Origin: Arthrobacter sp. CJ23
GTDB lineage: Bacteria > Actinomycetota > Actinomycetes > Actinomycetales > Micrococcaceae
Length of the DNA: 64,000 nt
Assembly: GCF_024741795.1 (NCBI RefSeq)
Contig: NZ_CP102950.1
Location: forward strand, 124,001 to 188,000
Direction: 5' to 3'
Numbering within the stretch: position 1 is the first letter of the stretch; every line of letters starts with the position of its first letter. Made by a program: the position numbers and the translations under genes. Positions 1 through 64,000 of this stretch are shown here, one piece after another. The notes beneath the pieces were generated by a model. It did no database searches. It was not told the DNA's origin and was given only the letters and a program-made list of their open reading frames with translations.

Positions 1-37
1 CGTCGCCGGAGTGCCCGCCACCGGCGCGGTGGAGTAG
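1..37 (+). CDS. 3' end of an upstream gene (possibly folK), partial
   Basis: An open frame enters from the left edge (codons from base 2) and stops at TAG 35-37, three bases before the next ATG. Only eleven codons are visible, so the product cannot be read. In Arthrobacter relatives the gene before the DUF3180-PH-PH-panC set is usually folK of folate synthesis; that is recalled context, not something the sequence shows. Confidence 0.4.
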   Translation, partial: VAGVPATGAVE

Positions 38-40
38 CCC

Positions 41-562
41 ATGAAAGCCATCCGTCCGCTCCTTCTGGTGATCATCGCCGTCGTTGTTGCCGCGGTGGGC
101 TGGCTGGCCGCCCTGGCGGCTGGCCGCTACAGCCTCGCCACCCCCGTGCTGCCACCCTCGGCGCTGGTGACCATGGGCGTGATTGCCGCGCTCACCCTGG
201 TCATGGGCATCCGCGTGCTGCGCTGGCGCAACGGCAAGAAGAAGACCATGCTGAACCCCATCCTGGCGGCCCGGACGCTGGTCCTGGCCCAGGCCTGCGC
301 CTACGCGGGCACGGTCCTGCTGGGCTGGCATGCCGGGATCGCGGTTGACCTGCTCCGGATCTGGAGCCTGCGCAGTGACCAGGGAATCCTGTGGCTCACG
401 CTCCTGATGGGCGGCGGCGGCCTGGTCATGGTTGCCGTGGGCCTCGTTGTTGAACGGTTCTGCCGGATCCCCCCGGAGGACCTGGAAGGCGGGACCGGCG
501 TTCCGGATCCCCGCCGCGGTGAACCCAAGGGTGAAGGCGAATATGCATACCGAGGCGATTGA
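41..562 (+). CDS. DUF3180 family membrane protein
   Basis: A 173-residue protein with about four hydrophobic segments (roughly residues 5-27, 40-58, 75-97 and 112-134) and a hydrophilic tail rich in Pro, Gly and charged residues. Length and pattern fit the actinobacterial DUF3180 family, commonly found just after folK. The start ATG lies three bases after the preceding stop, with a GGTGGAG-like ribosome site. The end overlaps the next gene by 20 bases, so the two are translated from one message. Function is unknown; a cytoplasmic-membrane location is inferred from the hydrophobic segments. Confidence 0.8.
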   Translation: MKAIRPLLLVIIAVVVAAVGWLAALAAGRYSLATPVLPPSALVTMGVIAALTLVMGIRVLRWRNGKKKTMLNPILAARTLVLAQACAYAGTVLLGWHAGIAVDLLRIWSLRSDQGILWLTLLMGGGGLVMVAVGLVVERFCRIPPEDLEGGTGVPDPRRGEPKGEGEYAYRGD

Positions 563-1055
563 CCCTCCCGGCGTCCAGTGGCTGCGGGTGTCGCCCAAAT
601 ACGTCACGGTCCGGCTGGTCGAGTGGGCCATCGGCAACCTGATCTCCATCGCCGTGGTATCCCTGCCGCTGCTGCTCGTGCTCCTGGGCTGGTGGTCGTG
701 GCCGCCGCTGTGGCTTGCCACCTGCGTCCCGGCTGCCATGCTGGTCCTCGCCCTGTGGCGGCTGGTGCTGATTCCGCGCCAGGTCCGGGCCATCGGCTAC
801 GCCGAACGCGACGACGATCTCCTGATCCGCCGGGGCATCTTCTTCCAGCGCACCATGGTGGTCCCGTACGGACGCATGCAGTACGTGGATGTTGCCGTGG
901 GCCCCGTCGAGCGCAGCCTCGGCCTGTGCACCCTCAAACTCCACACGGCCTCGGCCGGAACCAACGCCCTGCTCCCAGGACTGCCTGCCGCCGAGGGCGC
1001 CCGCCTGCGCGAGCAGCTTTCGGCCCGCGGTGAAGCCAGGCTGGCCGGGCTGTGA
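543..1055 (+). CDS. PH domain-containing membrane protein (YdbS-like)
   Basis: 170 residues from ATG 543. This start is preferred over an in-frame ATG at 432 because it overlaps the previous stop by only 20 bases and has an AAGG-type site before it. Two membrane segments (about residues 30-50 and 55-75) precede one bacterial PH (bPH_2) domain, recognisable by a stretch like RRGIFFQRTMVVPYGRMQYV. This is the usual YdbS build. It overlaps the next gene by four bases (GTGA), which also encodes PH domains, so the two probably form one membrane complex as YdbS/YdbT pairs are thought to do. The role is not established. Confidence 0.82.
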   Translation: MHTEAIDPPGVQWLRVSPKYVTVRLVEWAIGNLISIAVVSLPLLLVLLGWWSWPPLWLATCVPAAMLVLALWRLVLIPRQVRAIGYAERDDDLLIRRGIFFQRTMVVPYGRMQYVDVAVGPVERSLGLCTLKLHTASAGTNALLPGLPAAEGARLREQLSARGEARLAGL

Positions 1056-2596
1056 CCCAGCCAGGCACCGCCGCAGGCCCGTCGGCCAACGCGGCCGACG
1101 GCGACTGGCAGCGCGTCCACCCGGCGTCACCGTTCGTGCGGGGCTGGGTGGCGCTGGCCGCCGTCGGCTATTTCTTCGGCCGCGACACCTTTGAACGCCT
1201 GCTCCAGGGCCGGGACCTCGTTGACCCCAACCTCAACGGCCGCGCTCCGTGGCTGCTCGCCGGGGGCGGCATCCTGCTGCTCCTGACCGTGGGCGGCTTC
1301 ATCCTGAGCTGGTACTTCACCCGCTACCAGGTGGCCGAGGGCTACGTCCGCGTGAACACCGGCTTCCTCTTCAAGCAGCAGCGCCAGGCCCGCCTGGACC
1401 GGGTGCAGGCCATCGACGTGGTGCAGCCGCTGCTAGCAAGGATCTTCGGGCTTGCCGAGCTGAAGTTTGAAGTGGCCGACGCCGGCGAGTCGGCCGTGCG
1501 GCTGGCGTACCTGCCGCTCGCGCAGGCCAAGCAGCTGCGTGCCACCATCCTGGCGCGCGCCGCCGGCGTGGTGACGGGCCCGGAAACCGTGGACGCCCCG
1601 GAGGCGCCCGAGCACGTGGTGCTCTCCGTGCCGCCGGGCCGGCTCATCGGATCACTGGTCCTCAGCGAACAGACAGTGGCCGTGTTCCTGGGAGCTGTGG
1701 CCTCAGTGGTCCTCTCCGTGCTGACCGAGAGCGGCGCCTTCTACCTGTATCTGATTCCGGCCGTGCTGGGCATCGGCGCCGCCTATTGGAGCTCCTTCAA
1801 CAGGGGCTACAACTTCACGGCCGCGATTTCCCCGGACGGCATCCGCCTGCGCTACGGGCTCCTGGACACCCAGGCCCAGACCCTGCCGCCGGGCCGGATC
1901 CAGGCGCTCAAGGTGTCGCAGCCACCGCTGTGGCGCATCCTCGGCTGGTACCGCATGCAGGTCAACGTTGCCGGCTACGGCGGCGCCGCCGGCAACGAGG
2001 GCGCGGCGCGCACCACGCTCCTTCCCGTGGGGCCCAAGTCCGATGTCATGAGGATCCTTTCGCTCGTCCTCCCGGATCCCGGCACCGATGATCCGGAACG
2101 GGTCTTCACGGCCGGGCTCCAGGGCCTTGACTCCGACGGCGGTTTCGTCGCCACTCCGCGCAGCGCCCGGCTCCTGGCGCCCCTGGGCTGGCGCCGCAAC
2201 GGCTTCCTGGCCACCGGCACTGCACTGCTGATCCGCTCGGGCCGCTGGTGGCGGCAGCTCGTGCTGGTCCCGCACCAGCGCACCCAGTCGATGGCCCTGC
2301 ACCAGGGCCCGCTGGGCCGCCGCTTCGGCGTGGCCGACCTGGTCCTGCACACCACCGCCGGCCCGGTTGTTCCCCGTCTCATCCAGGCGGGCGTGGGGCA
2401 GGCCGTGGAGCTGTTCGACCTGCAGGCGGCCCGCGCCCGCGAGGCCAGGAAACGCCAGACCAGCGAGCAGTGGCTGGCCCAGGTGGCCCCGCCACCTGCC
2501 CCGCCGGCACCGCCGTCCCCGTCGGTCATCCCGACGGCACCACCACCCGCACCCCATCACCCCGCAGCAACCCAGGAGGATCCGCAGCATGGCTAG
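1052..2596 (+). CDS. PH domain-containing membrane protein (YdbT-like, several bPH_2 domains)
   Basis: 514 residues from GTG 1052, whose TGA overlaps the previous stop. Membrane segments lie near residues 25-45 and 65-90 and again near 205-245. The bPH_2-type modules are seen as 'GFLFKQQRQARLDRVQAID', 'YGLLDTQAQTLPPGRIQALKV' and 'RSGRWWRQLVLVPHQRTQS'. Length near 500 residues with three PH modules is typical of YdbT. The C-terminal 40 residues are a low-complexity Pro/Ala tail. Its stop overlaps the next ATG, so it is in the same operon. In Bacillus, YdbS/YdbT proteins are linked to bacteriocin tolerance; any role here is inference. Confidence 0.83.
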   Translation: MTQPGTAAGPSANAADGDWQRVHPASPFVRGWVALAAVGYFFGRDTFERLLQGRDLVDPNLNGRAPWLLAGGGILLLLTVGGFILSWYFTRYQVAEGYVRVNTGFLFKQQRQARLDRVQAIDVVQPLLARIFGLAELKFEVADAGESAVRLAYLPLAQAKQLRATILARAAGVVTGPETVDAPEAPEHVVLSVPPGRLIGSLVLSEQTVAVFLGAVASVVLSVLTESGAFYLYLIPAVLGIGAAYWSSFNRGYNFTAAISPDGIRLRYGLLDTQAQTLPPGRIQALKVSQPPLWRILGWYRMQVNVAGYGGAAGNEGAARTTLLPVGPKSDVMRILSLVLPDPGTDDPERVFTAGLQGLDSDGGFVATPRSARLLAPLGWRRNGFLATGTALLIRSGRWWRQLVLVPHQRTQSMALHQGPLGRRFGVADLVLHTTAGPVVPRLIQAGVGQAVELFDLQAARAREARKRQTSEQWLAQVAPPPAPPAPPSPSVIPTAPPPAPHHPAATQEDPQHG

Positions 2597-3497
2597 GCCA
2601 GGACGACTCGGTATCGGCATCATCGGCGCCGGTAAGGTGGGCGCCGTCCTCGGTGCCGCCCTGCGCGCGGCCGAGCACGCCGTCGTCGGGGTTTCCGCGG
2701 TCTCGGAAGCGAGCCGCGAACGTGCCGAATCCCTGCTTCCGGGCGTCCCCGTCCTGGAGATCCAGGACATCGTGGAGCGTTCCCAGCTCGTGCTGCTCGC
2801 CGTCCCGGACGACGTCCTGGGCGAACTGGTGGAAGGCCTCGCCAAGCTGGGCGCCTGGCAGCCCGGCCAGCTGGTGGCCCACACCTCCGGCCGCTTCGGC
2901 GTCGGGATCCTGCAGCCGGTCCGCGCCGCCGGGGCGATCCCGCTGGCCATGCACCCGGCCATGACATTCACGGGCATGAGCCTGGACCTCACCCGGCTGT
3001 TGGACTGCACCTTCGGCGTCACGGCGGATGCCGCCATGCTGCCGATCGCCCAGGCGCTGGTGGTGGAGATGGGCGCGGAGCCCGTGTCGATCGCGGAGGC
3101 GGACCGCACCCTCTACCACGCGGCCCTCGCGCACAGTTCCAACCACATGGTCACGCTGGTCGCCCAGGCATCGCAACTGCTGCGCGACGTCGGCGTCGAC
3201 GCACCGGAACGCATGCTGGGGCCGCTCCTGCGCGCCACGCTCGAAAACGCCCTCGCCTCGGGCGAGTCTGCCCTGACCGGCCCGGTGGCCCGCGGCGATG
3301 TGGGCACCGTTTCCGCGCATGCCCAGGCCCTGGCGGAGTACGACGGCGGTGCCGGCGGCGACGTCCTCGAGGCGTACCGCGCGATGGCCCGCGCCACCGC
3401 CCGGCGCGCCGGTAACCGCGGGCTGCTCAAGGCGGGGCAGCTGGATGAGATCAACAACGCCCTGGGCACGGATCCCTCGGCGCCGGAAGGACACTGA
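2589..3497 (+). CDS. Rossmann-fold / DUF2520 protein, possible PanG-type ketopantoate reductase
   Basis: 302 residues from ATG 2589, with a strong AGGAGG ribosome site at 2573-2578. The N-terminal Rossmann fold has an NAD(P)-binding 'IGIIGAGKVGAVLG'; the C-terminal half is the helical DUF2520 domain. It lies six bases before panC in the same operon, and no panE or panB is visible nearby. DUF2520 proteins include PanG, a ketopantoate reductase described in Francisella, so the panC linkage makes reduction of ketopantoate to pantoate the best guess. The alternative is an uncharacterised oxidoreductase. The domain call is firm, the reaction is inferred. Confidence 0.75.
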   Translation: MARPGRLGIGIIGAGKVGAVLGAALRAAEHAVVGVSAVSEASRERAESLLPGVPVLEIQDIVERSQLVLLAVPDDVLGELVEGLAKLGAWQPGQLVAHTSGRFGVGILQPVRAAGAIPLAMHPAMTFTGMSLDLTRLLDCTFGVTADAAMLPIAQALVVEMGAEPVSIAEADRTLYHAALAHSSNHMVTLVAQASQLLRDVGVDAPERMLGPLLRATLENALASGESALTGPVARGDVGTVSAHAQALAEYDGGAGGDVLEAYRAMARATARRAGNRGLLKAGQLDEINNALGTDPSAPEGH

Positions 3498-3503
3498 AAC
3501 ACC

Positions 3504-4406
3504 ATGGCCATCAAACTCGTGACCACTGCGGCTGAACTTCGGGCGGAGAGCGCGCGGCTCCTCGCCGAAAAGAAGGGCAGCTCCCAGGGGCTGGTGCCCA
3601 CGATGGGCGCCCTGCACGCCGGGCATGCCGCCCTGGCGCGCACCGCCGTCGAGCAGAACGACGTGGTGGTGGCCACCATCTTCGTGAACCCGCTGCAGTT
3701 CGGCGACGCCGTGGACCTTGACCGCTACCCGCGCACCCTCGACGCCGACCTGGGCCTCCTCGATGCCGAAGGCGTGGACCTCGTCTTCGCCCCCTCGGTG
3801 GAGGAGGTCTACCCCTTCGGCGAGCCGATGGTCCGCGTGACCGCCGGTGCGATGGGCAACACCTGGGAAGGCGCCTCCCGTCCCGGCCACTTCGACGGCG
3901 CCCTCACCGTGGTTTCCAAACTGCTGCACTACGGACTGCCCGGCGGGGCGGCCCCGGATGGTTCGACGGCGGCCTACCGCGCCTACTTCGGCCAGAAGGA
4001 CGCCCAGCAGCTGTCCTTGGTGAAGCGCATGGTCTCGGACCTGAACTTCCCGGTGGAGATCGTCGCCGTCCCCACAGTCCGCGATGACGACGGCCTCGCC
4101 CTGTCCAGCCGCAACCGTTTCCTGTCTGGAGACGAGCGCGAGGCCGCGCTGGTCCTGTCCCGCGCGCTCCGCCTGATCGGGCAGCGCGCCCAGGCGCACG
4201 AACCGCTCGACCTGGACTCCGCCGTCGCGCTGGTTGAATCACAGCCGCTGGTTCAGCTCGACTATTTCGACGTCGTCGATCCCCGCACCCTGGAACCGCT
4301 CGCCGAGAACTGCAGGGAAACCCCGTTCCGCGGAGAGGGCCTGGCGATCATCGCCGCAAAGGTGGGGCCGGTCAGGCTGATCGACAACGCACCGCTGAAT
4401 TCCTAA
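3504..4406 (+). CDS. panC: pantothenate synthetase
   Basis: PanC joins pantoate and beta-alanine with ATP to give pantothenate, the last step of vitamin B5 synthesis, in the cytosol. The 300-residue length is typical. The ATP-binding '[10 protein letters not shown]' (His38 and His41 of the HxGH signature) is near the N-terminus, followed by 'FVNPLQFG', 'GQKDAQQL' and the late 'LSSRN' motif. It follows the DUF2520 gene by six bases and closes the operon: the next gene has its own upstream region. Confidence 0.96.
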
Positions 4407-4418
4407 CGATTGGATTTT

Positions 4419-4433
4419 TTCCCGTGACGGGAA
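4419..4433. promoter_or_regulatory. perfect inverted repeat upstream of the exporter gene, candidate operator
   Basis: TTCCCGT-G-ACGGGAA, seven-base arms around one base, lies 79 bases before the exporter start and just after the panC stop. It has no T-run on its 3' side on the plus strand, so it looks more like a repressor site than a terminator. No regulator gene is adjacent. Confidence 0.35.
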
Positions 4434-4511
4434 TGCTGCGGAGACTTAGACTGTTGGAATCTGCACCGGCATGGATCGCCGGAACCAACGCCCTAAAGCT
4501 GAGGAATCCTC

Positions 4512-5957
4512 ATGTCTACCGACGTCACGTCCGACGCCCATAACGACCCAGTCCCCACCCAGGCGGCTCCCACAACCGGCGACAAGATGTCGCGCGAGTC
4601 CGTAACCGTCATCGTCACGCTGCTGGTGGCCACCTTCGTGGTGATCCTCAACGAGACCATCATGAACGTTGCCCTGCAGCGCCTCATGACGGACCTCCAC
4701 GTGGACGCCCCCACGGTCCAGTGGCTCGCCACCGGCTTCATGCTGACCATGGCCGTAGTCATTCCCACCACCGGATTCATCCTCCAGCGCCTCACCACAC
4801 GGGCGGCCTTCCTCCTGGCCATGGGCCTGTTCAGCGGAGGCACCCTGCTCGCGGCGCTCGCTCCGGGCTTCCCCGTCCTGCTGCTGGCGCGCATCGTGCA
4901 GGCCGGCGGCACGGCCATCATGCTGCCGCTGCTCATGACCACCATCCTCACCCTGGTGCCGTTGGCCCGCCGCGGTGCCGTGATGGGCAACGTGACCATC
5001 GCGATCTCCGTGGCCCCGGCACTCGGGCCCACGGTGTCGGGCATCATCCTGGACCACTTCTCCTGGCGGTTCATGTTCGTGTTCGTGCTGCCCGTGGCGC
5101 TGGCCGCCATGGCCATCGGCGCGCGCTTCCTGACCAATGTGGGCGAACGGGGCAAGACCACCCTGGACTTCGCCTCCGTGGTCCTCACGGTTCCCGCCTT
5201 CGGCGGCCTGGTCTACGGGCTGAGCCAGATCGGCGGCGCGGGTGCGGGTGTGGGTCCGGTGATTGCGCTGGTTGTCGGCATCATCTGCCTCGTGGTTTTC
5301 GTGCTGCGCCAGCTCAGGCTCCAGAAGTCCGACGCCCCGCTGCTGGATCTCCGTGCCTTCAATTTCCGCATGTTCACTGTGTCCACGCTGCTCATGGTTG
5401 TGGCCATGATGGCGCTGTTCGGCGGCGTGATCCTGCTGCCGCTGTACCTGCAGAACGTCCTGCACCTGCAGCCCATGGAAACCGGGCTGGCGCTCCTGCC
5501 GGGCGGCCTCGCAATGGGCCTGCTCGGCCCCGTGATCGGCCGGCTCTTCGACAAGGTGGGCCCGTTGCCGCTGACGGTCTCCGGTTCCGTGCTCATGGTG
5601 CTGACCCTGTGGCAGTTCTCCGCCCTCAATGAGGCAAGCCAGCTCTGGTGGGTCATCACCCTGCATGTGCTGCTGAGCCTGGGCCTGGCGCTGCTGTTCA
5701 CGCCGGCGTTCACCACAGGCCTGAACCCGCTGCCGCCGCACCTCTATTCGCACGGCTCGGCAATCATGAGCACGGCGCAGCAAGTTTCCGGTGCTGCGGG
5801 CACGGCCCTGCTGGTCTCGATCTTCGCTGCGGTCTCCGCGGCCTCGGGACTCGTAGCCGGGATGCACGCCGCCTTCCTGACCGCGACCGTCATTGCCATC
5901 GCGGCCGTTGTCCTCTCCGCCATGATGCGCAAGACTCCTGGTGCTGCCGGACACTGA
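4512..5957 (+). CDS. MFS drug exporter, DHA2 (EmrB/QacA) family
   Basis: 481 residues with a hydrophilic N-terminus of about 27 residues followed by many transmembrane helices, as in the DHA2 drug:proton antiporters (nominally 14 helices). Motif C of antiporters is visible as 'APALGPTVSG' after helix 4, and motif A-like 'QRLTTRAAF' follows helix 2. Closest in feel to LmrB-type lincomycin or multidrug exporters, but the substrate cannot be read. It stands alone, with a possible operator at 4419-4433 and a strong terminator directly downstream. Confidence 0.9.
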   Translation: MSTDVTSDAHNDPVPTQAAPTTGDKMSRESVTVIVTLLVATFVVILNETIMNVALQRLMTDLHVDAPTVQWLATGFMLTMAVVIPTTGFILQRLTTRAAFLLAMGLFSGGTLLAALAPGFPVLLLARIVQAGGTAIMLPLLMTTILTLVPLARRGAVMGNVTIAISVAPALGPTVSGIILDHFSWRFMFVFVLPVALAAMAIGARFLTNVGERGKTTLDFASVVLTVPAFGGLVYGLSQIGGAGAGVGPVIALVVGIICLVVFVLRQLRLQKSDAPLLDLRAFNFRMFTVSTLLMVVAMMALFGGVILLPLYLQNVLHLQPMETGLALLPGGLAMGLLGPVIGRLFDKVGPLPLTVSGSVLMVLTLWQFSALNEASQLWWVITLHVLLSLGLALLFTPAFTTGLNPLPPHLYSHGSAIMSTAQQVSGAAGTALLVSIFAAVSAASGLVAGMHAAFLTATVIAIAAVVLSAMMRKTPGAAGH

Positions 5958-5974
5958 TCCGGCCAGCAGCAGCC

Positions 5975-6012
5975 AACAACGCTCCTTCGCTTTGGCGGGG
6001 GAGCGTTGTTCT
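5975..6012 (+). terminator. rho-independent terminator of the exporter gene
   Basis: An 11-bp perfect stem (5975-5985 with 6000-6010, AACAACGCTCC / GGAGCGTTGTT) and a 14-base loop, starting 18 bases after the exporter stop. It ends one base before the region that is duplicated in front of the second rRNA operon. Confidence 0.8.
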
Positions 6013-6025
6013 GTTTGGGGTGGAT

Positions 6026-6054
6026 TTGCGTGGGGGTGTGGGTGGGTGTATTGT
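6026..6054 (+). promoter_or_regulatory. candidate rRNA promoter P of operon 1
   Basis: TTGCGT at 6026-6031 and TATTGT at 6049-6054 with a 17-base G/T spacer. The match to the housekeeping consensus is moderate, but the spacing is ideal and it is the first such pair in the leader. The second operon has the same at 14405-14433. Confidence 0.5.
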
Positions 6055-6191
6055 TTTCTGAGTCGCCGGGTGCGGAACGGAAAGCCGGAAGGTGTGTATG
6101 TTTCGGATGGCGGCCAAATAATCTCCTTTTTCCAATGGCTTGTTGGTGTGTCTTTTGTGGCGTGCTGGCGGGTGATGAATCATGGGGTCTG

Positions 6192-6212
6192 TTGTTTGAG
6201 AACTCAATAGTG
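6192..6212 (+). promoter_or_regulatory. boxA-like antitermination element in rRNA leader
   Basis: The 21-base element starting TTGTTTGAGAACTCAATAG recurs with two changes in the 16S-23S spacer at 8285-8305 (and in operon 2 near 14571 and 16664). Actinobacterial rRNA leaders and spacers carry this GAGAACT box, bound by Nus factors in Mycobacterium. Position and repetition support the call. Confidence 0.7.
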
Positions 6213-6374
6213 TGCCAAGTTTGTTGATACCGATTTGTTTTTATGAATTGGTTGATTTGCCGGGTTGCCCGCACCCCCGTGTGTGGTGGCCTGGTTTCAG
6301 CTGGTTTCAAATTTTGTGCAGCCTTCTTTCCCCGTGTTTCCGGGGGTGTTGGTTGTGTCTGTTTTTGTTTTACT

Positions 6375-11576
<5,202 letters not shown>

Positions 11577-11773
11577 ACACAAACAAAACACTTGCTTGCG
11601 TCCACTATGTGGTTCCCGACCAACAAACCCAAACCGCGGTTTGCACGGCACAGGAACACAACCACAACTAAACAACAACAACACCACACCTGCCCGCACG
11701 GGCAGGAACATGTTGTAACCACGGATTTCCCACCCCCGCCACCGCCAGGTGAGTGCGGGGGACGGGACACAGG

Positions 11774-11893
11774 GTTACGGCGGTCACAGCGTGGGGGAAA
11801 CGCCCGGTCCCATTCCGAACCCGGAAGCTAAGACCCACAGCGCCGATGGTACTGCACCCGGGAGGGTGTGGGAGAGTAGGACACCGCCGGACA
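11774..11893 (+). rRNA. rrf: 5S ribosomal RNA, operon 1, first copy
   Basis: About 120 bases from GTTACGGCGGTCAC to ACACCGCCGGACA, whose ends pair as in 5S rRNA. The internal CCCATTCCGAACCCGGAAG loop is typical. It lies 197 bases after 23S and is identical in its core to the copies at 12028 and 20153. Confidence 0.95.
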
Positions 11894-11909
11894 ACCATTC
11901 AGGTCGAGC

Positions 11910-11931
11910 GCCCCCAACCCCGGTTGGGGGC
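11910..11931 (+). terminator. hairpin between the two 5S genes of operon 1
   Basis: CCCCCAACC (11911-11919) pairs with GGTTGGGGG (11922-11930), extended by one G-C pair, loop of two bases. The same hairpin follows the single 5S of operon 2. Here transcription must pass it to reach the second 5S. No T-run follows, so termination is probably partial. Confidence 0.6.
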
Positions 11932-12027
11932 ACTCCCATGGATAGTTTGCAAAACTGAATACGAGCACTGAAGTAGTAACCACGAGTCTTCCCACCCCTG
12001 GCGCAGCCAGGCGGAGCGGGTCACAGG

Positions 12028-12147
12028 GTTACGGCGGTCACAGCGTGGGGGAAACGCCCGGTCCCATTCCGAACCCGGAAGCTAAGACCCACAGCGCCGA
12101 TGGTACTGCACCCGGGAGGGTGTGGGAGAGTAGGACACCGCCGGACA
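12028..12147 (+). rRNA. rrf: 5S ribosomal RNA, operon 1, second copy
   Basis: A second 5S gene 254 bases after the first, with the same 120-base core. The bases before it (12019-12027, GGTCACAGG) resemble those before the first copy, so this looks like a small duplication. Operon 2 has only one 5S. Confidence 0.94.
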
Positions 12148-12157
12148 ACCATTCAGT

Positions 12158-12197
12158 ACAGAAGCCCCGACCATGACGGTCGGGGCTTCTGTCATTT
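12158..12197 (+). terminator. terminator of rRNA operon 1
   Basis: A 15-bp perfect stem (12158-12172 with 12178-12192, ACAGAAGCCCCGACC / GGTCGGGGCTTCTGT), a five-base loop, then CATTT. It directly follows the second 5S. Confidence 0.9.
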
Positions 12198-12344
12198 AAC
12201 AAGCACCTGCCCGTGCATTCCGGCCCGAGCAGGACCAAAGTGTGAGAATGACAACGTCGCCCCGTTCTTGATTCAATCCAGCAAGGGCCGGGCGTCAGGA
12301 TCCCCAGCTGGGGTGACCCGATGGATCTCAACAGGAATGGCCGG

Positions 12345-12662
12345 ATGACACGTGTTGGTATAGAGGATGTTCGCACGGAGATTGATGCGCTGGATCGGCA
12401 GATCGTTGAACTCCTGTGCCGGCGGCAGCATTGGGTGGTGGAGGCCGGCAAGCTGAAGAGCGATCCGGGCGCGGTCCGGGCTCCGGACCGCGTTGAGCAG
12501 GTCATTTCCAAGGTGCGTGCCTTGGCTGTGGAGCTTGGTGCGGCCCCTGACGTTGTAGAGCGAACGTACCGGGCGATGATCGCGGCCTTCATCGACCTTG
12601 AGCTGACCATCCACGAGAACCACCGCGATTCGGCCTCGGCCACCCAGAGCAACGCTGTCTGA
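12345..12662 (+). CDS. chorismate mutase, AroQ (type II) family
   Basis: The enzyme converts chorismate to prephenate, toward Phe and Tyr, in the cytosol. ATG 12345 (105 residues) has AGGA eight bases upstream; an in-frame ATG at 12321 would add eight residues. The all-helical AroQ signature is visible: 'VRTEIDALDRQIVELLCRRQ' (helix 1, Arg10), then Lys37/Lys39, 'VRAPDRVEQV' (Arg46, Arg50, Glu52) and the last helix 'VVERTYRAMIAAFIDLE'. It is monofunctional: no dehydratase or ACT domain. It stands alone between the two rRNA operons. A 12-bp palindrome CCCCAGCTGGGG (12302-12313) lies just upstream. Confidence 0.88.
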   Translation: MTRVGIEDVRTEIDALDRQIVELLCRRQHWVVEAGKLKSDPGAVRAPDRVEQVISKVRALAVELGAAPDVVERTYRAMIAAFIDLELTIHENHRDSASATQSNAV

Positions 12663-12693
12663 TCCGGATTGCCAGCGGCATCCCTCGGCCATG

Positions 12694-13035
12694 TCAGCTG
12701 GCCGGGTCGTAGTGGAACTGCCGGAGCTCTTGCGAGCAGCGGCAGGCGACGGCGATCTTCGCGGCCCACTCGAGTGCGGCCTCCCGCGAGGGCAGCTCGA
12801 GAACGGTGTAGCCGCCGTTGGGCACCTTGTGGCCTGGGTACGTGCCCTCGGTGACGGTGCCGTCACCGGCCACGAGCACCGGGTCCACGTCCTCATCGAT
12901 CCCGCCGCCGAAGACGTACACGCCCGCCGCCTTGGCCTCGTCGATGACGGCATGCGAGGCTTCCACTACCGACTCGAAGTCCTCCTCGGGGATCACCATG
13001 GCCTCACCGGGGAACGAGATCAGGTACTTCGTCAT
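12694..13035 (-). CDS. YciI-like (DGPF domain) family protein
   Basis: 113 residues reading 'MTKYLISFPGEAMVIPEEDF', with the ferredoxin-like fold pattern of YCII-related proteins and a central 'GGGIDEDVDPVLV'. It ends in a short tail with Cys-Arg-Cys. AGAGGAG lies nine bases before the start. Such proteins are often found with ECF sigma factors, but none is here. It converges on the chorismate mutase gene. The function is unknown. Confidence 0.8.
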   Translation of the reverse strand: MTKYLISFPGEAMVIPEEDFESVVEASHAVIDEAKAAGVYVFGGGIDEDVDPVLVAGDGTVTEGTYPGHKVPNGGYTVLELPSREAALEWAAKIAVACRCSQELRQFHYDPAS

Positions 13036-13052
13036 TCGAAGACTCCTCTACT

Positions 13053-13072
13053 CCGGCGGCGCCATCCGCCGG
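13053..13072. repeat. inverted repeat upstream of the YciI-like gene
   Basis: CCGGCGG (13053-13059) and CCGCCGG (13066-13072) around six bases, 18 bases before the YciI-like start on the minus strand. It could be an operator; no matching regulator is nearby. Confidence 0.3.
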
Positions 13073-13237
13073 CTCCTCTCTGCGGCACCGCTCTGGTGCC
13101 CAGCCCGATTATGGCTCCGACGCCCGCCACGTCGTCAAGGTGCAGCGACGCCGTATCCGGCATGAGGCCGATGGCGCACCGCTTCGCGGGCGTGCTAGCT
13201 TTCAGTGATCGTGATCTATCGGCAGGAGGTGAGTCCC

Positions 13238-13297
13238 ATGAACGCAGTATCCGCAGTGGGTGCTCCCTTGCAGTCCACGATCGCTCGACTGAGGTAG
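13238..13297 (+). CDS. possible 19-residue leader peptide or gene remnant
   Basis: AGGAGGT at 13224-13230 is the strongest ribosome site in this segment. It precedes an ATG at 13238 that opens a frame of only 19 codons (MNAVSAVGAPLQSTIARLR) ending at TAG 13295. The patatin-like gene begins 47 bases later in another frame. It could be a translated leader, or the start of a gene broken by a frameshift. No known family is recognised. Confidence 0.4.
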   Translation: MNAVSAVGAPLQSTIARLR

Positions 13298-13344
13298 TCG
13301 CCACCGGGAGCGCCCCATCAGGCAATTCGCGAAAGGCGACTCCC

Positions 13345-14340
13345 ATGAACACAACACCTTCTTCACCTCTGCACTCCATTTCCACGGCGGCCACCGAGCT
13401 GCCGAGGTCTGACCAGGATCACCCACAGGTCGACGCCACAAGCCGGGTACACGGAGCGGGTGAGCGAGCGTTGGTCCTCGGTGGTGGCGGATCGGCGGGC
13501 AATGCCTGGCTGATCGGCGTCATCGCCGGCCTGTTCGAAGCCGGGTTGGATGCAAGGGAGACGGACCTGATCATCGGCACGTCGGCAGAATCTACTGCCG
13601 CGGCCCAGATCACCAGCGCCACCTCGAATGAACTGCTGGCCGCCATCCTTTCCGCCGCACCCCAGCCACGCACTGCTCCGGCGGGATCCGACGGCGGACG
13701 CGTTCACAGTGGAGCGGCGGCGAACCATATGGAGAGAACGAGCCGAATCATCGCCGCCGCTGAGGATGCTGCCGACATGCGCCGCAGAATGGGTGCGGCG
13801 GCGCTCGAAATCGACGCGGCGTCGGACGGCTCCGGGCAAACGCGGTGGCGCGCTACCGTCGCCACCCGGCTGCCCAGCCGGCACTGGCCGAAACAAACGC
13901 TGCTCATCACGGCGGTCAACGCCTCTACCGGTGAACCGGTCGTGTTCGACCGCCACAGCGGCGTCGACCTGGTGGACGCCGTGGCTGCCAGCTGTGCCAG
14001 TGGCTTCGCCTACAAGATCGGCGGCAGCCGATACATCGACGGCGGCTACCGATCCAACGCCGAGAACGCCGATCTGGCGGCCGGATACGCACGGGTGCTG
14101 GTGCTGTCGCCATTCGGCGGCAGATCACGGACTCCGGTGGGGTGGGGCATGCATCTCGCGACACAGGTCTACGAACTGCGTGCACGCGGCGGCAGAGTCG
14201 AAACGATCTTCCCGGACAGCAACTCCGAGCACATGTTTGGTGCCAATGCGATGGATCTGTCACTGCGTCCGCCCGCCGCTCGAGCCGGTTACGAGCAAGG
14301 CAGGGCCCTTGCCGGGCAACTCACCGAATTCTGGCGCTGA
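13345..14340 (+). CDS. patatin-like phospholipase family protein with altered nucleophile elbow
   Basis: 331 residues from ATG 13345 (GAAAGG eight bases upstream); a longer in-frame extension has no ribosome site and reads as noncoding. The oxyanion loop 'LGGGGSAG' is at residues 45-52, the nucleophile Ser80 in 'IGTSAEST', and the second dyad residue Asp232 in 'YIDGGY'. Family members have GxSxG, but here the last Gly is Glu82. Ser and Asp remain, so activity may persist or be lost. The substrate would be an acyl lipid. It sits alone, 50 bases before the second rRNA leader. Confidence 0.85.
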   Translation: MNTTPSSPLHSISTAATELPRSDQDHPQVDATSRVHGAGERALVLGGGGSAGNAWLIGVIAGLFEAGLDARETDLIIGTSAESTAAAQITSATSNELLAAILSAAPQPRTAPAGSDGGRVHSGAAANHMERTSRIIAAAEDAADMRRRMGAAALEIDAASDGSGQTRWRATVATRLPSRHWPKQTLLITAVNASTGEPVVFDRHSGVDLVDAVAASCASGFAYKIGGSRYIDGGYRSNAENADLAAGYARVLVLSPFGGRSRTPVGWGMHLATQVYELRARGGRVETIFPDSNSEHMFGANAMDLSLRPPAARAGYEQGRALAGQLTEFWR

Positions 14341-14390
14341 TGCCCACCGCGAACCTGACCGGAAACGAGGCCGCGCGGACCGATGCAGCG

Positions 14391-14753
14391 TGTTTGGGGT
14401 GGATTTGCGTGGGGGTGTGGGTGGGTGTATTGTTTTCTGAGTCGCCGGGTGCGGAACGGAAAGCCGGAAGGTGTGTATGTTTCGGATGGCGGCCAAATAA
14501 TCTCCTTTTTCCAATGGCTTGTTGGTGTGTCTTTTGTGGCGTGCTGGCGGGTGATGAATCATGGGGTCTGTTGTTTGAGAACTCAATAGTGTGCCAAGTT
14601 TGTTGATACCGATTTGTTTTTATGAATTGGTTGATTTGCCGGGTTGCCCGCACCCCCGTGTGTGGTGGCCTGGTTTCAGCTGGTTTCAAATTTTGTGCAG
14701 CCTTCTTTCCCCGTGTTTCCGGGGGTGTTGGTTGTGTCTGTTTTTGTTTTACT
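14391..14753 (+). repeat. rRNA operon leader, copy 2
   Basis: Identical to 6012-6374. It starts abruptly 50 bases after the patatin gene stop and includes the same promoter pair (14405-14433) and boxA-like element (14571-14591). Confidence 0.9.
14405..14433 (+). promoter_or_regulatory. candidate rRNA promoter of operon 2
   Basis: TTGCGT, 17 bases, TATTGT, the same as in operon 1. No terminator was seen between the patatin gene and this promoter, so read-through into the rRNA operon is possible. Confidence 0.5.
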
Positions 14754-19956
<5,203 letters not shown>

Positions 19957-20152
19957 ACACAAACAAAACACTTGCTTGCGTCCACTATGTGGTTCCCGAC
20001 CAACAAACCCAAACCGCGGTTTGCACGGCACAGGAACACAACCACAACTAAACAACAACAACACCACACCTGCCCGCACGGGCAGGAACATGTTGTAACC
20101 ACGGATTTCCCACCCCCGGCACAGCCAGGCGAGTGCGGGGACGGGACACAGG

Positions 20153-20272
20153 GTTACGGCGGTCACAGCGTGGGGGAAACGCCCGGTCCCATTCCGAACC
20201 CGGAAGCTAAGACCCACAGCGCCGATGGTACTGCACCCGGGAGGGTGTGGGAGAGTAGGACACCGCCGGACA
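20153..20272 (+). rRNA. rrf: 5S ribosomal RNA, operon 2
   Basis: Same core as both 5S genes of operon 1. The 23S-5S spacer just before it differs from operon 1 by several substitutions (near 20117-20140), which look like true divergence rather than read errors. Confidence 0.95.
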
Positions 20273-20288
20273 ACCATTCAGGTCGAGC

Positions 20289-20310
20289 GCCCCCAACCCC
20301 GGTTGGGGGC
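20289..20310 (+). terminator. terminator-like hairpin of rRNA operon 2
   Basis: CCCCCAACC / GGTTGGGGG stem (20290-20298 with 20301-20309), the same as the hairpin after the first 5S of operon 1, here followed by the convergent LysR gene. Confidence 0.75.
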
Positions 20311-20340
20311 ACTCCCGTTTAACCCACAAAACAGCCCACG

Positions 20341-21201
20341 CTACCCCACGCACTCCAGCACCGCCTGGATCACGTGGCTGCCCCGGTTCTCGGTCCTGTA
20401 GATGAGGTACTCCGTGATGGGCGGAATCCTGTCCGTGAAGTCGAGCAGGGCCAGGCGGGGGTGGTCGCTGAATTCGTCCTCGCCGATGACGCCGATGCCG
20501 AGCCCGGCCATGACGGCTGCCTGGACGGCCTCGCGGCTGTCCGTTTCGAGGACCTCCTCCGGCTGCAGCCCTGCCTGGCTGAGTGCCTGCTCGATGCTTC
20601 TCCGGGTCACTGAACCCACTTCCCGGATGATGAGCGGCTGGGTCACCAGGTCCCGGAGGCTGATGGTCTTCGATGCCGCCAGCGGATTGTCATTGCGCAC
20701 GAAGGCCACCAGGTCCTGCGTTGACAGTGTCCTGGCTGTCAGCTCCGGGTGAGGCGTTTCGTCGGCGATGATTCCCACGTCAACGGTGCCGGAGAGCACG
20801 CGCTGCCGGATGCCGGCGGAGTTCCCGCTGACCAGCTGGACGGCGACGCCGGGGTGGAGCCGGCGGAACGCGCTCAGCACCCCGACGGCGTTGATCGGCG
20901 CATCCGTCCCGAAGCGGAGCTCTCCGCTCATGGCATGCTGAGCACGGGCCAGGATGCCCTCCGCTTCCTTCTCTGCGGCGAAGATCCGCGCCGTGACAGT
21001 GAAGAGGCTGCGCCCCAACGGCGTGAGTTCCACGGAGCGGCCCACCCGCTGGAGGAGCCGTGCCGTGTGCCGCCGCTCAAGCAAGCGGACCTGTTCCGAG
21101 AGCGTGGGCTGGCTGACGCCCGCCGCCCGCGCGGCCGCCACGAAACTGCCGTAGTTGGCCACGAGGTGGAAGGCCCGCAGATGGGTCATATTCATAGGCA
21201 T
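20341..21201 (-). CDS. LysR-family regulator, possibly phosphonate-associated
   Basis: 286 residues with an N-terminal winged HTH ('FVAAARAAGVSQPTLSEQVR', about residues 18-40) and a LysR substrate-binding domain ('LRFGTDAPINAVGVLSAFRR'). It is divergent from the phosphodiesterase gene across 71 bases, the usual layout for a LysR protein and its target. Its look and its neighbours recall the LysR regulators tied to aminoethylphosphonate or phosphonoacetate use (PhnR type). That ligand is inferred. The start at 21201 has a weak AGG site; Met3 or Met5 are alternatives. Confidence 0.85.
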   Translation of the reverse strand: MPMNMTHLRAFHLVANYGSFVAAARAAGVSQPTLSEQVRLLERRHTARLLQRVGRSVELTPLGRSLFTVTARIFAAEKEAEGILARAQHAMSGELRFGTDAPINAVGVLSAFRRLHPGVAVQLVSGNSAGIRQRVLSGTVDVGIIADETPHPELTARTLSTQDLVAFVRNDNPLAASKTISLRDLVTQPLIIREVGSVTRRSIEQALSQAGLQPEEVLETDSREAVQAAVMAGLGIGVIGEDEFSDHPRLALLDFTDRIPPITEYLIYRTENRGSHVIQAVLECVG

Positions 21202-21272
21202 GGCCTAAGTGTTCTATAGATATTAGTGGTTGTCCCTATATTTCAACGTCGCGGCTGGATAGCGTCAGTCCC
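21202..21272. promoter_or_regulatory. divergent control region between LysR and phosphodiesterase genes
   Basis: An A/T-rich stretch (CTATAGATATTAG near 21213-21225) within an otherwise GC-rich region contains a T-N11-A type LysR box, with room for two divergent promoters. Individual -35/-10 sites cannot be fixed by eye. Confidence 0.4.
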
Positions 21273-22124
21273 GTGAAGAACCTTCCCACGGCCCATGAGC
21301 CCCACGTCTTGGTCGTCGGCATCGACGGCATCCGTTACGACACCCTCCTGGCCGCGTCCACCCCGGCACTCGACCGGCTCGCGGCGTCGGGGGTTCTGCT
21401 GGCGGTCCGCGTGCACGAAAAGAACGCCACCATCTCCGGCCCCGTATGGTCCACGGTGGCCACCGGCGTGTACCAGGACAGGCACATGGTCACCGGCAAC
21501 AGCCACCACCCCGGTGAGCTGGACGGATTTCCGGACTTCACGGCACGGCTGAGGTCGGCCAGGCCCGGGCTCGAGACCATGGTTGCCGCAAGCTGGCACC
21601 CCTTGGCCAGCGAAGTCGAGTGCGGCCCGATCTTCTCCTCCCGCGGCTGGGTTCCCACTCCGGACCCGGAAGACGCCAACGACGCCGGGAGCTGGATCCT
21701 CGCCGACGACGCCGTTGCCGGATACGCGGCCCGCCGCCTGGCGCGGGAGGACCTTGCCGCCTCCTTCGTCTATTTCGGGGAGGCCGACGTCGAAGCCCAC
21801 AACCACGGCACCGGCCCGGACTACGTGGCTGCGATCGAGCGCTGCGATGCCCGCCTCGGCGTGCTGCTGGCCGCCATCGACAGCAGGCCAGCCCGGGCCA
21901 GGGAGAGATGGACTGTCATCGTGGTGACCGACCACGGGCACGTGGACGCCGGCGGCCACGGCGGCGAAAGCGATGAGGAACGTACGGCCTGGATGGCCGC
22001 AGCGGGGGCAGGCGTGCCGCAATCCGTCGAGGCGCTGGACCACGCCGACATCGCGGCCCAGGTGCTGGCGGCGTTCGGGATCCCCGCGGAAGACACCGAC
22101 GGCGTCCTCTTCGGCGCGCGGTAG
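21273..22124 (+). CDS. alkaline-phosphatase-superfamily phosphodiesterase / phosphonoacetate-hydrolase-like protein
   Basis: 283 residues of the nucleotide pyrophosphatase/phosphodiesterase type. Two-metal-site residues are visible: Asp18 in 'GIDG', the nucleophile region 'NATISGPVW' (Thr53 or Ser55), Asp and His of 'ADVEAHNHG', 'TDHGH', and the last His in 'GGHGG'. There is no signal peptide, so it acts in the cytosol. PhnA (phosphonoacetate hydrolase) belongs to this superfamily and is LysR-controlled in Pseudomonas; with the EamA gene next door this is a reasonable but unproven role. The plainer call is a phosphodiesterase of unknown substrate. Confidence 0.82.
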   Translation: MKNLPTAHEPHVLVVGIDGIRYDTLLAASTPALDRLAASGVLLAVRVHEKNATISGPVWSTVATGVYQDRHMVTGNSHHPGELDGFPDFTARLRSARPGLETMVAASWHPLASEVECGPIFSSRGWVPTPDPEDANDAGSWILADDAVAGYAARRLAREDLAASFVYFGEADVEAHNHGTGPDYVAAIERCDARLGVLLAAIDSRPARARERWTVIVVTDHGHVDAGGHGGESDEERTAWMAAAGAGVPQSVEALDHADIAAQVLAAFGIPAEDTDGVLFGAR

Positions 22125-22131
22125 GCCCGCC

Positions 22132-22980
22132 TTGACCCTGACCCTGACCGTGACAGCCGTGGTCCTCTTCGCAGCCGTGCTGCACAGCGGCTGGAACGCC
22201 ATTGCCAAGGCCATCCCGGACAGGCTGGCCGCCTCGACCCTGATCGCACTTGTCTACCTGGTCTCGGGCATCGCCGGCTCCCTGGTCTTCGGCGCTCCGC
22301 TGGAGGCGTCCTGGCCGTTCATTGCCGCATCCGCGTGCCTGCAGACCATGTACATGATCCTGTTGACCGCCTCCTACAAACACGGCGACTTCTCGCAGGT
22401 ATACCCGCTGGCCCGCGGGCTGGCCGTGCTGGTGGTGGCCGCCGTCGCCATGACCTTCCTGGCGGAACAGCTCAACCTGATGCAACTGGCGGGGGTGGCC
22501 GTCGTCGCGGGTTCCTTGCTTAGCCTGTCGCTGACCGGCGGCCGGGCTGGCAACCGCAAAGGCTCCCTGTTCGCCGTGCTGACGGGGCTGAGCATCGCTG
22601 CGTACACGCTGGTGGACGGGGTGGGCGTGCGGCTGTCCGGGGAGCCGCTGGGCTATGTCGCCTGGCTGTTCCTGCTCCAGGGCGCCATGATTCCGATGCT
22701 GTGCTGGTGGCTGGCGCCCAGCCGCGGCGGATTCGTGATCGAGGTCCGCGCACATTGGAAACCCGGGCTGCTGGGCGGGCTCATGTCCATGCTGGCCTAC
22801 GCGGCGGTGGTCTGGGCCCAGAGCCTGGCCCCGCTGGCACTGGTTTCGGCGCTCCGTGAGACGAGCGTGCTGCTGGCCGGCGTGATCGGGGCGGTGTTCT
22901 TCAGCGAACGCTTCAGCAAGGTCCGCATGGGCCTGACGGCCGCGGCCGTGTGCGGGATTGTTGCCCTGCAGCTCGGCTGA
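22132..22980 (+). CDS. EamA/DMT-family transporter
   Basis: 282 residues, ten predicted membrane helices in two EamA repeats, beginning 'VVLFAAVLHSGWNAI'. Start TTG 22132 follows the previous stop by seven bases with GGTAGG upstream; GTG 22150 is the alternative. The opening resembles the EamA subfamily annotated as phosphonate-utilisation-associated membrane proteins. It is likely an operon with the phosphodiesterase, perhaps moving its substrate or product. Confidence 0.85.
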   Translation: MTLTLTVTAVVLFAAVLHSGWNAIAKAIPDRLAASTLIALVYLVSGIAGSLVFGAPLEASWPFIAASACLQTMYMILLTASYKHGDFSQVYPLARGLAVLVVAAVAMTFLAEQLNLMQLAGVAVVAGSLLSLSLTGGRAGNRKGSLFAVLTGLSIAAYTLVDGVGVRLSGEPLGYVAWLFLLQGAMIPMLCWWLAPSRGGFVIEVRAHWKPGLLGGLMSMLAYAAVVWAQSLAPLALVSALRETSVLLAGVIGAVFFSERFSKVRMGLTAAAVCGIVALQLG

Positions 22981-23814
22981 CTAGCCGGAGAAGAACTCGG
23001 AAAGTTCCGCGATCAGCTTGTCCGGGGCCTTGATGGGGCCGTCGTGGCCGTAGCCCGGCAGGATGGTGTAGCTGGAGCCGGACAGCACGTCATGGATCTG
23101 CCCGCAGGCAACCCCGAAGTATGCCGGGCTCTTTTCGCCCACCACGATCAGGGTTTCCAGCGGCAGCTCCAGGAACGGCTCCGCCGGCATGTCCGCGGCA
23201 ATGACGGCCTTGATCTCGCGCACACCGCACTGCATGAGCTCGCGCATCTGCTTGCCCATGGTGGTGCCGGCCGTCAGCTTGTTGGCCAGGGTAAGCATGG
23301 ACAGCGGCATGCGTGAGAATGCGCCGCCCGTCTCGACGCCCTTGACCAGCACGGCGAGGCCACGGTCGAAGTCTCCCGCCGCCGTCGCGCGTTCATACTC
23401 GGGTGCCCAATCGGCCTTGACGCTGTGGTTCACGGAGACGGCGGGGTCATAGACCGCGAGCCGTTCCACGGGGAGGGTCCGTGCGGCGTGCAGGGCCACG
23501 GCACCGCCGAAACTGTGCCCGAAAACGTCCGTGCTGGAGGTGTGCTGCATGACCGCGGCGAGGTCGCGGATGTCCACGTCAAGGGTGTAATCCATCGGCT
23601 GCGGCGATGACCCGCCCCGCCCGCGGCGGTTGAAAGTATGGACCGGCCGGCCCAGCGCCGCGCTCAGTTTCTGCGCGAAACGCGCGTAATCGGCGGCGGT
23701 CACCATGGATGCGGGAACGACGACGACGCCGGAGCCGGCAGCCGCGAGGTCACCCCCCGTGGTGAGGACCTCCAGTGTTCCGCCGTCGGTAGTGGTGATG
23801 TTCTCGCGCGTCAT
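22981..23814 (-). CDS. alpha/beta hydrolase (paralogue 1)
   Basis: 277 residues with the nucleophile elbow 'FGHSFGGAVALHAA' and a late 'GYGHDGP' that supplies the His. It is a close paralogue of the next gene: both share 'FNRRGRGGSS'/'YDRRGRGGSS' and the 'LAVYDPAV'/'LAVYDAAV' strand. It converges directly on the EamA gene, stop next to stop. The substrate is unknown; it is not a recognised lipase or dehalogenase. Confidence 0.85.
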   Translation of the reverse strand: MTRENITTTDGGTLEVLTTGGDLAAAGSGVVVVPASMVTAADYARFAQKLSAALGRPVHTFNRRGRGGSSPQPMDYTLDVDIRDLAAVMQHTSSTDVFGHSFGGAVALHAARTLPVERLAVYDPAVSVNHSVKADWAPEYERATAAGDFDRGLAVLVKGVETGGAFSRMPLSMLTLANKLTAGTTMGKQMRELMQCGVREIKAVIAADMPAEPFLELPLETLIVVGEKSPAYFGVACGQIHDVLSGSSYTILPGYGHDGPIKAPDKLIAELSEFFSG

Positions 23815-23891
23815 GCATCGAGCCTAACGGAGCCGCCTGAAAGCCGACAGTTCGGCACGCACCCCGGCTCTGTTGCGCCACGCCGCAGGAG

Positions 23892-24761
23892 TCACGCTGC
23901 GTTGCTCGTCTCCGAGAAGTAGCCGGCAATATCGGCGACCAGCTCCTTGAAGGCCGCCGGCACCGAGCCATGGACACCCTTCGGCGAGACCCGGAGTGAA
24001 CTTCCGGGCACGGCGGCGTGCAGCCGCTCCGCCGTGACCTTGTAGTACTCGGGGCTCTTCGCGCCCACCAGGAAGCACGTGCCTTCCGGCAAGGAGGCGA
24101 AATCCGCAGCGTGCCGCCGCTCCTCCATCGCCGCTTTCAGTTCACCCACGCCACTTGGCATCAGTTCCCGGAGGAGCTTGTTGGCCCGGGTCCGTGAGAC
24201 CACAGCCAGCAGGCCGGCCAGCACCGGTTCCGGGATGCGTGCCAAGGCTGTGCCCGGGCTCATCCCGCGCTTCAGCCGCGCCATGGCCCGGGGGAAGTCG
24301 CCGCCGTCAACGGATTCGGCGAAGCCGGCCAGCCAGGACATGTCGACGCTGCCGTCAATGTTCACCGCGGCGTCATAGACGGCGAGCCTGTCCATCTCGA
24401 AGGCCGTCCCGGTGAACTCCTTGGCGGCGTTGAGCGCCACCGAGCCGCCCAGGCTATGCCCGAAGACATGCCGGCCACCGGTGATCCCAAGGACTGCCCG
24501 GACATCGGAGATCTCCGTGTCCATGGAATAGTCCGCAGGCTGTTCGCTCGAGCCGCCCCGGCCACGGCGGTCGTAAACGTCCACGGCCCAGCCCTCGCCG
24601 AGCCGCGCCGCGAGGGCCATCGAAAACGGCCTGTAGATGAGGGCCGTCAGGAAGGCGCCGCCGATTACCAGGACGCGCCGCCCGGCCGGTGCATCAGCGG
24701 TGCCGTAGCTGTAGAGCGCCAGCCGTCCGCCGTCGTCGGTGTCCAGGGTCCGCTCTTCCAC
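23892..24761 (-). CDS. alpha/beta hydrolase (paralogue 2)
   Basis: 289 residues with nucleophile elbow 'FGHSLGGSVALNAA' and 'DRRGRGGSSEQPADY', plainly a tandem duplicate of the gene at 22981. The C-terminal 'KGVHGSVP' gives the catalytic His. The two are 77 bases apart on the same strand and probably cotranscribed. Substrate unknown. Confidence 0.85.
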   Translation of the reverse strand: MEERTLDTDDGGRLALYSYGTADAPAGRRVLVIGGAFLTALIYRPFSMALAARLGEGWAVDVYDRRGRGGSSEQPADYSMDTEISDVRAVLGITGGRHVFGHSLGGSVALNAAKEFTGTAFEMDRLAVYDAAVNIDGSVDMSWLAGFAESVDGGDFPRAMARLKRGMSPGTALARIPEPVLAGLLAVVSRTRANKLLRELMPSGVGELKAAMEERRHAADFASLPEGTCFLVGAKSPEYYKVTAERLHAAVPGSSLRVSPKGVHGSVPAAFKELVADIAGYFSETSNAA

Positions 24762-24880
24762 CGCCCCAGTCTAGGCGGGAGCCGCGCAGTGCGGTCACCC
24801 GCGCGGCACGGCCGGGAGGTCCACTCCGCGCGCGGTTTTCCGCAGGAACGGGAGCGTCGAGTAAGATGCCCAACTCCCGG

Positions 24881-24897
24881 TAAACTTAACCCTTGTG
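24881..24897 (+). promoter_or_regulatory. -10-like TAAACT just before the lysS GTG, possible leaderless start
   Basis: TAAACT at 24881-24886 ends eight bases before GTG 24895, the distance expected if transcription starts at the start codon. No Shine-Dalgarno is visible between them. A clear -35 is not seen. Confidence 0.4.
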
Positions 24898-26412
24898 ACT
24901 GCTGAAAACACCCCCTCCACAGAGCCCGCCGACGCCAGCGAACAGATGCGCATCCGCATGGAAAAGCGCAGCAAGCTGATCGAGCGCGGCGGCGAGGCTT
25001 ACCCGGTGGGTGTCGAGCGGACCCATTCCCTCGCCGAAATCCGCGAGAAGTACGCGCACCTCGAGGCCGACGAGACCACCGGCGACACCGTGGGCATCAC
25101 GGGCCGCATCGTCTTCGTCCGCAACACCGGCAAGCTGTGCTTCGCCACCCTCCAGGAAGGCGGCGTGGACGGCAAGGGCGTCCGCCTGCAGGCCATGCTG
25201 AGCCTGGCCAACATCGGCGAGGAAGCGCTCGCCGACTGGAAGGCCCTGGTTGACCTCGGCGACCACGTCCTCATCAAGGGCGAGGTCATTTCCTCGCGCC
25301 GCGGCGAACTGTCCGTCATGGCCGACTCATGGTCCATGGCCTCCAAGGCGCTGCGCCCGCTCCCCGTCCTGCACGCTGAACTGAACGAGGAAACCCGGGT
25401 CCGCCAGCGCTACGTGGACCTCATGGTCCGCGACGAAGCCCGCGAAATGGTCTACCGCCGCGCGGCCATCACGCGCTCCGTCCGCGACACCCTGGACCGC
25501 CGCGGCTACGTGGAGGTCGAGACCCCCATCCTGCAGCTCATCCACGGCGGCGCCACGGCACGCCCGTTCGAGACGCACATGAACGCCTTCGACCAGAAGA
25601 TGACGCTGCGCATCGCCACCGAGCTCTTCCTCAAGCGGGCCGTGGTGGGCGGCATTGACCGCGTCTACGACATGGGCCGCGTGTTCCGCAACGAAGGCGT
25701 GGACTCCACCCATAGCCCCGAATTCACCACCCTCGAGTGCTACGAGGCCTGGGCCGACCAATTCGTCATGGCCGAGCGCATGAAGGAAATCATCCTCAAC
25801 GTCGCCGACGTCGTTGGCACCCGCACCATCCAGACCGACGCCGGCGAGATCAACCTCGACGGCGACTGGGCCTGGGTGGCCGTGTACCCGGGGCTGTCCG
25901 AGGCCATCGGCGTCGAGATCACCCCGGACACCACCGTGGCCGAGCTGCTGCCCATTGCGGAAAAGCACGAGGTCAAGGTGGACCCCAAGTGGGACGCCGA
26001 GAAGATCGTGGTGGAGCTGTTCGGCGAGATCGTCGAGCCCACGCTTCTGAACCCGACCTTCGTCTACAACTACCCGCCGTCGGCCCAGCCGCTGGCCCGA
26101 CCGCACCGCGAGGACGGCCGCCTGATCGAGGCCTGGGACCTGATCATCGGCGGCATGGAGCGCGGCACCGCGTTCTCCGAGCTGATCGACCCCGTGATCC
26201 AGCGTGAGCGGCTGACCGAGCAGTCCCGGCGCGCCGCGGCCGGCGACGTCGAAGCCATGCAGCTCGACGAGGACTTCCTGCGCGCCCTCGAATACGGAGC
26301 ACCGCCCATGGGCGGGATCGGCCTCGGCATCGACCGCCTGGTCATGCTGTTCACCGGTGCCGGCATCCGCGAAACCATCCTGTTCCCGCTCCTGAAGCCT
26401 GAAGGCCACTGA
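24895..26412 (+). CDS. lysS: lysyl-tRNA synthetase, class II
   Basis: Charges tRNA-Lys with lysine in the cytosol. 505 residues: an N-terminal OB-fold tRNA anticodon domain (about 65-150), then the class II core with motif 2 ('[17 protein letters not shown]', from about residue 261) and motif 3 ('[12 protein letters not shown]', about 473). Full length for LysRS2. GTG start; the gene appears to lack a Shine-Dalgarno. It is followed after two bases by a small membrane protein. Confidence 0.96.
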
Positions 26413-26414
26413 CC

Positions 26415-26588
26415 ATGGAATACATTGCCGTACTTGCGCCGTCCGTTGTGGTTGGGCTCATCTTTTGGTTTGCGATGAAATCCATTTTCAATGCCGACAA
26501 GTCCGAGCGGCGGGCTGAAGCCCGCGCCCAGGCGGAGGCGGATTCCCGCAATTCAAAGATGGCCGGCGGCGACACGCCTGCTGAATAG
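26415..26588 (+). CDS. small single-span membrane protein downstream of lysS
   Basis: 57 residues: MEYIAVLAPSVVVGLIFWFA is a membrane span, followed by a charged 'DKSERRAEARAQAEADS' helix. ATG 26415 lies two bases after the lysS stop, so translation is coupled. Small proteins of this form sit between lysS and lsr2 in related genomes, to my recollection. The function is unknown. Confidence 0.75.
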   Translation: MEYIAVLAPSVVVGLIFWFAMKSIFNADKSERRAEARAQAEADSRNSKMAGGDTPAE

Positions 26589-26630
26589 CCGGACTTTCGC
26601 CTGTCACTATCCACAGGAAGCATTTCTCCT

Positions 26631-26660
26631 TTGACGCGCGCCCTTGCCGTGGACGATAAT
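26631..26660 (+). promoter_or_regulatory. lsr2 promoter
   Basis: TTGACG (26631-26636) and GATAAT (26655-26660) with an 18-base spacer, 51 bases before the lsr2 ATG: a good housekeeping-type promoter. Confidence 0.65.
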
Positions 26661-26710
26661 TGACTATTACATACCGTTCGATCTGAATACCCTGCCGAGA
26701 GAGGCCCTTC

Positions 26711-27037
26711 ATGGCACAGAAAGTAAAAATCATCCTCGTCGATGACTTGGATGAAGGCTCGGCGGACGAAACCGTGCGCTTCGGCCTTGACGGCGTCAGC
26801 TACGAGATGGACCTGTCATCTGCCAATGCCTCCAAGCTGCGCGATGCGCTTGAACCCTTTGTCGCCAAGGCACGGAAGACCTCAACCGGCCGTGCCACGC
26901 GAGGACGCGCAACGGTCGCCCGGAGCCAGGATTCTGCACAGATCCGCCAGTGGGCGCGGGACAACGGTTTTACCGTAAACAGCCGCGGCCGCATTCAGGC
27001 CGAAATCCAGGAAGCATACCAGAAGGCAAATTCCTGA
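26711..27037 (+). CDS. lsr2: Lsr2 nucleoid-associated protein
   Basis: Lsr2 bridges DNA and silences AT-rich, often foreign, genes in actinobacteria. 108 residues: an N-terminal oligomerisation domain beginning 'MAQKVKIILVDDLDEGSADE', a basic linker 'STGRATRGRATV', and the C-terminal DNA-binding helix pair with the minor-groove 'RGR' in 'TVNSRGRIQAEI'. Own promoter and strong terminator, so probably monocistronic. Confidence 0.95.
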   Translation: MAQKVKIILVDDLDEGSADETVRFGLDGVSYEMDLSSANASKLRDALEPFVAKARKTSTGRATRGRATVARSQDSAQIRQWARDNGFTVNSRGRIQAEIQEAYQKANS

Positions 27038-27049
27038 CATTCGGTTCAA

Positions 27050-27083
27050 TGCCCCCGGCGATAAGCCGGGGGCATTGTCTTTT
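27050..27083 (+). terminator. lsr2 terminator
   Basis: TGCCCCCGGC (27050-27059) pairs with GCCGGGGGCA (27065-27074), five-base loop, followed by TTGTCTTTT. Confidence 0.93.
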
Positions 27084-27458
27084 AACGGCATACGCCGTAC
27101 CAGTAATGATTAGTCCAAACCTTGGAATTTCCCGTGAATGGGCGTGGATTGTTGCGGAGCCCTTTTGAACCCCGACGCCGGCTAATGGGGCTGACGTTCG
27201 GCACCGGATTTTGCCCGGATTTGGCCCCGGATTGTCCGCCGGAAGGCTTGCCGGAATACTCTCAGGAATGTCATCAGCTTGCCATCGGCGGACGGCGGCA
27301 CGGCCGCTGCCGGGAGCCGGGACGGCCCTGCCGGCGCCGATCGGGCCGTGCCGGAATTATTCCGCCGCGGCGTCATGTTTCCCCTGTGGCGAACACGCCA
27401 CAAAAACTGGGCTCCGGCACGTAGCATCAAAGTACGTCGTAGCTAGGAGTGTGGCGAA
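27084..27458 (+). other. clpC upstream region
   Basis: 375 bases without a convincing gene. The only clear signals are the palindrome at 27385-27402 and the AGGAG ribosome site at 27445-27449. A -10-like TAGCAT at 27422-27427 is possible, without a good -35. Confidence 0.5.
27385..27402. promoter_or_regulatory. perfect palindrome before clpC, candidate operator
   Basis: TGTGGCG-aaca-CGCCACA, seven-base arms, 57 bases before the clpC ATG and just upstream of a possible -10. Actinobacterial clp genes are often controlled by ClgR; this site contains GTTCGCC on the minus strand, part of ClgR-type sites, but the match is incomplete. Confidence 0.45.
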
Positions 27459-29951
27459 ATGTTTGAGAGATTTACGGACCGTGCCCGTCGCGTGGTTGTG
27501 CTTGCCCAGGAAGAGGCACGCATGCTTAACCACAACTACATTGGCACCGAACACATCCTCTTGGGTCTGATCCACGAGGGTGAAGGCGTTGCCGCAAAGG
27601 CGCTTGAGTCCTTGAGCATCTCGCTCGACGGCGTCCGCGAACAGGTGCAGGAGATCATCGGACAGGGCCAGCAGGCTCCCTCCGGCCACATCCCCTTCAC
27701 CCCGCGCGCCAAGAAGGTGCTTGAGCTTTCGCTCCGCGAAGCCCTGCAGCTGGGCCACAACTACATCGGCACGGAGCACATCCTGCTCGGCCTCATCCGC
27801 GAGGGTGAAGGCGTGGCTGCCCAGGTGCTGGTCAAGCTCGGCGCAGACCTCAACCGGGTCCGCCAGCAGGTCATCCAGCTGCTCTCCGGCTACCAGGGCA
27901 AGGAAACGCCGGGCTCCGGCTCCGGCCCCGGCCAGCAGGAAGGCACCCCGGCTGGTTCCGTGGTGCTGGACCAGTTCGGCCGCAACCTCACCCAGGCTGC
28001 CCGCGAAAACAAGCTCGATCCTGTGATCGGCCGCGAGCAGGAGATGGAACGCGTCATGCAGGTCCTCTCCCGCCGCACCAAGAACAACCCCGTGCTCATC
28101 GGCGAACCCGGCGTCGGCAAGACCGCCGTCGTCGAAGGGCTCGCCCAGGCGATCGTCCGCGGCGACGTCCCGGAGACCATCAAGGACAAGCAGCTGTACA
28201 CGCTTGACCTCGGTTCCCTGGTTGCCGGTTCCCGCTACCGCGGTGACTTCGAAGAGCGCCTCAAGAAGGTCCTCAAGGAAATCCGCACCCGCGGCGACAT
28301 CATCCTCTTCATCGACGAAATCCACACCCTTGTGGGCGCCGGCGCTGCTGAAGGTGCCATCGACGCCGCCTCCATCCTCAAGCCGATGCTTGCCCGTGGT
28401 GAACTCCAGACCATCGGCGCCACCACGCTTGACGAGTACCGCAAGCACATCGAGAAGGACGCAGCGCTGGAGCGCCGCTTCCAGCCGATCCAGGTCAAGG
28501 AACCCTCCGTCGCGCACGCGATCGAGATCCTCAAGGGCCTGCGCGACCGCTACGAGGCACACCACCGCGTCACGATCACCGACGGCGCCCTCACCTCCGC
28601 GGCCACGCTCGCCGAGCGCTACATTTCGGACCGCTTCCTGCCGGACAAGGCGATCGACCTGATCGACGAAGCCGGTGCGCGCCTGCGCATCCGCCGCATG
28701 ACCGCTCCGCCGGAGCTCAAGGCCATGGACGAGCGCATCGCAACTGTGAAGATGGAGAAGGAATCCGCCATCGACGCCCAGGACTTCGAAGGCGCCGCCT
28801 CGCTGCGCGACAAGGAGCAGAAGCTCATTGCCGAGCGCGCCGAGAAGGAACGCAACTGGAAGTCCGGCGGAATGGACGACATCTCCGAGGTTGACGAGGA
28901 CCTGATCGCGGAAGTTCTGGCGAACTCCACGGGCATCCCGGTCTTCAAGCTCACCGAGGAGGAGTCCAGCCGCCTGCTCAAGATGGAAGACGAACTGCAC
29001 AAGCGCGTGGTGGGCCAGGACGAGGCCATCAGGGCCCTCTCCCAGGCAATCCGCCGCACCCGTGCAGGCCTGAAGGACCCCAAGCGTCCCGGCGGCTCGT
29101 TCATCTTCGCCGGCCCCACCGGCGTCGGCAAGACCGAACTGGCCAAGGCTCTCGCCGAGTTCCTGTTCGGTGAAGAGGACGCCCTCATCACTCTGGACAT
29201 GTCCGAGTACTCCGAGAAGCACACGGTTTCGCGTCTCTTCGGTGCCCCTCCCGGATACGTCGGCTACGAAGAAGGCGGGCAGCTGACCGAAAAGGTCCGC
29301 CGCCGTCCGTTCTCCGTGGTCCTGTTCGACGAAGTTGAGAAGGCCCACGCGGACCTCTTCAACTCGCTGCTGCAGATCTTGGAAGACGGCCGCCTGACCG
29401 ACTCCCAGGGCCGCGTGGTGGACTTCAAGAACACCGTGATCATCATGACCACCAACCTGGGTACCCGCGACATCTCCAAGAGCGTCGCAACGGGCTTCCA
29501 GTCCGGCACGGACACCCAGACCGGATACAACCGCATGCGTGCCCGGGTCACGGAAGAGCTCAAACAGCACTTCCGCCCCGAGTTCCTGAACCGTGTTGAC
29601 GACGTGGTGGTGTTCCCGCAACTGACGCAGGACGAGATCATCGAGATCGTGGACATGTTCGTGACGCGCCTCGAGAAGCGCCTCAAGGACAAGGACATGG
29701 GCATCGAGCTCACCACGGCCGCGAAGGTCCTCCTGGCCACGCGAGGCTACGATCCCGCCATGGGTGCCCGGCCGCTGCGCCGCACCATCCAGCGCGAGAT
29801 CGAGGACCAGCTCTCCGAGAAGATCCTCTTCGGCGAGCTGCACCCCGGCGACATCGTGGTGGTGGACGTTGACGGCGACGGCGACGCAGCGAAGTTCACC
29901 TTCGCAGGCAACGCCAAGCCGCGCATCCCGGAGATCGCCCCGAGCGCCTAA
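27459..29951 (+). CDS. clpC: ClpC ATPase, unfoldase of the Clp protease
   Basis: ClpC unfolds proteins and feeds them to ClpP. 830 residues: two Clp-N repeats (about 1-145), AAA-1 with Walker A 'GEPGVGKT' (215-222) and Walker B '[10 protein letters not shown]', a UVR middle segment (about 425-460), AAA-2 with 'GPTGVGKT' (552-559) and the C-terminal D2-small domain. Typical actinobacterial ClpC1 length. AGGAG lies ten bases upstream. Its own terminator follows. Confidence 0.97.
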
Positions 29952-29978
29952 GGCTCCTGCCACCCGGCCAACGACGTG

Positions 29979-30018
29979 AAGAGCCCCGCCCATTCCGCAA
30001 GGAGTGGGCGGGGCTCTT
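29979..30018 (+). terminator. clpC terminator
   Basis: A 14-bp stem (AAGAGCCCCGCCCA 29979-29992 with 30005-30018) and a 12-base loop; the right arm ends in CTCTT. Confidence 0.85.
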
Positions 30019-30036
30019 GCGTTGGCGGCGCCCTCC

Positions 30037-30104
30037 GCCCAACTAGGTAGCAGCAGGTGTCGTTTTCAGCCCTCAGAACGACACTTGCTGCTACCTAGTT
30101 GGGC
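30037..30104. repeat. REP-like long palindrome, intact copy
   Basis: GCCCAACTAGGTAGCAGCA... pairs with ...TGCTGCTACCTAGTTGGGC over about 29 bases with one or two bulges and a seven-base loop. A diverged copy lies at 57602-57657, cut short by an IS element. The extragenic position, inverted symmetry and recurrence fit a REP-type interspersed repeat. Confidence 0.75.
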
Positions 30105-30180
30105 TGAATATGTGAAAGCAACGTTTCACTCTTAGTGAACGCCCCTGTGATCCGCAGCACAAGACGTGTTGAATCGGAGC

Positions 30181-32283
30181 ATGGATTCGACTGAAGCCCA
30201 GACCCCGGGCACGCACCCCGAAACTCCCTTCCACGACCTGGACCACTACCTCGCCATCCCACGGGTGGGCGGCCTGGCGCTGAGCCCGGACGGCCGGCGC
30301 CTCGTCACCACCGTGTCCACGCTGAACGGCAAGGGCACCGAATACGTCACCGCGCTGTGGGAGATCGACCCCGCAGGCGAAAAGCACGCCCGGCGCATCA
30401 CGCGCAGTGCCAAGGGCGAGGCCGGCGCCGCCTTCGCGGCCAACGGCGACCTTTACTTCACCTCGGCCCGCCCGGACCCGGACAGCCCCGATGCAGAGCC
30501 CGTCAGTGCGCTGTGGCTGCTGCCGGCCGACGGCGGCGAGGCCCGCGTGGTCCTCTCCCGCGATGGAGGGGTCGGCTCCGTCATGACGGCCGCCGCTGCC
30601 GATGCTGCCTTCGTCAACGCCTCGGTGTTGGCCGGTTCCACGGACGAGGAGAACGACGAGGAGCGCCGCAAGGGCCGCAAGGACAACAAAGTCGCCGCGA
30701 TCCTGCACTCCGGCTACCCGGTCCGCTACTGGGATGCCGACCTGGGCCCCGCGGAGCCGCGGCTCTTTGCCGTTGAGCATGGCGACACGCCTGAACCGGG
30801 AAAGCCCTCGACGGTTGATGCCACGGCTCCCCTGAAGCTGCGCAACCTCACCCCCGGCGTCGGGGGCTCGCTGCGCGAGGCCAAATCCGTGGTCAGCCCC
30901 GACGGCAGGACCCTTTTCACAAGCCTCAGCAAGGCTCTCGCCAAGGCGGACAGCCGCGAAGTCCTGGCCGCCGTGGACGTCGCGACCGGATCCGTCAAGG
31001 TCCTGCTGGACCGCGAAGGCATGAGCTACTTCCCAGGGCCGGTCAGCCCGGACAACCGGACGCTCGTGGTCACGAGCGAAAGCGACACCACCCCTGCCGA
31101 AGCTCCCCGGGTCAAGATGCACCTGCTGGACGTGGCGGCGGGGGAGACCCTGGACCTCGCGCCCCTGGCCCACCACTGGGACCGCTGGGGCGCCCCGGCG
31201 GCCTGGCTGCCGGACGGCAGCGCCCTGCTGCTCACGGCGGACGACGACGGCGCCACGCCCGTCTTCCGGGTCGCCGTCGCCGACGGGGCAGTCACCCGGG
31301 TGACGCCGGACGCGGCGGCGTACACCGACGTCGTGGTTTCGCCCGACGGGCTGAGCGCCTATGCCTTGCGCAGCTCCTATGGCTACCCGCCGGAAGCCGT
31401 GCGGATCGATCTCGCTTCCGGCGACGTGGTCCGGCTGCCGGCCCCCGCCGAGCGCCCCGCCTACAAGGGCAGCCTGGAGCGCGTGGAGACGGAGGCGGCG
31501 GACGGGGTGCGCGTCCCGGCCTACCTCGCGCTGCCGGAGGGCGCCTCGGCCGAAAACCCGGCGCCCCTGCTGCTCTGGATCCATGGCGGTCCGCTGGGTT
31601 CCTGGAACGCCTGGACGTGGCGGTGGAACCCGTGGCTGCTGGTGGCCAAGGGCTACGCGGTCCTGCTGCCCGATCCCGCCCTCTCCACCGGCTACGGCCA
31701 GGACTTCATCCAGCGCGGCTGGGGCGAATGGGGCAAGCGGCCGTTCACGGACCTCATGGCGATCACGGACGCCGTGGTGGCGCGGCCGGACATCGACGAA
31801 TCGCGCACGGCCGCGATGGGTGGATCCTTCGGCGGGTACATGGCCAACTGGGTGGCGGGGCAGACCGACCGCTTCAAAGCCATCGTGACGCATGCGAGCC
31901 TCTGGGCCCTGGACCAGTTCGGCCCCACCACCGACGCCTCGCAGTACTGGCTCAAGGAAATGACCGCCGAGATGGCGATGGAGAACTCGCCGCACCGCAA
32001 CGTGGGCAACATCAAGACGCCCATGCTGGTGATCCACGGCGACAAGGACTACCGGGTGCCCATCGGAGAAGGCCTGCGGCTCTGGTATGAACTGCTCTCC
32101 GGTTCGCAGCTGGCCGCCGACGAGAACGGCCGCACCCCGCACCGCTTCCTTTACTTCCCGGATGAGAACCACTGGATCCTGAAGCCGCAGCACGCCAAGG
32201 TCTGGTACGGAGTAGTGGAACACTTCCTGGCCAAGCAGGTCCTGGGTGAGGACATCCCGGTTCCGGAGGAGCTGGGGCTGTAA
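30181..32283 (+). CDS. S9 family serine peptidase (prolyl oligopeptidase type)
   Basis: Cytosolic peptidase with an N-terminal beta-propeller (TolB/DPP-like repeats such as 'LALSPDGRRLV', 'SVVSPDGRTLF', 'GPVSPDNRTLV', 'VVVSPDGLSAY') and a C-terminal alpha/beta hydrolase. Nucleophile Ser549 in 'GGSFGGYMAN', Asp in 'HGDKDYRVP', His in 'DENHWI'. 700 residues from ATG 30181, where GGAG sits too close; GTG 30166 is the alternative. No signal peptide. Acylaminoacyl-peptidase-like activity is likely. Confidence 0.88.
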   Translation: MDSTEAQTPGTHPETPFHDLDHYLAIPRVGGLALSPDGRRLVTTVSTLNGKGTEYVTALWEIDPAGEKHARRITRSAKGEAGAAFAANGDLYFTSARPDPDSPDAEPVSALWLLPADGGEARVVLSRDGGVGSVMTAAAADAAFVNASVLAGSTDEENDEERRKGRKDNKVAAILHSGYPVRYWDADLGPAEPRLFAVEHGDTPEPGKPSTVDATAPLKLRNLTPGVGGSLREAKSVVSPDGRTLFTSLSKALAKADSREVLAAVDVATGSVKVLLDREGMSYFPGPVSPDNRTLVVTSESDTTPAEAPRVKMHLLDVAAGETLDLAPLAHHWDRWGAPAAWLPDGSALLLTADDDGATPVFRVAVADGAVTRVTPDAAAYTDVVVSPDGLSAYALRSSYGYPPEAVRIDLASGDVVRLPAPAERPAYKGSLERVETEAADGVRVPAYLALPEGASAENPAPLLLWIHGGPLGSWNAWTWRWNPWLLVAKGYAVLLPDPALSTGYGQDFIQRGWGEWGKRPFTDLMAITDAVVARPDIDESRTAAMGGSFGGYMANWVAGQTDRFKAIVTHASLWALDQFGPTTDASQYWLKEMTAEMAMENSPHRNVGNIKTPMLVIHGDKDYRVPIGEGLRLWYELLSGSQLAADENGRTPHRFLYFPDENHWILKPQHAKVWYGVVEHFLAKQVLGEDIPVPEELGL

Positions 32284-32308
32284 GCGGCTGGCCTCGTAGG
32301 ATGGGGGA

Positions 32309-32818
32309 GTGACTTCGACCTTCAGCCTCCGCCCTGCCCGCACCAGTGACGTGGCGGCCATCAAGAGGCTAGTGGCGCCCCTCGCCGGGCAGCGGATCCT
32401 GATGGCCAAGGAAACCGTGGCCTACTACGAAAGCCTGCAGGAGTTCCGCATCGCCGAATCCGACGACGGCGAGGTGATCGGCTGCGGCGCGCTCCACGTC
32501 ATGTGGGAAGACCTGGCCGAGGTCCGCACCCTTGCCGCCGCCGACAGCTGGCGCGGCAAGGGTGTGGGCCACATGCTGGTGGCCCGCCTGCTTGAGGACG
32601 CGAAGGCCCTGGGCGTGTCCCGGGTCTTCTGCCTGACTTTCGAGGTGGACTTCTTCAAGCGACACGGCTTCGAGGTCATGGAAGACCAGTCGGCAGTGGA
32701 CCCCGAGGTCTACTCCGAACTCCTGCGCTCCCATGACGAAGGCGTGGCCGAATTCCTGGACCTGGCGCGCGTCAAGCCCAACACCCTCGGCAACACCCGG
32801 ATGATCAAGATCCTGTAG
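32309..32818 (+). CDS. GNAT acetyltransferase, amino-acid N-acetyltransferase (ArgA-like)
   Basis: 169 residues with the acetyl-CoA-binding 'ADSWRGKGVGHMLV' and 'FCLTFEVDFFKRHGFEVM'. It resembles the stand-alone, GNAT-only N-acetylglutamate synthases of actinobacteria (short ArgA), which make N-acetylglutamate for arginine synthesis. GTG start with AGGA seven bases upstream, 25 bases after the peptidase. No arg genes are near, so the substrate is inferred from resemblance. Confidence 0.75.
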   Translation: MTSTFSLRPARTSDVAAIKRLVAPLAGQRILMAKETVAYYESLQEFRIAESDDGEVIGCGALHVMWEDLAEVRTLAAADSWRGKGVGHMLVARLLEDAKALGVSRVFCLTFEVDFFKRHGFEVMEDQSAVDPEVYSELLRSHDEGVAEFLDLARVKPNTLGNTRMIKIL

Positions 32819-32840
32819 CCCCGGCAGCCAGGCGCACCCG

Positions 32841-32879
32841 GCCGCCCGGGCCCGCCCGGCAGCCAGGCCCCCGGGCGGC
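32841..32879. repeat. GC-rich inverted repeat after the GNAT gene
   Basis: GCCGCCCGGG (32841-32850) and CCCGGGCGGC (32870-32879). A short direct repeat GGCAGCCAGGC occurs within and before it. No T-run follows, so its terminator role is uncertain. Confidence 0.4.
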
Positions 32880-32909
32880 TGGCCCGCGCTGGCGCAGGGC
32901 GCCACCCGG

Positions 32910-32945
32910 ATCCCCTCCGCGTCGTCGCGGAGGGGATTTCCTTTT
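32910..32945 (+). terminator. terminator after the GNAT gene
   Basis: ATCCCCTCCGCG / CGCGGAGGGGAT (12 bp, 32910-32921 with 32926-32937), four-base loop, then TTCCTTTT. Confidence 0.92.
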
Positions 32946-32983
32946 GCCCGCATGTTCCGGGGAGGGGTCATCGGGTAAGGGGC

Positions 32984-33012
32984 TTCACATAAATCAAATT
33001 GATAGATAAACT
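32984..33012 (+). promoter_or_regulatory. promoter of a small transcription unit
   Basis: TTCACA (32984-32989), 17-base spacer, TAAACT (33007-33012) in an unusually A/T-rich stretch (ACATAAATCAAATTGATAGA). It drives rightward into the small ORF at 33061. Confidence 0.55.
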
Positions 33013-33060
33013 GGACCCGGTCCCACCCAGAGAGGAACCAGCCCAGCTCGGAGGCGAAAG

Positions 33061-33204
33061 ATGCAAGACCGCGTCATTTTTCCGGATTTTTCAGCGTTCC
33101 AGATTGATATTCCCCACCAGGCGCCCGAGGCCCGCCCGCCTGGAAGCACGGAGGTTTGGCAGGATCTCGTCTCACCCATCTGGCCGGATCGCAGCTCCCC
33201 GTAG
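33061..33204 (+). CDS. small ORF with own promoter and hairpin, unknown
   Basis: 47 residues ([16 protein letters not shown]...), with GGAGG at 33050-33054 six bases before the ATG, a promoter about 50 bases upstream and a 13-bp hairpin downstream. It is acidic, without a membrane span or recognised domain. Codon use is less G/C-biased than in the neighbours at the start of the frame ('attttt', 'gatttttca'). It may be a small protein, or the unit may be a regulatory RNA or leader for dhaK, which begins 220 bases later. Confidence 0.4.
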
Positions 33205-33261
33205 CCCCTGCGGCCGGGCGCCCGTGGGGCAGATCCGGGCGGATCGGCGGGGCCGAAGTTT

Positions 33262-33297
33262 GCGGAAGGGACAGTCATTGGGGGCTGTCCCTTCCGC
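33262..33297 (+). terminator. hairpin after the small ORF
   Basis: A 13-bp perfect stem (GCGGAAGGGACAG 33262-33274 with 33285-33297) and ten-base loop. There is no T-run, so it may terminate weakly or act as an attenuator before dhaKLM. Confidence 0.6.
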
Positions 33298-33424
33298 CAT
33301 TAAGCCTCCGGGAGCGGGATCCAGGCCGGACCGGCCGGGCCGGCAGCCACCGGCACGGCCCTACCGCAGTCCGGATGCTGGTAGTAGGGTCGAGGCAGCA
33401 GCCAGCACGCCCAGGAGCAACGCC

Positions 33425-34426
33425 ATGAAAAAGCTGATCAATGATCCCCGCGCGGTAGTGGACGAGTCCGTCGAGGGGTTCGGCATGGCGCATGCCGAGC
33501 TCGTGGACGTCCACCCCGAACCAAAGTTTGTCCTCCGCAAGGGGGCGCCCGTGTCCGGCAAGGTGGCACTGGTGTCCGGTGGCGGCAGCGGACACGAGCC
33601 CCTGCACGCCGGTTTCGTGGGACCCGGAATGCTCGACGCCGCCGTGCCGGGCGCCGTCTTCACCTCACCGACGCCTGACCAGATCATTCCGGCAACAGTG
33701 GCCGTGGACGGCGGCGCCGGTGTGGTGCACATCGTCAAGAACTACACCGGAGACGTCCTGAACTTCGAAACCGCGGCCGAGATGGCCCAGGCCGAGGGTG
33801 TCAGCGTGCGGACCGTGCTGGTGAACGACGACGTCGCGGTGGAGGATTCCCTGTACACGGCAGGCCGCCGCGGCGTGGGCGGAACCGTGATGGTGGAGAA
33901 GATCGCCGGCGCCGCCGCGGAACGCGGCGACGCCTTGGACGCCGTCACCGAGATTGCCGAGCGCGTGGTCCGGAACATCCGCACCATGGGCGTGGCGCTG
34001 ACCGGCTGCATCGTTCCGCACGCCGGCGTGCCCAGCTTCGAGCTGGCAGAGGACGAGATCGAGATCGGGATCGGCATCCACGGAGAGCCGGGCAGGCACC
34101 GGATCGCGATGGAAGGCGCCGATGCCATCACCGGCCGCCTCCTGGACCCGGTGATGGAAGACCTGGGCATCACCGCCGGCGACAAGGTGCTGCTCTTCGT
34201 GAACGGCATGGGCGGCACGCCCCTGAGCGAGCTCTACATCGTCTACCGCCGGGCCGCGCAGCTGCTCGCGGAGAAGGGCGCCACCGTGGAGCGGTCACTG
34301 GTGGGCAACTACGTCACCTCGCTGGAAATGCAGGGCTGCTCCATCACCGTCCTCCGCCTGGATGATGAACTCACGGCCCTCTGGGACGCGCCCGTGCACA
34401 CGGCCGCCCTGCGATGGGGAATGTAG
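33425..34426 (+). CDS. dhaK: dihydroxyacetone kinase subunit DhaK
   Basis: Binds dihydroxyacetone for phosphorylation by DhaL. 333 residues from ATG 33425 (AGGAG seven bases upstream); a much longer in-frame extension upstream lacks a ribosome site and reads as noncoding. '[17 protein letters not shown]' (50-66) and the substrate-binding His219 in 'GIGIHGEPG' are present. First gene of dhaKLM. Confidence 0.95.
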
Positions 34427-34428
34427 GC

Positions 34429-35094
34429 GTGGGGCTGGGGCTTGCCTGGGCCGTGGAATGGCTGCGGCTTTCCGCGCAGCTCATGGAAGAACACCGCACG
34501 GAGCTCATTGAACTGGACCGGCCAATCGGCGATTCCGACCACGGCGAAAACATGGACCGCGGTTTCAAGGCCGTGCTCCAGAAACTGCAGGACGCCCCGC
34601 CGGCGTCCCCGGGCGCCGCGCTGAAGCTGGCGGCCATGACGCTCATGTCCACGGTGGGCGGGGCTGCCGGGCCGCTGTACGGCACCGCCTACCTGCGGGC
34701 TGCCACGTCGATCGGGGATGCGGCCGAGCTTGACGCAGCCGCGCTCGCGGCCGCCCTGGTGGCCGGCCGGGACGGCATCGTAGCCCGCGGGAAGGCCGAA
34801 AGCGGCGACAAGACCATGGTGGATGCCTGGACTCCGGCGGTGGAGGCGGCGGAAGCTGCCGCGGCAGGCGGGGACACCACCGCAGTACTTGTGGCGGCCG
34901 CGGAGGCTGCCGAAGCCGGGGCGGTGGCCACGGACCCCCTGATCGCGCGCAAGGGCAGGGCAAGCTACCTGGGGGAGCGCAGCGCCGGGCACCGTGATCC
35001 CGGCGCGGCGTCGAGCGCCCTGCTGCTGCGTGCCGCGGCCACGGCCGCCGCTTCCCAGGAGTCTGCGGGCGCAGCCGGGAACGGCGCCGCATGA
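34429..35094 (+). CDS. dhaL: dihydroxyacetone kinase subunit DhaL (ADP-binding)
   Basis: Carries the ADP that is rephosphorylated by DhaM and transfers phosphate to dihydroxyacetone on DhaK. GTG 34429 gives the usual start 'MGLGLAWAVEWL' (221 residues); ATG 34414 inside dhaK is an alternative. The Mg-nucleotide Asp motif 'RPIGDSDHGENMDRGF' is near residue 31. The C-terminal 'ARKGRASYLGERSAGHRDPGA' is typical. Overlaps dhaM by four bases. Confidence 0.94.
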   Translation: MGLGLAWAVEWLRLSAQLMEEHRTELIELDRPIGDSDHGENMDRGFKAVLQKLQDAPPASPGAALKLAAMTLMSTVGGAAGPLYGTAYLRAATSIGDAAELDAAALAAALVAGRDGIVARGKAESGDKTMVDAWTPAVEAAEAAAAGGDTTAVLVAAAEAAEAGAVATDPLIARKGRASYLGERSAGHRDPGAASSALLLRAAATAAASQESAGAAGNGAA

Positions 35095-35780
35095 CGGTTG
35101 GGATCGTGGTGGTCTCCCACAGCAGCAAGATCGCCGAGGGGGCCGTGGAACTTGCCGCCCAGATGGCTCCCGACGTCGGACTCCTCGCCGCCGGGGGCAC
35201 CGATGACGAGCGGATCGGAACCAGCCTCGAAAAGGTGCTGGCCGCTGTCGAGCATTCACTGGCCGGAGCGGCAGGCGACGGCGTGGTGGTGCTCACGGAC
35301 CTTGGTTCCGCGGTGATGACGGCCGAGTCCGCCGTCGAATTCTGTTCGCAGCCCGAGGCCGTGCTCCTCGCCGATGCGCCGCTGGTGGAGGGGCTCGTAG
35401 CCGCAGCCGTGGCCGCCCAGGGTGGCGCCGGCGCCTATGAGGTACGCAAGGCAGCGGAGGCCATTGGCTTCGGCGGCAGCCCGTCCGGTCCGGCGGATGC
35501 CGGATCCGGAGAGCCGGATTCCGTGGGTGACTTCGAACTCATCAACCCGATGGGCATCCACGCACGTCCCTCGGCCAAGATCGCCGGTGGGCTCTCCGGC
35601 CTGGATGCAGAGGTGACCGTCAATGGCGTCGAGGGCACGTCCATGATGGCACTCATGACGCTCGCCGCCGGACAGGGTGGAGTGTTGCACGTGGAGGCGC
35701 GGGGGCCGGACGCGCGCAAAGCGGTGGACTACGTCGGCAGGCTGGTGGCGGACGGGTTCGGCGAGCTCCCAACAGAGTGA
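35091..35780 (+). CDS. dhaM: PTS-dependent dihydroxyacetone kinase phosphotransferase DhaM (EIIA-HPr)
   Basis: 229 residues: an EIIA-mannose-type domain (about 1-130) with phospho-His10 in 'VVSHSSKIAEG', a short linker, and an HPr domain (about 147-229) with His157 in 'NPMGIHARPSAKI'. It lacks the third, enzyme-I-like domain found in E. coli DhaM. It passes phosphate from PEP/EI to DhaL-ADP. ATGA overlap with dhaL. Confidence 0.93.
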   Translation: MTVGIVVVSHSSKIAEGAVELAAQMAPDVGLLAAGGTDDERIGTSLEKVLAAVEHSLAGAAGDGVVVLTDLGSAVMTAESAVEFCSQPEAVLLADAPLVEGLVAAAVAAQGGAGAYEVRKAAEAIGFGGSPSGPADAGSGEPDSVGDFELINPMGIHARPSAKIAGGLSGLDAEVTVNGVEGTSMMALMTLAAGQGGVLHVEARGPDARKAVDYVGRLVADGFGELPTE

Positions 35781-35808
35781 TCAGTGATGAAACAGGGAAG
35801 GAATTCGC

Positions 35809-36168
35809 ATGGCTATTGCACGGTTTCCGAGTGTTGTTATCGATTGTCCCGACGCGGCGGCCCTGGCGGCCTTTTACAGCGGGCTGCTGGGCTGGGACGT
35901 GAAGGACGAGGGCGGCTGGGTGGATATCCGGCCCGAGGACGGCAGCAACTGCATCTCCTTCCAGCAGGTGGAGGACTACCGCCCGCCGCAGTGGCCAGGA
36001 CAAACGGTCCCCCAGCAGATGCACCTGGACCTGGTGGTCGAAGACCTGGACAAGGGCGAGGAGGTGGCTACCGGGCTGGGAGCCACCAAGGCGGAGTACC
36101 AGCCCGGCACCACCTTCCGCGTGTTCCTTGACCCGGCGGGCCACCCCTTCTGCCTGTGCTCGTCCTGA
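35809..36168 (+). CDS. VOC (glyoxalase/bleomycin-resistance fold) family protein
   Basis: 119 residues forming one or two beta-alpha-beta-beta-beta modules ('VVIDCPDAAALAAFYSGLLGW', 'MHLDLVVEDLDKGEE', 'VFLDPAGHPFCLC'). A good GGAAGG site precedes it and it follows dhaM by 28 bases, so it may be cotranscribed. The substrate cannot be told; many such proteins are unassigned dioxygenase- or glyoxalase-like. Confidence 0.85.
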   Translation: MAIARFPSVVIDCPDAAALAAFYSGLLGWDVKDEGGWVDIRPEDGSNCISFQQVEDYRPPQWPGQTVPQQMHLDLVVEDLDKGEEVATGLGATKAEYQPGTTFRVFLDPAGHPFCLCSS

Positions 36169-36172
36169 GGCG

Positions 36173-36685
36173 TTAGCCCTGCTGGGCGGCCCATTCTGCG
36201 ACGCGGCGGTTGCTTTCCTCCTCGGAGAGGTCTTCCACGCGGGTCATGATGGACCAGCGAACGCCGAAGGGATCCCGGATGCTGGCGTACCGATCGCCTG
36301 AGACGAAGGTGGCCAGTGGTTCCCGGATGGTGGCGCCGGCCTTTTCGGCGCGCTCCACGAGGGCGTCGGCGTCGGAACAGTAGATGCCCAGCGAGTAGCA
36401 GTCGTCGTCGCCCTTCGGTGCCGGGACAAGGTGGTAGTCCGGGTTGGGCTCGCCGATCTGGAGGTGGCCCTGCCCGAAGTCGAGTTCGGCGTGGACCACG
36501 ATTCCGCCGAACTCGGTGGCGCTGATGATGCGCGCACCGAAGACGTCCCGGTAGAACCCGATGGCCTCCTTGGCGGAAGCGACGGCAAGGAACGGTGTGA
36601 GGCTCGTGGCGCCGTGCGGAATCCCGTGGCTTGTGTGCTCGCCGTGGGCGGCCGTGGCTGGCTGGGTGCTTGTAGTATCTGTCAT
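36173..36685 (-). CDS. VOC family protein, PhnB/glyoxalase-like
   Basis: 170 residues from ATG 36685; a longer frame upstream would overlap the divergent AraC gene. VOC pattern 'VASAKEAIGFYRDVFGARI' and 'SIRDPFGVRWSIMTRVEDL' as in PhnB-like proteins. It is divergent from the AraC regulator across 70 bases and may be its target. It converges on the preceding VOC gene with four bases between stops. Confidence 0.82.
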   Translation of the reverse strand: MTDTTSTQPATAAHGEHTSHGIPHGATSLTPFLAVASAKEAIGFYRDVFGARIISATEFGGIVVHAELDFGQGHLQIGEPNPDYHLVPAPKGDDDCYSLGIYCSDADALVERAEKAGATIREPLATFVSGDRYASIRDPFGVRWSIMTRVEDLSEEESNRRVAEWAAQQG

Positions 36686-36755
36686 AGCTTCGACGCTACG
36701 TGCCGAAGATTCGCCGGCGCTTGGAGATTCGCGACAGGTCTTGGAGGTGTCTTCC

Positions 36756-37553
36756 ATGGAGGGTTCGTTCAAGGGCATCCTGTACCCGGCCCGGCTGCCG
36801 ACGTTCCACAGGCTGCCCGCGCCGGCTGCCGTCGCGGACCTGGTGCAGTGGTTCTGGATCCCCGAATGGGACATCCAGCCCGGGCGTACCTCCCGCCAGC
36901 ACCTGATCGCCTACCCGGCCTCGAATCTGGTGGTGCAGCCGGACGCAGTCGAGTTCTCCGGTCCCACCACCCACGCCACGTATCGAGACCTGGCCGGCCG
37001 CGGCTGGGCGGTCGGTGCCCTTTTGCGCCCCGCGGCCGTGCCGCTGTTCACCGACGATCCCGGCAGCCTTCGTGACACCGGGCTTGCCCTCCCGCTGCAT
37101 GACCTTCGCCTGTCCGTCTCGGCGGCCATGGACTCGCCCGACGGCGGTGCCCGCCGCGAGCGGGCCGTCGCGGCCTTTGTGGCGTGGCTGGTTTCCTTGG
37201 GTGCTGTTGTTTCGGACGAAGGGTTGCTTGCAAACGCGATGATGGAGGTCATCGCTTCGGATTCCGGGGTGACCCGGATTGAGGACGTGGCATCCCGGAT
37301 CTCGGTTTCGCCCAGGACCCTGCAGCGGGTTGCCAGAAAATACATCGGCCTCAGCCCGTCCGTGCTGATCCGCCGCCGACGCCTGCAGGACGCCGCCGAG
37401 CGCTCGCGGACGGACCCAAGCGCAGACCTCGCCGAGATCGCTGCCGAACTCGGCTACGCGGACCACGCCCACCTGACGAATGATTTCCAGAAGTACCTGG
37501 GATTCACGCCGAGCACGTATCGCCGGTCATTCGGCGCCGCTACGCCTGGCTGA
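36756..37553 (+). CDS. AraC-family transcriptional regulator
   Basis: 265 residues from ATG 36756, GGAGG eight bases upstream. The N-terminal domain (about 1-150, DUF6597-like: 'DLVQWFWIPEWD') probably senses a ligand; the C-terminal AraC HTH pair is 'IEDVASRISVSPRTLQRVARKYIGLSP' and 'EIAAELGYADHAHLTNDFQKYLGFTPS'. It probably controls the divergent VOC gene. Its 3' end overlaps the convergent reductase gene by 14 bases. Confidence 0.9.
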   Translation: MEGSFKGILYPARLPTFHRLPAPAAVADLVQWFWIPEWDIQPGRTSRQHLIAYPASNLVVQPDAVEFSGPTTHATYRDLAGRGWAVGALLRPAAVPLFTDDPGSLRDTGLALPLHDLRLSVSAAMDSPDGGARRERAVAAFVAWLVSLGAVVSDEGLLANAMMEVIASDSGVTRIEDVASRISVSPRTLQRVARKYIGLSPSVLIRRRRLQDAAERSRTDPSADLAEIAAELGYADHAHLTNDFQKYLGFTPSTYRRSFGAATPG

Positions 37554-38154
37554 TGTCGATGCCCGTGATCGGCGCGCCCGCGCGCTCGTATGCGAGCAAG
37601 ATCGCGCCCTTCGGAAACGCCTGTGGCGGCTGTGCGAATCGGAATGCCGCCGGCACGCCGGTACCATCGGCGAACAGCCGCTTGCCCGATCCGAACGTGA
37701 GCGGGTAGAGGTAGAGATTCAGCCGGTCCACGACGTCGGCCTCGAGCAGCGACCGCGCCAGGTCGCCGCTACCGATGACGTGGACGTCGTTGAACCGGTC
37801 CTTGAGGGTGGCCACCTCCGCGACATCCGACAAAGCCGTGGTGCCCTCCCATGCCGGGTCGGTCAGGGAGCGGGACACGACGAACTTCGGCAGGGCATTG
37901 AATGTCACAGCGATAGGGTCGTCGTCGCCCCGGGTGGGCCAGAACCCCGCGAAGATGTCGTAGGTCTTGCGTCCGAGCAGCAATGCGTCCATGCGGTTGA
38001 TGCCGGCGCCGATCGCCTCGCCGGTCTGCTCGTCGGAATACGCCGCCTGCCAGCCGCCGAACTCGAACCCGCCCTCCCGGTCCTCGTCGGGGCCGCCCGG
38101 CGCCTGGTACACGCCGTCGAGGGTGATGAACAGGTCGACGGAGAGGATTCCCAT
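37540..38154 (-). CDS. dihydrofolate-reductase-fold (RibD C-terminal) family protein
   Basis: 204 residues: 'SVDLFITLDGVYQAPGGPDED', 'MDALLLGRKTYDIFAGFWP', 'DVHVIGSGDLARSLLEADVVD' and 'LNLYLYPLTFGSGKRLF' are hallmarks of the RibD-like reductase family (YyaP/YwjB type), NADPH-linked. The physiological substrate is unknown. It converges on the AraC gene. Confidence 0.9.
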   Translation of the reverse strand: MGILSVDLFITLDGVYQAPGGPDEDREGGFEFGGWQAAYSDEQTGEAIGAGINRMDALLLGRKTYDIFAGFWPTRGDDDPIAVTFNALPKFVVSRSLTDPAWEGTTALSDVAEVATLKDRFNDVHVIGSGDLARSLLEADVVDRLNLYLYPLTFGSGKRLFADGTGVPAAFRFAQPPQAFPKGAILLAYERAGAPITGIDISQA

Positions 38155-38167
38155 GGTGTGCTCCTGG

Positions 38168-38500
38168 TTATGCAGCCAGCGTTGCTGCCGAGAGTGTCAC
38201 AGTGCGTGCTTCTTGAGGCGGCAGGACGGCAATGCTGCGATCAACTCTGACCGGCAGTTCGTGGAGCCTGCCGTGCCTCTGCAGTTGTTCGAGTGCATCC
38301 GGCTCGACCAGGGCCTGCGTGAGGTCCATCTCCACGTCGAGGCGGTCGGCAAGGTTGTAGGTGCGTTGAACGATGGGATAAAGCGCATGGAGATTTGATG
38401 TTGTTACATGCCCGGTCGCTGCGATCTGGATCTGTGCGCCGTCAAGGTCGACTCGAACAACTACGGAGAGCTTGTCGCTGGCCAATACGCTGCCTTTCAT
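38168..38500 (-). CDS. STAS-like small protein, possible anti-sigma antagonist fold
   Basis: 110 residues from ATG 38500. The pattern of beta strand ('VVVRVDLDGAQIQIAATGHV'), helix ('NLHALYPIVQRTYNLA') and strand ('DVEMDLTQALV') resembles STAS-domain proteins, but no phosphorylatable Ser in the usual place is obvious. A longer frame to 38722 exists but lacks a ribosome site. The weak start and short length make this a modest call. Confidence 0.55.
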   Translation of the reverse strand: MKGSVLASDKLSVVVRVDLDGAQIQIAATGHVTTSNLHALYPIVQRTYNLADRLDVEMDLTQALVEPDALEQLQRHGRLHELPVRVDRSIAVLPPQEARTVTLSAATLAA

Positions 38501-38711
38501 CGGTTCGCTGCCACGCCGCAGCCTCCCCAGACTAGGCATCAAATGTGATCTGCGCAACACCGCGGGCTGAGTCCGGCCGGCACATTCACGCACGAATAAA
38601 CTGGGCAGAGGCAACGCATCGGACACGGAAAATACGACGACGGCGGCGACCAAGGCGGCAGATGGGCCATCCCTGACATCGGCTGAGGAACCCGAGAGGT
38701 AGCCGGCTTGC

Positions 38712-41051
38712 TCAGGAGTCACATCGCAGGGCTGCCAGTTTGTCCTTCATTTCGCCTGCCATCTGTCGGATTGCTGTTTCCAGCCGCTTGTCTCCCGCTG
38801 TGACAGCCTGACCGAGCGCTCGGGAGAGATCCTGGGCCGCGAGTGAGTGTCTGTTGAGGGCGTCGTACGTTTTGCCTCTGTGGTACAGGGCTGAGGCACG
38901 CCCCAGATGCCATTCCATCTGTTCCGCCACTGCAAGCGCCTCCCCGGCGACCTCAATGCATTCCTCATAGCGCTGCAGGTCATACAGCGAGCCGCACAAC
39001 AACTGCAGCGTGTAGAACTCGATGAAGTCAGCCACGTTGGCTGGCATCCTGCTGCTCCTGACAAGTGTCAAGAGTCCCGCAGCGACATCAACAGCGGTAT
39101 CGAGCTGGTCCCAAGCTTGGTGGATGCTTCCTTTGAGCATCAAAGCTGGCGCCTGACCCTCGATCTCACCCACTGCCTCGAAAAGGGAGATGGCCTGTTC
39201 GGCGCTGGTCATGGCTTCGGGGATCTTCCCGAGACCGCGATAGCTCAGCGCTATGTAGAGATATGCCCACCCCTGCAGCGTTGGGTTGTTCGCTCCGATG
39301 GCGGCGTCCATGGCAAGAAGAGCCGTTGAGAGGGCCCGTTCATGATCCATCCGCTCATTGTTGTAGGCAAACGAAAGGTAACCGAGGTGAGCTGAATGGC
39401 ATGCTTGGTCGCCGAGCGCAGCGGCGGACTTGACGGAATCCGCGAAGAGCCGATGCCAGTTGCCCCATGATTCCCAAATGCCAGCGAACCAGTGCAGGGA
39501 CTCGGCAACCTTTACGACGTTCTGATGTTCATGCCTCGTAACCGCCTCTTGATAGGCTCCAAACCAATCCGGGGTCTCGGACTGCAGCCAGTGCCTTGCC
39601 TGGGCCGAGCTACGGAATTCCATTCCTGGCGTGCCGCCAATCAGCCCCGGTGCGGGATGAGGTTCGAACCAGTTTCCAGCATTTACCGTGCTCGTCAGAA
39701 GCCACGCGCGAAGGTGAGCCCGGTGGGCTGCGATGTCCTCGGCGCTCGTCTCCGCACGTAACCGCCCGGCGGCGTACAGCCTCAGCAGGTCGTGAAGACG
39801 GTAGCGGCTACCGGTTAGTGCTTGAACCAGGCCCAGGTCCACGAGCTCATCCAAACGTTCCTCGACGTCCGCGGCACTTCCGAGGTGGGCGGTGTTGGCG
39901 CCAGCCATGGCGGCACCGGCAAGAGGGGCACTGAAAGTGGCCCCCTTGAGAAGGGAGAGATTGCGGAATAGCTGCTTGTGCTCCTCGTCAAGGTGCCCGT
40001 AGGACAAGCTAAAGGCCGCCTCCACTGCGAGATCACCGGCCACGAGTGCACGCAGTCGGCGTTCCTCGGACCTGAGGCGATCAAGGAAGTCGCTCACCGT
40101 CCAAGCCGGCTGACTTGCCAGTCGGTTCCCTGCGATCCGCAACGCCAACGGAATCTGGTCGCATAAGACGGCCAAGTCCTTCAGCGGCGCCCCGCGCTGA
40201 CCTGCAGAGACTATTTCAGCCAACAGTGCCTCGCTGTCTGACGGCGGGAGGGGCCCCAATGGAAACCTGCGGACGCCTTCAAGTCCTGCAAGGCTGCGTC
40301 GCGACGTCACTACGACAACCCCTCTGTGTCCGGTTGTCAGGACCGGGCGTACTTGGGCTTCACTCGCGGCGTTGTCCAAGAGGACTGCCACCGGTGAATC
40401 TGCCGAGACTTCCCGCCACAGGGATGCAGCCGATGCCAGGGTTTTCGGGACCTGCCTGCCGGAGGGAAGAGCCTGCTTGAGCAGTGCCTGAAGGACTTGC
40501 AAAGGTGTCAGCGGAAAGGCATCCAAGCCGTTGAGGTCCACGAAAAGGGCCATCGCGTGATTCTCCTGCCGGCGGTGCAAGGCTTCGACGGCCATTGCCG
40601 TCTTGCCCATTCCGGGGGCACCATGCAGGATGGCGACGGGGGCCACCGTCCGCTGCGCGGACGAGTCCACTTCGAGGAAAGCCAGAAGTTCAGCCATTTC
40701 CGAGGTGCGTCCCGTGAAGTCCGGGAGACGGCGGGGCTCGAGGGACGCAGATCGGCCGCCGGCCGCCGTCGTAATTTTTCCTGCGCGGGCAGCGCCCAGA
40801 AACTCGTCCTGTTCAGCGTCCGTGAGCTTCAGGGCCCCGACAAGGGCCAAGAGAGTGCGGCGCTGTGGGGCGGTGCTGACACCGCGTTCGATGTCGCTGA
40901 TGGTCCGGTCACTGACCCCGGACAACTCTGCCAGATGCTCCAAGGACAATATTGCGCGCTCGCGGTGCCCACGCAGCAAAGACCCCAAGGGCCGAAGCGT
41001 TACCACTGACTTGTCGACAGACACACTGCCACCCTTCGGAACGGAATCCAT
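38712..41051 (-). CDS. STAND regulator: XRE HTH + NB-ARC ATPase + TPR
   Basis: 779 residues in three parts. An HTH of XRE type ('SLEHLAELSGVSDRTISDIERGV', about 35-57); an NB-ARC/AP-ATPase with Walker A 'GAPGMGKTAM' (about 142), Walker B 'VAVLLDNAA' and 'VVVTSRRSLAGL'; and a C-terminal TPR region from about residue 520. This AfsR-like build senses an unknown signal and switches transcription with ATP binding. A GTG about nine codons in (GTGTCTGTCGAC) has a better ribosome site. Possible targets are the divergent esterase genes. Confidence 0.88.
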   Translation of the reverse strand: MDSVPKGGSVSVDKSVVTLRPLGSLLRGHRERAILSLEHLAELSGVSDRTISDIERGVSTAPQRRTLLALVGALKLTDAEQDEFLGAARAGKITTAAGGRSASLEPRRLPDFTGRTSEMAELLAFLEVDSSAQRTVAPVAILHGAPGMGKTAMAVEALHRRQENHAMALFVDLNGLDAFPLTPLQVLQALLKQALPSGRQVPKTLASAASLWREVSADSPVAVLLDNAASEAQVRPVLTTGHRGVVVVTSRRSLAGLEGVRRFPLGPLPPSDSEALLAEIVSAGQRGAPLKDLAVLCDQIPLALRIAGNRLASQPAWTVSDFLDRLRSEERRLRALVAGDLAVEAAFSLSYGHLDEEHKQLFRNLSLLKGATFSAPLAGAAMAGANTAHLGSAADVEERLDELVDLGLVQALTGSRYRLHDLLRLYAAGRLRAETSAEDIAAHRAHLRAWLLTSTVNAGNWFEPHPAPGLIGGTPGMEFRSSAQARHWLQSETPDWFGAYQEAVTRHEHQNVVKVAESLHWFAGIWESWGNWHRLFADSVKSAAALGDQACHSAHLGYLSFAYNNERMDHERALSTALLAMDAAIGANNPTLQGWAYLYIALSYRGLGKIPEAMTSAEQAISLFEAVGEIEGQAPALMLKGSIHQAWDQLDTAVDVAAGLLTLVRSSRMPANVADFIEFYTLQLLCGSLYDLQRYEECIEVAGEALAVAEQMEWHLGRASALYHRGKTYDALNRHSLAAQDLSRALGQAVTAGDKRLETAIRQMAGEMKDKLAALRCDS

Positions 41052-41308
41052 CCAGCGAACCTATCTGCCAATCCGGGCAAAGTGTGCGCCCGCATGACAT
41101 ACATCCGCGTGGCCACAACTACATAAGGTTAGCCGCGGTCGTCAGAAGTCCCGTTCTGCGTCCTTTCTTCATGGTGCCCACAACGGCGCATGGGATGAAC
41201 TGGCAAGGGCGCTACACAGCGCGCTCCAGAAACCACCGGTGCGAAGGCGTGGCGGGCACATGATCCTTCCAACCCCCACCGGGTAACCAAGAACACAAGG
41301 AGAATCCC

Positions 41309-42025
41309 ATGTCCACAACCCCCACCATCGTCCTGGTGCATGGCGCGTTCGCTGATGCGGCAAGCTGGGCGCCCGTTACTCGCGCGCTGCTCGACGAGGG
41401 ATACGACGTAGCCGTTCCGCCAGTCTTCAACCGCAGCCTCACCGGAGATTCCGCCTACATCAAGTCCTTCGTCGAACAGATTGACGGTCCAGTAATCCTC
41501 GCCGGTCACTCTTACGGCGGTGCAGTCATCACGGTTGCCGGGGTGGCCGAGAACGTCGTGGGCCTCGTCTACGTGGCGGGCTACGCCCTGGACGAGGGCG
41601 AAAGCCTTGGCGCCCTGCAAGGGGGCTTCCCGGATTCAGATCTGGCAGAGAACCTCGTGTACTCGCCGTATCCAATCGACGGCTCGGACCCAGGCACTGA
41701 TGTCGCCGTGAAGCCCGAGGCTTTCCCTGACATTTTCGCAGCCGGGGTCCCGAAGGAAGTCAGCCGCGTACTGGCCGTTTCACAGCGGCCCCTCTCGGCT
41801 GTTGCCTTCGGCGAGGCGGCGCCCGTAGCGGCCTGGAAGACCAAGCCGGCCTGGGGCATCGTCTCCAGCTCGGACCACACCATCAACCCGGACGTCGAGC
41901 GCTTCGGCTACAAGCGCGCCAACGCACGAAGGATCCTTGAGCTCGATGCTCCCCATCTGGTCATGATGACGCACCCGGAAGAGGTGGCGAAGTTCATCAC
42001 GGACGCCATCGACGAGCTTTCCTGA
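41309..42025 (+). CDS. alpha/beta hydrolase, EstC-like esterase
   Basis: 238 residues: 'IVLVHGAFADAASWAPVTRAL' at the N-terminus, nucleophile elbow 'LAGHSYGGAVIT', Asp in 'SSSDHTINP', His in 'DAPHLVMMTHPEEV'. This is the short EstC/salicylate-esterase-like subfamily. AAGGAG precedes the start. It forms a pair with the next esterase and lies divergent from the STAND regulator. Confidence 0.88.
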   Translation: MSTTPTIVLVHGAFADAASWAPVTRALLDEGYDVAVPPVFNRSLTGDSAYIKSFVEQIDGPVILAGHSYGGAVITVAGVAENVVGLVYVAGYALDEGESLGALQGGFPDSDLAENLVYSPYPIDGSDPGTDVAVKPEAFPDIFAAGVPKEVSRVLAVSQRPLSAVAFGEAAPVAAWKTKPAWGIVSSSDHTINPDVERFGYKRANARRILELDAPHLVMMTHPEEVAKFITDAIDELS

Positions 42026-42065
42026 TCGCCCCAAACCTTCCAAACACAGCAGACAAGGACACACC

Positions 42066-43061
42066 ATGAGCGGAAATCCGCACAACATCTCCCTCGAACC
42101 GCAGGCCCAGGCATTCGTGGACGCCACCAGCGAGCCGCCCTTCCTGTACCAGCTCACACCTGAGGAAGGCAGGAAAGCAGTCGACGGCGTCCAAGATGGC
42201 GAGATCTGGAAGCCCGAGATCGACGAGGAATGGATTACGGTCCCGGGCGGCCCTACTGGGTCTGTGCGGACGCGCATCGTCAGGCCGAAGGGGAACACTG
42301 GCACACTTCCTGTCATTCTCTACACACACGGCGCAGGGTGGGTCTTCGGTGACGCACACACCCACGACCGGCTGGTCCGCGACCTCGCAGTCGGGGCCGA
42401 GGCCGCTGTGGTGTTCCCGGCATACGACCGTTCCCCGGAGGTGCACTACCCGGTTGCGAACGAGCAGAGCTATGCGGTGGCGCAGTGGGTAGGCGCCAAC
42501 GGAGCAGACAAGGGGTTGGACGGGTCCAGGATGGCCGTGGCCGGGGATTCCGTCGGCGGAAACATGGCAATCGCTTTGACCCTCATGGCGAAAGAGCGAG
42601 GTGATGTCTCGTTCAAGCAACAGGTGCTGTTCTACCCCGTTACGGACGCAAACTTCGACACTGCTTCCTACGAGCAATTCGCTGAAGGCTACTTCCTCTC
42701 GCGCGAAGGTATGAAATGGTTCTGGGACCAATACACGACGAGCGAGGCAGAGCGCGCAGAGATCACGGCGTCCCCGCTCCGCGCAACCACCGAACAGCTC
42801 GCCGGGCTCCCACCGGCCTTGGTCATCACCGCGGAGGCCGACGTGCTGCGTGACGAGGGCGAGGCTTTCGCCGCCAAGTTGCGGGCAGCCTCAGTCCCCG
42901 TGACCCAGGTCCGTTTTGGCGGAATCGTCCACGACTTCGTCATGGTCAATTCCATGCATGAAACGCATGCAGCCGCGGCCGCTATCGGACAGGCCGTCGC
43001 GGTCCTCAAGGCTGCGCTGGTTCCTGACTTTGTACGGGCCCCGTCACCTTCCTCAAGGTAA
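42066..43061 (+). CDS. alpha/beta hydrolase, hormone-sensitive-lipase (Aes) family
   Basis: 331 residues with the HSL-family oxyanion motif 'HGAGWVFGD' (HGGG-like), the nucleophile in 'AVAGDSVGGNMA', Asp in 'ADVLRDEGEAF' and His in 'IVHDFVM'. Likely a carboxylesterase on small acyl esters. It follows the previous esterase by 40 bases with its own AAGGA site and is probably cotranscribed. Confidence 0.9.
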   Translation: MSGNPHNISLEPQAQAFVDATSEPPFLYQLTPEEGRKAVDGVQDGEIWKPEIDEEWITVPGGPTGSVRTRIVRPKGNTGTLPVILYTHGAGWVFGDAHTHDRLVRDLAVGAEAAVVFPAYDRSPEVHYPVANEQSYAVAQWVGANGADKGLDGSRMAVAGDSVGGNMAIALTLMAKERGDVSFKQQVLFYPVTDANFDTASYEQFAEGYFLSREGMKWFWDQYTTSEAERAEITASPLRATTEQLAGLPPALVITAEADVLRDEGEAFAAKLRAASVPVTQVRFGGIVHDFVMVNSMHETHAAAAAIGQAVAVLKAALVPDFVRAPSPSSR

Positions 43062-43071
43062 CAGGACTGCA

Positions 43072-43554
43072 CTACCCCTGCCTCAGCCCCTCGGCGTCCA
43101 GCACCAGATTGGCCGTGATGAACCTGCCGCACTGTTCGCCGTAGGGGTAGCTGGCCTTCGGCGTGAACGTCATGGTCCGTACCGGCAGGGGGTTGCCGTC
43201 CGTGCCGGCGCCGCTCGCCGTGGCGTCGATTGGTGATTCGCTCAGGGTCGGCAGGAACAGGTGGCCGATCCGCGTGCCGTCGGGCGAGGCGGTTGCGGAA
43301 CACATGCCTTCCGGTCGGCAGCCTTGGTCGATAGAGACGTATCCGGGCATCAGCTCCAGGTCCTCTTCCTTGCACGCGCCGTCCTGGCAGGCCTTCAGAT
43401 GTAGGGACTTCACTGCGGGGACGTAGCTGGCCGGGATGGTCACGGTGACCACGGGGGCCATCGCGATCATGGGGCACGGGGCCGGCTGCGGCTGGCACCC
43501 GGGGAAGAACGCCGTCGTGGTCATCAAAGTCACAGCCAATCCGAACCTGCGCAT
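43072..43554 (-). CDS. hypothetical lipoprotein
   Basis: 160 residues with a signal peptide and lipobox-like 'AFFPGC' (Cys20), so probably lipid-anchored outside the membrane. The mature part has several Cys ('KACQDGACKEED', 'QGCRPEGMC') that could form disulfides. No family recognised. It converges on the esterase with ten bases between stops. Confidence 0.7.
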   Translation of the reverse strand: MRRFGLAVTLMTTTAFFPGCQPQPAPCPMIAMAPVVTVTIPASYVPAVKSLHLKACQDGACKEEDLELMPGYVSIDQGCRPEGMCSATASPDGTRIGHLFLPTLSESPIDATASGAGTDGNPLPVRTMTFTPKASYPYGEQCGRFITANLVLDAEGLRQG

Positions 43555-43590
43555 ACTTCAGCGTAGGTCCGGCAGGGCAGCACCGCATGG

Positions 43591-44022
43591 CTAGCCGAGA
43601 AGTGATGCAAACATCGTTATGCCCCCGGCGCCAAAGATAGCCAGAATGAGACCGAGCGACAGCCGGCCCTTGGCAACGAGGAAGCCCGGCAGCGTGGATT
43701 CGGCGGGATTGGCCGGGTTGTAGACCACCGGGATGAGGGTTCCGATGATCGCCTGGTCCTGGCTGTAGATATCGGACTGCCCCAGCCAGCGCTTGCCGCC
43801 GGCGTCCAGGAATTCGTACGACGGCGCGAAGCGGTTCCGGCCGTTGCTCGCCGGACCGTCCGTGCCATGCAGATTGCCGGTGACCGTGGCGTAAGCCTCC
43901 CGCCACCCCGCCATGGACCGTTTCCGGCGGACGGCCGCCGCCAGGGACAGCCCCATCAGGAGCAGTCCCAGAATAAGGAAAATCCCCGGCAGCACGACGA
44001 ACAGCAGTTTCACGGAGTCCAT
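43591..44022 (-). CDS. DUF3592-type membrane protein (copy A)
   Basis: 143 residues: one N-terminal membrane span (about 8-30), an extracytoplasmic domain with 'AYATVTGNLHG...PSYEFLDAGGKRWLGQSD...VYNPANP', then a C-terminal span. This is the DUF3592 pattern. It is a paralogue of the next gene, three bases away. Function unknown. Confidence 0.75.
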   Translation of the reverse strand: MDSVKLLFVVLPGIFLILGLLLMGLSLAAAVRRKRSMAGWREAYATVTGNLHGTDGPASNGRNRFAPSYEFLDAGGKRWLGQSDIYSQDQAIIGTLIPVVYNPANPAESTLPGFLVAKGRLSLGLILAIFGAGGITMFASLLG

Positions 44023-44025
44023 GGT

Positions 44026-44457
44026 TCAGCCCAGCGGGAAGGCGCCGGCTGCCCAGAACAGCAGCAGGGCGAATAGTGCAAAGACCGGCACCAGGCAGCC
44101 GAGCATCCTCCTGGATTCGGACGCCACTTGGAACGACTGATTGGGATTCAGCGGGTTGTAGGCAACCTCCACGAACGATCCCGGTACCTGCGGATTGGCG
44201 TACGAAACCTCGGATTCGCCGGCATACAGGGTCCCGTTGGGGTCGGAAAACTGGTAGCTGGGGTAGAAGCGCCTGCTCCGCGTTGAGCCGCCCCCGCCAT
44301 GGCTCCAGCCCGCTACGTTGCCGGTGACCGTGGCCTGCACTTTCGGCCAGCCGGCGATCAGTTTTTCCTGCCGCCTGGCCTTCCGCAGCGAATGGACGAG
44401 CGAAAAAATGGCAGCCGCAACGAACAGCGCCCAGATGGCATACAGCACGATTCTCAT
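44026..44457 (-). CDS. DUF3592-type membrane protein (copy B)
   Basis: 143 residues from ATG 44457, the same build as copy A: N-terminal span, 'VQATVTGNVAG...PSYQFSDPNGTLYAGESE...AYNPLNPNQSF', C-terminal span. The two genes are a tandem duplication and likely one operon. A minisatellite lies directly upstream. Confidence 0.75.
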   Translation of the reverse strand: MRIVLYAIWALFVAAAIFSLVHSLRKARRQEKLIAGWPKVQATVTGNVAGWSHGGGGSTRSRRFYPSYQFSDPNGTLYAGESEVSYANPQVPGSFVEVAYNPLNPNQSFQVASESRRMLGCLVPVFALFALLLFWAAGAFPLG

Positions 44458-44506
44458 GAGCTTCCCCCAGATTCGAGTCCCCAGAAGTATGCCAGCCGGG
44501 GCCCCG

Positions 44507-44576
44507 CGTACTGAAACGCCCGTACTGAAACGCCCGTACTGAAACGCCCGTACTGAAACGCCCGTACTGAAACGCC
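44507..44576. repeat. 14-bp minisatellite, five perfect copies
   Basis: CGTACTGAAACGCC is repeated five times head to tail with no mismatch. It lies between the 3' end of mutY and the start of the DUF3592 pair, in the latter's upstream region. Perfect identity suggests recent slippage expansion. Confidence 0.95.
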
Positions 44577-44593
44577 CCGCGTACGGCAATGCC

Positions 44594-45559
44594 TCAGGCC
44601 GGAAGCCGCAGCCCGCCGTCGTGCAGTTCCGCGAGACCGTCGAGCAGCAGGCCGTCGAGGGCACGGCCAAGCTGTTCGGGCGCCGAGTTGAGGCGGTGCA
44701 GCGCCGCAAGCGGAACCCCGACGCCGGAGGGCGCGAAGCCGAGATCGGCAGGGGCCTGCTCGAACATCTCGCGCGGAACGGGGGCGTCAGCCTCGCGGAG
44801 GACGGCCATGACCGCGCCGCGGACCTGCCGGTCGGTACCGTGCCAGGCCTGCCCCTTGGGCGTGTACGACGGCGGCGGCTCACCGGCGGCGAGCCAGGCG
44901 CAGGACGCGCGGACGGGGCATTCGGCGCATTTGGGGGAGCGGGCCGTGCAGACCACCGCCCCGAGCTCCATGACCGAGGCGTTCCAGCGTACGGAGAGGG
45001 CGGCATCGTCCGGCAGGAGGGCCTCGGCAAGGCGCATTTCGGCAGCCGTGAGCGACTGCGCCGGAAGTGCGAGGCCGGAAACCAGGCGGGCGTGGACCCG
45101 GCGGATGTTGGTGTCCACCACCGTTTCGCGCTGCCCGTAGGCGAAGGCAGCCACCGCGGCGGCCGTGTAGTCGCCCACCCCGGGAAGGGTGAGCAGCTCG
45201 TGGTGGGTGCCCGGCACCGCGCCGCCGTGCTGCTCCTGGATGGCGACGGCGGCCGCGTGCAGCCGAAGGGCCCTGCGCGGGTACCCGAGCCGGCCCCAGT
45301 GGCGGACGGCCTCGCCGGCCGGCTCCTTGGCCAGGTGTGCCGGCGTGGGCCAGCGCTCCATCCAGTCATCCCAGACGGGCAGGACCCGGACCACCGGCGT
45401 CTGCTGGAGCATGACCTCGCTGACCAGGATGCCCCACGGGCTGCAGTCCGGCGACCGCCACGGCAGTTCTCGGGCCGATTCGGCGAACCAGGCATCCAGG
45501 GCGCGGTGGAGTCCGGCCAGTTCCGTGGCACCGGGGAGTGTGGCTCCGGGCAGTGTCAT
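44594..45559 (-). CDS. mutY: A/G-specific adenine DNA glycosylase
   Basis: Removes adenine opposite 8-oxoguanine. 321 residues from ATG 45559 (GGGAG upstream); an in-frame extension to 45691 has no good start. Catalytic Glu48 in 'SEVMLQQT', helix-hairpin-helix 'LPGVGDYTAAA', Asp149 in 'VVDTNIRRV', and the 4Fe-4S ligands Cys204, Cys211, Cys214 and Cys220. The C-terminal part is short for the 8-oxoG-recognition domain. Confidence 0.94.
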   Translation of the reverse strand: MTLPGATLPGATELAGLHRALDAWFAESARELPWRSPDCSPWGILVSEVMLQQTPVVRVLPVWDDWMERWPTPAHLAKEPAGEAVRHWGRLGYPRRALRLHAAAVAIQEQHGGAVPGTHHELLTLPGVGDYTAAAVAAFAYGQRETVVDTNIRRVHARLVSGLALPAQSLTAAEMRLAEALLPDDAALSVRWNASVMELGAVVCTARSPKCAECPVRASCAWLAAGEPPPSYTPKGQAWHGTDRQVRGAVMAVLREADAPVPREMFEQAPADLGFAPSGVGVPLAALHRLNSAPEQLGRALDGLLLDGLAELHDGGLRLPA

Positions 45560-45765
45560 CCGTTGCTTCTCCCGGGTTCTGGCTGGTGCTGGCTTGGGTG
45601 GTCTCTTGGTGCCGTCTTGGCTGCTGTTGCGGTTGCTGGTGCCGCCGCTTGCTGCCATCAACTGTAGTGGAACGGCTTGTGGATGACGCACGTCATACTG
45701 GGCCGGATTGGCCGGCAGCGGCGTGGTGAAGGGGCGCCCGGCCCGCGCGTGCCTAGCCTAGAAAC

Positions 45766-46551
45766 ATGGTCAAACAGGGCAATCAGGAACCGTCCGCGCG
45801 CAAGAAAGCGCCGGCGAAAAGCCCTGCCCGGACCGTGAGGCCAGCAGGCGGCGGCAGCCGCCCTTCCGCGAAGTCCGGTACCCGGCCGGTTGGCCGTCCG
45901 GGTACCCGGCCACCTGGCCGCCCCGGAACCCGGCGGGCAAGCCCCGCCGTGTACCGGCGTCGGAGGCAGGTGGTGTTCGGCGCGCTGGTGCTGGTGATCG
46001 CACTGTTCGTGGGCGGGATCCTGGCGATCGGCAGCGCGCTGGCCGGAAACCCTGGCAAGGATGCCGGCGCCGCCGCCAACGATACCCGGTCCACCCAGGC
46101 CCCCGACGGCGGTGCCACGCCCCTTGCCTCGGCGGGCCAGGCCACGCCAACGCCCAGTGCCGTGTGCGATCTGAGCCTGGTGACCGTGGCCGCCGCGACG
46201 GACAAGCCCGGCTATGGGGCCGACGAGCTGCCGGTGCTGAGCATGAAGGTCACCAACGGCGGCACGGCACCCTGCCAGGTGAACATGGGGACATCCCAGA
46301 TGGAGTTCCTGGTGATGAGCGGCGCGGACCGGATCTTCTCCTCGAAGGACTGCCAGGCCGCCAGCGAGGACCTGGTCAAGACCATCGAACCGGGCGCGAG
46401 CGAAACCGGAAACTTCAAGTGGCAGCGCAACCGCACGCTGGAAGGGTGCGGGGTGATCAATGCCAAGCCCGGAGCGGGCGGCGCGTATTACACGTTCGTG
46501 GCGCGGCTGGGGAACAAGACCAGCACCAAGGCGGTCTTCCAACTGAACTGA
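45766..46551 (+). CDS. membrane-anchored protein with extracytoplasmic DUF4232-like domain
   Basis: 261 residues: a very basic Pro/Arg/Gly N-terminus of about 65 residues with repeated 'GRPGTRPPGRPGTR', one membrane span (about 68-92), a Ser/Thr/Ala linker, and a beta-rich domain with two Cys pairs ('CDLSLV...APCQV', 'SKDCQ...EGCGV'). Type II topology, C-terminus outside. Function unknown. Confidence 0.75.
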   Translation: MVKQGNQEPSARKKAPAKSPARTVRPAGGGSRPSAKSGTRPVGRPGTRPPGRPGTRRASPAVYRRRRQVVFGALVLVIALFVGGILAIGSALAGNPGKDAGAAANDTRSTQAPDGGATPLASAGQATPTPSAVCDLSLVTVAAATDKPGYGADELPVLSMKVTNGGTAPCQVNMGTSQMEFLVMSGADRIFSSKDCQAASEDLVKTIEPGASETGNFKWQRNRTLEGCGVINAKPGAGGAYYTFVARLGNKTSTKAVFQLN

Positions 46552-46580
46552 GCCGGCGCGGGGCGCTCCTTAAGAGTCAC

Positions 46581-47657
46581 CTACAGGAAGCGGTCCAGGA
46601 GGCTTGCCTCGGCCATGCGGCTCAGGCCCTCGCGGACGGTGCGGGCGCGCTGGTCGCCGATGCCGTCCACGGTCATGAGGTCGTCGATGGTGGCCGCCAT
46701 CAGGTTCTGCAAACCGCCGAAGTAGTCCACCAGGCGGTCAGCCACGGCCTTGGGAACCGAGGTGAGCCCGGACAGGAGCCGGTAGCCGCGCGGCTGCACC
46801 ACGGTGTCCAGCAGGTCCACGCCGCCGGAGAACCCCATGATCCCGGCGATCTTGGCGAGGTCGATCAGCTCCGTGGAGTCGAGGTTGAGCAGCGCTTGCA
46901 CGGCCTCCTCGATCTCCTCCGGCGTGGCGTCGGGATCGGCGTAGTCGCGGATGATGACGTCGCTGCCGGGGCCGCGGCCTTGGTTGAGTTCCTCGACCTG
47001 GAGCGAGAGGAGACGGCCGTCTTCACCCAGTTCCAGCACGTACTGGGCGATTTCCTCGGAGATGCGACGCACCATTTCCTGGCGCTGCAGGGTGACCGCG
47101 ACGTCGCGGATAGTCACCATGGCTTCGATTTCCAGTGCCGAAAGCGAGCTGGTCACCTGGTCCAGCCTGGCGCTGTAGCGTTCCAGCGTGGCCAGGGCCT
47201 GGTTGGCGCGGGCAAGGACTTTCTCGGAACCTTCCAGGACGTGCCGCAGCCCGTTCACGTACAGGGCGATGATCTGCATGGACTGGCTGACGGAGATGAC
47301 GGGGACGCCGGTCTGGATGGCCACGCGCTCGGCCGTGCGGTGCCGCGTGCCCGATTCCTGGGTTTCGATGCTGGAATCCGGCACCAGCTGGACGGCGGCC
47401 CGGAGGATGTTGCCGGCGTCCTTGTCGCAGATGATGGCGCCGTCCATCTTGGCGAGCTCGCGCAGGCGCGTGGGGGAGAAGTCGATGCCGATGTCGAAAC
47501 CGCCGGAACAGATGGAGTCCACGGTGCGGTCCGAGCCGAGCACGATGAGGGCTCCGGTGCGGCCACGGAGAATGCGCTCCAGGCCGTCCCGCAGGGGAGT
47601 GCCGGGCGCAACTCTGCCCAGAGTCGCCTTGAGCGATTCTTCGGGGCTCCGAGCCAT
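46581..47657 (-). CDS. disA: diadenylate cyclase DisA
   Basis: Makes c-di-AMP from two ATP and scans DNA for branched structures. 358 residues from ATG 47657 (GAAGGGAA upstream). DAC-domain motifs Asp72-Gly73-Ala74 and Arg105-His106-Arg107 are intact; the long helical linker follows, and the C-terminal helix-hairpin-helix DNA-binding domain ends in 'MTVDGIGDQRARTVREGLSRM'. Usual length. Normally next to radA; here separated from it by two genes. Confidence 0.96.
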   Translation of the reverse strand: MARSPEESLKATLGRVAPGTPLRDGLERILRGRTGALIVLGSDRTVDSICSGGFDIGIDFSPTRLRELAKMDGAIICDKDAGNILRAAVQLVPDSSIETQESGTRHRTAERVAIQTGVPVISVSQSMQIIALYVNGLRHVLEGSEKVLARANQALATLERYSARLDQVTSSLSALEIEAMVTIRDVAVTLQRQEMVRRISEEIAQYVLELGEDGRLLSLQVEELNQGRGPGSDVIIRDYADPDATPEEIEEAVQALLNLDSTELIDLAKIAGIMGFSGGVDLLDTVVQPRGYRLLSGLTSVPKAVADRLVDYFGGLQNLMAATIDDLMTVDGIGDQRARTVREGLSRMAEASLLDRFL

Positions 47658-48019
47658 AGGTGTTCCCTTCAAAGGTGTGGACAGGCATGCGCAGCTCTGC
47701 CCGTTCCACTGTGCGTCAACAGGATCAAAAAGTACTCAGTTTCCCGCAAGCTCAATGATAGAGGTAAAGAAGGCCAACAACCGCACAGGCAAGCCCCAAA
47801 GTGCCCCATCAGGGCGTGCCGCGAAGCGCCCCGGGAACGCGTCCGACGACGGCTGGCCGGCGGGCACTTCCGCCGCCAGGCCGGGATGCCCGGAAGGCTC
47901 CTTTTCGGTGGTTGGCAGGCGCAACGATAAACTTGGTACTCGGCCCCCCGCCGGTCCCTTCCCAGCCCAGTCCCCGCCACGCGCAAGGGGTCACCCCTCA
48001 CCGCAGCGAAAGTAGCACC
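47658..48019. other. divergent disA-prfC intergenic region
   Basis: 362 bases with no convincing gene. A -10-like GATAAACT lies near 47926-47933 toward prfC, without a clear -35. No strong palindrome was seen. Confidence 0.4.
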
Positions 48020-49633
48020 GTGTCCCAAGACGTCCTGAACCCCGCACGAGTCCACGAGATTCACAAAGAGGCGGCCCGGCGTCGTACTTTTGCCGTTATT
48101 TCGCACCCCGACGCCGGCAAGTCGACGCTCACTGAAGCGCTCGCGCTGCACGCCAAGGTCATCGGCACGGCAGGCGCGTCCAGCGGCAAGGCCAACCGCA
48201 AGGAAACGGTCTCGGACTGGATGCAGATGGAAAAGGACCGCGGCATCTCCATCAGCTCCGCGGCGCTGCAGTTCTCCTACCGGGACAGTGTGATCAACCT
48301 GCTGGACACCCCGGGCCACGCCGACTTCTCCGAGGACACCTACCGTGTCCTGGCCGCCGTTGACTGCGCCGTGATGCTGGTGGATGCTGCCAAAGGCCTG
48401 GAAACGCAGACCATGAAGCTCTTCGAGGTTTGCAAGCAGCGCAATCTCCCGATCATCACCGTGATCAACAAATGGGACCGCCCCGGCCTGGACGCCCTCG
48501 CCCTGATGGACGAGATCACCGAACGCACCGGCCTGCAGCCGATGCCGCTGACCTGGGCCGTGGGCATCTCCGGCGACTTCCGCGGCGTCTGGGACCTGCG
48601 CAACGACCGCTTCGCCCGCTTCCAGCGCAACAACGCCGGCGCCAGCATCGCGCTGACCGAATACTTCACTCCCGAGGAAGCCGCGGACAGCCAAGGCGTG
48701 GACTGGTCCAACGCTGTGGACGAAGCCGGGCTGGTCATCGAGTCCAACCTCGAGTTCGACGTCGACGCCTTCCACGCGGGCACCGCAACGCCCATCCTGT
48801 TCAGCTCCGCCGCCCTGAACTTCGGCGTCAAGGAACTTCTGGACGCCCTGGTGGATTTCGCGCCGCATGCCGCACCACGGCCCGACGTCGAGGGAAGCCC
48901 GCGCCCGGTGGAGTCGCCCTTCTCCGGCTTTGTCTTCAAGGTCCAGGCCGGCATGAACAAGGCCCACCGCGACCACGTGGCCTTCATCCGCGTCTGCTCC
49001 GGTGTCTTTGAGCGCGGCATGGTGGTGACGCAGACCCGGACGGGCAAATCGTTCGCCACCAAGTACGCCCAGCAGGTATTCGGCCGGGAGCGCGAAGTGA
49101 TCGACGAGGCCTACCCCGGCGACGTGGTGGGGCTGGTCAACGCCTCCTCGCTGCGCGTCGGCGACAGTCTCTTCCTGGATGGTGCCGTGGAGTTCCCGGC
49201 CATCCCGCTCTTCGCCCCGGAGCACTTCCAGGTGGCGCGCTCCAAGGACCCCAGCAAATTCAAGCAGTTCCGCCGCGGCATCGAACAGCTCGAGCACGAG
49301 GGCGTCATCCAGGTGCTCCGCTCCGACCTCCGCGGCGACCAGGCGCCGGTGCTTGCCGCCGTCGGGCCCATGCAGTTCGAGGTGGTGGAGGACCGCATGG
49401 AGCACGACTTCAACGCCCCGCTGCGGCTGGAACGCCTGCCGTATTCCATGGCGAGGATCTCCACGCAGGAAGCCATGCCTGCGCTGGCCAACGTGGTGGG
49501 CGCCGAGGTGCTGCTGCGGTCCGACGGGGAGTACCTGGCGCTGTTCAACGACATCTGGGCGCTGCGCCGGATCGAGAAGAACCATCCGGCCCTGACGCTG
49601 GTGCCGATCGGAACGCACAACCCGGCCAAGTAG
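48020..49633 (+). CDS. prfC: peptide chain release factor 3
   Basis: GTPase that recycles RF1/RF2 from the ribosome. 537 residues from GTG 48020. G1 'ISHPDAGKSTLTE', G3 'DTPGHADFSEDT', G4 'NKWDRPG', followed by the EF-G-like domains 2 and 3 ('GPMQFEVVEDRM', 'LRLERLPYS'). Full length for RF3. The ribosome site is weak (GAAAG), so the exact start is less certain. RF3 is patchy in actinobacteria. Confidence 0.95.
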   Translation: MSQDVLNPARVHEIHKEAARRRTFAVISHPDAGKSTLTEALALHAKVIGTAGASSGKANRKETVSDWMQMEKDRGISISSAALQFSYRDSVINLLDTPGHADFSEDTYRVLAAVDCAVMLVDAAKGLETQTMKLFEVCKQRNLPIITVINKWDRPGLDALALMDEITERTGLQPMPLTWAVGISGDFRGVWDLRNDRFARFQRNNAGASIALTEYFTPEEAADSQGVDWSNAVDEAGLVIESNLEFDVDAFHAGTATPILFSSAALNFGVKELLDALVDFAPHAAPRPDVEGSPRPVESPFSGFVFKVQAGMNKAHRDHVAFIRVCSGVFERGMVVTQTRTGKSFATKYAQQVFGREREVIDEAYPGDVVGLVNASSLRVGDSLFLDGAVEFPAIPLFAPEHFQVARSKDPSKFKQFRRGIEQLEHEGVIQVLRSDLRGDQAPVLAAVGPMQFEVVEDRMEHDFNAPLRLERLPYSMARISTQEAMPALANVVGAEVLLRSDGEYLALFNDIWALRRIEKNHPALTLVPIGTHNPAK

Positions 49634-49645
49634 TCGCGGACTGGG

Positions 49646-50269
49646 CTAGTAGTCCACCTGCCGCTTGAGCTTGTTGCCGAGCCACATCATGGCCAGGCTC
49701 ACCAGCACGAAGCCCACGGAAATCGCGACGGCGAACACCAGCACGCCGCCCCAGCCGCCGGCGCGTGCCGGGTCGATGAACCAGTAGGCGTACCAGTTCA
49801 CGAAGGCGCCGCGGATGAGGCTGTAGACCAGGTACGCGATGGGGTAGAGCAGCCAGTACCAGAGGTGCTTCATGGTGAGCGTGGCGCGCGGCGGCTGGAA
49901 CAGCCAGTCGGCCACCATCACCACGGGGATCAGGTAGTGGACCACGAAGTTGACCCACGGCAGCAGGGAACCCAGGTCCTCGCCGGCCAGGAGCGCGCCG
50001 AAGACCAGGCCCACCACGGCCATGGCGATGGTGGCGGTTCCGCGGGTGGCGTCGTCCAGTTCGCTGGGCCGCTTGTTGACCAGCACGCGGTAGCCGCTGA
50101 CCAGGAGCACCACCGCGGCGAAGATGTTGGACAGGTTGGTGAAGTAGCTGAAGAAGTTCCAGGGGTCGTACCCCATGCCCAGATGGACCGTCAGCTGCGT
50201 CCCCACAGCCACCAACGTCAAGAGGCCGAAGAAAAAGCGTCCCCCAATAAGCACAGTTCTTTTGGTCAT
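49646..50269 (-). CDS. Pr6Pr / FAR-17a-like integral membrane protein
   Basis: 207 residues, six or so membrane helices ('FFFGLLTLVAVGTQLTVHL', 'FSYFTNLSNIFAAVVLLV', 'VHYLIPVVMVADWLF'), matching the bacterial Pr6Pr family related to androgen-induced FAR-17a hydrolases. The Thr and His common in that family ('YFTNLSN', 'VHYLIPV') are present. Function unknown. Converges on prfC. Confidence 0.82.
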   Translation of the reverse strand: MTKRTVLIGGRFFFGLLTLVAVGTQLTVHLGMGYDPWNFFSYFTNLSNIFAAVVLLVSGYRVLVNKRPSELDDATRGTATIAMAVVGLVFGALLAGEDLGSLLPWVNFVVHYLIPVVMVADWLFQPPRATLTMKHLWYWLLYPIAYLVYSLIRGAFVNWYAYWFIDPARAGGWGGVLVFAVAISVGFVLVSLAMMWLGNKLKRQVDY

Positions 50270-50331
50270 GGGCTAAATCTTCCTGAAACCGTGCCTTCCG
50301 GGGCCGACGACACTCCGCAGCAACTGAGGCG

Positions 50332-51705
50332 TTACGCGATCAGCAGCTCCAGGGCCTCTACCAGGTGCCCGACTTCCCGGACTGTGAAGCCGTCCGGGAC
50401 CGGACCGGCTCCGGTGGGGCTCGCCGGCACCACGGCATGCGTGAAACCGAGCCGGTGGGCTTCGTGGATGCGCTGGTTGATGCCGGGCACGGGACGGACT
50501 TCGCCGGCCAGGCCCACCTCGCCGAAGGCAATGAGCCGCTGCGGCAGCGCCTTGCGGGCCTTGGCCGAGGCGACGGCCAGGGCCACGGCGAGATCCGTGG
50601 CGGGTTCGCTCAGCTTCACGCCGCCCACGGTGGCCACGTAGGAATCGTCCTTGTGCAGCAGGCACCCCGCGCGCTGCTGCAGGACCGCCAGCAGCATGGA
50701 GACGCGGGAGCTGTCCAGGCCGCTGGTGGCGCGGCGGGGCTGGGAATTGGGGCTCTCGGCGAGCAGGGACTGGACCTCGGCCAGCAGCGGCCGCCGGCCC
50801 TCCATGGTGACCGTGATGCAGGTGCCGGACACGGGCTCGCGGGTCCGCGATACGAACAGTCCGCTGGGATCCGCCAGGCCCTCGATGCCGGCCTCGTTGA
50901 GGTCGAAGCAGCCGACGTCGTCCGTGGCGCCGTAGCGGTTCTTCACGGCCCGCAGCAGCCGCAGCCGGGAGTGGCGCTCGCCTTCGAACTGGCAGACCAC
51001 GTCCACCAGGTGTTCGAGCAGCCGCGGGCCCGCGATGGTGCCGTCCTTGGTCACGTGGCCCACCAGGAGCGTGGTCATGTTGCGCCGTTTGGCCGCGGCA
51101 ATGATGGAGGCAGCGACCTCGCGCACCTGCGAGACGCCGCCGGCGCTGCCCTCCACGTCCGCGCTGCTGAGCGTCTGCACGGAGTCCACGATGAGCAGCT
51201 TGGGTTCCAGCTTCTCCACCTGGCCCAGGGCCTGGCCGAGGTCCGTTTCGGCGGACAGGTACAGGGTGTGCGCGACGGCGTCGATCCGATCCGCGCGCAG
51301 CTTCACCTGGGCTGCCGACTCCTCGCCCGTGATGTACAGGACATCCTGGCCGGTGCGCGCGAACTTCGCCGCGACGTCCAGCAGAAGGGTGGATTTCCCG
51401 ACGCCGGGTTCCCCCGCCAGCAGGATGACGGCACCGGGCACGAGCCCTCCACCCAGGACGCGGTCCAGCTCATCCACGCCGGTGGGCAGGAAAGCCGCTG
51501 TGGTGCCGTCCACCTCGGCGATACGGCGGGCCGGCTCCAGAACCGTTGCTGCCGCCGTCGTACGCGCGACGGTGGCGCCGGTTTCCTCGACGGTTCCCCA
51601 GGCCTGGCACTCGCCGCAGCGGCCCACCCACTTGACCGCCGTCCAGCCGCATTCGGCGCACTTGTACGCGGGAGTCTTGGATGCGCGGGACGTCTTGGTT
51701 GCCAT
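50332..51705 (-). CDS. radA: DNA repair protein RadA
   Basis: DnaB-like helicase acting at recombination intermediates. 457 residues: N-terminal C4 zinc finger (Cys16, Cys19, Cys30, Cys33), RecA-type ATPase with Walker A 'GEPGVGKS' (98-105), the RadA motif here 'KNRYG' (usually KNRFG), and a C-terminal Lon-like domain. It lies near but not next to disA. Confidence 0.96.
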   Translation of the reverse strand: MATKTSRASKTPAYKCAECGWTAVKWVGRCGECQAWGTVEETGATVARTTAAATVLEPARRIAEVDGTTAAFLPTGVDELDRVLGGGLVPGAVILLAGEPGVGKSTLLLDVAAKFARTGQDVLYITGEESAAQVKLRADRIDAVAHTLYLSAETDLGQALGQVEKLEPKLLIVDSVQTLSSADVEGSAGGVSQVREVAASIIAAAKRRNMTTLLVGHVTKDGTIAGPRLLEHLVDVVCQFEGERHSRLRLLRAVKNRYGATDDVGCFDLNEAGIEGLADPSGLFVSRTREPVSGTCITVTMEGRRPLLAEVQSLLAESPNSQPRRATSGLDSSRVSMLLAVLQQRAGCLLHKDDSYVATVGGVKLSEPATDLAVALAVASAKARKALPQRLIAFGEVGLAGEVRPVPGINQRIHEAHRLGFTHAVVPASPTGAGPVPDGFTVREVGHLVEALELLIA

Positions 51706-51753
51706 GTGTTCAGGTTAGTGGAGGGGTACGACAACGGGACTTCGGCGGCTTCC

Positions 51754-51811
51754 GCACCCGCTGAATACTTCGGCACCAGCTGCAATCGGCGCCGAAGTAA
51801 TCACCGGGTGC
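51754..51811. repeat. nested imperfect palindrome between FUSC and radA genes
   Basis: GCACCCG..TACTTCGGC (51754-51774) pairs with GCCGAAGTA..CGGGTGC (51791-51811), 19 of 21 bases. Inside and beyond it, GGCACCAGC (51772-51780) can instead pair with GCTGGTGCC downstream (51819-51827). Two alternative hairpins. It could end the FUSC transcript or be a REP-type element. Confidence 0.55.
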
Positions 51812-51826
51812 AATTCCGGCTGGTGC

Positions 51827-52954
51827 CTACAGCGGCGGCAGGACGGCGCGGGCCTCTTCCGGCTCCATGCCGCTCGCCTCCAGCAGGTCCACCATGAGCG
51901 GCCGGAACAGCATCACCACGGTTTCGCCCTCCAGCCGGTGCACGTCCAACATCCTCGGGTGCAGCCGGGAGCCAACCAGCGTCAGCTCCTGCCGCGCCAC
52001 CCGCAAGTGGGCGCGGCGGGCGCCGTCGTTCAGTTCAGAGAGGCCCACGGTCAGCTCGTCGACGGCCGCTGCCGTCTCCTGAAGGACCTCGGAGATGTTG
52101 TCCGTGGCTTCGTCCGTGAGCGCGGCATGGTTGATGGCGCTGGTCAGGCGGCGGGCGAACACGCGGCTGTTGCGCAGGGCGAGGTCGATGAAGTCCAGCG
52201 ACTTTTCCAGGTCGGCAAGCTCCTCACGGTGCCGCCGGTAGGCGGGGGCGAGGGTTGCCACCTCACCGGAGGCCCGGAGCGTCTGGCGCATCCGGTCCAC
52301 CAGCGGCTGGCAGTTCCGGCCGCGGATGAGGGCGTGCCAGGCCTGCGTGGAATCGCTGTGGATCATCGCTTCCGCGCACTCCCGCAGCACCTCGGCGAGC
52401 TCGTGCAGGAGCTTCCGGACGTCCTCCCGCGGCTCGCGGCGCGGATCCTTGGGCACCAGGATGGTCACCAGCAGGGCGAACACGCCGCCCACCACCGCGT
52501 CCAGGCTGCGCGTGAACGGTCCGCCGTCGGGCGCTGGCAGCAGGACCACCAGCAGGGACTGCAGCCCCAGCTGGGTGGTGAAGATGGTGCCGCTGTCCAA
52601 GAAACGCGCAAGCAGGATGGAAATCAGGAGAACGAGCGCGGCAACCCAGATATAGCCGCCCAGCCAGTGGAGCACCAGATCGCCCACCGCGATGCCAATG
52701 GTGCAGCCCAGACCCACCTCCACCACGCGGCGCAGCCTTGGCTCCCGGGAGAAGCCGAGGGCGATCAGGGACGAGGTGGCCGCGAAAAGCGGGCCCGAGT
52801 GGCCCAGGATGTATTCGGCGAAGGCATAGGCGCCCACGGCGCAGACGGTCATCTGGATGGCCGGGACCAGCGAATTGCGGCTGCGGACAAGGCCGGTCCT
52901 GACCCGGGCGCGCAGGAATTTCTTGCCTCTGGAAAGTCCCTTCACGGCTGCCAT
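51827..52954 (-). CDS. FUSC-family (aromatic acid exporter-like) membrane protein
   Basis: 375 residues from ATG 52954. Six N-terminal membrane helices (about residues 28-175), ending in a cytosolic helical domain ('DPRREPREDVRKLLHELAEVL'), as in one half of FUSC/YccS/aromatic-acid exporter proteins. Substrate unknown. No partner gene is adjacent. Confidence 0.8.
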   Translation of the reverse strand: MAAVKGLSRGKKFLRARVRTGLVRSRNSLVPAIQMTVCAVGAYAFAEYILGHSGPLFAATSSLIALGFSREPRLRRVVEVGLGCTIGIAVGDLVLHWLGGYIWVAALVLLISILLARFLDSGTIFTTQLGLQSLLVVLLPAPDGGPFTRSLDAVVGGVFALLVTILVPKDPRREPREDVRKLLHELAEVLRECAEAMIHSDSTQAWHALIRGRNCQPLVDRMRQTLRASGEVATLAPAYRRHREELADLEKSLDFIDLALRNSRVFARRLTSAINHAALTDEATDNISEVLQETAAAVDELTVGLSELNDGARRAHLRVARQELTLVGSRLHPRMLDVHRLEGETVVMLFRPLMVDLLEASGMEPEEARAVLPPL

Positions 52955-53079
52955 GGAATCCAGTCTATTTGGCGGGCAGGGCCTCCCCGTCCAGCCGCGG
53001 GCGGCACTCAACGGCACAGGGGCCGTCGTATGACGCAGCTCAACAAGCGACGCGCCACAACACCGAATGGTCCGCCGTC

Positions 53080-53101
53080 GTTCACCTGCTGTTCACTTTG
53101 C
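53080..53101 (+). promoter_or_regulatory. PHO box (PhoP operator) upstream of pstS
   Basis: GTTCACCTGCT followed immediately by GTTCACTTTGC: two 11-base direct repeats with the GTTCA core conserved, the form of the PHO box bound by PhoP in Streptomyces and relatives. It lies 120 bases before pstS. It implies induction under phosphate limitation. Confidence 0.8.
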
Positions 53102-53221
53102 ACCGGACATCCCGTTACCTGCATTCCTTACCGTCAATAAAGGCACAAATAAGGTCCACAGCTTCGTATGCCGATCTCCGTTCGGCTCGCATCAGAGAAT
53201 CCCTGGAAGGGGTACATTCAA

Positions 53222-54340
53222 GTGAAGGCAACTCGCTTCGGCCGCAACGCGGCAATCGCGGTCATCGCAGCTGGCGCACTCGCGCTTACCGCTTGCGGTT
53301 CCGACAACGCAACCGGCTCGACCCCCGCCACGCAGGCTGCTGCCGGCGTCAAGGTCACCGGCACGCTGACCGGCATCGGCGCATCCTCCACCGGTGCAGC
53401 CATGGACGCGTGGAAGGCCGGCTTCGCCTCCGCCAACCAGGGCGCCACCGTGCAGTACTCCCCGGACGGCTCCGGCGCAGGCCGCAAGGCGATCATCGAC
53501 GGCTCGGCCCAGTTCGCCGGCTCGGACGCTTACCTGAAGGACGACGAACTGGCCGCCTCCAAGGCCAAGTGCGGTGCCGATGGCGCCATCAACATCCCGG
53601 TCTACATCTCCCCGATCGCCGTCGCCTTCAACCTTCCTGACATCAAGGAACTGAAGCTCGACGCCGCAACCGTAGCGAAGATCTTCCGCGGAGAAATCGC
53701 CACCTGGAACGACCCGGCCATCGCCGCCCTGAACGCCGGCGTCACCCTCCCGAACCTCAAGGTCACCCCGGTCAACCGCTCTGACGACTCCGGCACCACC
53801 ACCAACTTCACCGACTACCTGGCGGCTGCTGCTCCCGAGGTCTGGACCGACAAGGCAGCCGGCATCTGGCCCGCAGCCCTGAAGGGCGAGAACGCCAAGG
53901 GCACCTCCGGCGTCGTCAAGACCGTCACCGACACCCCGGGCGCCGTCACCTACGCCGATGACTCCGCCGTCTCCGGCAAGCTGGGCACCGCTTCCATCAA
54001 GGTCGGCACCGAGTTCGTCAAGATCTCCGCCGAGGCCGCAGCCAAGGCTGTCGAAGCCGGCAAGGCCGTTGACGGCCGCTCCGCCAACGACGTCGCCATC
54101 AAGCTGGACCGCAAGACCACCGCCAGCGGCGCCTACCCCGTAGTGCTGGTCTCCTACCACGTCGTCTGCTCCACCTACGAGACCAAGGCAGTTGCTGACC
54201 TGGTCAAGGCCTTCGAAAGCTACGTAGTCTCCGACGCCGGCCAGAAGGCCGCAGCCGACGCCGCCAAGTCCGCGCCGCTGTCCAAGACCCTGCAGGACAA
54301 GGCCAAGGCTGCCATCGAGTCCATCAAGGCCAAGGCCTAA
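53222..54340 (+). CDS. pstS: phosphate ABC transporter, substrate-binding lipoprotein PstS
   Basis: Captures phosphate outside the membrane. 372 residues from GTG 53222 (AGGGG about ten bases upstream). Signal peptide with lipobox 'LTAC' (Cys about 25). Phosphate-binding features 'GIGASSTGAAMDAW', 'DGSGAGRKAIIDGSAQFAGSD', 'RSDDSGTTTNFTDYL'. Codon use is strongly biased (AAG, GCC, ATC), suggesting high expression. Confidence 0.96.
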   Translation: MKATRFGRNAAIAVIAAGALALTACGSDNATGSTPATQAAAGVKVTGTLTGIGASSTGAAMDAWKAGFASANQGATVQYSPDGSGAGRKAIIDGSAQFAGSDAYLKDDELAASKAKCGADGAINIPVYISPIAVAFNLPDIKELKLDAATVAKIFRGEIATWNDPAIAALNAGVTLPNLKVTPVNRSDDSGTTTNFTDYLAAAAPEVWTDKAAGIWPAALKGENAKGTSGVVKTVTDTPGAVTYADDSAVSGKLGTASIKVGTEFVKISAEAAAKAVEAGKAVDGRSANDVAIKLDRKTTASGAYPVVLVSYHVVCSTYETKAVADLVKAFESYVVSDAGQKAAADAAKSAPLSKTLQDKAKAAIESIKAKA

Positions 54341-54393
54341 GAATCCAGCTCCGGAGCGCTCATACTCAAAGCAAAGCATTCCGGAACACCGAA

Positions 54394-54443
54394 GTTCCCT
54401 GTCCTGCCAGAGTGGCTAAATGCCACTCTGGCAGGGCAGGGAA
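54394..54443 (+). terminator. strong hairpin between pstS and pstC, partial terminator
   Basis: CCTGCCAGAGTGGC (54403-54416) pairs perfectly with 54422-54435 around TAAAT, and the outer arms GTTCCCTG / CAGGGAAC extend it to over 20 bp with one-base bulges. No long T-run follows. It probably stabilises the pstS message or lets only part of the polymerases continue into pstCAB. Confidence 0.8.
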
Positions 54444-54487
54444 CTTAGCCATGTATTACCAGTTGATTGAAACTGAAGGATCGTGAA

Positions 54488-55420
54488 GTGACCACCAACT
54501 CCCTGACAACCTCCCAAGGCGCCGGACGCGCCGGGGACAAGGTTTTCTCCGGGGCCGCCATGGCCGCAGGGTGCCTGATTCTTGCGGTCCTCTTCGGGGT
54601 CGCGTTGTTCCTTGTGGTGCAGTCGATCCCGGCCCTCACGGCCCAGCCCGAGCAGATCCAGGGCGGTCACGGCTTCTTCGCCTACATCGGGCCGATCGTC
54701 GTCGGCACCCTGATCGCTGCAGCGATCGCCCTGGTGATCGCCACCCCGGTGGCCATCGGCGTCGCCCTGTTCATCTCCCACTACGCACCGCGCCGCCTGG
54801 CCTCGGGCCTCGGCTACGTGGTTGACCTCCTGGCCGCCATCCCCTCCGTTGTGTACGGCGCCTGGGGTGCGGCTTTCCTGGCCAAGGAAATCTCGCCCGC
54901 CTATGACTGGCTCGCCAACAACATGGGCTGGCTGCCGATCTTCCAGGGTCCGGCCTCCGCAACCGGCAAGACCATCCTGACCGCCGGCATCGTCCTGTCC
55001 GTCATGGTCCTGCCGATCATCACGTCCCTGTCCCGCGAAATCTTCCTGCAGACCCCCAAGCTGCACGAGGAAGCCGCGCTGGCCCTGGGCGCCACCCGCT
55101 GGGAAATGATCCGGATGGCAGTCCTGCCGTTCGGCCGCCCCGGAATCGTCAGCGCCATCATGCTGGGCCTGGGCCGTGCTCTCGGCGAGACCATGGCCGT
55201 TGCCCTGGTGCTCTCCTCCGGCGTGCTGACGGCAAGCCTGATCCAGTCCGGCAACCAGACCATCGCCGCCGAGATCGCCCTGAACTTCCCGGAAGCCAGC
55301 GGCGTCAAGGTCAACACCCTGATCGCCGCCGGCCTGGTGCTGTTCGTCATCACCCTCGGCGTCAACATGGTGGCCCGCTGGATCATCACCAAGCACAAAG
55401 AATTCTCGGGAGCCAACTAA
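54488..55420 (+). CDS. pstC: phosphate ABC transporter permease PstC
   Basis: 310 residues from GTG 54488 (AGGA eight bases upstream); six membrane helices and the EAA loop 'HEEAALALGATRWEMIRMAVLPF'. Forms the channel with PstA. It ends directly at the pstA ATG. Confidence 0.94.
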   Translation: MTTNSLTTSQGAGRAGDKVFSGAAMAAGCLILAVLFGVALFLVVQSIPALTAQPEQIQGGHGFFAYIGPIVVGTLIAAAIALVIATPVAIGVALFISHYAPRRLASGLGYVVDLLAAIPSVVYGAWGAAFLAKEISPAYDWLANNMGWLPIFQGPASATGKTILTAGIVLSVMVLPIITSLSREIFLQTPKLHEEAALALGATRWEMIRMAVLPFGRPGIVSAIMLGLGRALGETMAVALVLSSGVLTASLIQSGNQTIAAEIALNFPEASGVKVNTLIAAGLVLFVITLGVNMVARWIITKHKEFSGAN

Positions 55421-56524
55421 ATGACTGCCACAATCGTCCGCAAGCGCTCCGCGCTCACCAAGGGCCAGCTCCCCAAGTTCGCGCCGTACATCGTCCTGGC
55501 CGTGGCCCTGGTGGTGGGCGCCGCCATCCTGGCGCTCATCGGCTTCAACGCCTTCGGCTGGGGCCTGGTCTCCGCCATCCTGTTTGCGGTGGGCCTGGTC
55601 GGCTGGAGCGCCGCCGTCGAAGGTGGACGCAAGGCCAAGGACAAGCTCGCCACCTGCCTGGTGATGGGCGCATTCCTCATCGCACTGCTGCCGCTGGTCT
55701 CGGTGATCTGGACGGTGCTGGTCAACGGCGTCCCCGGCCTGATCGCTCCCGGCTTCCTGGGCACGTCCATGAACGGCGTCACCGGAGCGTTCGACAACAA
55801 GAGCGTCGAGGAAGGCACCAAGGTGGTGGGCGGCATCTACCACGCCCTCCTGGGCACCGTCCAGATCACGCTCCTGGCAACGGTGATCTCCGTGCCTGTG
55901 GGCCTGATGACCGCGATCTACCTGGTGGAGTACGGCAACGACCGTCCGCTGGCCCGCGCCATCACCTTCTTTGTGGATGTCATGACCGGCATCCCCTCGA
56001 TCGTGGCCGGCCTTTTCGCGGCAGCGTTCTTCTTCGCGGTGGTGGGCCCCGGCACCAAAACCGGTGCGGTGGCCGCCGTCGCGCTTTCCGTCCTGATGAT
56101 CCCTGTAGTGGTCCGCTCGAGCGAGGAAATGCTCAAGATCGTCCCGAACGAGCTGCGCGAGGCCGCCTACGCCCTGGGCGTGCGCAAGTGGCGCACCATC
56201 CTCAAGGTGGTCATCCCGACGGCGATCTCCGGCATCGCGTCCGGCGTCACCCTCGCGATCGCCCGCGTCATCGGCGAGACCGCCCCGATCCTGGTCACCG
56301 CCGGCTTCGCCACCACCATCAACAACAACGTGTTCGGGGGCTGGATGGCCTCGCTGCCGACCTTCATCTACACGCAGATCCTGAACCCGACCTCGCCGTC
56401 CAACCCCGGTCCCTCGGACCAGCGGGCCTGGGGCGCGGCCCTGGTGCTGATCATCCTCGTGATGCTCCTGAACCTGGGCGCCCGGCTGATCGCGCGCCTA
56501 TTCGCACCGAAGACCGGCCGCTAA
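55421..56524 (+). CDS. pstA: phosphate ABC transporter permease PstA
   Basis: 367 residues, longer than many PstA because of an N-terminal region with extra helices. EAA loop 'NELREAAYALGVRKWRTILKVVIP', and 'VMTGIPSIVAGLF'. Starts at the base after the pstC stop codon. Confidence 0.95.
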   Translation: MTATIVRKRSALTKGQLPKFAPYIVLAVALVVGAAILALIGFNAFGWGLVSAILFAVGLVGWSAAVEGGRKAKDKLATCLVMGAFLIALLPLVSVIWTVLVNGVPGLIAPGFLGTSMNGVTGAFDNKSVEEGTKVVGGIYHALLGTVQITLLATVISVPVGLMTAIYLVEYGNDRPLARAITFFVDVMTGIPSIVAGLFAAAFFFAVVGPGTKTGAVAAVALSVLMIPVVVRSSEEMLKIVPNELREAAYALGVRKWRTILKVVIPTAISGIASGVTLAIARVIGETAPILVTAGFATTINNNVFGGWMASLPTFIYTQILNPTSPSNPGPSDQRAWGAALVLIILVMLLNLGARLIARLFAPKTGR

Positions 56525-56597
56525 ACTGGGCGCGAGTCCTTCCGGCGGCGGCCCCGCCACCCACAAACTTCCACACCCCAAGCAATGAAGGAACACC

Positions 56598-57377
56598 ATG
56601 TCTAAGCGCATCGACGTCAAGGACTTGAACGTCTACTACGGCAGCTTCCTGGCCGTCGAGGACGTCAACATCAACATTGAAGCCAAGTCCGTCACGGCCT
56701 TCATCGGCCCGTCCGGCTGCGGCAAGTCCACCTTCCTGCGCACGCTGAACCGCATGCACGAGGTCCTTCCCGGTGCCCGCGTTGAAGGTGAGGTCCTGCT
56801 GGACGGCGACAACCTCTACGGCCCCGGCGTTGACCCCGTCACGGTCCGCAGCCAGATCGGCATGGTCTTCCAGCGCCCCAACCCCTTCCCCACGATGTCC
56901 ATCCGCGACAACGTGCTGGCCGGCGTGAAGCTGAACAACAAGAAGATCTCCAAGGGTGCAGCCGACGCCCTGGTGGAGCGCTCCCTGCAGGGCGCCAACC
57001 TGTGGAACGAGGTCAAGGACCGCCTGGACAAGCCCGGCTCCGGCCTCTCCGGCGGCCAGCAGCAGCGCCTCTGCATCGCCCGCGCCATCGCCGTGGAACC
57101 CCAGGTGATCCTGATGGACGAGCCCTGCTCCGCCCTGGACCCCATCTCCACCCTGGCCGTTGAGGACCTCATCAACGAGCTCAAGGACCAGTACACCGTG
57201 GTGATCGTGACGCACAACATGCAGCAGGCCGCCCGCGTCTCGGACAAGACGGCGTTCTTCAACATCGCAGGCACGGGCAAGCCCGGCAAGCTGATCGAGT
57301 TCGCCGACACCACCACCATCTTCAACAACCCGTCCCAGAAGGCCACGGAAGACTACGTCTCCGGCCGCTTCGGATAA
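56598..57377 (+). CDS. pstB: phosphate ABC transporter ATPase PstB
   Basis: 259 residues: Walker A 'GPSGCGKS' (37-44), Q-loop, signature 'LSGGQQQRL', Walker B '[13 protein letters not shown]', and the H-loop 'VTHNMQQAA'. Powers the PstCA channel. Last gene of pstSCAB here; no phoU is adjacent. Confidence 0.96.
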
Positions 57378-57396
57378 TCCCCACCGCCGCCCTAAC

Positions 57397-57501
57397 CTCG
57401 CAAGCTCGGCCAGGGAACCCTGGCGGCGTGGGCCCAACCAGCCGCTCCCCAGGCTCGCACGCTCGCCCGGGGGACCCCTGCGGCTGTGGGCCCAGCCCAG
57501 C
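57397..57501. repeat. degenerate tandem duplication downstream of pstB
   Basis: Two units of about 46 bases, starting CTCGCAAGCTCG (57397) and CTCGCACGCTCG (57454), both continuing through GTGGGCCCA, are about three-quarters identical. Each can form GC-rich hairpins. Noncoding. Confidence 0.5.
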
Positions 57502-57534
57502 AGGCTCCGGTTGCTTTGGGGGAACCGGTTAACG

Positions 57535-57576
57535 ACGACGGCGACCGTACCTTGGGGGTACGGTCGCCGTCGTTCC
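57535..57576 (+). terminator. terminator of the pst operon
   Basis: A 17-bp perfect stem (ACGACGGCGACCGTACC 57535-57551 with 57557-57573), five-base loop, then TCC. Confidence 0.9.
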
Positions 57577-57601
57577 TTAACGCGTCAGTTGTGGCCGGCC
57601 C

Positions 57602-57657
57602 GCCCAACTGGGTCGCAGCAGGTGTCGTTTTGAGCCTCCAAAACGACACATGCTGCT
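57602..57657. repeat. REP-like palindrome interrupted by the IS element
   Basis: GCCCAACTGGGTCGCAGCAGG... pairs with ...CAAAACGACACATGCTGC, after which the expected right arm is missing. It is a diverged copy of the intact palindrome at 30037-30104. The break coincides with the putative IS end at 57656-57658; a weak continuation (CTACTTACTTGGGG) is found at the other IS end, 59261. Confidence 0.6.
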
Positions 57658-57749
57658 AGTCCGAAAATGAGGTGATGTGCGTTCGTTGGCGCGCGTGTTT
57701 GGGCATCCGGGGGCGAAAGGCAGCCCTCGGTGGACGGGGAATGTTGGAG

Positions 57750-59030
57750 TCAGGCGGCAGGGGTCAGGGTGACGGTGTAGCCGAGGGCCTCGAGTTGCCG
57801 GATGTGGCTGTGCTTCCTGGTTTCGGGGTTGGTGTGGCGGGTGAAGTGGTCGGCGCCGAGATCCTGGAACCGTGTGTCCGGGCCCTGCAGGAGGTGCCAG
57901 ACGATGACGAGGATGGAACGTCCGATGGCGACAATGGCGCGTTTCTTGCCCCGCCGCCGGACGAGCCTTCGGTAGCGTTCGCCCAGGAAGGTATTGGTCT
58001 TGCCGGCTCCGAAGGCGGCCTCGCCAAGGGCCCGGGCGAGATAGCGGTTGCCGTGCCCGGTCGAGCCGTTTCCTTTGGTCTTGCCTGCGGAGGAGTTGAT
58101 GCCCGGGGAGAACTTTGCCCAGGAACACAGGTGCCCCGCGGTCGGGAACCGGGACATGTCGACCCCGATTTCGGCCAGAACTACGGCGGCGGCGATGGGG
58201 CCGATGCCCGGGATCTCATCCAGGCGTTTGGCCGCCGCGGCGAAAGGGGCCAGCTGGACCTCGATCTGTTCATCGAGCGCGGCGATATCGGTGTCGATGC
58301 CGTCAATCCTTGCCAGCATCCGGGCGAGCAGGAAGCCGTGGTGGTCATCGAAGCGGCCGGTGAACGCCTCCTCCAGTTCGCTGATCTTCCTGCGCATGCT
58401 GGAGCGTGCCAGCTGCGCGAGCACGCCCGGGTTGCGTTCTCCGGCGATGAGCGCTGCCATCATTTCCCGGCCGGACACCCCGAAGGTGTCCGAGGCCACC
58501 GAGGAGAGTTTGATGCAGGCGTCCTCGAGGAGTTTCTCGACCCGGTTCTTCTCCGCGGTCCGGGTCCCGACCAGGTCAATCCGGTACCGGGTCAGGTCCC
58601 GGAGCCTGCGGATCGGGGCGGGCGGGACGAAGCTGGGCCGGAGCATCTGCCGTTCGGCGACCTTGCACAGCCACACCGCATCCAGCACATCGGTTTTGGG
58701 ACGTCCCGGCAGATGCTTCACGTCGCGGGCGTTGACCAGCCACGGTTCGAGCCCGTGCGCCTCGAGGAGGTAGAACACCGGCTTCCAGTAGTCGCTGGTC
58801 GCCTCCATCACCACCCGCTCGATGCGCAGGTCCACGAGATGGTTGGCCAGGTCCGCCAACGAACGGGTCATGGTCGAATGCGTGGACACCTCCTGCAACC
58901 GTTTCTTTCGGTTCCCCTCCGCGGGGACCCGCACGCAACACACGAGTTCGGCCTTGCCAATGTCGATCCCGGCGACCCTGGCAATGATCTGTTCCTCATC
59001 CTGGGTTTCAGCCAGCATGATCCTGCTCAT
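57750..59030 (-). CDS. IS110-family DEDD transposase (bridge recombinase)
   Basis: 426 residues. The RuvC-like DEDD domain shows Asp23 ('GIDIGKAE'), Glu76 ('VVMEATSDYWKPV') and Asp114/Asp117 ('KTDVLDAVWL'). After a coiled linker the C-terminal domain has 'IPGIGPIAAAVVLAEIG' and 'KGNGSTGHGNRYLARAL', where the catalytic Ser lies in this family. Start 59030 has GGAG directly against the ATG; ATG 59018 is a plausible alternative. The frame is intact, so the element may be active. Confidence 0.92.
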   Translation of the reverse strand: MSRIMLAETQDEEQIIARVAGIDIGKAELVCCVRVPAEGNRKKRLQEVSTHSTMTRSLADLANHLVDLRIERVVMEATSDYWKPVFYLLEAHGLEPWLVNARDVKHLPGRPKTDVLDAVWLCKVAERQMLRPSFVPPAPIRRLRDLTRYRIDLVGTRTAEKNRVEKLLEDACIKLSSVASDTFGVSGREMMAALIAGERNPGVLAQLARSSMRRKISELEEAFTGRFDDHHGFLLARMLARIDGIDTDIAALDEQIEVQLAPFAAAAKRLDEIPGIGPIAAAVVLAEIGVDMSRFPTAGHLCSWAKFSPGINSSAGKTKGNGSTGHGNRYLARALGEAAFGAGKTNTFLGERYRRLVRRRGKKRAIVAIGRSILVIVWHLLQGPDTRFQDLGADHFTRHTNPETRKHSHIRQLEALGYTVTLTPAA

Positions 59031-59043
59031 CTCCTCACGGCGC

Positions 59044-59202
59044 GGCCCTTCTGAATATCGAAGTGGCCGCCCGTGGGGATCACCAGGGACAACGGGAATC
59101 TAGTCCTCGTTCTCGATGAAAGGAACAATGAAGGGCCCACAACGTGACCCCCAACGCCCGGCTACTTAGCGGCCTCAACGAACCATGGAAGCACGGCGTT
59201 GG
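59044..59202 (-). ncRNA. predicted bridge RNA of the IS110 element
   Basis: Read on the minus strand, CCAACGCC (59195-59202) pairs with GGCGTTGG (59151-59158), closing a 36-base loop; then GGCCCTTC (59130-59137) pairs with GAAGGGCC (59044-59051), closing a second, larger loop with inner ATCGA/TCGAT. The first loop contains TAAGTAGC, matching the flank junction at 59260-59267; the second contains GGACTAG, matching the opposite element end at 57656-57662. Two loops carrying target- and donor-like guides are the known form of IS110 bridge RNAs. Folding was done by eye. Confidence 0.5.
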
Positions 59203-59264
59203 CAGGCGGCCACAAGCACATTTTCAGCCCGGAACGGGCGTCCCGCAAGGGACACAAAGGCTAC

Positions 59265-60818
59265 TTACTTGGGGAGTGGGGCGGGGGCGTGCTCTGCCTC
59301 GCTGGGGTGGGTCCCGCCGTCGAGCGGCTTCCGGGGCCCGAAGCGGCGCCACCCGAGGGCCAGCAGCGGCCAGGCGAGGATCAGCGCCACGATTGCGTAC
59401 ACCGCCACGCCCACGGGCTCGTTCCACAGCCCGTTGATGTCGCCGGCGCTTAGCTGCAAGGCCTTGCGCAGCTGGCCCTCGAGCCGGGGGCCCAGGATCA
59501 GGCCGATGATCAGGGGCAGGACCGGAAGGCCGAAACGCCGCATGGCGAAGCCCAGGGCACCCAGCACCAGCAGGATGATCAGGTCGAACGCCTGCATGTT
59601 GACCGCATAGGCGCCCAACGTGGCGAAGAACAGAATTCCTGCGTACAGGTAGGGCCGGGGAATCCGCAGCAGCTTGGCCCACAGGGGCGCCATGGGCAGG
59701 TTGATCACCAGGAGCAGGGTGTTCCCGATGAACAGGCTGGCAATGAGGCCCCAGACCAGCACGGGCTCGTTCTGGAACAGGAGGGGGCCGGGCTGGATGC
59801 CGAACTGCACCAGGGCCGCGAGCATGACTGCCGCGGTGGCGTTGGTCGGCAGGCCCAGGGCCAGCAGGGGAGTCAGTGTGCCGGCGGCCGAGGCATTGTT
59901 GGCGGCCTCGGGACCTGCCACGCCTTCAATGGCACCATGCCCGAATTCGTCCTTGTGCTTGGAGAGCTTCTTTTCGATCGAGTAGGACAGGAAGGTGGGG
60001 ACCTCGGCGCCGCCCGCCGGCATGGCGCCGAACGGGAAGCCAAGCGCGGTGCCGCGGAGCCACGGCTTCCAGGAGCGCTTCCAGTCCTGTTTGCCCATCC
60101 ATGGCTGGCCCACCGGGATGGTGGACATCTTGTTGCGCCGAAGGTGCGCCGCGATCCACAGGGCTTCACCGACGGCGAAGATCGCCACGGCCACCACTAC
60201 GATGTCCAGGCCATCGGTCAGCAGCGGGATGCCGAAGACCAGGCGCTGCTGGCCGGTCACAGGATCCATGCCGATCAGGCCGATGGCCAGGCCGAGGCCA
60301 AGGGACGCGAAGCCGCGGAGCTTGGAGGCTCCCAGGACGGCGGTCACGGTCAAGAGGCCCAGGACCATGATGGCCAGGTAGCTGGACGGGCCCAGGCTCA
60401 CCGCGAACTTCACCACGAAGGGGGCGAAGGCTGCCAGGAGCGCGGTGCCGATGGTGCCGGCCACGAAGGAGCCGATGGCAGCCGTGGCCAGGGCCTGTGC
60501 CGCCCGGCCTGCCTTCGCCATCTTGTGGCCCTCGATGGCCGTGATGACGGTGGAGGATTCGCCGGGGGTGTTCAGCAGGATGGATGTGGTGGAGCCGCCG
60601 TACATGCCGCCGTAGTAGATGCCGGCGAACATGATGAGCGCACTGGTGGGCTCGAGGTTGTAGGTCAGCGGCAGGAGCAATGCCACCGCCATGGCCGGGC
60701 CGATGCCCGGCAGCACGCCCACCGCTGTGCCAAGGAGCACGCCGAGGCAGGCAAACAGAAGGTTCATGGGGGTCAGCGCTGTGGCAAACCCGCCCAGGAG
60801 CAAGTTGAACGTATCCAT
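59265..60818 (-). CDS. tctA: tripartite tricarboxylate transporter, large permease TctA
   Basis: 517 residues from ATG 60818, about twelve membrane helices. Family motifs '[20 protein letters not shown]', '[22 protein letters not shown]', '[16 protein letters not shown]' and '[17 protein letters not shown]'. Works with TctB and TctC to import citrate-like acids. Its stop lies at the edge of the IS element, so the insertion spared the gene. Confidence 0.94.
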
Positions 60819-60819
60819 A

Positions 60820-61341
60820 TCAGAGGATTCCTGCCAGGATGCCGGCGGGCAGTTTGATGCCCAGCCCGAAGTAGAAGCCGTAGAAGGTTGCCAGGGCCAT
60901 GGCCACGGAGATGAGCCCGTCGCGGACATAGTTGCGGCCGCCCAGGGCCCACACGCTGCCCCAGAAGAGCAGCGCCCCGGAAATGACCCAGCCGGCAACG
61001 TCGATCAGCAGGATGTTCAGGATGAAGGCGCCCACCAGGGGGAGGACGGTTTTCCAGTCAGTGGGGTGGCTCAGGTCAACGTCCTCGCCCTCTTCTGCCT
61101 GGCCGCGCCCGCCGCGCAGGACGTTGATGGCCAGCAGGACGGCAGTGACCAGGAGCAGGCTCCCGATGATGATGGGCATGGTCTTGGGGCCCACGGGATC
61201 GGACACTGAATACGGGACCGCTAGCCGGGACGCGTCCCAAAGAACGACGGCGCCGGCCGCCCCGAGCAGGGCAGCAATGCCAAGCTCGGAGCGGCCCTTG
61301 CCCGCCGCCGGTTTGCCGGCGTCGGTGGTTTGCTGCGTCAC
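60820..61341 (-). CDS. tctB: tripartite tricarboxylate transporter, small permease TctB
   Basis: 173 residues from GTG 61341, which overlaps the tctC stop by four bases; a longer frame to 61464 inside tctC is rejected. Four membrane helices ('[18 protein letters not shown]', '[18 protein letters not shown]', '[19 protein letters not shown]'), typical of TctB. One base separates it from tctA. Confidence 0.92.
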
Positions 61342-62351
61342 GCCAGCCCCAGTTCCTTCAGTACATCGGCAACTCGCTTGTCCTGGTCCGTGAGGAAGGT
61401 CTTGAACTCGTCGCCCGTGATGAAGGCGTCGGTCCAGCCGTGCGTCTTCAGGGCGGTCTTCCATTCCTCGCTGCCGTGCATCTTGGTCAGGGTTTCCACG
61501 ATGCGGTCGCGGTCGGCGTCGGAAACGCCCGGAGGGGCCACGATGCCGCGCCAGTTGGTGAAGACGAGGTCGATCTTGGATTCCTTGAGGGTGGGGGCGT
61601 CCACGCCATCCAGGCGGGACTCGCCGCTGGTGGCCAGCACGCGCACCTCACCGGACTTGATCTGGGACATGTATTCGCCGGCGCCGGAGGCGGCAAAGCC
61701 GATCTTGTTGCCCAGGATGGCCGGGAGCAGGTCGCCGCCGCCGTCAAAGGAGACGAAGTTGACCTTCTTGGGGTCGATGCCCACGGCCTTTGCAAGCTGC
61801 ATGGGGAGCAGGTGGTCCGGGCCGCCCGGGGAAGAACCGCCGCCGACGGCGATCTTGGACGGGTCTTCCTTCCAGGCCTTCACAAGATCGTCGATGGTCT
61901 TGTACGGGGAATCCTTGCCCACCATGATGGCGCCCGGTTCCTGGATGAGCCGGGCCAGGGGAGTGGTGGCCGTCAGCTTCGCCTCGGACTTGTTGGTGTA
62001 GCTGGCCCCGACCACGCCCAGGCCCATGAGCATGGCCAGGTCCTTGTTGCCCTTTTCGTTGACCAGGCGCGCCAGGCCGACGGTGCCGCCCGCGCCCGCC
62101 AGGTTGAAGACTTCGACGTTCGTGGCGGTCTTGGTCTCGCCCATGACCTTTGCTGCGGTGCGGGCAGTGGTGTCGTAACCGCCGCCCGGGGTGTTGGGGA
62201 CCATGATCCTCAGCCCGGTCAGCGGGCCTGAAGCCGATGAGCTGCTGCTCGCCTTGCCGGCATCGGCGCTGCCGGTCACACCGCAGCCTGTTGCTGCCAG
62301 TGCGATGCCTGCAGTCACGGCCAGGGCGCGCAATACGTTCAATCGACGCAT
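61338..62351 (-). CDS. tctC: tripartite tricarboxylate transporter, substrate-binding lipoprotein TctC
   Basis: 337 residues with signal peptide and lipobox 'AATGC' (Cys23), a Ser-rich linker and the Bug-family fold ('IMVPNTPGGGYDTTAR', 'GGTVGLARLVNEKG', 'VGGGSSPGGPDHLLP'). First gene of tctCBA, divergent from a CitA-type sensor gene. The ligand is probably a di- or tricarboxylate. Confidence 0.94.
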   Translation of the reverse strand: MRRLNVLRALAVTAGIALAATGCGVTGSADAGKASSSSSASGPLTGLRIMVPNTPGGGYDTTARTAAKVMGETKTATNVEVFNLAGAGGTVGLARLVNEKGNKDLAMLMGLGVVGASYTNKSEAKLTATTPLARLIQEPGAIMVGKDSPYKTIDDLVKAWKEDPSKIAVGGGSSPGGPDHLLPMQLAKAVGIDPKKVNFVSFDGGGDLLPAILGNKIGFAASGAGEYMSQIKSGEVRVLATSGESRLDGVDAPTLKESKIDLVFTNWRGIVAPPGVSDADRDRIVETLTKMHGSEEWKTALKTHGWTDAFITGDEFKTFLTDQDKRVADVLKELGLA

Positions 62352-62401
62352 GATGTTCCTCTTCTCGTCATTGGTGGGAGTAGCTCCACGCTATGGCCAC
62401 C

Positions 62402-62417
62402 CGTGACGCAGGTCACG
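62402..62417. promoter_or_regulatory. CRP/GlxR-like palindrome between tctC and the sensor gene
   Basis: CGTGAC-gcag-GTCACG fits the GTGA-N6-TCAC pattern of CRP-family sites (GlxR in corynebacteria). A second element, TGTGGTCACA at 62447-62456, lies nearby. Carbon-catabolite control of citrate-type uptake would make sense, but the site is a pattern match only. Confidence 0.5.
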
Positions 62418-62518
62418 CTTGTGTTCTCAAAGAACGTTTTGTTCATTGTGGTCACAGCCGCAATCGGTTTTCCGTGCCCGATAATGAATGGACCTCCACC
62501 CTTCCGAAGGAACCCCCT

Positions 62519-64000
62519 GTGCCCAATGATGCGCTGCCCAAAGATGCGCGGCTCAAAGATGCGCTGCCGAAACAGGCCCAGCCGCACGGTGCCGGCAGGC
62601 CCAGATTCCTGCGACGGCGCCGGCTGTCCTTGGCGGGGCAGCTCCTGGGGTTTCAGCTGCTGATTGTCCTGGCGGTGCTCTTGGGTGTCATCGCGATCTC
62701 CCTGGCGCAGTCCACCCAGACCTTTGAGCGCGTGGAAGGCAGGAGGGCGCTCTCCGCCGCCGAATCGCTGGCCGCGATGCCGGTGGTGCGCTCGCTGCTT
62801 CCGACGGCGGAGCCCCGCCAGGGTGCCGCCCTGCCCTCGGTGGCTGAGTCCGCCCGGACAGTGTCCGGGTCCAGCTTTGTCATCCTCGCCAAGCCGGACC
62901 TGACCATTCTCACGTCCCCGGACAGCTCCAAGCTGGGCACGCCCCTGGACCTCGGGTCCAGTGCAGTGCGTGAAGGAAGGGCGTGGACCGGTGCGGTCAG
63001 CATGGAGGGCAGCACGTCGCTGGTGGCCCACGTGCCAGTGCTCGACGACGGCGGCACCATGGTGGGCATCGTCGCCGTCGGGCGCCAATACCCCTCTGTC
63101 CCGGAGCGGCTGGGCGAGGCGGTCCCCAATCTGTTGACCTACCTGGGCGTCTCGCTGGCACTGGGCGCCGCGTGTTCGCTGCTGCTTTCGCGTCGCATCA
63201 AGCGGCAGACCTTCGGCCTGGAACCGGGCGAGATCGCCGGGCTTGTGGAACACCGGGAAGCCATCTTGCACGGCGTGAAGGAAGGGGTCATCGCCCTGGA
63301 CCCGCATGAGCGGATCACCGTGGCCAATGAAAGCGCCAGGCAGTTCCTGGAACTTCCGGAGGACTGCGTTGGCCGGACGCTCGAGGAGCTGGCCATGCGA
63401 AAGCAACTGCGGGAGGACCTCACCACGGAGCAGCCGGACCCGGACCGCCTGGTCCTGGTGGGTGAGCGGCTGGTGGTGCTGAACCGGAAACCCATGCGCT
63501 CCCACGGACGCGTCATCGGCTCCGTGACCACCCTGCGCGACCGGACCGAGCTGTCCTCGCTGGAGAAGGAACTCGGGGCCACGCGCACCACCACGGACAC
63601 GCTCCGGGCGCAGACCCACGAGTTCGCGAACCAGCTCCACACCATTTCCGGGCTGATCCAGCTGGGCGAATACGAGGAGGTGGTCAGCTTCGTCAACGGC
63701 GTCAGCCAGAGCCGGAACCGGCTCTCCGACGACGTCACCTCGCGGATCCACGACCCCGCGCTCGCGGCCCTGCTCATCGCCAAGACCAGCCTGGCCGGCG
63801 AACGCGTGGTGACCCTGCAGCTGGATGAGGACTCGCGCCTTGGCCGCGTGGACGAGCAGCTTTCGCGCGACCTGACCACGGTGGTGGGGAACCTGGTGGA
63901 CAACGCCATGGACGCCGTCACGGGAGCCCCGGAAGCCACGGTGCGCATCCGCGTCACCGAGGAAACAGACCACGTGCTGGTCACCGTCCGCGACTCGGGC
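62519..64000 (+). CDS. sensor histidine kinase, CitA/DcuS type, partial (cut by window end)
   Basis: 494 codons visible from GTG 62519 (GAAGGA seven bases upstream), open at the right edge. A hydrophilic N-terminus with repeated 'DALPK/DARLK', a first membrane helix ('QLLGFQLLIVLAVLLGVIAISLA'), a periplasmic Cache/PAS-like domain, a second helix ('YLGVSLALGAACSLLL'), a cytosolic PAS, the phospho-His in 'THEFANQLHTISG', and the N-box 'VVGNLVDNAMDA'. It lacks only the end of the ATPase domain. It probably senses the tct substrate; a response regulator is expected just outside the window. Confidence 0.92.
   Translation, partial: MPNDALPKDARLKDALPKQAQPHGAGRPRFLRRRRLSLAGQLLGFQLLIVLAVLLGVIAISLAQSTQTFERVEGRRALSAAESLAAMPVVRSLLPTAEPRQGAALPSVAESARTVSGSSFVILAKPDLTILTSPDSSKLGTPLDLGSSAVREGRAWTGAVSMEGSTSLVAHVPVLDDGGTMVGIVAVGRQYPSVPERLGEAVPNLLTYLGVSLALGAACSLLLSRRIKRQTFGLEPGEIAGLVEHREAILHGVKEGVIALDPHERITVANESARQFLELPEDCVGRTLEELAMRKQLREDLTTEQPDPDRLVLVGERLVVLNRKPMRSHGRVIGSVTTLRDRTELSSLEKELGATRTTTDTLRAQTHEFANQLHTISGLIQLGEYEEVVSFVNGVSQSRNRLSDDVTSRIHDPALAALLIAKTSLAGERVVTLQLDEDSRLGRVDEQLSRDLTTVVGNLVDNAMDAVTGAPEATVRIRVTEETDHVLVTVRDSG

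What the first reader, a model, noticed from the sequence alone, without database searches (positions are those of the whole stretch)
57656..59267. IS110 element with a recognisable bridge RNA whose loops match its own junctions
The noncoding region upstream of the transposase (minus strand) folds by eye into two stem-loops (stems 59195-59202/59151-59158 and 59130-59137/59044-59051). The first loop carries TAAGTAGC (59161-59168), identical to the flank plus core at 59260-59267. The second carries GGACTAG (59100-59106), identical to the other element end plus core at 57656-57662. IS110 bridge RNAs have exactly one target loop and one donor loop sharing the core. Caveats: the target match lies on the 3' side of its loop, where I would expect the opposite-sense guide, and no right-hand guide complement was visible for either loop.
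Basis: partly seen in the sequence, partly recalled or inferred. Interest (0 to 1): 0.75.

Follow-up and report, generated by a model that had tools for sequence, protein, structure and literature searches.

The report
IS110 with mirror-image bridge RNA
This bacterial jumping gene appears to carry a guide RNA that picks its landing site by base pairing, but the guides sit in the reverse order from the best-studied relatives, and the same reversed layout turns up in relatives from several bacterial phyla.

Summary
The window holds one of six copies of this IS110-family element in the genome. All six lie in an arm of a REP-like palindrome. Across relatives, the 3' side of loop 1 copies the left flank: 5 of 5 bases in 34 of 44 loci, at least 4 in 42 of 44, 0 of 5000 shuffles as good. 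The 5' side matches the reverse complement of the right flank, more weakly, over 4 bases next to the core. Loop 2 copies the right element end, exact in 36 of 41. A strong consensus fold exists only on the transposase strand.

Target, core and donor are read on the strand opposite to the transposase: the mirror of IS621 and ISEc21, and the order reported for IS1111, although the RNA lies upstream as in IS110. The 17 mirrored rows tested form one group on a transposase tree, apart from IS621-like and ISEc11-type rows. The papers I searched showed no description of it, but figures and preprints were not visible. Transcription and activity are untested.

The parts
57658..59262 (-). IS110 element, about 1605 bp including one copy of the core dinucleotide (CT on plus, AG on the transposase strand)
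   Evidence: six copies, 99-100% identical, with different flanks; RE and LE boundaries agree with relatives
57656..57657 (.). core CT at the right-end (RE) junction
   Evidence: within the TAGC shared by both junctions; narrowed to AG/CT by relatives, whose RE ends in AG in 39 of 42 kept loci with an RE
59261..59262 (.). core CT at the left-end (LE) junction
   Evidence: as above
57750..59030 (-). IS110 transposase/recombinase, 426 aa
   Evidence: PF01548 + PF02371 over cut-off; NF033542 IS110 family RNA-guided transposase; PDB sequence relatives ISCro4 9t56 and IS621 8wt6
59064..59212 (-). conserved core fold of the predicted bridge RNA: closing stem, target loop, donor loop
   Evidence: 30-sequence consensus, 17 of 33 pairs with at least one kept change on both sides; tnp strand -37.95 vs antisense -5.22 kcal/mol
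59227..59253 (-). two small 5' hairpins of the left end, before the core fold
   Evidence: in the minimum-energy fold; only two pairs of the second are in the consensus fold
59155..59198 (-). target-binding loop hairpin; outer stem 59195-59198/59155-59158, inner stem 59181-59185/59170-59174
59187..59193 (-). 5' target guide TGCTT-CC (acts like an LTG on the strand opposite to tnp)
   Evidence: 4 nt next to the core co-vary with revcomp of the right flank: 2.40 vs 1.12 of 4, 0 of 5000 shuffles, n = 35; this copy matches 3 of 4
59162..59168 (-). 3' target guide TAAGT-AG (acts like an RTG on the strand opposite to tnp)
   Evidence: 5 nt next to the core equal the left flank, 5/5 in 34 of 44 loci, 0 of 5000 shuffles; position-resolved
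59074..59153 (-). donor-binding loop hairpin (stems 59145-59153/59074-59082 and 59136-59138/59086-59088)
59100..59106 (-). 3' donor guide GGACTAG, same sense as the right element end
   Evidence: 6-nt identity with own RE exact in 36 of 41 loci, 0 of 5000 shuffles
57658..57669 (-). donor half in the right end: CATTTTCGGACT before core AG
59219..59225 (-). GAAAATG of the left end, reverse complement of 57663-57669; nearly invariant in relatives
   Evidence: last base co-varies with the RE copy, 0.81 vs 0.37, 0 of 5000 shuffles, 42 loci
57663..57669 (-). CATTTTC of the right end, partner of 59219-59225
57603..57657 (.). target, inner part: most of a REP-like palindrome, up to the core
   Evidence: empty copies in this genome; the repeat has a match in 50 of 61 genus genomes searched, own included
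59263..59274 (.). target, outer part: rest of the REP arm (ACTTACTTGGGG)

Best explanation
This is an IS110-family element whose transposase most likely works with a bridge RNA transcribed from its own strand, just upstream of the gene. Loop 1 holds two short guides that pair with the two strands of an 11-bp target (4 + core + 5); loop 2 pairs with the joined element ends. The core is CT, but on the strand opposite to the transposase gene. On that strand the geometry is the canonical one: the 5' guide pairs with the bottom strand on the left, the 3' guide with the top strand on the right. So the RNA + transposase cassette is inverted relative to the target and donor sites, compared with IS621 and ISEc21. 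Shown by sequence: co-variation of both target guides and one donor guide, the core, the RNA strand, the fold, and the target in REP arms. Inferred: that the RNA is made, binds the transposase and directs recombination as in IS621.
For: 3' guide vs left flank: 5/5 in 34 of 44 loci, at least 4 in 42 of 44, own mean 4.70 vs 2.12 shuffled, 0 of 5000; positions -3 to -7 co-vary, -8 and -9 do not. 5' guide vs revcomp right flank: positions -3 to -6 co-vary (at most 7 of 5000 shuffles each), -7 to -9 do not, and shifts of -1, +1 and +2 nt give no signal. The canonical order was tested and not supported: 5' guide vs left flank 413 of 5000, 3' guide vs revcomp right flank 866 of 5000 (whose 3' anchors were wrong in several loci). 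RE in donor loop exact in 36 of 41. RNA strand. Enterobacterial IS621-like yardsticks have the left-flank copy on the 5' side in all 3 with a match of 8 nt or more (L148, L161, L164) and in 8 of 11 overall; some of the 11 share a site, so they are not independent. REP arms: of 6 occupied arms 4 read TAAGTAG; of 24 uninterrupted arms sampled none does. L067, L117 and L126, three copies in one other genome, read TAGGTAG in both guide and flank. All 14 K. philippinense copies have one loop (GTGCGTTAGTC) and left flank GC(G/A)TTAG.
Against: No RNA or activity data. The 5' guide is weak: at least 3 of 4 in only 17 of 35 loci, 4/4 in 6; the right-flank match was best for its own RNA in only 13 of 41 and often lay outside the 5' loop; the window copy has C where U is expected at the second core position (three of the six copies have U). 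The second donor guide was not found (n = 11). Some flanks match poorly: L130 and L138 on the left, K. philippinense right flanks show no consensus. Donor exceptions: L077, L096, L114, L118, L120. Guide anchors were taken at the best of a few positions, for own and shuffled pairs alike; where several TTTTCG were present, the RE was chosen by agreement with the donor loop, which favours the donor result. Relatedness is only partly removed by de-duplication. The ISEc11 check is partial (see full report).
Confidence: 0.88

Rival explanations
1. Ordinary IS621-type bridge RNA; the reader's 3'-side match is a coincidence and the real guides are in the canonical order.
For: Upstream location and the two-loop fold fit.
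Against: Canonical pairings are not supported (413 and 866 of 5000) while the mirrored ones exceed every shuffle.
Confidence: 0.03
2. The guide RNA is transcribed from the opposite strand, antisense to the transposase.
For: It would put the RNA on the strand where the core reads CT.
Against: Antisense consensus fold is -5.22 vs -37.95 kcal/mol; 179 G-U cells vs 9 A-C cells in the tnp-strand fold; single sequences fold better on the tnp strand in 26 of 30. The guide halves would then sit on the wrong sides of the target compared with IS621.
Confidence: 0.04
3. Loop-flank identity is not guidance: the element carries the matching bases with it, or captures flanking DNA into the RNA gene.
For: Left flank TAAGTAG in 4 of 6 copies is absent from 24 sampled empty arms, and no base-level empty site was found for any copy.
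Against: Two of six copies have CTAGTAG next to the same 3' guide; K. philippinense flanks vary GCG/GCA beside one fixed loop; several relatives share a loop at different sites, e.g. TCGTCTAG in L070, L071, L099, L102, L116, L134; the right flank is matched too.
Confidence: 0.05

Closest known systems
IS621 (PMC11208160; outline, section 12 and passages seen)
   Same: DEDD + PF02371 transposase, RNA in the left end, two internal loops, CT core, 11-bp target, REP elements among its targets
   Different: IS621: 5' guide same sense as the left flank, split 7+2+2. Here mirrored relative to the transposase, split 4+2+5; transposase about 100 aa longer
ISEc21 (PMC11187229, section 12)
   Same: upstream noncoding region giving a seekRNA
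   Different: there the top-strand match is 3' of the bottom-strand match; here it is 5'
IS1111 group, e.g. ISEc11 (PMC11187229 section 9; partial own check)
   Same: same guide order as reported; an inverted repeat exists inside the ends here (7 nt)
   Different: IS1111 RNA lies downstream of the gene, transposase about 340 aa; here upstream and 426 aa; the repeat is asymmetrically placed
ISArsp3 (name from plasmid annotation)
   Same: 48.9% identical transposase, same mirrored layout by eye
   Different: other target
ISPpu9 (PMC8450116, abstract in a search listing only)
   Same: IS inserted into REP sequences, with small RNAs described
   Different: not compared by sequence here

Membership tests
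IS110 family (RNA-guided DEDD transposase) | PF01548 + PF02371 domains over cut-off | tested here: met
   94.1 and 63.6 bits; NF033542 268.7 bits, cut-off 140
IS110 family (RNA-guided DEDD transposase) | noncoding region encodes a structured RNA with target and donor loops | tested here: met
   sequence evidence only
IS110 family (RNA-guided DEDD transposase) | RNA is expressed and binds the transposase | not testable with these tools
   no expression data
IS621/ISEc21-type guide order | long noncoding region upstream of tnp | tested here: met
IS621/ISEc21-type guide order | 5' guide same sense as left flank, 3' guide complementary to right flank | tested here: not met
   413 and 866 of 5000 shuffles
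IS1111 group | RNA downstream of tnp | tested here: not met
   fold lies upstream
IS1111 group | 5' guide complementary to right flank, 3' guide same sense as left flank | tested here: met
IS1111 group | subterminal inverted repeat of 7-17 bp | tested here: inconclusive
   7 nt, one base co-varying, but about 35 nt inside one end and 6 nt inside the other
IS110-proper subgroup (395-455 aa transposases, PMC11187229 section 6) | transposase length and phylogenetic position with IS110 itself | tested here: inconclusive
   the 22 rows of the group are 402-453 aa; IS110 itself was not placed on the tree

The most novel reading that the evidence does not exclude
A large, phylum-spanning subgroup of IS110 elements forms a third bridge-RNA architecture: RNA upstream as in IS621, but target, donor and core all read on the opposite strand as in IS1111. 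In addition, the nearly invariant GAAAAUN of the RNA region may pair with N'ATTTTC of the right end as a further RNA-donor contact beyond the published guides.
Probability: 0.3. Interest if true: 0.75.

Novelty: new variant of a known kind. Interest (0 to 1): 0.57.

Why it matters
Guide order has been reported as a difference between the IS110 and IS1111 families (PMC11187229 section 14). Here the order is uncoupled from RNA position, so predicting targets by the IS621 rule would fail for these elements. It suggests a testable path between the two families (inversion of the cassette rather than only a move of the RNA), and points to long natural recombinases with a more even 4+2+5 target split. 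It also explains why this element sits in REP-like palindromes.

Tried and rejected
Rfam at gathering scores gave no bridge-RNA family, only rRNA. The first 5'-guide parser crashed and mis-anchored several loci; replaced. still anchored the 3' guide or the left flank wrongly in several loci (L001, L074, L120, L124, L130, L082), which lowers its numbers; one search takes the best of a few anchors instead. The first transposase tree used wrong strands or frames for some rows; discarded. Donor left guide: not found. Base-level empty site: the same intergenic locus in G289 (L180) lacks the IS but carries a different palindrome. Among the 11 canonical yardsticks, L160, L145 and L140 gave only 5-nt matches, on the other side, and are uninformative. 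ISEc11-type copies: both have a 9-nt reverse complement of the right flank in the downstream region, but I did not find a convincing left-flank partner in both, and L141's left flank has an 11-nt same-sense match further 5' that L143 lacks; the IS1111 order therefore rests mainly on the paper. Rows dropped before counts: of 95 loci tried, 14 failed parsing and 81 were parsed; 34 of the 81 were dropped as copies, near-copies, N-containing or wrong anchors, leaving 47. The genome-contig scan kept the best 80 of 96 matches.

Full report
OBSERVATION. The window lies at 124001-188000 of a 4.63-Mb single-contig genome. The gene 57750-59030 (minus, 426 aa) carries PF01548 and PF02371 over cut-off, matches NCBIfam 'IS110 family RNA-guided transposase', and by sequence is related to the solved ISCro4 and IS621 transposases. 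Rfam gathering thresholds gave only rRNA in the window.

COPIES AND TARGET. The genome holds six copies at 99-100% identity. All six sit in an arm of a REP-like palindrome of the form CCCAACTxxGTAGCAG..GTCGTTTTG..CAAAACGAC..CTGCTAC..AGTTGGG. Empty copies occur elsewhere in this genome, and the repeat has a match in 50 of 61 genomes of the genus that were searched, own included. The two junctions share TAGC on the transposase strand; comparison with relatives, whose right end stops in AG in 39 of 42 and AA in 3, narrows the core to AG (CT on plus), at 57656-57657 and 59261-59262. In transposase orientation the left flanks are TAAGTAG in four copies and CTAGTAG in two; of 24 uninterrupted arms sampled by a pattern from the fetched loci, none reads TAAGTAG (one unrelated match of the 25 listed was set aside). 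4 of 6 against 0 of 24 has a hypergeometric probability of 0.0005. The sample was gathered by similarity to the window's own repeat, so it is not a full census.

RELATIVES. A scan of genome contigs gave 79 distinct loci, capped at the best 80 of 96; a family search gave matches at E 1e-60 or better in 16 of 295 genomes. From the upstream and downstream regions I tried 95 loci: 14 failed parsing, 81 were parsed, and 47 were kept after removing near-copies and bad anchors.

GUIDES. Without assuming positions, the left junction has a longest same-sense match of 9.02 nt on average with its own RNA region and 5.60 with others'; 0 of 2000 shuffles reach this, and its own RNA is the best of the row in 41 of 47. 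The reverse complement shows nothing (699 of 2000). The right flank plus core matches as reverse complement (4.95 vs 4.43, 0 of 2000; best of the row in 13 of 41), not in the same sense (547 of 2000). Position by position, the 3' side of the target loop agrees with the left flank at the five positions next to the core and not beyond, and the 5' side agrees with the reverse complement of the right flank at the four positions next to the core and not beyond; shifts of -1, +1 and +2 remove the signal. With better anchors: 3' guide 5/5 in 34 of 44 and at least 4 in 42 of 44; 5' guide mean 2.40 of 4 against 1.12, with at least 3 in 17 of 35. The opposite (IS621) assignment is not supported (413 and 866 of 5000). 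The right element end (6 nt including the core) recurs in the 3' side of the donor loop, exact in 36 of 41, 5.78 against 4.41, 0 of 5000 shuffles. I did not find the other donor guide.

FOLD AND STRAND. Thirty aligned noncoding regions give a consensus with a long closing stem, a target hairpin with outer and inner stems, and a donor hairpin; 17 of 33 pairs have at least one kept change on both sides. The guides lie in the two strands of the internal loop of the target hairpin. The single sequence folds better than shuffles (z -2.33, 4 of 200 as good). The consensus fold of the complementary strand is weak (-5.22 against -37.95), and the tnp-strand helices hold 179 G-U cells against 9 A-C cells, so the RNA is read from the transposase strand.

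MIRROR ORDER. IS621 is described with the left target guide pairing with the bottom strand on the left and the right guide with the top strand on the right (PMC11208160, passages). ISEc21 is reported with the top-strand match 3' of the bottom-strand match, and IS1111 members with the opposite order (PMC11187229, sections 9, 12 and 14). In my own yardsticks, relatives of IS621 by sequence (for L140), from enterobacterial plasmids and chromosomes, the left-flank copy is on the 5' side in all three cases with a match of at least 8 nt and in 8 of 11 overall. Two ISEc11-type copies show a 9-nt reverse complement of the right flank in the downstream region, but the left-flank partner was not clear. 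The window element and its relatives show the reported IS1111 order, with the RNA upstream. Seven further loci, from Glutamicibacter (ISArsp3), Paenibacillus, Alicyclobacillus, Caballeronia, Variovorax, Citrobacter and Aminobacter, show the left junction copied on the 3' side with 7-10 nt; their junctions were set by eye, so these are weaker than the shuffled tests. On a transposase tree the 17 rows labelled as mirrored lie on one side of one branch (98/97), apart from IS621-like and ISEc11-type rows; five unlabelled rows lie there too, two of which (L142, L168) are among the seven just named. The 22 rows are 402-453 aa, matching the 395-455 aa subgroup that includes IS110 itself (PMC11187229 section 6), but IS110 itself was not placed.

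EXTRA PAIRING. GAAAATN about 35-38 nt inside the left end and its reverse complement N'ATTTTC 6 nt inside the right end are nearly invariant, and N co-varies (0.81 against 0.37, 0 of 5000, 42 loci). This may be an IS1111-like subterminal repeat or, because the left copy lies beside the RNA fold, an RNA-donor contact. I cannot tell which.

MECHANISM. The most likely reading: the transposase with this RNA excises the element as a circle, pairs loop 2 with the joined ends and loop 1 with an 11-bp site (4 + CT + 5) in a REP arm, and recombines at CT. The steps beyond pairing and fold are inferred from IS621. REP arms offer a frequent, mostly intergenic target (my inference).

LITERATURE. Searches in the held PMC library (ISAar29; REP) listed the two 2024 Nature papers (PMC11208158 seen in listings only), the seekRNA paper, reviews and genome papers; none of the passages I saw describes upstream-RNA elements with this order. 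Extended Data Fig. 10 of PMC11208160 covers ISAar29, ISPpu10 and ISHne5, but figures are not held, so earlier notice by those authors is possible. A Kocuria paper (PMC12500396, passages) names an IS110 element with a seekRNA region; the passages give no guide order. A REP survey (PMC12306157, one passage) tabulates REPs in an Arthrobacter.

Noticed in passing
L084 left junction (Kibdelosporangium philippinense): The left end abuts another copy's noncoding region exactly at its own 3' guide (GTGCGTTAG), as if the element had targeted its own guide; the right flank is not the continuation, so the event is not simple.
   Followed up: partly
window 57380-57500: The stretch after pstB (cgcaagctcggccagggaaccctggcggcgtgggccc) matches several neighbouring places in relatives L179 and L181.
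   Followed up: no
window 6375-20271: Two rRNA operons about 8.4 kb apart, the first with two 5S genes.
   Followed up: no
L177 (Variovorax): The element seems to be followed directly by a second copy of its left end, a head-to-tail tandem.
   Followed up: no
G000:C1:2134772 (L149), 1960469 (L150), 1629253, 2481415, 3068114: Five other PF02371 loci in the same genome; their guide order was not determined.
   Followed up: no
window 57750-59030: Weak NCBIfam similarity to TIGR-Tas endonuclease (25.8 bits, cut-off 100).
   Followed up: no
left junctions of L061, L063, L068, L115: In several relatives the target TAG looks like a gene's stop codon, which the insertion would preserve; by eye only.
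   Followed up: no
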